Positions 1-36,237 of a DNA stretch of 36,237 nt are shown piece by piece. This DNA is from Brevinema andersonii. GTDB lineage: Bacteria; Spirochaetota; Brevinematia; Brevinematales; Brevinemataceae. The stretch is from contig NZ_FOKY01000010.1 in the NCBI RefSeq assembly GCF_900112165.1, positions 1 through 36,237 of the forward strand, in the 5' to 3' direction. The notes below the pieces were generated by a model. That model made no database searches. It had not been told where the DNA came from and saw nothing but the letters and a program-made list of their open reading frames with translations. The first letter of the stretch is position 1. Each line of letters opens with the position of its first letter. The position numbers were made by a program, and so were the translations under genes.

Positions 1-57
1 CGCCATCTTGAAACTAATAAATCTAAGTATCTCAATCATTAAAGTTAATGAAGATGA

Positions 58-330
58 ATGCCTGATATTTCTGCAACGTATCAATCTTTCAAAGGACATA
101 GATTAGAAAATGGAATTTTTAGGGCAGACAGAAAGCTAACAGGCTGGAATGATGTTATTATACATATAATGTTACGAAGCAGCAGAGACAACCTCATATC
201 CCCAATAAATAAATTAGATCCGAATGCAGAACCGGATTGGGTTCTTCTTAAAGTCAGTTATTATGCTGCCATGTTTCATGATAATGACTTGCCCAAATAT
301 GTTACTTTCTATTTCTATTCAAATTTCTAA
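58..330 (+). CDS. Doubtful small hypothetical ORF (90 aa)
   Basis: An ATG-started ORF of 90 codons follows directly after an in-frame TGA. I recognise no family. The translation is mixed hydrophilic and aromatic, with no signal peptide or membrane segment, and ends in the aromatic stretch YVTFYFYSNF. No convincing Shine-Dalgarno sequence lies before the ATG; the nearest purines (GAAGATGA) overlap the stop codon. It sits at the left edge in sequence that looks partly decayed, so it may be a remnant of a longer gene rather than a functional one. Confidence that it is a real gene is low. Confidence 0.25.
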   Translation: MPDISATYQSFKGHRLENGIFRADRKLTGWNDVIIHIMLRSSRDNLISPINKLDPNAEPDWVLLKVSYYAAMFHDNDLPKYVTFYFYSNF

Positions 331-674
331 GGAAAATTTTTAACCAACACCCCTTCCCGAAATACTCGGGGAGGATTTATTTCATCAAGTACCAGATCTT
401 CCTCATAAAACTAATATCCAGAAAAGAATTCTTCAAAGTCTTAAAGCAAATTTCGCATGACAGTAGAATTCAAATTATAAAAATTACAAAATTATTTATA
501 TCTAGATTCAATTTTGATACAGAACGTTCAGCAAGATATAGCTTCTCAAGCCTCAGATATCCGCGATTTGAATTTTAAATTATTGTAGATTTTCAGCTTT
601 ACAGTGTCACTAAATAACACTTATAACAGTACCAAACTAAACTTCCCTTAACTCCCTAGGAAAAAGAGCTTCGC
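331..674. other. Gene-poor stretch with possible decayed coding sequence
   Basis: There is no intact ORF here. Two short stretches read like protein in different + frames: one from about 376 to 462, beginning EDLFHQVPDLPHKTNIQ and ending at TGA, and one from about 481 to 588, containing VQQDIASQASDIRDLNFKLL and ending at TAG. Such frame-hopping fits an eroded gene but could be chance. A short inverted repeat (CCCGA/TCGGG, about 357-371) has no T-run after it, so I do not call a terminator. Confidence 0.3.
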
Positions 675-703
675 TTGAAAATAGGAAAAAAAAATGTTAT
701 AAT
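675..703 (+). promoter_or_regulatory. Sigma-70-type promoter for the β-barrel/S55 unit
   Basis: TTGAAA (675-680), a 17-bp spacer, then TATAAT (698-703). This near-consensus arrangement predicts transcription starting near 710, just before the ATG at 723. It also argues against translation starting at the TTG at 675, because that codon is part of the -35 element. Confidence 0.65.
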
Positions 704-722
704 AACTCAGAATTTGAAAAGG

Positions 723-2297
723 ATGACTTCTTTGACTTTTAAAAAGTTATTTTTTTTTACTGCTTTTTGTTTTTTCCCTAACTTGATATACACTCAAACT
801 CAGGATTCTGATAATATTATTCTTCCGGACATTGATTTTTCTATTGTTGATAATAGTTCCATCAATACAGTGGATACAGAAGATGCGCTTCTTAATGATA
901 GAAATCCTGAATTCCAAAAAGTGTATTGGGAAGAATTAACCGCAAATAGTCTAACAAGTGGATTATCCCGCAGTATATATCATACACAAAAACAAAATTT
1001 TTCAACAATAAAATTTTTATACGGTTCATTCAACACCATGAAAATCAATGCTTTATTGCAAAGATTGACCAATAATTTTTTCTATAAAATTTCTTATGAC
1101 AATTTAATACGTCATCATTTATCTATCAACAATGTTCCCTATCTCCATAGCGCGCGTTATCAGAACAATTTTTTCAGTGAATTTAGTTACAACTTACCAT
1201 ACACTTTTTTCAAAGGGACTATCTCATATCAACAAAAAAAAATTTCTTTTTTCGGTTCTGACAAAAATCAATTTTCTCATTTTTTACCGATCTCTTTTGA
1301 AATCAAATATTGGATCAATAATAAATCTTTTATTGATACGGGTATAAAATCACAATTCTACTTGCAAAATTTCCAAACAGATCAAGGAAATACTTTGCAA
1401 AAACAATTTCTTAGTGATCTGATTCTTCACAGCACTTATCAAGCCAGTTTTACTGATTGGAATATTTTCAAAGCTGATCTTGTTTATGAATTTAACTATA
1501 TTGATAAAACCACACATCAAGATATCGGTTATATTACACTATTAACAGAATTTAATCTTACCAAAGATCTCATCCTAAAATTAGGAGGTACTTTTGTTCC
1601 TTCAAATGTTCATAAATTTTTTGGCTGGCCGGAAGTATCTTTAAGCTATAATTATGGTGAAATCTTCCATATTTCTGCTAGCATGAGCGGACAATATTCG
1701 CCACTCAGCGCCCAATTACTAGCATCAGAAATTCAATTATATTCTTACAACAAAACACCTGAAACAAAATGGATTTATCAAATTTCAACAACAATTAATG
1801 CTTCATCATTTTTTGAGATTAATGGCTATTTTAAATCAGATTGTTATTTCACGAAACGTTTATATTCCTATGATTATACAGAAAATTTATATCTTTTTTC
1901 TGAAAATGGAAAAATTAATATTTTGGGATCAGGAATATCAGTAAGTACACGCTATCCAGATATTTTTGATTTATCTTTTGTATACTCTTGGGAAAACTTC
2001 CCAAAAACATGGCTTTTATACAGTCAGCATATATTTGATTTAACATCAGGATTAGGTTACAAGCCGATAGGCTTTTGGTTTGAAACGAGTTTTAAAATAC
2101 TATCACCACGCATCTTAGATAAAGAATTTTCCAATAACGTGCTGCTTTTAAATTTCAAACTTAGCCAAAAAATTAAAAAGATAGCAACCCTAACACTTGA
2201 ATTAGAAAATACCCTTAATCAACCTATATTCTATCGTGTTGGTGCTCCAGCTGGCGGTATTCAGGCCACAGGTGGCTTTCAATTAAACTTTAATTAA
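723..2297 (+). CDS. Putative outer-membrane β-barrel protein (524 aa)
   Basis: The N-terminus reads as a signal peptide: a Lys pair, then a Phe-rich hydrophobic core, with likely cleavage after LIYTQ. The mature part has alternating polar/aromatic segments typical of β-strands throughout and ends GGFQLNFN, an aromatic terminus like those recognised by the BAM machinery. That points to an outer-membrane barrel; I cannot name the family. The start at 723 is preceded directly by AAAAGG. An alternative is TTG at 732, which gives better spacing from the same AAAAGG and keeps the signal peptide. Starts further upstream fall inside the promoter. The S55 peptidase gene follows after 9 bp, so the two are probably co-transcribed. 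Confidence 0.75.
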   Translation: MTSLTFKKLFFFTAFCFFPNLIYTQTQDSDNIILPDIDFSIVDNSSINTVDTEDALLNDRNPEFQKVYWEELTANSLTSGLSRSIYHTQKQNFSTIKFLYGSFNTMKINALLQRLTNNFFYKISYDNLIRHHLSINNVPYLHSARYQNNFFSEFSYNLPYTFFKGTISYQQKKISFFGSDKNQFSHFLPISFEIKYWINNKSFIDTGIKSQFYLQNFQTDQGNTLQKQFLSDLILHSTYQASFTDWNIFKADLVYEFNYIDKTTHQDIGYITLLTEFNLTKDLILKLGGTFVPSNVHKFFGWPEVSLSYNYGEIFHISASMSGQYSPLSAQLLASEIQLYSYNKTPETKWIYQISTTINASSFFEINGYFKSDCYFTKRLYSYDYTENLYLFSENGKINILGSGISVSTRYPDIFDLSFVYSWENFPKTWLLYSQHIFDLTSGLGYKPIGFWFETSFKILSPRILDKEFSNNVLLLNFKLSQKIKKIATLTLELENTLNQPIFYRVGAPAGGIQATGGFQLNFN

Positions 2298-2306
2298 GAG
2301 GAACTT

Positions 2307-4004
2307 ATGAAATACTTTTTTTGGTCTATTATTTTCGTTTCCGGAATTGTTTTCGGTCAGGAATTTTATAAAGTAGAAGACTTAAAACCCGGCTCCAAAG
2401 GCTACGCATTAACCGTTTTTCAAGGCACCGAACCAGAAAAAATTGATCTTGAAATCATTGATTATATGCCCAATCGTATGGCAAAAGCAGGCTTAATTCT
2501 TGTAAAGCTCTCCGGAGACAAAATAGAACGTACTCGTGTTGCTGCTGGCATGAGTGGAAGCCCGGTTTACGTAGACGACAAACTCGTAGGAGCACTAGCT
2601 TACACATGGGCTAACGCTAGAGAATTAATGGCAGGTGTCGTACCTATACAAGATATGCTTTCTGACAAAAAGCGCGGGGTAGTTATTCCAATCAATGGAA
2701 ATAATAATTCTATCAATCCCATAAAAAGTGCCTGGTCACTGACAGGATTGGATGATCCGGAATTGCTTTATGCTGTTCAAAACATTGCAACTGCTCCTAT
2801 TTCCGGTGTAGAATTAAACATACCGGTAAAGTCATCTCGCTTAAATAACAACGTCCCCTTAAAGCCAGGAGATTCTGTTGCTATTAAACTAATTGATGGA
2901 GATATTAATCTTGCATCTATAGGTACAGTAACCTATGTAAATGGTGAAGATGTATATATTTATGGTCATCCTATGGAACAATGGGGACCAATAACATTAC
3001 CTCTAGCGAAAGCCAAAATTTATGACATTATTGCAAGTACGGAGTTATCATTCAAATTGGGAGCTGCTCAAGAAACTATTGGAGCTACTGTTTTTGATGG
3101 CTTATCATCAGTATACGGCCGCTTTGACCGCTATGCTCCTATGACTCCTGTATCTATCAGTTTTCGAAATTCTTATTATACTAATACCTACAATATTAAC
3201 ATCTCTCAATCGCAAAAATATTTACCTGTGTTGCTTAGTGAAGGAATTGGCTCGATTTTAAATCGAGAGTTAGGAACCAACATAGAAAAAAGAATAAAAT
3301 TATCTTGGAATATGGAATTTACTAATAAAAAATCTGTTACCAATACTGCATTATGGGTAAAAAATACTATTTACGATCCTATTTCTATTAAAGGATTCTG
3401 GAAAGACTATGTATCCATTTTATGGAATAATCCCATTACCCATTTAGTTCCTGAAAAAATTACATTAACTGTAGACATTGAAGATCAGCCTTATAGTCAC
3501 TACTATACGCACAACAGCAAATTAAATCGCTATGAATTTCTTCCTGGAGATACCATTTATATTCGCACTACCTTATCAGAGCCTCAAGGTGACACTTTTT
3601 TCACTAATGTGAGTTTTAAGTTGCCACAAAATTTGAAGAGTGGCCAGTATACTATTTTAATTGGAAGCGGAATCTCTATTGAAACAGAAATTAATAACAC
3701 ATTTTCAGAATCTCAGGCAATAAAAACAGAACAAAAACTGATTCAAGAATTACAGAAACCTATTCTAACAGAAGAATTTAAAATAGTATTAATCGACACA
3801 CAAAATGCCAGTAGTATAGGAAACAGCATTTTAGAAAATATTCCTATCTCTCGCCGTTCTCTTTTTAAGACCAGAAATACTAAAGGATCAGAATTAAATT
3901 CTCCTAAATTAACAGAACAATCGATTTTTTTTGATAAGCCTATTCTTGGAATTGATTCGCTTGTAATCAATGTTATTGAGGCTAGTCCCATCAGTGCACC
4001 ATAA
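2307..4004 (+). CDS. SpoIVB peptidase S55 domain protein, secreted
   Basis: 565 aa with an N-terminal hydrophobic signal ending near VFGQ. The S55 fingerprint is clear: KPGSKGYALTVFQGT (residues 27-41), then AAGMSGSPVYVDDKLVGA (79-96), where Ser83 lines up with the Ser of the chymotrypsin-type GDSGGP motif. SIGTVTY...YIYGHPM follows at about 204-223, with His221 as the probable catalytic His. In Bacillus SpoIVB the His block precedes the Ser block; here the order is reversed. The C-terminal 300 residues are β-rich with no family I can name. An RBS (AAGAGGAAC) precedes the ATG, 9 bp after the β-barrel gene, so a joint envelope role is likely but inferred. The 3' end overlaps the convergent gene by 14 bp. 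Confidence 0.8.
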   Translation: MKYFFWSIIFVSGIVFGQEFYKVEDLKPGSKGYALTVFQGTEPEKIDLEIIDYMPNRMAKAGLILVKLSGDKIERTRVAAGMSGSPVYVDDKLVGALAYTWANARELMAGVVPIQDMLSDKKRGVVIPINGNNNSINPIKSAWSLTGLDDPELLYAVQNIATAPISGVELNIPVKSSRLNNNVPLKPGDSVAIKLIDGDINLASIGTVTYVNGEDVYIYGHPMEQWGPITLPLAKAKIYDIIASTELSFKLGAAQETIGATVFDGLSSVYGRFDRYAPMTPVSISFRNSYYTNTYNINISQSQKYLPVLLSEGIGSILNRELGTNIEKRIKLSWNMEFTNKKSVTNTALWVKNTIYDPISIKGFWKDYVSILWNNPITHLVPEKITLTVDIEDQPYSHYYTHNSKLNRYEFLPGDTIYIRTTLSEPQGDTFFTNVSFKLPQNLKSGQYTILIGSGISIETEINNTFSESQAIKTEQKLIQELQKPILTEEFKIVLIDTQNASSIGNSILENIPISRRSLFKTRNTKGSELNSPKLTEQSIFFDKPILGIDSLVINVIEASPISAP

Positions 4005-4383
4005 TTCCTTTAATTTTTAAGAGTGTTATCCCTTCTTCATTCATAGGAACATACCCACGATTAACAAGGTGTTGGGTATATATTTTATTATAAAAAAATG
4101 CCCCTAAAACATGCACTACAAAACCATATAATAAATTCCAACTGTTATTAGATGTCCAGATTACAGATAACATTTGAAAATTTATCAAATGACTGTTTTG
4201 AAAGATCAAAGGAGTGTTATAATTAATTGTAATATAAAGAATTAAAAGAATCAGAAACATTTTCAAGTCTCCGCGGATTAATGGAACAAATCCTCCAAAA
4301 AAAAGAGTTGTCCATGAAAATCCTAAAATCCCTATCTTTATTTCATTATTTCTTTTATTTTTTAATATAAGGGTAATTGCCAT
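3991..4383 (-). CDS. Small integral membrane protein, DUF2628-like (130 aa)
   Basis: The opening region has GFSWTTLFFGGFVPLIRGDLK (residues 20-40), matching my recollection of small DUF2628-type membrane proteins, in which this phrase precedes the first membrane helix. A second hydrophobic helix follows (about 42-60) and a third at about 82-100. The tail NKIYTQHLVNRGYVPMNEEG is also typical of the group. Function is unknown. It is the third gene of the accA-pfp operon: its ATG lies 12 bp after the pfp stop, with GAGGA as RBS. Its 3' end overlaps the S55 gene convergently by 14 bp. The gene call is firm; the family name is a recollection, not a search. Confidence 0.65.
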   Translation of the reverse strand: MAITLILKNKRNNEIKIGILGFSWTTLFFGGFVPLIRGDLKMFLILLILYITINYNTPLIFQNSHLINFQMLSVIWTSNNSWNLLYGFVVHVLGAFFYNKIYTQHLVNRGYVPMNEEGITLLKIKGIMVH

Positions 4384-4395
4384 CAGATCCTCGAT

Positions 4396-6114
4396 TTAAT
4401 TTAACTGAATATCTTGCCCTAAATTAAATGATAAATCAGAATAGCCACTATTCAAAGCAACAGATATAGGAACTTGTTTAGCAGTAATTCCTAATAATTG
4501 ACGTGGTCCAGGAGAACAAAAAACATCAGATTCTGCCCAGATATTTCGTCTTTCTGCAAAAAACAGAAAAGCCTGAGAGTCTAGTTTTACTAATGCTTTT
4601 TCGATCACAAACTCATCTTTTCCATGCCTACTTTCTATATTCAGCAAGCCTGTGAGTGGCAAAGCTTGGATTCTTCCTCCATGCTGAAGGTCTGTTAATG
4701 CTGCCATATAACCTGTATACTTGCTCAAAGCAAGTGATCCAGCCACAAGCCCCAAATTTAAACAATAAGCAGCATCAAACAACGTAGGAGCCCCACAACG
4801 CCCTTCATAACCAAAAAAATGGTTCATCGTATTGAATTTAAACGACTCTAAATGAGGTATTATCTTTTTTTGTTCGGAAATGCGTCTTGATACCATCTCT
4901 ATAACCAGCATTTCCGTAGGAATCTGAGATAAAGGTAAATTCCCATGAGAATCCCGATCCAAAAGTAGCATCTCCTGAATATTAGGAGGTAAACTCTTAT
5001 ATAAACTGATATTTTCCTGATTGAGTGAAGCAATAATAAATTGATATTTCTGGGATTTATCCATTCGAGAAAAATCATCAACATTATGCCCAATAGTATG
5101 ATCCATTTCCGAAAGCAGAACCCTCATTTCTGGAATAAATTCTATAAATCCCTCAGGAATAAGCACAAGACCATGATTAATTCCTTTTCCTGCGCGCTTA
5201 ATGATGACTTCTGCAATTTCATTCACAACAGTTTGGAGTGATTTGTTTTTTTCTTTTATCTCTTCGGAAATAATAGTATATGCTGGTTTCGTCTGGAGAG
5301 CCGTTTCTAATGCCACATGACTAGCCGCCCGACCCATAATTTTAACAAAATGCCAATACTTCAACGAAGAAGCTGTATCCTGTAAAATATTGCCTACCAT
5401 TTCCGAATAAATCTTTGTAGCTGTATCAAATCCAAATGATATTGGTAAAAGATCTCCCAATTGAAGATCGCCATCTATGGTTTTAGGTACTCCGATAACA
5501 GCTACTTTCTGAGGAGCCAAAATTTCAGCAAGTATGGCAGCATTTGTATTAGAATCATCACCTCCAACAATAATAATTGCATCTAATTGATAATGGTTTA
5601 CCACTTCTTTAACTTTTTCAAACTGTTCTTCTGTTTTTATTTTTGTACGATCAGATCCCAGAAGATCAAAACCACCTGTATTAACAACTTGTAGTACTAA
5701 TTCATCTGTTAACTCAAAAAAATCACCTGCTAATAGCCCTTTTGGACCAGCCTTAACGCCTAGAAGAGTATTTTTTTCTCCTAAAGCTTTTTTTATACCA
5801 ACAACTATATTATGACCACCAGACGCAGGACCACCAGAAAACAATACAGCAACTCGAAGGTTTTCTACATTAATAAAAGAATCGGCAACTAAAATTTTAT
5901 TTTCACTTAATGCAATGCTCTGAGGAAAGGCTTCCGCTACTGCACTTTGATCTTTCGTATTTAATATATGATCGCTTTTTTTGAATGATATAGGATTAAT
6001 TTTGCCTTTATTAAGAAAAGTTTCAACAACAGGTACTGATAAATTTTTAATAAAATCTTCAAACAAAGAATGATGATTTTCCATTTTTATTAAATTTTGA
6101 ACTAACTCATTCAT
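4396..6114 (-). CDS. pfp: Pyrophosphate--fructose-6-phosphate 1-phosphotransferase
   Basis: Catalyses reversible PPi-dependent phosphorylation of fructose 6-phosphate to fructose 1,6-bisphosphate in cytoplasmic glycolysis. At 572 aa it matches the long (PFP β-like) PPi-PFK class known in spirochaetes and plants. Visible motifs are GGPASGGHN (94-102, phosphate-binding loop), GGDDSNTNAA (184-193; an Asp here rather than Gly marks PPi over ATP use), PKTIDGD (210-216, with the PPi-selective Lys and catalytic Asp) and MGRAASHVALE (260-270, sugar-phosphate contacts). AGGAGA lies 8 bp before the ATG. It sits 37 bp downstream of accA in the same operon. All key residues are present and there is no truncation. 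Confidence 0.95.
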   Translation of the reverse strand: MNELVQNLIKMENHHSLFEDFIKNLSVPVVETFLNKGKINPISFKKSDHILNTKDQSAVAEAFPQSIALSENKILVADSFINVENLRVAVLFSGGPASGGHNIVVGIKKALGEKNTLLGVKAGPKGLLAGDFFELTDELVLQVVNTGGFDLLGSDRTKIKTEEQFEKVKEVVNHYQLDAIIIVGGDDSNTNAAILAEILAPQKVAVIGVPKTIDGDLQLGDLLPISFGFDTATKIYSEMVGNILQDTASSLKYWHFVKIMGRAASHVALETALQTKPAYTIISEEIKEKNKSLQTVVNEIAEVIIKRAGKGINHGLVLIPEGFIEFIPEMRVLLSEMDHTIGHNVDDFSRMDKSQKYQFIIASLNQENISLYKSLPPNIQEMLLLDRDSHGNLPLSQIPTEMLVIEMVSRRISEQKKIIPHLESFKFNTMNHFFGYEGRCGAPTLFDAAYCLNLGLVAGSLALSKYTGYMAALTDLQHGGRIQALPLTGLLNIESRHGKDEFVIEKALVKLDSQAFLFFAERRNIWAESDVFCSPGPRQLLGITAKQVPISVALNSGYSDLSFNLGQDIQLN

Positions 6115-6151
6115 TAATTTTCTCCTTTTTCGCTAAAAACACCCTAAAAAT

Positions 6152-7096
6152 TTATACTTTTTCTTCAAAAACACCAAATTTTCTAAATCGATCATAGCGA
6201 GACTGCAACAATTTAGGAATACTTTTCTTTTTTAGAACTTCCAGATCGTCTAATAGATGTTTTGATAGGGTGTTCATTGTTTCTTCATGGGATCGTTGGG
6301 CACCACCTAACGGCTCTTGAATTACTCCATCAACAATACCAAATTTTTTGAGATGCGAAGCTGTATAACATAATGCTTCAGCAGCTTGTGTAGACTTTGA
6401 TGAATCATGCCATAGAATGGAAGCACAAGATTCAGGAGAAATAACTGAATAAATAGAGTTTTCAAGCAATAAAACCTTATCAGCAACAGCAATACCCAAT
6501 GCTCCCCCACTACCACCTTCTCCTATAATTACAGAAATAATAGGTACTTTGATTCCGAAAAATTCCATAAGATTCCGTGCGATTGCTTCACCTTGACCTC
6601 GTTCTTCAGCACCAATTCCAGGATATGCTCCGGGAGTATCCACAAAAGTAATAATAGGCTTTCGAAACTTTTGTGCAAGCTTAGCAGCACGTAATGCTTT
6701 ACGATATCCTTCGGGATTAGGCATACCGAAATTCCGTTTCAAACGCGAATCAATATCAAATCCTTTTTCCTGACCAATCAACATCACTTTTTCATCACCC
6801 AGCATTGCCCAACCAGTAACAATAGCACCATCATCACCAAAATAACGATCACCATGGAATTCCAAAAAATCATGAAACATGCCTTGGGTATAATCCAAAA
6901 ATCCAGGACGTTCAGGATGTCGTGCTACTTGTGTAATTTGCCATGGTGTAAGATTTCCATAAATTTGCTGCAAGCGTTCTTGACGTTTTTTTTCTAAGAC
7001 TTCAACTTTTAGCATATCAACAACAGGAGATTCACGTAACTCTGCCAAAAGCCCATCAAATTCTTTTATTTCATTTTCAAAATCCAAATAGTACAT
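6152..7096 (-). CDS. accA: Acetyl-CoA carboxylase carboxyltransferase subunit alpha
   Basis: The α half of the carboxyltransferase that moves CO2 from carboxybiotin to acetyl-CoA, giving malonyl-CoA for fatty acid synthesis. At 314 aa it has the usual AccA length. Signature stretches are FHGDRYFGDDGAIVTG (about 79-94), FVDTPGAYPGIGAEERGQGE (about 151-170) and GEGGSGGALGIAVAD (about 193-207), the oxyanion and CoA-binding glycines. Its N-terminal helical region (LDFENEIKEFD, then LTPWQITQVARHPERP) is normal for the family. RBS is AGAGGA. It is the first gene of an operon with pfp and a small membrane protein. No accD or biotin carboxylase gene is in this window, so the rest of the complex must be encoded elsewhere. 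Confidence 0.96.
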   Translation of the reverse strand: MYYLDFENEIKEFDGLLAELRESPVVDMLKVEVLEKKRQERLQQIYGNLTPWQITQVARHPERPGFLDYTQGMFHDFLEFHGDRYFGDDGAIVTGWAMLGDEKVMLIGQEKGFDIDSRLKRNFGMPNPEGYRKALRAAKLAQKFRKPIITFVDTPGAYPGIGAEERGQGEAIARNLMEFFGIKVPIISVIIGEGGSGGALGIAVADKVLLLENSIYSVISPESCASILWHDSSKSTQAAEALCYTASHLKKFGIVDGVIQEPLGGAQRSHEETMNTLSKHLLDDLEVLKKKSIPKLLQSRYDRFRKFGVFEEKV

Positions 7097-7130
7097 TTTA
7101 TTCCTCTTAAGTATATATTAAGATTTTATC

Positions 7131-7159
7131 ATTATATCTTATTATTATATTATCGTCAA
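7131..7159 (-). promoter_or_regulatory. Sigma-70 promoter of accA-pfp operon
   Basis: On the minus strand, TTGACG (7159-7154), a 17-bp spacer, then TATAAT (7136-7131). The -10 lies about 34 bp upstream of the accA ATG. This is the only good promoter I see for the three-gene operon. Confidence 0.7.
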
Positions 7160-7168
7160 GCATTACTT

Positions 7169-7197
7169 GAATAAAAATAAGAGCAATAAACTTGCCC
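7169..7197 (-). terminator. Weak candidate terminator after the cyclophilin gene
   Basis: Reading the minus strand just past the stop, GAGGGCAA, then GTTTA, then TTGCTC can form a stem with a two-base bulge, followed by TTATTTTTATT. The stem is short and imperfect, so this is a tentative call. Confidence 0.35.
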
Positions 7198-7785
7198 TCA
7201 CTTTTCTACTTTTTTCTGCTGTCTTTGTTGCTGTTTTGGTACCATAATGAAAACTTTTTCCATTTTAACAGGCTGAATTGGTCTGTCATTAAGATCAACT
7301 TTTACTCTTCCAATTTTCCTGACAATATCCATTCCCCTAATGACTTGACCAAAAATAGCATGCTTACCGTCGAGCCAAGTGGTTGGCGCCAACGTAATGA
7401 AAAATTGCGAGCCACCAGTATTTGGACCTGCATTAGCCATTGATAATACGCCAGCTTGAGAATGTTTGAGTCGGCTACTAAATTCATCTCTTATTGTATA
7501 GCCTGGACCCCCCGTACCATTACCGTTTGGGTCACCGGTTTGAATCATAAAATTATCAATCACACGATGAAAAATTAATCCGTTATAAAAACCTTTATTG
7601 GCTAATTTAATAAAATTACTAGCTGTAACTGGACTTTTGTCGACAAAAAGCTCGACCGTTATCTCGCCAAGCGACGTTTTAATAAGCGCTGTGGGATTTT
7701 GGGGATTGACAGGTTGTATTAACTGAGCATGCATAATAGGACCTCCTAAAAACGCGACACTTATCAAAATACCTAAAAATTTCAT
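7198..7785 (-). CDS. Secreted cyclophilin-type peptidyl-prolyl isomerase
   Basis: Catalyses cis-trans isomerisation of X-Pro bonds to aid folding of exported proteins. 195 aa, with a signal peptide ([15 protein letters not shown], cleavage near MHAQ). Cyclophilin landmarks are intact: FHRVI (72-76, catalytic Arg74), [16 protein letters not shown] (78-93), GSQFFI (125-130) and [10 protein letters not shown] (137-146). The C-terminus is a basic, Gln-rich tail ([12 protein letters not shown]). An ATG four codons upstream (7797) is in frame, but GAGGT lies between the two and is correctly spaced for 7785, so I choose 7785. It is transcribed divergently from ftsI. With a cleavable signal and no lipobox, it is probably periplasmic. 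Confidence 0.92.
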
Positions 7786-7817
7786 AGGTACCTCCATAAT
7801 TGATACTTTTTAAAATA

Positions 7818-7846
7818 ATATTAGCACATTTTTTTTATTTATGCAA
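7818..7846 (-). promoter_or_regulatory. Promoter of the cyclophilin gene
   Basis: On the minus strand, TTGCAT (7846-7841), a 17-bp spacer, then TAATAT (7823-7818). It is back to back with the ftsI promoter, with only three bases between the two -35 boxes. Confidence 0.55.
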
Positions 7847-7849
7847 TTT

Positions 7850-7878
7850 TTGCAATTTATAAAATTTTCTGTCATAAT
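7850..7878 (+). promoter_or_regulatory. Promoter of the ftsI-DUF502-DUF115 operon
   Basis: TTGCAA (7850-7855), a 17-bp spacer, then CATAAT (7873-7878), placing the transcription start around 7885, about 26 bp before the ATG at 7911. It faces away from the cyclophilin promoter. Confidence 0.55.
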
Positions 7879-7910
7879 ACTAAGAATTTCAATTGGGATT
7901 ATCATGCATT

Positions 7911-9467
7911 ATGAATGAAAGATTACGCTTTCGTATTTTATCCTTCTGTATTTTTTTTAGTTTTGGGCTGGCTAGTATAAGGCTTTTTCGAATCACCATC
8001 TTCCCTGATGATAGGCTAAAAACATCATATACACGTTCTTTTGTACCGCGCGGTAACATTTATGACAGACGTGGGCGTTTGCTGGCAGGCATTTCATCTA
8101 GCCGTTCGCTTTTTGCGAGACCTGCACGGATACCAAATGAACTTAAAATATACATCAAAAACTACCTGCATTCTACTGGCTATTTTTCAGAAAACGAACT
8201 GACACAATTTGATAAAAATGACAGAAATTTTGTTTATGTGAAACGAGATATGACACCATCTATTACAGCTCCGGTGACAGCATTGCTTCGGGCCCTCAAA
8301 AATGAAGGTTATCTCAGAAATGATGAATTAGGACTTACTTCAGAAGAATCACGTTTTTATCCGTATGATTTTCTATCTGCTATCATTGGAACTCTAGGTC
8401 GCGACAGTGCCGGCTTATATGGCATAGAATATACGCTTAATTCTTCGTTAGAGCAAGGCCTTAATATCACTTCAACGTTAGATGCTGAAATTTCACGAAT
8501 AGCTTATGAAGAACTGAGTAAAGCTGTTGTTGATTCTCAGGCGCAGAGTGGAAGTGTTGCTATTATGGACCTGAAAAAACGCGAAATTCTTGCTTTAGTA
8601 CAAGCAGGTGAATCTCAAAGTCAGGCTTTGTCGACAGCATATATCTACGAACCAGGGTCTGTAATGAAAATTTTCACAGCAGCATTTGCTATGGAGCAAG
8701 GTATTGCTTCAACATCAGAGCCCAAATTCGATGATTACACCCCTTATAAAGTAGGCAATTATATATTTTCAAAGCCAGCTTATGGCTACATTCCCTTATC
8801 TGTTATGATACAAAAATCAGCAAATATTTCATTTGCGAGACTAGCTAGTAAATTCGGAGCTGATGACTATTATTTATGGCTTTCTGAACTGGGCTTCGGG
8901 CAAAAACCAAAATTGCCACTCACTGGGCTTGAAAAAGGAATCTTACATCCTGTTCAAAGTTGGAACAGCCTTTCAAAACCAATGATTGCAATAGGTCAGG
9001 AGATTGGCGTCACTACTTTGCAGTTGCTCATTGCAGCTTCTGTTATTGCAGGTGGCGGTGAATTTATTTCACCGATTATTGTCTCTTCCATCCAAAACAA
9101 CGTAGGCGAAGAAACCCTTGTCATTGAACGTGAATATCAACAGCTTATGCATCCTCAAAAAGCACGCGAACTCTTATATGCCTTGGAAAAAGTCGTCATG
9201 AGAGGTGGTACCGGAAATTTAGCAGCCATTGATGGCATCCGTATTGCTGGGAAAACTGGAACCGGTATGATCGCCGGACATCAAGGATATAGCGTTGGTC
9301 AAAATAATACCGTATTTATCGGATTTTTACCTGTTGAAGATCCACACTTAGCGATCGTTGCTGCCGTCCACAATCCAAAAGGACAATCCCGTTCAGGAGG
9401 TGGTGTTTCAGCTCCGCTTTTTGCTGATATCACAAGACGCATATTACTTTACGCAAATATTAATTAG
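7911..9467 (+). CDS. ftsI: FtsI-type penicillin-binding protein (class B transpeptidase)
   Basis: Cross-links septal peptidoglycan through D,D-transpeptidation; anchored in the inner membrane. Numbered from the ATG at 7911 it is 518 aa. There is a short cytoplasmic tail and one membrane helix (about 8-30), then the dimerisation-domain start RGNIYDRRGRLLAG (about 47-60) and the transpeptidase domain. Catalytic motifs are complete: EPGSVMK (Ser250, SxxK), KSAN (about 302-305, SxN) and GKTGTG (about 447-452). The phrases ARPARI and EPGSVMKIF favour FtsI/SpoVD over the elongation PBP2 (MrdA), and no partner RodA/FtsW is here to settle it. An in-frame TTG at 7893 is possible but the ATG is preferred; the RBS is weak. 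First gene of an operon. Confidence 0.87.
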   Translation: MNERLRFRILSFCIFFSFGLASIRLFRITIFPDDRLKTSYTRSFVPRGNIYDRRGRLLAGISSSRSLFARPARIPNELKIYIKNYLHSTGYFSENELTQFDKNDRNFVYVKRDMTPSITAPVTALLRALKNEGYLRNDELGLTSEESRFYPYDFLSAIIGTLGRDSAGLYGIEYTLNSSLEQGLNITSTLDAEISRIAYEELSKAVVDSQAQSGSVAIMDLKKREILALVQAGESQSQALSTAYIYEPGSVMKIFTAAFAMEQGIASTSEPKFDDYTPYKVGNYIFSKPAYGYIPLSVMIQKSANISFARLASKFGADDYYLWLSELGFGQKPKLPLTGLEKGILHPVQSWNSLSKPMIAIGQEIGVTTLQLLIAASVIAGGGEFISPIIVSSIQNNVGEETLVIEREYQQLMHPQKARELLYALEKVVMRGGTGNLAAIDGIRIAGKTGTGMIAGHQGYSVGQNNTVFIGFLPVEDPHLAIVAAVHNPKGQSRSGGGVSAPLFADITRRILLYANIN

Positions 9468-9496
9468 ATACAATAAATAATTTTAAGGAAATTCTC

Positions 9497-10804
9497 ATGA
9501 AACCTAAAAAAACCACAAAATTCACCAGAGCACTTCAAGATGGATTTTTACTTGTACTACCTCTAGGTATCACTATCGGCATTATCTATTGGTTATGGTC
9601 GTTCATCAAGAAATTTATTCCTGACATGAGCTATTTAGTACCACTTTCATGGAGGGAATTTCCCTATTTCAATAGCATTGTTGATTTAGGTTTTCTCTTG
9701 TTGGTATTTTTACTCATTATAATATTAGGATTTTGGGGTTCAACATTCTTAGGAAAATGGTTTAACAACCTAATCGACAAATTCCTTATGTCGCCAACAG
9801 TAATTCGTCCCGTATATGCTACAGTAAAAAAATTAGCGGAATTATTTTTCAAAAATGAAGATCATGATATTAATGTGAATCTTTCAGAAAGCGTTCTTGT
9901 ACCTTATCCTACCGCAGATTCCAAAACTATCGGCTTTGTAACGTCGGACAATGCCAATCATTTTTTCGGAGAGCAGGATGGACCTAATTGGCTTACTGTT
10001 TATTTGCCTTCATCTCCTATTATTTCTTCAGGATTCTATCTAACCTGTCGAAAATCAGATGTTGAACCTTGTCTCATTTCATCAGCACAAGCATTAACAA
10101 CTGTTCTATCAGCAGGCTCGATACAACAAGATATTGCTCCTACCAGCTTATCCATCCATAAGACAGTTAAAAAAAATCATTTGCAACTACTATTTTTTCA
10201 AGGGCTGCTCTTTTCAACTCCTATCATTGGAACAATTTCCATTTTTACATGGGTATTCAATTCATTATACCGATTTATCCGCTCATTTACAGTACTTTTA
10301 CCTGTTTCCCTACACCATTTTATTCCAGCATCTTATTATAATGCTATCACCAGCATTTTAATTCTTATTATCATGCTTTTAAGTATGGTTCTTATTGGAT
10401 TTCTTGCAGAAAGCGCATTCGGATTATGGATTAAATCCTTATCCAACAGACTTTTCAACAGCATCCCTATGTTTAACACAGTATACTCTTCAGTTGCGAA
10501 AATTGTACAAGCATTTTCATCCGACCCATCAAAAGAAATACGGTTTAATAAAGCGGTATTACTGCCTTTCCCAAACCCCAAAGCATTAGCTATCGGCTTC
10601 GTAACAGCAAATAACAGCTCCGCTATCATGAAAAATGGTCAAGAATATATACCTGTGTTTGTACCAACAACACCCATCCCGACAACAGGCTGGTTTGTCT
10701 CGGTGCCACGGAAACAAGTGAAATTTTTGGATATGCCTATAGAAAAAGCGTTCGGTCTGGTAATTTCTGGAGGCATTCTCAGTGACGAGAAGGATTCAAA
10801 ATGA
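9497..10804 (+). CDS. Tandem DUF502 membrane protein
   Basis: 435 aa containing two copies of the DUF502 domain, which normally occurs once in a protein of about 200 aa. Copy 1 (about 10-215) has two membrane helices, then SPTVIRPVYATVKKL, SVLVPYPTADSKTIGFVTSD and LPSSPIISSGFYL. Copy 2 (about 225-430) has two helices, then SIPMFNTVYSSVAKI, AVLLPFPNPKALAIGFVTA, FVPTTPIPTTGWFVSVPRK and KAFGLVISGGILS. Only copy 2 keeps the canonical VPTTP and ISGG phrases; copy 1 is more diverged. Function of the family is not established. It lies 29 bp after ftsI with AAGGAAA as RBS, and its TGA overlaps the next ATG (ATGA), so the three genes are translationally linked. Confidence 0.88.
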   Translation: MKPKKTTKFTRALQDGFLLVLPLGITIGIIYWLWSFIKKFIPDMSYLVPLSWREFPYFNSIVDLGFLLLVFLLIIILGFWGSTFLGKWFNNLIDKFLMSPTVIRPVYATVKKLAELFFKNEDHDINVNLSESVLVPYPTADSKTIGFVTSDNANHFFGEQDGPNWLTVYLPSSPIISSGFYLTCRKSDVEPCLISSAQALTTVLSAGSIQQDIAPTSLSIHKTVKKNHLQLLFFQGLLFSTPIIGTISIFTWVFNSLYRFIRSFTVLLPVSLHHFIPASYYNAITSILILIIMLLSMVLIGFLAESAFGLWIKSLSNRLFNSIPMFNTVYSSVAKIVQAFSSDPSKEIRFNKAVLLPFPNPKALAIGFVTANNSSAIMKNGQEYIPVFVPTTPIPTTGWFVSVPRKQVKFLDMPIEKAFGLVISGGILSDEKDSK

Positions 10805-12501
10805 CGATAAAATCTGTACTTAACGCAGATAATTCGCATAACTTTATTATATGCGCTCATAATCGTGAAATACGCCTACATTCTATGAGACCTCAAGTTG
10901 AAGCTCAAAAGCTATTTAAGCAACTTCCTTCTAATGCGGATTTAATTTTCATTGGTGGCATAGGCTTGGGCTATATTTTAGATGAAATTCCACAAAATTC
11001 TGAACGCTTTTACCTTATTTTCGAACCTAAAAGTATTATTTTTGATGAGGCATTGCAGAAACTCCCGCAATTGAAAGATATGCTTAAACAGCCAAATATA
11101 ATTCTGATTCAAGATTGCCAGATTCTTTCAGAATTTATGGCACAAAATCGCTTTAAAAATGTAGGATTTTTGATTCACCGTCCGTACATGGATTTATTTC
11201 CACAAGAAATGAAACAAGCTAAAGAAATTGTTGCTGCACGGCTGTCACAACAAGAAATCAGTAATGCAACACTCATTCGTTTTGGAAAAATATGGATCAA
11301 AAATCTATTCCGCAACATGCCACGCTATTTTTCAACACTTAAGCTGATAGATTTTAAAAACAGTTTTGTAGGACAGCCTGCAGTGATCATCGGAGCAGGA
11401 CCTTCACTTGCAGAAGCGCTCCCTTACCTTAAAAAACATAAAGATCATGCTGTATTTATTGCCTGTGATACAGCACTTCCTATGCTGGAAGCTGAGGATA
11501 TTTCTGTAGATTTTGTTATTACTGTTGATCCGCAAGATAAAAATGCATTTTATTTACGATATAGTTCCGACAAACAACACATTCTTATTGCCGATCCAGG
11601 AGTTCATGAAAGTTCCTTTATTGATTATGAAAATCATCAAATTATTCTTATGGATGCAGCTTTGCCTTTCTATCAACTTTTCCAGGACTGCTGGAAACCA
11701 TGTGGATTATTGGCATCAGGAGGCTCGGTTTCGACGTCTGCTTTCGATTTTGCACGTGTTATCGGTGCTGATCCTATTATTTTAGTAGGTCAAGATTTAT
11801 CCTTTACTCAAAAAAAAATTCACAGTCAAGGAAACATTTTAACAGAATTTTCACGGATCAACTTTAACAAATTTCATTCTGCACATACCAGGCATGCTTT
11901 AACGACTTATCCTTCACATGCGCGGCTGATAAAAGGACGGAAACAAAATCAAGTACTTGCCGATGCGCGTTTTTCAGTGTTTAGTGAATGGTTTTCCAAA
12001 GAAATACCCCAAACTAATGCACAAGTTATTATTGCTGGCTTAGAAGGAGCATTTCTTGAAGGAGCAGATCACCGAACGGTGAAGGATGCTTTTTCTATGC
12101 TGAACACCCCTATTCTCAAAAGAGTGATTCAACCTCCGAAAAAACGGCAAAAAAATGCTTTCTATGAGATACTCAATTCCCTCAAAATATCAGTGCAAAC
12201 AATTATTCCTACTGCTCATAAAAATTTAATTATTGCCAAAAAAGCACAAATTTCTAGAAATTTGCAGCAAGCCCAAACCGCTACGGAAACCTTATATTCG
12301 ATTTTATTGCATCCTGAGCACCAAAAAACAGCCCACATTTTGGAGATTGCGATGCAGAATACTGTACAAAAAGCACTGGAATTACAGGATTCATCTGATA
12401 AATCAGAAAAATTAGATATTATCACAGCTATTTGCCAAGAAAATCTTGAATGCTTGAGATTCTTGGAACGCATTATCAAAAAATCACTTTCTCTTAAATA
12501 A
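10801..12501 (+). CDS. DUF115 (MptE-like) motility-associated glycosyltransferase-type protein
   Basis: 566 aa. The central core VGQPAVIIGAGPSLAEALP (about 190-208) followed by FIACDTALPML and VDFVITVDPQ (about 237-245) is the DUF115/MptE-like Rossmann-type domain. Spirochaete versions are commonly annotated as 'motility associated factor glycosyltransferase family protein', and some bacterial DUF115 proteins are flagellin glycosylation (Maf) proteins. The N-terminal part (LIFIGGIGLGYILDEI, about 48-63) is the usual leading domain. The C-terminus is helical and Lys-rich. It starts inside the stop codon of the DUF502 gene (ATGA). The donor and acceptor cannot be read from sequence, and no flagellar gene is next to it, so a flagellar role is inferred from the family only. 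Confidence 0.82.
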   Translation: MTIKSVLNADNSHNFIICAHNREIRLHSMRPQVEAQKLFKQLPSNADLIFIGGIGLGYILDEIPQNSERFYLIFEPKSIIFDEALQKLPQLKDMLKQPNIILIQDCQILSEFMAQNRFKNVGFLIHRPYMDLFPQEMKQAKEIVAARLSQQEISNATLIRFGKIWIKNLFRNMPRYFSTLKLIDFKNSFVGQPAVIIGAGPSLAEALPYLKKHKDHAVFIACDTALPMLEAEDISVDFVITVDPQDKNAFYLRYSSDKQHILIADPGVHESSFIDYENHQIILMDAALPFYQLFQDCWKPCGLLASGGSVSTSAFDFARVIGADPIILVGQDLSFTQKKIHSQGNILTEFSRINFNKFHSAHTRHALTTYPSHARLIKGRKQNQVLADARFSVFSEWFSKEIPQTNAQVIIAGLEGAFLEGADHRTVKDAFSMLNTPILKRVIQPPKKRQKNAFYEILNSLKISVQTIIPTAHKNLIIAKKAQISRNLQQAQTATETLYSILLHPEHQKTAHILEIAMQNTVQKALELQDSSDKSEKLDIITAICQENLECLRFLERIIKKSLSLK

Positions 12502-12515
12502 TTTTTATCCAAAAT

Positions 12516-12545
12516 TTGACATTCCCCTTTTATCTTCAGTATATT
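12516..12545 (+). promoter_or_regulatory. Promoter upstream of β-barrel protein gene
   Basis: TTGACA (12516-12521), an 18-bp spacer, then TATATT (12540-12545). Its consensus -35 begins only 15 bp after the stop of the previous gene, so the downstream gene has its own transcription start. Confidence 0.65.
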
Positions 12546-12594
12546 CAGATATATTAATCACATAAACCGATAAATTAATATTAAGGGGACAACT

Positions 12595-13485
12595 ATGAAA
12601 AAAGCATTAGCATGCATGATTTTTCTGTGCTGCTTTTCAGCACACGTCCACTCTCAAGAAATCGGAATTTTGGATACAAGACCAGCATGGCAAAGGAATA
12701 CTAAACCATTAAATTTGTTTGGAATGGAAGCATATGTCAACACAGGTAACTTAATACAAACAGATTCAGCTACCCGTTGGAAAGCAAACAGTGCAACTTG
12801 GGAAGCTTATTATACTGCTTCCATCCCCAATTATGACTGGATTTCTCTGGGAGCCGGAATGGAAATTGGAGGTTCTATTGGATATGACAATTTTGGAACT
12901 GTTTATAGCCATTCATTAAAAGAAAGTTATTATTTTGTTTTCCAATCTTATTTAAATGTTTCGCCATGGTTTACTCTTCATTTTAATAGTGATGGACGGG
13001 CACAATTTCGACTACGATATACCGCTGATTTTGCCAATCCTGTTCAAGATAATTTCTCTCATTTTCTTTTAACAGAATTTAGATTCGGATTTTTTCTTGC
13101 GGGAAATCAAATCAATCTATCCCATGGAAATATTGATAAATTCTGGATTGATAGCCCTTCTTTAGAGTTGTTGTATTTTATTCAGTTTCATAAAAATGTT
13201 GCCTTTCGTTGGTTTTCGAAATTTTATGTAAATAATGGACTATTTTACAACACTAGCGGCATCACTTCCAAGGAAAGCGTCCCTATGGAACACTATGCGC
13301 GGTTAGATTTTATTTTAGGCAATGGCATTACTTTATGGGCGAGATTGCAATGGAATATTTTTAATACTGATTTTAATGCTTGGGCATTCTATCCTGACAA
13401 AAACCCTTACGACCTGCAAGTAAGGGCAGGCTTAATCCTTATGGTAGACTTTAATCAAACAACAGGAGCTCGGGCTGAAATATAA
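12595..13485 (+). CDS. Putative outer-membrane β-barrel protein (296 aa)
   Basis: A classic signal peptide (KKALACMIFLCCFSA, cleavage near HVHSQ) is followed by a mature chain dominated by alternating hydrophobic/polar β-strands rich in Trp, Tyr and Phe, such as YYTASIPNYDWISLGAGMEI and ITLWARLQWNIFNTDFN. That fits an outer-membrane porin-like barrel. The C-terminus (QTTGARAEI) lacks the usual terminal Phe. No named family is recognised. RBS is AAGGGG, 7 bp before the ATG. It has its own near-consensus promoter and a terminator, so it is monocistronic and possibly well expressed. A periplasmic β-protein is the alternative. Confidence 0.75.
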   Translation: MKKALACMIFLCCFSAHVHSQEIGILDTRPAWQRNTKPLNLFGMEAYVNTGNLIQTDSATRWKANSATWEAYYTASIPNYDWISLGAGMEIGGSIGYDNFGTVYSHSLKESYYFVFQSYLNVSPWFTLHFNSDGRAQFRLRYTADFANPVQDNFSHFLLTEFRFGFFLAGNQINLSHGNIDKFWIDSPSLELLYFIQFHKNVAFRWFSKFYVNNGLFYNTSGITSKESVPMEHYARLDFILGNGITLWARLQWNIFNTDFNAWAFYPDKNPYDLQVRAGLILMVDFNQTTGARAEI

Positions 13486-13500
13486 TTTTTAATAATAACG

Positions 13501-13535
13501 AAAATACAAGAGAACAATTTGCTCTCTTGTATTTT
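13501..13535. terminator. Bidirectional intrinsic terminator
   Basis: A long inverted repeat, AAAATACAAGAG (13501-13512) with CTCTTGTATTTT (13524-13535), pairs perfectly and can extend inward with one mismatch. A-run on one side and T-run on the other let it stop transcription from both the + β-barrel gene and the convergent - HAD gene. Confidence 0.75.
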
Positions 13536-13613
13536 CCAAACTCTTTCCTCCCGACTCCAACATATTAAGAAGGGCGTAATAAATAAAGTCAAAGAGTCAA
13601 AAAAAAAGATTCG

Positions 13614-14465
13614 TTAAAATAATATTTTTTTTTCAATAAAATCTGCAACACCATCTTGATCGTTTGATAATGTAATATCATTTGAGCAAATTTTTACAGC
13701 TTCTTTCGCATTATCCATGGCAACACCCCAACCTACCATCGATAGCATTTCAATATCATTATTATCATCTCCAAACGCTAAGGCTTCATGAATACGAATA
13801 CCATGTTGTTCCAGTAGATGTTCTAATGTTTTGCCCTTATTGACCTTACGATTCATAACTTCAATACACGTCAATGCAGTGTCAGGATTTTTTGGATCAC
13901 GAAACCCTGGAGTAGTAAGAATAGCATAAATATTTTCATCATGCAGATCTTTTAAGTCTTTATAAGCTTGCATAACTTCTTTTTCATAACCTAACAGTAA
14001 AATTTTCACAAAGCGATCCATAGGAGCATTATCTAAAAATCCAAACATCGTTTCCATTTTTTGACCGTTAAGGCGTTTGAGATACTGAGGCAAAATTTCG
14101 TTTTCTTGCTCATAGTAACAAATATCATCAGCAAAAGCCAAAACCAGTAAATTGTTGGTACGTGCAATATGGATTGCATCCTTTGCTTCTTGAAGGTCTA
14201 CAGTAATCGTACGAATTGTTTTATTTTGCCTAAGATCATAGATACAAGCACCATTATATGTAATCATATAATCTTCCAGACCAATTTGCCGTGCATAACT
14301 AATAGCTGCAGGAGTACTTCTGCCCGTGACAATAAATATTTTTCGGCCAGTCTTGATGAGATTCTTAATTGTTGTCTCGGTTCTGGGAGTGCAGATCTCT
14401 TGACTATTAATCAGCGTACCATCGATATCTATTCCGACCGCTTTTATTTTTTTTGGATCAAACAT
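13614..14465 (-). CDS. Cof-type HAD-superfamily phosphatase
   Basis: 283 aa, the standard size for a Cof/YidA (HAD IIB) hydrolase. Motif I is DIDGT (13-17; nucleophile Asp13 and acid/base Asp15). Motif II is FIVTGRS (44-50). Motif III Lys lies in VNKGKTL (about 208-214). Motif IV is FGDDNND (231-237), which binds Mg2+. A type-IIB cap lies between about 85 and 190. Such enzymes dephosphorylate sugar phosphates, nucleotides or flavin/PLP intermediates; the substrate cannot be told from sequence. RBS is AGGAGG, well spaced, with a promoter directly upstream. It is divergent from the GHL10 gene and separated from the β-barrel gene by the bidirectional terminator. Confidence 0.9.
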   Translation of the reverse strand: MFDPKKIKAVGIDIDGTLINSQEICTPRTETTIKNLIKTGRKIFIVTGRSTPAAISYARQIGLEDYMITYNGACIYDLRQNKTIRTITVDLQEAKDAIHIARTNNLLVLAFADDICYYEQENEILPQYLKRLNGQKMETMFGFLDNAPMDRFVKILLLGYEKEVMQAYKDLKDLHDENIYAILTTPGFRDPKNPDTALTCIEVMNRKVNKGKTLEHLLEQHGIRIHEALAFGDDNNDIEMLSMVGWGVAMDNAKEAVKICSNDITLSNDQDGVADFIEKKILF

Positions 14466-14486
14466 CGGTACCTCCTATCTGCGCAT

Positions 14487-14515
14487 ATTATAACATTATT
14501 TTTCGATGAAATCAA
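14487..14515 (-). promoter_or_regulatory. Promoter of the HAD phosphatase gene
   Basis: On the minus strand, TTGATT (14515-14510), a 17-bp spacer, then TATAAT (14492-14487), 21 bp before the ATG. The consensus -10 is the strongest part. Confidence 0.55.
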
Positions 14516-14579
14516 TTATAAAGAAATCTCATTTTTTTCCGTCAATATAAAAAAGGTTTGATCTTTTGGCAGGTTTTTA

Positions 14580-16109
14580 ATGAAGAAATTATTAATATAT
14601 ATTCTACTTGTTTCGGCACCGGCATACGGAACACATCCTAAACGTGAATTCAGAGGTGTCTGGATTGCTACTGTATTCAATATTGATTGGCCATCAAAAA
14701 AAGGACTTTCCCCCGAAATTCAAAAACAAGAATTGATTAAACACTTAGACAACCTGCGAGATATGAAAATGAATGCGGCTATTCTACAGATCAAACCAAC
14801 TTCCGATTCTTTTTACCGCTCAAAACTATCACCTTGGTCGCGGTATCTGACAGGCATTCAAGGTAAGGATCCTCTTTATGATCCTTTGGCATTTTTCATT
14901 GAAGAAGCTCAAAAACGCGCTCTGGAAACACATGTTTGGATTAATCCGTTCAGAATTCTGAATGGTGAACCGTTTGATTCTCTTGATAAAAATCATATAG
15001 CCCGCAAAAATTCTGACTGGATTATTAATTATGATGGCCGTTATTACTTTGACCCTGGAAATCCCAATGTACAAGCTTATATTCAGAAAGAAGTGATGGA
15101 AATTGTGCGAAACTATGATATTGATGTTATTCATATGGACGATTATTTTTATCCTTATAAAGTATTCAAAAATAATCAATTAGTTCCCTTCAATGACAAA
15201 AAATCATGGGAAAAATATGGCAAAAATAAATTTAAATCAAAAGATGATTGGCGCCGGAATAATACAGCTACGTTCGTAAAAAATATGTCTGAAGCCATTA
15301 AAAAAGAAAAATCTTATGTAAAATTCGGAATCAGTCCATTTGGAGTTTGGAGAAACCAAGATACTGATCCTCGTGGTTCTAAAACTAAATCAGGCCAAAC
15401 GAATTATGATGATCTTTTTGCTGATATTTTGAAATGGATTGAAAACAAATGGATCGATTATGTTGCCCCTCAAATATACTGGGATTTTACCACTAAAAAT
15501 GCTGAATTTGATATGCTGGTCGATTGGTGGGCCAATGCTGTAAAAAATCAAGTTGATCTGTATATCGGCATTGGTGTTTATAAGCTTCACGAGCAGCAAT
15601 GGCCGCTCAGTTCTATCAAAAAACAAGTCGAATACATCCGAAAAAAAGATGCAATCGATGGTGTTATTTACTACAGCAGCAAATGGATGCTCAATAATAC
15701 AAAAGGCATTAAACAGGATATTATTTCCAATATTCATCCATATCCTACTTTAATTCCCACAAAATCAGCATTAAAAGCGCCACAATCCCCTATTAACTTC
15801 AAAGAAACTATTTCTAATAATAAAAGGATACTCACATGGGATACTCAAGATCAAACAAATATTCGTTACTTTGTTATTTATGAATTCCCTGATATCGAAG
15901 CGGCTGATATTACTAATCCGAGTTATATTTTAACTAAAATTCCAGCAGATATACGAAGTTTTGAAGTAGAGTTCAAGATTAATTATAACTACGGAATAAC
16001 AGCTGTCTCCCGAATGCATCATGAAAGTGAGCTCACAATTAACAATAAGATAACAGAGAATGATGGTCTAACAGAATTAGATAATATTTTAGATTCTATT
16101 ATTCAATGA
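14580..16109 (+). CDS. Secreted GHL10-type (DUF187) glycoside hydrolase-like protein
   Basis: 509 aa with a signal peptide (MKKLLIYILLVSAPAYG). The catalytic barrel (about 20-390) carries the GHL10/PF02638 landmarks: REFRGVWIATVFNIDWP (about 22-38), THVWINPFRI (about 119-128), YFDPGNPNVQAYI (about 156-168), DVIHMDDYFYPY (about 182-193, probable acidic active-site pair), GISPFGVWRN and YVAPQIYWDF. A C-terminal β-domain (about 395-500, with ILTWDTQDQTNIRYFVIYE) looks like an Fn3-type module. Relatives are thought to act on envelope or matrix polysaccharides, but the exact bond cut is not certain. A modest RBS (GGCAGG) precedes the ATG. Confidence 0.88.
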   Translation: MKKLLIYILLVSAPAYGTHPKREFRGVWIATVFNIDWPSKKGLSPEIQKQELIKHLDNLRDMKMNAAILQIKPTSDSFYRSKLSPWSRYLTGIQGKDPLYDPLAFFIEEAQKRALETHVWINPFRILNGEPFDSLDKNHIARKNSDWIINYDGRYYFDPGNPNVQAYIQKEVMEIVRNYDIDVIHMDDYFYPYKVFKNNQLVPFNDKKSWEKYGKNKFKSKDDWRRNNTATFVKNMSEAIKKEKSYVKFGISPFGVWRNQDTDPRGSKTKSGQTNYDDLFADILKWIENKWIDYVAPQIYWDFTTKNAEFDMLVDWWANAVKNQVDLYIGIGVYKLHEQQWPLSSIKKQVEYIRKKDAIDGVIYYSSKWMLNNTKGIKQDIISNIHPYPTLIPTKSALKAPQSPINFKETISNNKRILTWDTQDQTNIRYFVIYEFPDIEAADITNPSYILTKIPADIRSFEVEFKINYNYGITAVSRMHHESELTINNKITENDGLTELDNILDSIIQ

Positions 16110-16121
16110 TCTCAAAAAAAT

Positions 16122-16147
16122 AAAAATTATAGTTATGTATAATTTTT
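16122..16147. terminator. AT-only hairpin after the GHL10 gene
   Basis: A perfect 10-bp inverted repeat AAAAATTATA/TATAATTTTT with loop GTTATG, 12 bp after the stop codon. The stem has no G-C pairs, so it is a weak terminator by normal rules; its position is what supports the call. Confidence 0.45.
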
Positions 16148-16469
16148 AAGAACAGTATTTGAAAGAATATGAATATTCTTTCTGAATTTCATTAATATAT
16201 CTTATATAGATCTTTTTATTATATGCGATTCATTTTCTTTCAAACCGCAGCCATTCTGCCATTCACGCAATATCCTACCTCCATACTTTTTTGAAAAAAA
16301 GATCTAGCAACTTATAAATCTGCTGTTAATAGCTGTTAATAAAAGAAATATCTTTATAAAGTATTATTTTGACCTTACATGACATTAGGCACAAAATAAT
16401 AATTAAATCAAACTTGGAAAATAATAGAAGATTATTTTAAATAATACTGTTTTTATAAGCATTATTATA
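16148..16469. other. Intergenic region with palindrome, no gene seen
   Basis: AT-rich with stops in all frames and no ORF I can support. It contains a 22-bp palindrome, GAAAGAATAT-GA-ATATTCTTTC (16161-16182), that could be an operator or second hairpin, and a repeated CTGTTAATAG-like stretch near 16322-16340. Nothing else is recognisable before the promoter at 16470. Confidence 0.5.
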
Positions 16470-16499
16470 TTGACATTTCCTATTGATATAAGCTATAAT
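16470..16499 (+). promoter_or_regulatory. Consensus promoter of small lipoprotein gene
   Basis: TTGACA (16470-16475), an 18-bp spacer, then TATAAT (16494-16499). Both hexamers are perfect sigma-70 consensus; with the strong RBS (AGGAGG) downstream, this suggests high expression. Confidence 0.8.
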
Positions 16500-16528
16500 G
16501 AGTATATTAATTTCATAGGAGGCTTCTT

Positions 16529-17008
16529 ATGCGTTTACTCACTCTCCCTTTGATGGTTTTGGGATTTCTAGCCATGACGTCTTGCAAATTTTTTCAAGAC
16601 TATAATGGCAACGGTAGTGGTATAGTCTTGGATGGGAATGCTTTAACGTTTATTGCAAACTTCAAAAAACAAGATCTTTATGTCACTTCTATGAATCAAG
16701 ACTTGAGCAATCAAGCAATTATTGACATATTTACAGGAGATATCATTCTCAATTCCGCCAGTTCAAGTGCATACGGTGGAAATCTCAAGTTTGTACGCTC
16801 ACTGAGCGGTACAAAAGCTGTGTACCGTATTATCAGTGGTAGCAGCAGTGGGAAATATGCTCTATTACATTATGATCATTTAAACAGATCCTCTCATAGT
16901 GAGGCTGTCATTCTCTCTAGTTCTTTTGTAGACGATGACTCACAATTATCAGAATCCACCGCAATAACTCAAGGTTCCGGTGATCTTTACGGTAAGGTAT
17001 CAAGTTAG
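16529..17008 (+). CDS. Small lipoprotein resembling one module of the giant lipoprotein
   Basis: 159 aa with a signal peptide and lipobox LAMTSC (lipidated Cys19). The mature part has no named family. Its segment LKFVRSLSGTKAVYRI followed by GSSSGKYALLHY resembles, in order and spacing, the repeated core of the 2974-aa lipoprotein at 24211-33135 (for example YKVRMISDLSETKGVIQF then QQYGLLEI, and GIFKL-type strands followed by GKYV). This suggests a single-module relative, but it is an eye alignment, not a search. The gene is monocistronic, with consensus promoter, AGGAGG RBS 8 bp upstream and a strong terminator, so probably an abundant surface or periplasmic lipoprotein. Confidence 0.75.
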   Translation: MRLLTLPLMVLGFLAMTSCKFFQDYNGNGSGIVLDGNALTFIANFKKQDLYVTSMNQDLSNQAIIDIFTGDIILNSASSSAYGGNLKFVRSLSGTKAVYRIISGSSSGKYALLHYDHLNRSSHSEAVILSSSFVDDDSQLSESTAITQGSGDLYGKVSS

Positions 17009-17042
17009 TGGATAATTATATTCCTAATACAAATAAAAGAAC

Positions 17043-17072
17043 AATAGGGGCAAGTTTTTGCCCCTATTTTTT
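17043..17072 (+). terminator. Strong intrinsic terminator of small lipoprotein gene
   Basis: A perfect stem, AATAGGGGCAA/TTGCCCCTATT, with loop GTTT is followed by a T-run (17067-17072). The GC-rich core plus U-tract is a textbook Rho-independent terminator, 35 bp past the stop. Confidence 0.9.
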
Positions 17073-17400
17073 AGAAGGAAAGAGGTATCTTCCAGTAGCA
17101 GGTACTATATCTAACATCATGAAATTCTTACTTCCGATATCAAATTAAAACTTCATATAAAAAATATAGCATATTTAGAATATTCTATATTAATGAAACT
17201 TTATATATGATGAGAAATCTAATCGTACAGATAAATCAGTTCCTTTCAAGAAATCAGTGAATTTATCATCTATTCCAAAAAGAAAACTCTATGTATATTT
17301 TAAAAGATTACTTTAAAAATAACTCTTCTAAGAAAATTTTTCAGTTATATACAGAATTTGCTAAAAGTTACAATAAAAATTTCCTGCTTTTAGAGAACGA
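17073..17400. other. Intergenic region, nothing recognised
   Basis: About 330 AT-rich bases between the lipoprotein terminator and the gpmI promoter. I find no ORF with an RBS, no tRNA-like fold and no clear repeat. Confidence 0.5.
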
Positions 17401-17429
17401 TTGCAAAAAAATAATTTATTTATTATAAT
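17401..17429 (+). promoter_or_regulatory. Promoter of gpmI
   Basis: TTGCAA (17401-17406), a 17-bp spacer, then TATAAT (17424-17429), about 57 bp upstream of the ATG. The surrounding DNA is very AT-rich, so the match is less specific than elsewhere. Confidence 0.55.
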
Positions 17430-17486
17430 ATATTTAACACTATTGAGATATTTGCTATCTCTTAAATTTTAACTAAGGAGAAAAAT

Positions 17487-19124
17487 ATGAATCTTAAACT
17501 TAATAAAAATGGATTTCATCGTCCTGGTCCGGTTGTTTTAGCTGTGCTTGATGGTGTAGGAATAAGCGAAAAATTAGAAGGAAATGCTGTTATGCAGGCC
17601 GATATGCCAGTTTTTGATGCTTTGATGCAGTCTGAAATTCACCGCTTACTCAAAGCTCATGGCACAGCAGTAGGAATGCCCACTGACGACGATATGGGAA
17701 ATAGCGAAGTTGGTCATAATGCACTAGGAGCGGGCCGTATTTTTGCACAAGGCGCAAAACGTGTCAACGAAGCAATTGCAGATCGTTCTATTTTCACCAG
17801 CGATACATGGCATGCATTGATTGATCAAGTCAAAAAAAATAATAGTACCTTGCATTTTATCGGCTTGCTTTCGGATGGGGGAGTGCATTCCCATATCAAA
17901 CAACTTATTGCTATGATTGAAGAAGCCGCTAAAGACGGTATTCAAAAAGTTCGAGTCCATGCTATGACTGACGGAAGAGATGTAGGCGCTAGAACAGCGA
18001 TTCAATATATAGATCAGCTTGACACAATATTTGAAAACATAAAAACCAAATATGGATACGATTACTCTATCGCGTCAGGCGGAGGACGCATGGTTATTAC
18101 AATGGATCGATATAATGCAGATTGGCCGATGGTTGAACGTGGTTGGAACGCTCATGTTCATGGTAAAGCTGAACATAAATTTCATTCTGGAAAGGAAGCT
18201 ATTCAAACTTTCTACCAAGAAGATCCAGAACGAAATGATCAGTATAATCCTCCTTTTGTTATTGTTGACGAAACAAATAATCCCATTGGTTGTATAAAAG
18301 ATAATGATTCAGTGATTCTATTCAATTACCGTGGAGATAGAGCTATAGAAATTTCACAAGCTTTTACGTCAGATCAGTTTTCACACTTTGATAGAGGACA
18401 TAGACCTAAAGTTCTTTTTGCTGGTATGATGCAGTATGACGGTGATCTTAAAATTCCCGAACTTTTCTTAGTTGAACCTCCTCACATCAACCATCCTATA
18501 GGAGAATACTTAGCAGCTAATAATATCCGTACCATGGCTATATCAGAAACCCAAAAATTCGGACATGTTACATATTTCTGGAACGGCAATCGAAGTGGAT
18601 ATATTAACCAAAACCTTGAGAGTTATATCGAGATTAAATCTGATAATATCCCATTCGACCAAGCACCAGCCATGAAAGCTGTCGAGATTACAGAGGAAGT
18701 CATAAAAGCTATTGAATCCAAACAATTTGATCATATTCGTATTAACTTCCCAAATGGAGACATGGTAGGTCATACTGGCAATTTTTCAGCTGTCGTTGAA
18801 TCACTGGAAGTCACTGACAAATGCCTTGGGCAAATTCTTGAAGCAGTAAAAAAATCCAATGGAATCCTTATTGTACTAGCTGATCATGGTAACGCAGATC
18901 TTATGTGGTCTTTGGACAAAAATGGACATAAAATTCTTCATACAGCACATACATTAGCACCGGTTCCATTTATCATTTATGATCCTAATTACAACAATGA
19001 ATATAAATTATCTTCCATTCCCGAACCGGCAGGCTTATCTAATGTAGCATCTACATTATGCAATTTATTAGGACTAGAAGCACCAACAACTTATGATGCA
19101 TCTCTAATAACTTTTGAAAAATAG
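17487..19124 (+). CDS. gpmI: 2,3-bisphosphoglycerate-independent phosphoglycerate mutase
   Basis: Interconverts 3- and 2-phosphoglycerate in glycolysis/gluconeogenesis without a bisphosphoglycerate cofactor; a Mn2+-dependent, alkaline-phosphatase-fold enzyme. 545 aa, normal length. Metal and catalytic sites are visible: VLAVLDGVG (17-25, Asp22), MGNSEVGHNALGAGR (70-84, phosphorylated Ser73), then near the C-terminus ADHGNAD and HTAHTLAPVPFI, which supply the second metal site. The substrate-binding insert contains HAMTDGRDVG and FNYRGDRA. RBS is AAGGAG, spaced 6 bp. A lipoprotein gene follows after 9 bp, probably on the same transcript though functionally unrelated. Confidence 0.96.
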   Translation: MNLKLNKNGFHRPGPVVLAVLDGVGISEKLEGNAVMQADMPVFDALMQSEIHRLLKAHGTAVGMPTDDDMGNSEVGHNALGAGRIFAQGAKRVNEAIADRSIFTSDTWHALIDQVKKNNSTLHFIGLLSDGGVHSHIKQLIAMIEEAAKDGIQKVRVHAMTDGRDVGARTAIQYIDQLDTIFENIKTKYGYDYSIASGGGRMVITMDRYNADWPMVERGWNAHVHGKAEHKFHSGKEAIQTFYQEDPERNDQYNPPFVIVDETNNPIGCIKDNDSVILFNYRGDRAIEISQAFTSDQFSHFDRGHRPKVLFAGMMQYDGDLKIPELFLVEPPHINHPIGEYLAANNIRTMAISETQKFGHVTYFWNGNRSGYINQNLESYIEIKSDNIPFDQAPAMKAVEITEEVIKAIESKQFDHIRINFPNGDMVGHTGNFSAVVESLEVTDKCLGQILEAVKKSNGILIVLADHGNADLMWSLDKNGHKILHTAHTLAPVPFIIYDPNYNNEYKLSSIPEPAGLSNVASTLCNLLGLEAPTTYDASLITFEK

Positions 19125-19133
19125 TAGGTAATT

Positions 19134-19979
19134 ATGAAGTTATTATTAATTATTATTTGTTTTTTTTTATATAATGGTTGTGCATTGCAAGATACAGGCT
19201 TTGTTAAAGCAACTGATGTGCCGGTTAAGCCAGCTAATGGATATGATAGAAATACCCTTTTTACTCCATATATTAAACTAATGACTTTAAGAAGCAGCAT
19301 ACATTTAACTGGTACAACAGGACAATCATTCTATGGCTGTTTGAAAAAACGAACCTTTTGGATACCATCTAGTAGTGATTTCAAAAGACAATACCCATTT
19401 TTTAATGTTACTTTGCTCAGCATCAATAATATAGACAACAAACGTTCTTTCACTTTCGCGGAACGTCTTTTTTTGGCAGATGTCTTTGACTTATTATCCT
19501 TTGCTATCAACAGTTCTGTTTTCGAAGAAGAGATGATGAAAAAGAAATTTTTTGATAATAGCGGTACCACTCCTAAAGACCCCAAAGAAATAATAAAAGA
19601 AATTCGACATATGAATTTTCCTGTATCTATTGCAAAAAGGTCTTTAGATGCAGGAGTAGCTGCAGAAGCAACAGTAGGAGGATTTTCTCACACAATTTGG
19701 CTTAGAGACGACACAGATTATACTAAACAAGAGATAGTACAAATGGCTGTTATTATTGGTCATGAACTTACCCATAACTTGGGATATCATCACTCATCAT
19801 TAGTAAACTATGGTGTACATCAACCTATTCAGGGAGCTATACAACATGCAACACCAGAACAGGTTAAAACATTTATTTCTGTTACCCCTTTTCATGAAGA
19901 TGAATTTTTGTATAAAATACGCAATACTAAAGATATTCCAACAAACGGCACAATAATTTCAAAATCCTATAATTATTAA
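19134..19979 (+). CDS. Lipoprotein with metzincin-type zinc-protease motif
   Basis: 281 aa. The N-terminal signal ends in a lipobox-like LYNGC (Cys16), so it is probably membrane-anchored. The key feature is HELTHNLGYHH at 210-220, an exact fit to HExxHxxGxxH: zinc ligands His210, His214 and His220, catalytic Glu211 and the turn Gly217. This motif defines metzincins such as astacin and fragilysin-like proteases. I see no obvious Met-turn in the 20-40 residues after it (the segment runs SSLVNYGVHQPIQGAIQHAT), so the family is either divergent or not a classical metzincin. The rest of the chain matches nothing I know. It lies 9 bp after gpmI and ends 4 bp before the convergent broken gene. Substrate unknown. 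Confidence 0.75.
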   Translation: MKLLLIIICFFLYNGCALQDTGFVKATDVPVKPANGYDRNTLFTPYIKLMTLRSSIHLTGTTGQSFYGCLKKRTFWIPSSSDFKRQYPFFNVTLLSINNIDNKRSFTFAERLFLADVFDLLSFAINSSVFEEEMMKKKFFDNSGTTPKDPKEIIKEIRHMNFPVSIAKRSLDAGVAAEATVGGFSHTIWLRDDTDYTKQEIVQMAVIIGHELTHNLGYHHSSLVNYGVHQPIQGAIQHATPEQVKTFISVTPFHEDEFLYKIRNTKDIPTNGTIISKSYNY

Positions 19980-19983
19980 ATTC

Positions 19984-21680
19984 TTATACGTGTTGCAATA
20001 TATGTACAGGAGACCCATTATTAATAGCAATTATACCCTCTTTTATAGCATCCTTTAGATTGCCATTAATATTTGAAAGCACATGAGATATAACAATAGT
20101 CCCAGGCTCTATATCAAAAGTATTGTTTTCATCAGCTATGATTTTTATTACTTCTAAGTTATCCCGTAAGTTTTGTTCTCCTGGTCCTTTAGTACGATTT
20201 GCTAATGCTAATACTAATCTTCTTTGTATTTGTTCATTCGTATCAAAACTGAAAAAAACTATTAATATATTTTTTTCTAGGAACGGTATATTCTGGATCT
20301 AATTGATAACTTCCTTGTTCAAAATTTAATTCAGCAGTCTTTTTATTATTCCAATTAATAAATTGTGTTGAGCCATTATTTTGAGCTATCTCAATATCAG
20401 GAATATATTCACTATTACGACTGATTGTTTTTCCATGAGATTCCAACACGGGTACTAACCCTTTTTCACGCAAAACTTGCTTAGTATATAAGCTAAACAA
20501 AGGTTCAGAAACTTTATTTTGCATAATAATCGACCAATCAACTAAATCGGTATCGAAATTGTTACTATTTGTCTCAGTCTGCATAGTTTCGTTAGTATTT
20601 GACTTCACTTCTTGAGTAAAATAATTTTTTACACCCGCTAAGAAAGCTTCCGGACCCATATTAAACCAAGCTAAATGTAAAAGCCCATAATTACTCATAA
20701 TACCAGTTGCATCGACATACAATACAGTATTATTCTCAAAGCCTTTACGTATCAATTCTTGATAATATTCCGCAGGAGTCACTGCAACAATATAAGCAGG
20801 ATCATCCTGCAGATAAGTATGTATTCCTGGATTTTCTTGAGCTTTACCTGATTGAATTTCTAAATCTATTTTACTTAATCGTATTACCGCATCCTTAAAC
20901 ATATTAAATAATCTCAGACTAAGATTTTCTTTTATATGCGACCATCCATTTGCTATGATTTGTTGCATTTGCTTGAATGTTACACGCCCAGGTATTGTAA
21001 TATATAATTTATTATCTACAATAGAACTATCTGTGCTTAACAACGAAGAATTAATTACTACTATTTCACCAATATGATTATCTCCAAAAATTCCTTGAAA
21101 ATATTGATAAATCTTATCAATATCAGCTGGTGTCATATTAAAATTCATGCCTTTATATAGAGTGATAGGCACCATACCTTGAAATTTTTCTAAAGTATAT
21201 TTTATATTCAACAGTTTGGGATTATCAGACTATGTAAAATAATAGGACGATATATCATTCGTTCTGTAAGGAAAAATAAGAATATTTGATACTCCTTCTG
21301 CAAGACTAAAATGGTAATTCAAATCAGGCTGCTTTTTAATCTTAGGAAACCAATTCTCAGTGAGATAGCCAGCAGTACCTGCACCAGAGAGAATAAGAGA
21401 ATAAGAAAAACGAACAGAATACTCCCTACCAGCAGCTTCTTCATCCCCAACTTTAATTCCTATACGAATTTGACCATTACCAAAATTAAGATTTTCTTGA
21501 TTTTGCACAGAAAGGATTCTTCCCCGCCCCGGTAATGTTATTTCAGTTGCTTCTCCCGTATACAAAACATCTATTTTAATCTCATTAGCTGAAAGTGGAA
21601 TATATTGTAGTTGAAAATTGCCGGCAAATACAGGGATCTAAAAAAATAAACACAGTAGTGCTTATAAATAAAAATCTCAT
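19984..21680 (-). pseudogene. Broken secreted-protein gene, possibly M1/M61-like
   Basis: A single ancestral gene can be traced through at least three lesions. It starts at an ATG (21680) with a good RBS (GGAGG) and a signal peptide, but that frame closes at 21585; the continuing frame (NFQLQYIPLSANEIKID) has a TAG at 21638-21640. After a long open run, an in-frame TAG at 21230-21232 interrupts it and the same frame continues. At a T7 tract (20252-20258) a one-base loss would join on about 88 more residues ending at 19984. The part NYGLLHLAWFNMGPEAFLAG resembles the end of M1/M61 peptidase domains, but no HExxH is present, only NGWSH in a comparable place. It lies 71 bp after manA, on the same strand. 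Confidence 0.75.
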
Positions 21681-21751
21681 ATTATCCTCCACGACTTTTA
21701 GTTTGTCAGAATAGTTGATATTTTCTCTATTAAAGACAAAGTTATTTTAAA

Positions 21752-22702
21752 TTAATAAGGAAGAATCTCAAACAAAAGAGCATCCCCATAAATATCAATG
21801 CTGCAAAATGCTGGAAGAACCAATACTTCTGCTTTATGCAAGACAAAAGTATTATTATTATAAGACACAGATACAGTACCTTCTATTGATGTATAGAACC
21901 TCAATACATCAATAGATGAAATAAAATAAGAACCAGAAATAACCAATTGAGAAAGCAAAAAATATTCCCAATCTAAAAGGATTTTTTGCCCTTTATTATT
22001 TTTAAAGTTACAGATATTCGGACGCAAAGAAAAATTAATATTTTCCAAAGATTCTTGATAGTGGAGTGTACGCTTTATTCCATTGTCTAAGCGATCAAAA
22101 TCATAAATACGATATGTAAGATCTGAATTTTGTTGTATTTCAAAAATCAACAAAGACCCTGCTAGAGTACCATGGATCATGCCAGGTGGGATCACAACTA
22201 AATCCCCATCTTTTACTAGGATTTCATTAAATAATCCTTCAAAGTTTTGCACAACTGCCTGTTGTGCAAAATACTCAAATTTAATATCTTCTTTAATGCC
22301 CATCACGACTTTAGCATCTGGACTTGCCGAAATGATATACCAACATTCAGCCTTACCAAAAGACTGACCTATTTTTAAAGCATAATTATTATCAGGATGT
22401 ACTTGTAACGATAATTTATCGTTAATATCTAAAAATTTTAATAATAAAGGAAATTGACCATTATATTTTTGCCACAAACGTTCTCCAATAATTTCTTTTC
22501 CATAGTCAGCTAACAAATCTGCAAACAATAACCCTGAAAAGCTACCATTAAGAACCACTCCCATACCATTGGGATGAACACTTGCTTCCCAACTTTCGCC
22601 ATATAAACCTTCATCAGGAAGTTTCTTATTCAGCTGATTAAATAATGCCCTACCTCCCCATATTTTTTTTTTGAATACGGGAGCAATTTTTAATGGATAC
22701 AT
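21752..22702 (-). CDS. manA: Mannose-6-phosphate isomerase, class I
   Basis: Interconverts mannose 6-phosphate and fructose 6-phosphate, linking glycolysis with GDP-mannose supply for glycans. 316 aa, a typical bacterial type I (cupin) length. The fold begins PLKIAPVFKKKIWGGRAL. Zinc ligands are visible: LQVHPD (Gln100, His102), KAECWY (Glu119) and PPGMIHGTL (His177). The segment QNSDLTYRIYDFDR (about 190-203) is the conserved substrate-side stretch. The ATG overlaps the stop codon of the upstream flavoprotein gene by one base (TAATG), with AGGAG as RBS inside that gene, so the two are translationally coupled. Confidence 0.93.
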   Translation of the reverse strand: MYPLKIAPVFKKKIWGGRALFNQLNKKLPDEGLYGESWEASVHPNGMGVVLNGSFSGLLFADLLADYGKEIIGERLWQKYNGQFPLLLKFLDINDKLSLQVHPDNNYALKIGQSFGKAECWYIISASPDAKVVMGIKEDIKFEYFAQQAVVQNFEGLFNEILVKDGDLVVIPPGMIHGTLAGSLLIFEIQQNSDLTYRIYDFDRLDNGIKRTLHYQESLENINFSLRPNICNFKNNKGQKILLDWEYFLLSQLVISGSYFISSIDVLRFYTSIEGTVSVSYNNNTFVLHKAEVLVLPAFCSIDIYGDALLFEILPY

Positions 22703-24087
22703 TACTGGTCTCCTAAAATATGCCGTACAGCTAAAATACCCATAACAGCTGCCTGATTCAAACCACTACCATAACCAGAACTATCACCGGCCACATATAA
22801 ACCTTTCAAAGAAGTTTGCATGTGTTCATCAATTTTAAGACGCACACTTCTAAACTTTATTTCCGGAAAATATAAAAGTAAATCAGCTGAAGCGAATCCA
22901 GGAGTGATTTTCCCATGCACTTCAATAAATTCTATGATATTATCAAGAATGCGTTTAGGACATGCTAATGAAATATCTCCCGCAACATAATCATTAGTTG
23001 TAGGAGTAACATTCAAATGAGACAACCGTTCATCGGTGGAACGACGTTTTCTATTCAAATCTCCATAAGACTGACATAAAATTTTACCTCCCGTAAGCAT
23101 AGCACTCATCCGGGCAATCGAACGTGCATATTCGAATGGTTCATTAAAAGGTTCTGTGAAATTTTGCGTACATAATAACGCTAGATTAGTATTTTGTGAT
23201 TTTTTATTCTTATAAGCATGTCCGTTCGCTAGAATGATACCATCTGAATGTTTTTCAACAGCAATAAAACCACTAGGATTACTGCAAAAAGTACGCACTT
23301 TATCATTATAGCATTTGGTATAATAAATCATTTTGGCTTCATAAAAATTTTGATTAATATCCTGCATTACTACATCAGGAATTTCAGCACGTACACCAAC
23401 ATCAACACTACCGTGAAGAAATTCTATATTATGATTTCGTGCAATTTCCTGCATTTTCTGGGCACCACTACGCCCAACAGCAATAATAATTTTATCGGAT
23501 AATGCTATTAATTCTTGGTCATTCTGTATATAGCGGACTCCCACTAAATTTCCCTCTTCTACTACTAAGTCTGTCCACTCAGAATTAGTTGCAAAGTGCA
23601 CTTTCTTATCAACTAATTCCTGAATCAAAGCAGTATATAATTCTCGAGCGCCGTCTGTACCAAGATGCATCGTTAACGTATCAACCAACTGCACATGATT
23701 TTCAATGCATGATTTTTTAATGGCAGACATAGTAACATTCATATGTTTGCCGATTGGCACTACGTCACAACCAAGGCTGCGATAAATATTGACAATATAA
23801 TTAATCACTTCATTGACTTTTTGCTTGCCGGTTACCGTGAATACATCGCCACCCACCCTGTGATCCAGATTAAATTTACAATCAGAGAACGCCCCTGCAC
23901 CACCAACTCCATACACAATAGGAGAAAGTGTTGTTTTTCCCTTTGAACTTACTGCAGCAATACGTTCATTCCACATCATTCCTTTATCAATAAGCAGAAT
24001 TTTCAGATTCGGATTAATATGTAAAGCTTCATAAGCCCCCATGACAGCAGACTGACCAGCACCAACAAAAATAATATCATACATCAT
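22702..24087 (-). CDS. COG2509-type FAD-dependent dehydrogenase
   Basis: 461 aa flavoprotein. The N-terminal βαβ nucleotide-binding motif is YDIIFVGAGQSAVMGAYEA (3-21); the usual third Gly is Ala14. SPIVYGVGGAGAFSDCKF (about 56-73) is characteristic of the uncharacterised COG2509 'FAD-dependent dehydrogenase' group. IIIAVGRSGAQ closes the NAD/FAD domain, and the C-terminal GLYVAGDSSGYGSGLNQA (about 432-449) contacts FAD. The substrate is unknown. It is translationally coupled to manA, which does not reveal a shared pathway. A possible second start one codon downstream makes no practical difference. Confidence 0.87.
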   Translation of the reverse strand: MMYDIIFVGAGQSAVMGAYEALHINPNLKILLIDKGMMWNERIAAVSSKGKTTLSPIVYGVGGAGAFSDCKFNLDHRVGGDVFTVTGKQKVNEVINYIVNIYRSLGCDVVPIGKHMNVTMSAIKKSCIENHVQLVDTLTMHLGTDGARELYTALIQELVDKKVHFATNSEWTDLVVEEGNLVGVRYIQNDQELIALSDKIIIAVGRSGAQKMQEIARNHNIEFLHGSVDVGVRAEIPDVVMQDINQNFYEAKMIYYTKCYNDKVRTFCSNPSGFIAVEKHSDGIILANGHAYKNKKSQNTNLALLCTQNFTEPFNEPFEYARSIARMSAMLTGGKILCQSYGDLNRKRRSTDERLSHLNVTPTTNDYVAGDISLACPKRILDNIIEFIEVHGKITPGFASADLLLYFPEIKFRSVRLKIDEHMQTSLKGLYVAGDSSGYGSGLNQAAVMGILAVRHILGDQ

Positions 24088-24117
24088 TAATATTCCTTAT
24101 ATATTACAAAACATAAT

Positions 24118-24146
24118 ATTCTATCAAAATATAGATATTTTGTCAA
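24118..24146 (-). promoter_or_regulatory. Promoter of the flavoprotein-manA operon
   Basis: On the minus strand, TTGACA (24146-24141), a 17-bp spacer, then TAGAAT (24123-24118), about 30 bp before the flavoprotein ATG. It lies just past the terminator of the giant lipoprotein gene. Confidence 0.65.
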
Positions 24147-24166
24147 GTTGTGTAATTTACTATATT

Positions 24167-24194
24167 AAAAAGCCCCCTTAAAAGGAGGCTTTTT
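24167..24194 (-). terminator. Intrinsic terminator of the giant lipoprotein gene
   Basis: The arms 24167-24179 and 24182-24194 form a GC-cored stem with one mismatch, flanked by A5 on one side and T5 on the other. On the minus strand it begins 17 bp past the stop codon and ends in a T-run, insulating the flavoprotein operon. Confidence 0.75.
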
Positions 24195-24210
24195 ATAAGA
24201 TTGTTCAATT

Positions 24211-27200
24211 TTAAGGAATCACATTAAGACCAGATTCAAAGTTGTTTGCTGGCGCTGCTGACCATGACGCATTAACACCAGCTTCATCACTACCTAAAAC
24301 CATTTTTATTCTAGATCCATCAGCTGTTCCTGTTTTTTTATTAAAGCGGATAAATTTACCTCCATACTGTCCATAGCCGATCAATTTGAATACGACTCCG
24401 TTCGATTCAGGATTATCAAATCTATATACTAATTCCAATTGATATGGAATATGCTGACCTTGAGGATCTCCAGGACCTTGAATGCCTATTAACGTACCAT
24501 ACTGTGCCGTACTACTCTCATATTGAACCCACATACCTCCGATTGGTGCACCATCTAAATAAGGTCTTCCGCCCCATCTACTATTTGCTCTCAAATAATT
24601 TTCAACATCAACTGTTCCTGTACCTTCTATTGGCCTGTAATTCCAATGTGTTAATGCTTCCCTTTGAGATAGTGCATCCTGTAATGTATTTCCATATCCA
24701 ATTTTGGCAGTATAAGAATTGATACCTGTACCTACTCGAATAGCTACAAATTTATCTTTATGAGTATTTGGAAACGCATTAGTGACACGCTCAAGCATTA
24801 GGATAGTATCATAAGGACCATTATATTGATAAGGTACCGGTACATATCTATCAAAATTTCCTTGCCAAGCACCACTAGTATTAACTTGTTGTACTCTGAG
24901 TGATAAATTATCTCTCCAAGCACCTCCCGGAGCAGTATTATGTGCATATGCTGCAAAATTGGTTGACATATATGCTGTTCCTGCTTGTATAGCAGCGCTA
25001 GCGTTCACTGGCACCCATTGCCTATTAGGAACCATATTAGTTAAAGTGGCCATACTAAGAGTTGCTTTTGATATATTTCTCCATAAAGGATGAGTTAGCG
25101 CGAATTGTTGATTCGTAGCAATATCTGCAGCCAAACTTTCAGTAGCAGAATAGTTCATTGAAACAAAATTATCGCGTCTATGGGGCTCCGTACTCATTTT
25201 GAAGTAGGAATATGCTGCAACACCACCACCACCTGTTCCATAAGAATTCAAATAAAGTCCCGTTTCTAACTTCGAAACATCATTTTTATAGATTTCAAAA
25301 TAATATTCACTTGTAGTGATAGGACTTCCTGAACCAAAACTGTTACCTTTTCTAATAGAAATTTTTCGTTGAGGAACATCAAATGTCCATTCATCTATAT
25401 CACGAGCATCATTGTAACCGCCTCGAGTGATACTAATTGTTGGTGATTGCTTTATCATTTCAAGAAGCACATCATCGGATGCATATTGTCGTTTTCTTAC
25501 AAACTTCGCTTGTTGCCAACGACGTGCTGTAAATCCTGTAGCAATCTTGTTATTACTATAATCATTAGTCATCGCCACCATTGTATCACCCATACCCATA
25601 CGCAACGACACTACATCATTAGATTCCCAAATACCAACAACAAATAACACATACTTACCATCCCAAGGCTTATGAGAAGATGTTCCTTTCAAGTAATACG
25701 TTGCTTCTCCAGTCGTTGTATTATTGGAAACCTGGATCATATTATAAGTATGAGAAGCACTCGAAGAACCATTAGCAGAGATCACAGACATAACTACATT
25801 TTCAGCTGATACCCCACTAACAGCAGATATTTTAGTAATTGAAAATTCATCAGAAGATGTCGGCACATATACTTTTTTATCTGTCAAAGAAACAAAAGGT
25901 TGCTGCAATACTATTTTATCTAATAATCCTTGGTCTTGAGGAATTCCATTTTTATTTCTATGTGTATTTTCAGTCATTGGTGCAGCATCCACGACATCCT
26001 CTGTATCTCCAAACACAAAGCTCACAGTTTGCTGATTCGCTGTTTCATCAAGATGCTTCAGACGTGCAAATTTATTAGCTAAGGTACCATAACCACGTAG
26101 AATAAACTTGCCATCTGTAAGACTATCTTGAATCATTTCAATACCATAAGAATTTGGAATTGGTACTCCATTTCTATATTCTGTAATAATTACTTGCAAA
26201 TCACCACTATTATTTTGGAACTGCATATTGGTAGTATTCTGAGGATCATGTAATCCTCTACTGTCGAGTCCAGCTAATAATCCGTATCCAATAGCTTTTG
26301 TAATAAGCTGATGCCCAGGCATAATACTTGATTGTTCTTTCAAGTTATCTGTAGTCAAAGCAGCATGAGATGCTTTTGCTGCGGCAATAGTTGTTCCTAC
26401 AGCAAAACGGACATTGGCATTATTTCGGGTTAATTTGACGAATTTATAATTATAAACTCCGTAACCTCTTAATTGGAAAATTCCATCAGTATCACTAGTT
26501 TTTTCAATCATTGTATAGGCATATGTTTCTGTATTGGTCTGCATACCATTGCCACTAATATAATAAATATTTAATGATCTAGCAGTAGGATTAAAAATCC
26601 AGTTTGTTGTATTATTGGCATTATAAGCAGAACCTTGAGTTTGAACCCATGTTTTTCCAGTCGCAAAAAGTAGTGTGATCAAATTGTTATCTATATTCAA
26701 AACACTATTATCAATATAATTCCAATAATTTAAAACTGCTAAATTATCTAAAGCTTCTTGTGCAGTGACTCCTGATGCTACTTTTAATCGTTTTTCATCA
26801 GCATCTACACCCCTTCGTATCGCAAGGAAAGTATTCGTCAAAGGTGAATTATCCGCACCATCTCGCCGTTCCAACATCACAACAGCATCATTTGCACCTA
26901 AATCCTGCATGATTACAGAGACATACTGCTGTTTATTATTAATAGTATCAGTCACAAGGGCATCACCTACTTCAATATGTAGATTATCTCTGACCGTAGG
27001 ATCTGCAGAGCCAGAACCCACAGCACCCATATTGGAATTAATAGAAACCACCTTATAACCATAACCAGCTATACGTTGACCGTCAACATCAATAGGACGA
27101 TAATCTATGTCAGCACCCATGTTAGTTAAAATACGTGTTGAAAGTATAGCAATATCTCTATTTCTCATAATAGGCAATTTCCAATGTTCTGCACCGTTAC

Positions 27201-30200
27201 TTGCACTATCAACATCTGCAGCATAATTCATTTTTACAAAATATTTCTTTCTGAATTCTGGACGTATATCAAGAATCATATGGAAATATTGAGCTGGAAC
27301 CGTAGTCATAATGGATGGATACGCATTGACTTTAATTCTTGTATGTAGTGATGTAGTGTTATTGTAATCCATCATAAAGTATGCTTCTCTTTCCGTTCGC
27401 GATCCACGCTCATTAATTGTTAATTTTCTATGAGTAGGATCAAATGTCCAAGATTCATTTTCATTAGGATGATAGTAACCACCTCGTACTGCCGCAATCG
27501 TTTTATTATCTTTTACTAGCAATTCTAAAACATCAGAAGGTATATCAACGACATCACGCCGTACCCATTTAACATTTTCATAAGCTCTATAAGTATAACC
27601 TGATACTGTATGGTTATCATTATAATCACTCTGTGCTGCAGCCATTGTATCACCCATACCCATTCTAATTTCTCCCATCTTATTGCCAACTGCAGTAGAT
27701 GTCAAATAAATATATTTACCATGCCATGGATGAGTTGCAGTAGTTCCATCAGATTTCAGATTGAACCAAGCAGATGTATCCGTAGTATTCGAAACCAGTA
27801 ACAAATAGTAATTATGTGATAATGTTGCTTTATTTGTGTCCAAAGAAATAACATTCATCGTTCTAGTGGCTTCATCAAATTTGATGGTATCAGTATGAAC
27901 GGGCACATATACTTTGTTACTGGTAAGCGAAACAAATTCAACTGCTTCTTGAGCTTTGGTAATAAAATTAAGTGCACTTGGAACAGTTGTTTTTTCTCTT
28001 ACAGTATATTTATTTCCTAAAGCTGCTAATTTATTTTTAACATCAACTAAGCTTGTTCCTTCTACCAACTGAGCTTTATCTGGTGCTCCGGAACCCGAAT
28101 TAAATTTCAATCCATAAAATTTATTATGATCAGGTGATCCCTGATTATCCAGTCTAAAATAACCTTCATCAGTAGAAGTATCTTCTAACATTTCAATATC
28201 ATAGCGATATTGTGCAGGAACATCTCGAATAAGTGTCGTTACCTGTACAGACGGATTAAGTGCACTAGGATCATTGTTGAATACGAATTCTTTCGTATTT
28301 CTAGGATCATACAATTCATTATCATCAAGGCTTACTAAAGTTGCTCTAGCTTGAGCAGTAGTAATAACTTGAGCCCCTAATAGTAAAGATTTTCGTTCAA
28401 AAATATTCCAAAGATCTTGAGCATTTGTTGCAGCCAAAGCTTGTTTTGATTCTTCGGTATCTGTCCCAAATGCTATACGCGCTCTATTTGACTCACTTGT
28501 TCCTGCTGTGCCTAATTCTCCTGCAACAAACATATCAGCAAACGATCCAAAGCCTGATAACTTAAATACACCTTTTAATGCGGATTCATCTTCTATCATC
28601 GTGTATCCGTAAACAAATTCTAATGTTGTCGTTACACTGCCTGTTGTTGTAATATATTGCATTTTCAATGTTTGATTATCTCGTATAAACATCAAATTAG
28701 TAGAATTTGCGGATGTATATAAAGGATTATCTCCTGCCCCTACAACTGGATTGTCTCTGTAGGAGATCCATATATGCGATCCTCTACTAACAGCCTCTTG
28801 AACAATACGATCATCAGCTACAGCCATATTTTTGTCCATGTAGTTCCAGATTGTCTGCTCATTCAACTTATTCTGAGCATCCAACGGCGTATCTCCAATA
28901 CCTACTTTCAATAATCGATCATTTACCGCAGTACCAAGCTCAATAGCCATATATTTATTTGTATACTCAGCATCATTGCCGTTATAAAGCTGGAATATTC
29001 CACGATAATCCGAAACATCCTGGTGCATCTTATGCTGGAATGTAATAGGCCCTTTCGCGCCTGTACCAACTTTCTGAATCACAACATTTGTCAATTTATT
29101 ATTCGCCGTATCAGCACTAATTTTCAACGAAGTATAATTGTTATTATCATACTTCAACGTGCCTGCTGTCGACTTGTCTTCCAAACTACGCCATTCAGCA
29201 ACTTTTGCAGCATTCGCAATCGCACGGTTAGACAGTTCTGCCAAACTTTTTTCCCGTAAATTCCAGTTGTGCGCCGCGTTCATTTTCTGTGCTTCCGACT
29301 TCAAATGTGCAATACGCGTAGCTTCATCGCCTACAGACGTGGTTAGCAACAATCCGTTCGCATCCCTGTCATTCACACCTGTACCAAACCCTAAATATGC
29401 CATGTGACCATTGTACATCGTATCAGAAGCTGTCGAACCAGCCAATAAGAATATACCTTCCGTAGCCGATATCGACTCTTTCATACCAATACGGTAATTT
29501 TCAGTCTTAATCACGCTTCCATTCGTACTTACAATTCGCACCGTCTTCATTGCTGCATCAAATGCCCATTGTTCTACCTGTTCACTATCCCAGTAATAGA
29601 GATTAGAAGCTAATTTTGTCCATATCTTATCCCCAGCAGTTGCAATTACTCTAACATCAATAGCTGTCGACGTTCTATCTTGAAAATTCCATTGATTTGG
29701 TTGACCATTCAATGCTGTAAATGCAGTTTCCACATCAGATTTATTATCAGCAGTAACAAATCTAACCTTTTTAGGTGTGCTACCACTTTCTACTTTCATT
29801 TTAACAAATTTCTTATGTAGTTTAGCTGTGTCATTATTTTCAAAAGACTTCAAGTATAATATTGCTTCTGCTTCGTCTGTAACATTAACAGGAGCAGTAG
29901 TAGTTCTCTCAACAATAATATTATATCGATGAGAACGAGTACCTGTTGCATCCACATCAGAAATGTTAACAGTCATATCGCTGGATCTAAATCGCAGTTC
30001 TTGAGTATTATCTGCATTCCAGATCCCTTTATCATCAACCATTACTAAAGTATCACCAATTGCTCCCGATGCCGCATCACCATCTGCACGCTGGATCGCA
30101 TTTTTAGGAAAATCCAATGCAGACACTTCATAATAGTTTGCTGCAGCAGTGGTTAAAGCCGTTACTGTATCACCATAAGTATCACTCATAATGATTTTAC

Positions 30201-33135
30201 TATATTTAAAGGCTTTACTATCTAGTATATGACTCAATCTTTCTACACCTAAATATCTCGTATTCCAAGCACCATCACCTGTAAGTCTTACAATAGTAGT
30301 ATGTTTTTGAGGCGATACAACTTCCTCTTGCGACATCACTTCATATTCATAAGTAGAACTATTTGTAATGTCTCGATTTATTAAATCAACTTTAATTGTT
30401 TTCGTAGTAGTATCAAACGTAAAATTAGTTGTATTATGATAATCATATAATAAATGATCATAAGTAGTTCCAGAAGATTCTAGTGCTAAATCAACAGCTC
30501 CCCAAGGCCCCAAATTATTATTGAAGTTGGTATCAGGAACCAATCTTTCTTCTTTTAGATCATGAGTCCATTGATTAGCTATTTTCAATTTTTGCAATTC
30601 ACTTTCTGCATCAGCCAAACTATCAGCATTTGTAATAATCAAATGGGTACCAGGTACACTTCCTGAAGCTTCTTGAACTCTAAAACCAGCAAATTTACCA
30701 GCCAAACTACCAGTACCTAAGTATTTAAAAATCGCTTCTGTACTATTGATAGCTCGAACAATTTGAATAGGATGAGTTTCTTTCTTTCGTGTATTATCAG
30801 CAGTAATAACAGTAATTTCAACTTGTAAAGGGTCAGCACTAAAAATAAATTCTTCAGTATCATAAGGTAAATAAGAACCAGTACTTGCAGCTGCAGGTGC
30901 TTGTAAAGCAACATATTTGTGCCCTTTATTCTTAGCATTATCAACAGCCGCTTCAATAGTAATAGCAGAAAGAGGTGCATTATCTAAGGTATGATAATTA
31001 TTTTTTACTGAAGGCTTATTTGCCTTTGCCTCATCTATGGTATCACCTATACCAATATAAGCTTTACTTGCGTTAACTGCTGTACCTGTAAGTACATACA
31101 TAAATTTATCTTGAAAAGTAGTGTTCAAAATTAATGCATTATTTGGAGTTGTCACATTTGGATAATCTTGGTCAATTGGGGTTGGATTTTTCAATTTAAA
31201 TCCTCCCTCTACTGTTCCTAAATCAATAGCCATTTCTACTTCATAACTAGCTCCATTTGTAGTTACGTTACCACCATTATTGGAAATTTCCATTACAACT
31301 GCACTCATAGCATCCGGATCAAACCACCATACTTCTGTTTCTGTTTCTGTATAATATCCCGATGATGATAATTTTATCCAAGGATTAATACTCGCTAGAG
31401 TTTTGATAATACGATTACCACTAGGAACAGCTGATTGTTCATAAAGATTCCATACTACACGTTTTTCGAGCAGTTCTTCAGCTTTAGCCTGACTCTCATT
31501 AATTTCAAGCATAGCACGCACATTATCAACACCGGAACCTAATTTCACAGCCAAAACATAATTTTCAAAAGCCTTACTATCAGTATCAGCAGTCAATCCC
31601 GGAATAGTCTCTGTAGTAGTCAGAAGCTTAAATGATCCTCGATTATCCGAAAAATTATTAAGCATTTTTATCTTATAAGTAGAAGTCTTTGGTGTAGTAT
31701 TCGTCATGATTTTTGCTTGTACTAGTAATTTTTCGGAATCAAATGTCCAGTTTGTTGTGTTAGTCATAGAATAAATACCTGAATCCTGAACACCAACCCA
31801 AGATTTACCTCGTCTTTGCATTTCAATAACAACCCGATGAGGCTGCTGTGCAATAACTTTATCCTGAACCGGAGCCTTCACAGCTCCTGCTGCAGTAAGA
31901 TCATTTTCTGACATTGCTAGAACAAGATACCCAGCTAAACTAGCTTTGTTAGTAATCTCTAATAATCCATATTGTTGATTTAAAACACCACGGCCAGTAA
32001 ACTGAATAACTCCTTTAGTTTCAGATAAATCAGAAATCATTCTTACTTTATAAGCACTTACATTAGTAATTTTATCATACACTGTGATTACTTCTGCTGT
32101 CATAGAATCAAGATCAAAGTCGTACTGGGTAGTATTTTCCCAATCATATGCTGCTTGAATTATTATGGGAGTTGTAGAACTGCCAATAGGATTTGCTGAA
32201 TATGGACTCAGTGTCACTATGGGATTTCCTGCAACTAAAGATAAAACTCTATGAGGAATATCAGCTGTTTTTTCACTTTCCCAATCATAATCAGCAGAAC
32301 GCTTTTGAAGATGTGATAATACACCGTCCAAAGTAGATTCGTGCGCGAATCTCATTTGCAATTTTTCTAATTGAGTATTGGTATGGTATTCTATACCAAA
32401 AAATTTTCCATCTTGGAGAGAATAAACCTCAATAGAGGGAGGAAAAAGCTGTACACCTGTAACAGTCACAGAACCTAATTCTGTTTTAGTAGGAGCATGC
32501 GGATTTGCAGGGTCAGGCTGTACATTAGTAAAATAGATTTTTTCAGGAACTGTACCACTTGCATCTGTTTTAAATACAGCATTAGTAGTAGTTTGAACAT
32601 GATATTTCAAATCGTTTTCATTCAATCGAACAATCACTTCATTATTTGTAAAAGAATTAAAAGCCCGTCCAACTAAAGGGTAGCTTGCATATTGCCAGTA
32701 TACAATCTCACGAGATTGTTCGAGCAATCCCTCCCTGTCATCACCTAACGCTAATTTCGCATAAGAACCACCACCATTGGTAATAGCAGTGATACCTACG
32801 TATTTACCGCCATAACTGCCAGAACCATGCAAACGATACAAACCTTCAAGTGGAGATACATCCTCTATAATTTCAACTGCGTATTTTTCAGTACTAGTAT
32901 AATGTGTTTTTGCTCTGCGTTCAAATTGCGCAACTAATAAATCTCCGTCAAACTCAAACACTGTATAATCGTCACAATTAAAAGAGCCATCTGAATTAAT
33001 AGAATACAATGGAACTTTTTCGAATGTATCAATCACCCGCCTCTCATTGTATTTTAAGTTGAAAGCCTCTTTTTTGGTCAAGGAACACCCCGACAACAAA
33101 ATCAAAGCAAACACTTTAAGAAACATTCTTGTCAT
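24211..33135 (-). CDS. Giant modular repeat lipoprotein (2974 aa)
   Basis: One uninterrupted reading frame of 8.9 kb. The signal peptide MTRMFLKVFALILLSGC carries a lipobox (LLSGC, Cys17), so it should be lipid-anchored in the envelope. The mature chain is about 21 diverged copies of a roughly 140-residue module. Each has a W/F-TFD-like strand after an 'NTTN' turn, a Y-x-[VIM]-x-M-[IL]-x-D-x-S segment, G-x-[FY]-x-L, an xGK[FY]V strand, then a 'GxGDT' turn and a short helix. Its only cysteines are Cys17 and Cys54. The last two 680-690-residue stretches (about 1570-2250 and 2260-2945) repeat the same order of modules. I know no named family. It is probably a long surface rod or adhesin (inference). 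RBS is GGGGAG; no clear promoter seen. Confidence 0.85.
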   Translation of the reverse strand: MTRMFLKVFALILLSGCSLTKKEAFNLKYNERRVIDTFEKVPLYSINSDGSFNCDDYTVFEFDGDLLVAQFERRAKTHYTSTEKYAVEIIEDVSPLEGLYRLHGSGSYGGKYVGITAITNGGGSYAKLALGDDREGLLEQSREIVYWQYASYPLVGRAFNSFTNNEVIVRLNENDLKYHVQTTTNAVFKTDASGTVPEKIYFTNVQPDPANPHAPTKTELGSVTVTGVQLFPPSIEVYSLQDGKFFGIEYHTNTQLEKLQMRFAHESTLDGVLSHLQKRSADYDWESEKTADIPHRVLSLVAGNPIVTLSPYSANPIGSSTTPIIIQAAYDWENTTQYDFDLDSMTAEVITVYDKITNVSAYKVRMISDLSETKGVIQFTGRGVLNQQYGLLEITNKASLAGYLVLAMSENDLTAAGAVKAPVQDKVIAQQPHRVVIEMQRRGKSWVGVQDSGIYSMTNTTNWTFDSEKLLVQAKIMTNTTPKTSTYKIKMLNNFSDNRGSFKLLTTTETIPGLTADTDSKAFENYVLAVKLGSGVDNVRAMLEINESQAKAEELLEKRVVWNLYEQSAVPSGNRIIKTLASINPWIKLSSSGYYTETETEVWWFDPDAMSAVVMEISNNGGNVTTNGASYEVEMAIDLGTVEGGFKLKNPTPIDQDYPNVTTPNNALILNTTFQDKFMYVLTGTAVNASKAYIGIGDTIDEAKANKPSVKNNYHTLDNAPLSAITIEAAVDNAKNKGHKYVALQAPAAASTGSYLPYDTEEFIFSADPLQVEITVITADNTRKKETHPIQIVRAINSTEAIFKYLGTGSLAGKFAGFRVQEASGSVPGTHLIITNADSLADAESELQKLKIANQWTHDLKEERLVPDTNFNNNLGPWGAVDLALESSGTTYDHLLYDYHNTTNFTFDTTTKTIKVDLINRDITNSSTYEYEVMSQEEVVSPQKHTTIVRLTGDGAWNTRYLGVERLSHILDSKAFKYSKIIMSDTYGDTVTALTTAAANYYEVSALDFPKNAIQRADGDAASGAIGDTLVMVDDKGIWNADNTQELRFRSSDMTVNISDVDATGTRSHRYNIIVERTTTAPVNVTDEAEAILYLKSFENNDTAKLHKKFVKMKVESGSTPKKVRFVTADNKSDVETAFTALNGQPNQWNFQDRTSTAIDVRVIATAGDKIWTKLASNLYYWDSEQVEQWAFDAAMKTVRIVSTNGSVIKTENYRIGMKESISATEGIFLLAGSTASDTMYNGHMAYLGFGTGVNDRDANGLLLTTSVGDEATRIAHLKSEAQKMNAAHNWNLREKSLAELSNRAIANAAKVAEWRSLEDKSTAGTLKYDNNNYTSLKISADTANNKLTNVVIQKVGTGAKGPITFQHKMHQDVSDYRGIFQLYNGNDAEYTNKYMAIELGTAVNDRLLKVGIGDTPLDAQNKLNEQTIWNYMDKNMAVADDRIVQEAVSRGSHIWISYRDNPVVGAGDNPLYTSANSTNLMFIRDNQTLKMQYITTTGSVTTTLEFVYGYTMIEDESALKGVFKLSGFGSFADMFVAGELGTAGTSESNRARIAFGTDTEESKQALAATNAQDLWNIFERKSLLLGAQVITTAQARATLVSLDDNELYDPRNTKEFVFNNDPSALNPSVQVTTLIRDVPAQYRYDIEMLEDTSTDEGYFRLDNQGSPDHNKFYGLKFNSGSGAPDKAQLVEGTSLVDVKNKLAALGNKYTVREKTTVPSALNFITKAQEAVEFVSLTSNKVYVPVHTDTIKFDEATRTMNVISLDTNKATLSHNYYLLLVSNTTDTSAWFNLKSDGTTATHPWHGKYIYLTSTAVGNKMGEIRMGMGDTMAAAQSDYNDNHTVSGYTYRAYENVKWVRRDVVDIPSDVLELLVKDNKTIAAVRGGYYHPNENESWTFDPTHRKLTINERGSRTEREAYFMMDYNNTTSLHTRIKVNAYPSIMTTVPAQYFHMILDIRPEFRKKYFVKMNYAADVDSASNGAEHWKLPIMRNRDIAILSTRILTNMGADIDYRPIDVDGQRIAGYGYKVVSINSNMGAVGSGSADPTVRDNLHIEVGDALVTDTINNKQQYVSVIMQDLGANDAVVMLERRDGADNSPLTNTFLAIRRGVDADEKRLKVASGVTAQEALDNLAVLNYWNYIDNSVLNIDNNLITLLFATGKTWVQTQGSAYNANNTTNWIFNPTARSLNIYYISGNGMQTNTETYAYTMIEKTSDTDGIFQLRGYGVYNYKFVKLTRNNANVRFAVGTTIAAAKASHAALTTDNLKEQSSIMPGHQLITKAIGYGLLAGLDSRGLHDPQNTTNMQFQNNSGDLQVIITEYRNGVPIPNSYGIEMIQDSLTDGKFILRGYGTLANKFARLKHLDETANQQTVSFVFGDTEDVVDAAPMTENTHRNKNGIPQDQGLLDKIVLQQPFVSLTDKKVYVPTSSDEFSITKISAVSGVSAENVVMSVISANGSSSASHTYNMIQVSNNTTTGEATYYLKGTSSHKPWDGKYVLFVVGIWESNDVVSLRMGMGDTMVAMTNDYSNNKIATGFTARRWQQAKFVRKRQYASDDVLLEMIKQSPTISITRGGYNDARDIDEWTFDVPQRKISIRKGNSFGSGSPITTSEYYFEIYKNDVSKLETGLYLNSYGTGGGGVAAYSYFKMSTEPHRRDNFVSMNYSATESLAADIATNQQFALTHPLWRNISKATLSMATLTNMVPNRQWVPVNASAAIQAGTAYMSTNFAAYAHNTAPGGAWRDNLSLRVQQVNTSGAWQGNFDRYVPVPYQYNGPYDTILMLERVTNAFPNTHKDKFVAIRVGTGINSYTAKIGYGNTLQDALSQREALTHWNYRPIEGTGTVDVENYLRANSRWGGRPYLDGAPIGGMWVQYESSTAQYGTLIGIQGPGDPQGQHIPYQLELVYRFDNPESNGVVFKLIGYGQYGGKFIRFNKKTGTADGSRIKMVLGSDEAGVNASWSAAPANNFESGLNVIP
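24310..28370 (-). repeat. Higher-order repeat inside the giant gene (2 × ~2.05 kb)
   Basis: The segments 26300-28370 and 24310-26300 encode the same ordered set of five modules. Aligned landmarks: VSLTSNKVYVP vs VSLTDKKVYVP (2040 bp apart); MGMGDTMAAAQSDY vs MGMGDTMVAMTNDY; ILTNMGADI vs TLTNMVPNR; RDNLHIEV vs RDNLSLRV; and VMLERRDG...FLAIRRGV vs LMLERVTN...FVAIRVGT (2079 bp apart). Nucleotide identity is only partial, so the duplication is not recent. Boundaries are approximate. Confidence 0.75.
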
Positions 33136-33786
33136 AACAAAACTCCCCTATTTTCATAAAGAAATAATAAAATTTCTGTTTACCTATCTGAAATTTCAAT
33201 CATCCTCAATATATATCGGAACCTTTTAATTATATATTATTAAAAAAAGAAAGTCAACTGTAAAGATATTATTTTATTAAATATCATATTTTCCCACAAA
33301 TTATATGCAATATGCACTATTTATGCAAGAAAAATTCCATATAGTATATGAGTATAAATTTCTGTACTCGATTCTAATCAATAAATATTTTTACACAACA
33401 TATTTAAAAAATTCCTTTAAAAACTTTTCTATCTATTCTCAAAAAGAAACTACTTCAAAACAAATCTGATAATATATTATACAATATAAAATTAAAGACA
33501 TAATTGTTAAGAGCAGTTTGATGTGAGACCCGATGTCATGCGAAGCGTAAAATGGCATTTGTACAAGGATAAATAAAACAAGGTTTTGCAGGCAAAAATA
33601 AACATGTCCTCGCGGACATTGGAGATTTAATAATTAAATTTTGATTAAATCTATGTTTAGTACTGGAAAAATAAGGATTTTAAGAGAAAATAAAAACCGA
33701 TCCGTAAACGTGAATGTGGACATTAAAAAACAGTAATTACAGTGTCGAAAAAACGTTTAGAACTAATTAAATTCAAGATTTGAATT
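33136..33786. other. Long intergenic stretch with a less AT-rich island
   Basis: No intact gene. The first 370 bases are very AT-rich and include the leader of the giant lipoprotein gene. Between about 33510 and 33635 the base composition rises; that part holds a 6-bp hairpin ATGTCC-TCGC-GGACAT (33604-33619) and a short open + frame reading QGFAGKNKHVLADIGDLIIK. It could be a remnant of a mobile element or a small RNA; I cannot decide. Confidence 0.4.
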
Positions 33787-34441
33787 CTATTTATTGTACA
33801 AAAAGGAAACTGTACGAAAATATAAATGGTCCGAATCATCAATATAAGAAAAAAGATAAGCAGGATTGCTTTGACCTTGTTCTACCATATTATCAATATT
33901 AATAATAAATTGCTTTACATTATTTTGTTGAGATGTTAAGGTTTTATTTTTATATTTTTGAACCCATTCTTGCCCTTGAGCAGATGTATTGTTTTCTCGC
34001 CACACATATAAGGTTGTGTAAGTGGTATAAACATCGGGATTATTTGAATCAAAGGACACATCGTTGGATGAGGACCATGGGGATACACCACTGGTCCCTT
34101 GATTATTAGCAAAAACTAACAAAGTGGAGCCTTTTAACTCAAAGTCTACAACCGTTTTGAATGGAATAAATCACTTTATTTTGACCTTTTGCTACATCAC
34201 AAAATTTATACACTACCACTGATCCTCTATTCCAGTTTCCAATATTATCAAAAGTATGATCACCAGCAGTCTTTCCTCTCACCAACTGGATCCACTCATC
34301 TCTGGTAGTTTGAGCAGAAGGATCTGGGAGTGTTCCGGCATTTTCAGATTCAGGAGGTGTTATAGTATTCCCGTTGGCCAATTCTTTCTGTACCGCACAA
34401 GCAGCTGTTAAAAAAAATCCTAAAAATATCAATTTCTTCAT
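33787..34441 (-). pseudogene. Frameshifted small lipoprotein gene
   Basis: The 5' part (34441 to 34139) encodes MKKLIFLGFFLTAACAVQK, a signal peptide with lipobox LTAAC (Cys15), then a Pro/Glu-rich linker and DEWIQLVRGKTAGDHTFDN, and stops at GCRL. The next frame reads on without a break from VDFELKGSTLLVFANNQGTS to a stop at 33787. Removing one G in AACGGTTGTAGAC (near 34150) would join them into one protein of about 217 aa. The family is not recognised; the second half has YTTYTTLYVWRENNTS and a Gln/Asn-rich region. Promoter and RBS (AAGGA) are intact, so the lesion is recent, phase-variable or a sequencing error. Confidence 0.75.
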
Positions 34442-34470
34442 TTTCTGTCCTTAGATACCATTTCTACACT

Positions 34471-34499
34471 ACTATATACTAAAGTGTTAATCCCGTCAA
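34471..34499 (-). promoter_or_regulatory. Promoter of the frameshifted lipoprotein gene
   Basis: On the minus strand, TTGACG (34499-34494), a 17-bp spacer, then TATAGT (34476-34471), about 30 bp upstream of the ATG. It remains in good condition although the gene it serves is broken. Confidence 0.6.
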
Positions 34500-34512
34500 T
34501 CGGAAAAAAATA

Positions 34513-34548
34513 AAAATATCCCAACTTTAAAATAGGTGGGGATATTTT
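34513..34548. terminator. Hairpin terminator downstream of the methyltransferase remnant
   Basis: AAAATATCCC (34513-34522) pairs with GGGATATTTT (34539-34548) around a 16-base loop. Read on the minus strand it is followed by a T-rich tail, 12 bp beyond the methyltransferase stop. Confidence 0.6.
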
Positions 34549-34559
34549 AACTGCTTTTC

Positions 34560-36066
34560 TTAGTTAACTGTGATAGGAAGGATATTAAATGTTTTTCCAT
34601 TCAATATCTCTTCTGCCATTAATATTTGTACTCTAGGATATCCCAATTTCCCAAATGAGCCGGCATACAAAGAATAATGACCTGCTTTTCTTGCCTCGGT
34701 AAGCATTTGGTTGGTAGATTTCGCATAACAAATCAAGCCTGCCATCTCCGCTTTATTATTTTCCATAGTTCCAACCAAATCACGAATATAAGAGGCTTGG
34801 AGTTTTTTGTAGCTTTTGACTGATAAGATCATCTTTCCCAATTTTTTTGTCATCTTTTTGTCATCTTTATAGAAATAAATAGAGCCGTCAATTCCTCCGT
34901 CCCAGCTTTTTTTAGTAGAAGAGAATCCCCTAACTTTTTCGACAGCCCAATATTAGAATTGATAACGCCCTTCATTTTTACTTTTTTCACACTTTGAAAT
35001 TAATTCTTTGACCTGCTCGATAGTAACAGGCATATCATCAGTGGTATAATCCTTGGTTTTTATTAAGAAAGAATATTTTTCTTTCATCGTTCTTCCATAA
35101 GTGTTATCGACAGCATACATATGTCTACCCCAATTCATTTACGATTAAGATTTTGAGCTGCACCAAGCGTCGTGCCGCATCCCCAGAATGGATCCAACAC
35201 TACATCTACTTCTTTTTGTGCAGGCTTTAATAATCCTTTCCAAATAATGCTATAAGTTTCTGCGTCTGATAACCAAGCCGTTCTTGTGATACAGGATTAA
35301 TAAATTGCATATTCCAAACATAGCCTATTATAGGTGCTTTAATCTCCACATCAACAATTTTATCATACTTAGATAAATCTACTTTTGATTGCTTTAATTT
35401 TCCTTTATCATAAATTAGCAGTTTTTTAATACCAAAATCAACGACTGTATGGTATCCTTTCAATATGGTGTACCTAATTCAAAATTTTCCTCTCTAGGAA
35501 GATCAAAATAATTTGTATTCCCTTTTCCATACCAGAAAATAATATCATGCATCCTAGGAAAATGATATTTTGCATTTCGTAAAAACCTATTGTAACCCCA
35601 AACAATCTCATTCCGAAAATTTTATGACCGAAAATTCCATCTAAAATAATCTTAATATAATGGCTAGCTGCGGGAGCACAGTGCAGAAATAAGCTTCCCC
35701 ATCTTTCAGCTTTGCCTTCATCACCCATAATCTTTGAGCCATAAATACGAGATAAGATAAAATCTTAGGATTTTGATATCTCAATACATTAACCCATGTG
35801 CTCCAAAAATCGGAAAATTGTTGATTTCCATCGTTAATAAGTGTTTCATTAAATTCCTGGATATCATCTTCTTTTTCTTGCGTAAGCCCCCAAACATCAC
35901 AAAAAGCAATTGCTTCTTCCAGTACAGGAAGTTCCGTATCAGTCGAGTAGATACGGTTATAGATTCTATTAGAGTTAAAAGAAGGATCAAGATAGATGAG
36001 ATCTGCAGTGTTTTGCTCCGCAGGGCTGTGGAAAGAAGTTATACTTATGCATGGATGAGAAAACAA
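34560..36066 (-). pseudogene. Decayed site-specific DNA methyltransferase
   Basis: The pieces, in different frames, follow one known architecture: NTADLIYLDPSFNSNR (motif IV region, with DPPF changed to DPSF), LRYQNPKILSYLVFMAQR, GSLFLHCAPAASHYIKII, FRNEIVWGYNRFLRN, QERLGYQTQKLIAL, VVLDPFWGCGTTLGAAQNLNRK (motif I), then a C-terminal endonuclease-like domain, SWDGGIDGSIYFYKDDKK to GYPRVQILMAEEILNGK. This is an N4/N6-adenine or cytosine amino-methyltransferase. Lesions: frameshifts near 35700, 35610, 35465 and 35245, a TGA replacing the Trp of RKWIG (35135-35137), probably a frameshift just after it, and an in-frame TAA at 34953-34955. The 5' end has no proper start and runs into the HTH gene on the other strand. 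Not functional as read. Confidence 0.88.
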
Positions 36067-36237
36067 TAGAAAAGATCAACATTGCAAAAGAATTGCACGC
36101 CAAAGGATACAATGGGAAAGAAATCTCGGAACGCATGGGCGTCTCGGAAGCGGCGGTATCGGTTTGTCGCACAAAAAGCAAAGCATTAGGCATCGAGTGG
36201 AAATATCAAGACGGAGCCTATGCATCAGTGACGTCAT
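36051..36237 (+). CDS. HTH DNA-binding protein, partial (phage/terminase-like)
   Basis: Starts at ATG 36051 and is still open at the window end (62 codons). It reads IAKELHAKGYNGKEISERMG then VSEAAVSVCRTKSKALGIEW, a helix-turn-helix of the kind found in phage terminase small subunits and transposase/resolvase N-termini. GGAAAGAAG precedes the ATG at a slightly long distance. Its codons (CGC, GGC, GTC, TCG, GCG) are clearly GC-richer than the neighbouring genes, suggesting recent arrival. Its first bases overlap the 5' end of the broken methyltransferase on the opposite strand, as at an integration or deletion junction. Product class is uncertain because most of the gene is missing. Confidence 0.6.
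   Translation, partial: MDEKTIEKINIAKELHAKGYNGKEISERMGVSEAAVSVCRTKSKALGIEWKYQDGAYASVTS

Follow-up and report, generated by a model that had tools for sequence, protein, structure and literature searches.

A giant lipoprotein gene of Brevinema andersonii built of about 21 diverged modules of a family that appears confined to the Brevinemataceae

The giant gene and its surroundings

The window analysed here, a stretch of 36,237 nucleotides from Brevinema andersonii, carries on its minus strand a gene for a giant lipoprotein of 2974 residues (24211-33135; computed mass 329 kDa, pI 5.6). The frame opens with an ATG at 33135 and runs without interruption to the stop at 24211, as an earlier note on this DNA had claimed, although that note did not give the strand. 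The protein starts with MTRMFLKVFALILLSGC, a lipoprotein signal in which residues 1-17 (33085-33135, minus strand) make up a predicted type II signal peptide whose lipobox, LLSGC, places Cys17 at position +1. This Cys is invariant in an alignment of all five giant proteins described below, and the only other Cys among the 2974 residues is Cys54. The lipobox at Cys17 and the restriction of Cys to two residues within the first 54, both read from the translation in the earlier note, are thus accurate.

The start codon is preceded by a ribosome-binding site, AGGGGAG, and some 95 nt before the ATG lies a putative sigma-70 promoter (TTGACT-17-TATAAT, 33229-33257, minus strand). It matches 11 of 12 consensus positions, but promoter-like sites in this AT-rich gap are no more frequent than expected by chance (5 seen vs. 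5.5 expected). Putative terminators on the minus strand are found upstream of the gene at 33604-33619 (1 seen vs. 0.1 expected) and 24 nt past its stop codon at 24173-24187 (1 seen vs. 0.2 expected). As terminator-like hairpins are present on both sides and the upstream intergenic gap is about 650 nt long, the giant gene is probably transcribed alone.

The same strand holds several other frames that deserve mention. At 33787-34441 a small lipoprotein (MKKLIFLGFFLTAACAVQ...) without Pfam match appears to be divided between two ORFs that are not in the same frame. The short overlapping ORFs in several frames at 34560-36193 look like a decayed gene; the pieces have no Pfam match, and one of them contains a stretch, DPSFNSNRIYN, resembling DNA methyltransferases. 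Adjacent ORFs of 322 and 111 aa at 20243-21565, both starting with TTG and without Pfam match, are possibly one broken gene.

An array of diverged modules

When the protein is cut into fragments of 150 residues, these match elsewhere in the same protein with E-values down to 2.8e-26 (BLAST), a result that is independent of any module profile. A profile HMM grown by iteration from four seed copies detects 20 modules of about 135 residues that score 21-110 bits, the training set being the same proteins that were scored; in 50 shuffles of the protein the profile never exceeded 6.4 bits. The copies therefore align with each other well above background. Residues 142-282 are too degenerate to score, yet they have the length of a module and lie between modules in the homologues. 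With this stretch added on account of its spacing and collinearity, a fair count is about 21 modules of roughly 140 residues each, which agrees with the number and spacing that had been proposed. A 159-aa lipoprotein at 16529-17008, considered as a lone module, was rejected, since its 5.9 bits fall inside the range of the shuffles.

The array covers residues 25-2963 (24247-33063, minus strand). Modules 1 to 7 span residues 25-141, 142-282 (the degenerate copy), 283-421, 423-559, 562-711, 713-851 and 877-999; modules 8 to 14 span 1000-1144, 1149-1280, 1291-1428, 1430-1572, 1576-1708, 1711-1843 and 1856-1984; and modules 15 to 21 span 1990-2137, 2138-2262, 2264-2391, 2392-2530, 2545-2678, 2685-2830 and 2873-2963. 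The linkers are very short, many adjacent modules being 0-4 residues apart.

Across 98 modules, the best conserved profile columns are a Y (88%) and the F of strand 2 (81%), accompanied by G-x-F-x-L-x-G, K-[FY] and, at the end, G-D-T with an A behind it. The repeat had initially been described by the motif Y-x-x-x-M-x-x-D-x-S / G-x-F-x-L / GK-[FY]-V / GxGDT. The repeats are real and the core columns of this motif are conserved, but its strict form is rare: YxxxMxx[D/E]xS occurs 3 times in the giant protein (shuffle mean 0.04) and GxGDT 4 times (shuffle mean 0.11), so that the motif is best taken as a loose summary.

Within the array a larger unit can be discerned. BLAST matches at a constant offset of about 690 residues, together with the best-match pairs of modules (12/17, 13/18 and 14/19), delimit two blocks of five modules, at residues 1430-2137 (26725-28848, minus strand) and 2138-2830 (24646-26724, minus strand), which are diverged copies of each other; for example, residues 1734-1873 match 2414-2561 with 36% identity (E 4e-24). 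An intact paralogue of 2297 aa is encoded on another contig of the same genome, C9. Its first ten modules pair with the first ten of the window protein, and the best matches of its modules 11-15 are in the second block and in the module at the C-terminus. The paralogue thus holds one block only, and the two genes differ by a whole block that was either gained or lost.

Distribution, relatives and divergence

A search for the module in a phylum-wide sample of 296 genomes and in 18 genomes of the class found it only in four genomes of the family Brevinemataceae, namely that of the window and three of a sister genus. Elsewhere in these two sets it was absent, barring one weak hit in spirochaete G156 (E 4e-4), which concerns a different repetitive protein (L050:4002-9944, 1980 aa) with many repeats that are Ig-like by eye, and which is likely due to chance. 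A scan of genome contigs with the single protein as query gave no match, neither did any plasmid or phage record, and sequence searches against Pfam, NCBIfam and PHROGs returned nothing usable. Pfam had no match in the full protein, and no Ig-like family was among the matches of 57 single modules. The best hit among PDB sequences was an aminopeptidase at E 0.16, and the literature searched held no published account of this domain family. These results are in line with two predictions of the earlier note, that the module would lack a Pfam family and would be restricted to one lineage. Giant multi-domain lipoproteins of surface type are a kind already known; what appears to be new is the domain family, which appears confined to the Brevinemataceae within the searches made.

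The giant proteins in the four genomes are 2297-4186 aa long, and between 15 and 23 modules were detected in them. A single giant gene is present in each sister genome, encoding 3580, about 3992 (pieced together from two contigs with a 46-residue overlap) or 4186 aa, and in all three it adjoins a pair of genes for phoU and a GT4 glycosyltransferase in the pst neighbourhood, with a different order at this locus in G2. In B. andersonii the phoU-GT4 site has no giant gene, which indicates that the gene was moved or lost there. In the 1.5-Mb genome of this species two members of the giant family are intact and at least two are broken. Decayed copies with many stops are located at L010:7276-16000 (contig C2) and L011:1258-5416 (contig C13), and beside the latter a small ORF at 487-765 of C13 looks transposase-like by eye. 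Two glycosyltransferases with a DXD sugar-binding region (PF04488; L009:3507-5384) immediately precede the paralogous giant gene.

The presence of intact and broken members side by side could suggest antigenic variation, with the decayed copies on other contigs supplying cassettes to the gene that is expressed. However, the longest stretch of DNA identical to the window gene is 20 nt in the C9 paralogue and 14-16 nt in the decayed copies, which disfavours gene conversion from pseudogenes; at the protein level the decayed copies show just 35-53% identity, and they contain many stops, and the sister genomes have a single giant copy each. I consider this explanation very improbable.

The order of the modules is old. 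When G3 is compared with G1, all 23 detected G3 modules match best the G1 module at the same position, so the array has not been homogenised and each position evolves independently. Over its length the giant protein has 45% amino acid identity between these sister species and a dN/dS of 0.57, as against 75-91% identity and a dN/dS of 0.04-0.16 for the nearby phoU, GT4, ATP-PPase and pstB; all these ratios are rough, as dS is high (0.7-2.0). The rate of evolution of the giant protein is thus about five times that of the neighbouring ones. Such divergence fits a protein that faces a changing environment, but a dN/dS of 0.57 would equally be expected from relaxed constraint, and two paralogues in B. 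andersonii have in fact decayed. On the other hand, frames of 2300-4200 codons have remained open with the core residues preserved, so that the giant is not free of selection.

The five giants are also poor in Cys, with 8 in 17,029 residues (5 of the 8 being the lipobox Cys), compared with a content of 0.9% among nine proteins encoded in the window, a depletion of about 20-fold. Taken together, the lipidation signal, the depletion of Cys and the rapid evolution suggest that the protein is exported and probably located at the surface.

Predicted fold and proposed role

An AlphaFold2 model of one module (residues 2128-2266; 26338-26754, minus strand), for which 46 aligned copies were used, is confident (pLDDT 87.8, pTM 0.76) and consists of a helix, a meander of seven strands and a second helix. 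Three modules in tandem (residues 1426-1852; 27580-28860, minus strand) were modelled from an alignment of only 14 rows, built from non-overlapping module triplets, and repeat the helix-meander-helix pattern three times over (pLDDT 77.2). The repeating β-fold that had been anticipated is therefore recovered in both models.

The lipocalin or calycin fold is an eight-stranded antiparallel up-and-down beta-barrel, with a G-x-W motif (SCR1) at its first strand. Among the 50 top, weak Foldseek hits of the single module in the PDB, 23 are by name lipocalin or fatty-acid-binding-type barrels, but none of the PDB matches reaches E <= 1e-3, and viral structures yielded no significant match either. The best PDB hit is the Bacillus subtilis lipoprotein YxeF (2joz), with E 0.21, TM 0.45 and a probability of 0.97 over 91 columns at 14% identity. 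For YxeF a calycin fold has been published (PMC3367933); it is a single domain, in contrast to the multi-module giant of Brevinema, and the match is not confident. For the tandem model Foldseek gave a nominal match to TbpB (E 3.8e-4), which was rejected because its TM is only 0.16, and with this sole nominal hit no confident match to a named family, such as would have spoken against a new one, appeared. Several modules have K-x-WV or similar, but W stays below 33% at the first-strand columns of the 98 modules, so that the lipocalin motif does not form a conserved column, and neither Pfam, PDB sequences nor Foldseek against the PDB gave a significant lipocalin or calycin match. A calycin-like fold is thus the leading hypothesis for the module rather than an assignment to that group, as the resemblance of the model lies below significance.

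If the resemblance is genuine, each module could be a working lipocalin-like cup, and the array would capture many small ligands, either hydrophobic or metal chelates, so as to scavenge them or to blunt host defence. The weak fold matches of the models repeatedly include lipocalin, OBP, FABP and siderocalin structures, and individual divergence of modules in a kept order is what one would expect if the ligand differs per cup. However, these matches are not significant, the conserved columns (Y, F, G-x-F-x-L) look structural with no conserved polar pocket evident, and another spirochaete lipoprotein that is lipocalin-like, Tp0751, lacks a working pocket (PMC12183334). I regard such a ligand-capturing array as unlikely. 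A somewhat better, though still doubtful, possibility is a surface rod of some 20-30 tandem calycin-type barrels, specific to the Brevinemataceae, in which each barrel is conserved in position and has its own rapidly evolving binding face.

The reading I favour, to which I give a probability of about 0.55, is a probably surface-exposed, extended rod of lineage-specific, calycin-like beta-domains on a lipid anchor, for contact with host or mucus. The lipid-modified N-terminal Cys would anchor the giant protein in the membrane, from which about 21 small beta-domains, arranged head to tail with short linkers, would project as a rod, most likely pointing outward from the outer membrane. The rod shape is suggested by the abutting modules and by the tandem model, at a pTM of 0.61. 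As the module surfaces vary freely and the core is kept, the rod probably meets the host or mucosal environment, where it could serve adhesion or ligand capture; that it may be a surface fibre or adhesin had been suggested in the earlier note, by analogy with giant repeat surface proteins. A fish-gut Brevinema has been reported to carry genes for the degradation and use of mucin (PMC11092275), which makes mucus a plausible partner. On the other side, a salmonid Brevinema was not seen on the gut epithelium by FISH, for which the authors cite either probe access or no adhesion (PMC11092275).

Many spirochaete lipoproteins are periplasmic, as stated for Treponema pallidum (PMC7521688), and the giant might instead span or space the periplasm without being displayed outside. 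The lipoprotein signal is compatible with this, and the depletion of Cys would suit any exported protein. However, a range of 15 to 23 detected modules among the homologues is odd for a fixed width, the divergence is much faster than that of the neighbours and unlike that of conserved envelope scaffolds, and no known peptidoglycan-binding domain was found in Pfam; a structural role in the periplasm therefore seems rather improbable.

As to known systems, the closest functional analogues of the proposed surface rod are LigA and LigB of Leptospira, which are likewise spirochaete surface lipoproteins with many tandem beta-domains and short linkers, LigA having 13 Ig-like repeats (PMC12183334). 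However, the Lig repeats are Ig-like (Big) domains of about 90 aa, while the Brevinema modules are about 135 aa long, are flanked by helices and match nothing in Pfam (a Big-domain profile matched neither the full protein nor any of 57 modules), and the Brevinema arrays are longer, with more diverged copies. Tp0751 of T. pallidum, also a lipoprotein, has a lipocalin fold of non-canonical type and is reported to bind extracellular matrix (PMC5040251, PMC7521688), although its surface role is disputed (PMC7521688). It resembles the giant in being a spirochaete lipoprotein with a lipocalin-like beta-barrel, as suggested for the Brevinema module too, but has one such domain against about 21; the likeness is one of description, as Tp0751 is absent from the Foldseek top 50 of the single module. 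The giant extracellular proteins of Apilactobacillus kunkeei (3,000-8,000 aa, PMC12863079) are similar, again by description, in being very large repetitive surface proteins of a host-associated organism with a genome of about 1.5 Mb; this species, however, is Gram-positive, and there is no evidence of homology.

Brevinema-type spirochaetes are common associates of the fish gut whose surface is little known, and the module family provides both a lineage marker and an obvious candidate for a surface protein. As an apparently new domain family, it is accessible, since the structure of a single module should be easy to obtain. Unlike many repeat adhesins, the giant keeps very diverged modules in a frozen order without homogenisation, and this makes the question whether each module has its own job directly testable.

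The modules are not restricted to the giants. In all four genomes a second type of protein combines about three modules with a C-terminal region that has weak propeller-type matches (BNR, sortilin, Kelch), encoded at L052:4930-7242 (B. andersonii, contig C2), L051:4528-6861, L058 and L059. In both genomes checked its gene lies near purA, and the B. andersonii protein of this type is a lipoprotein as well.
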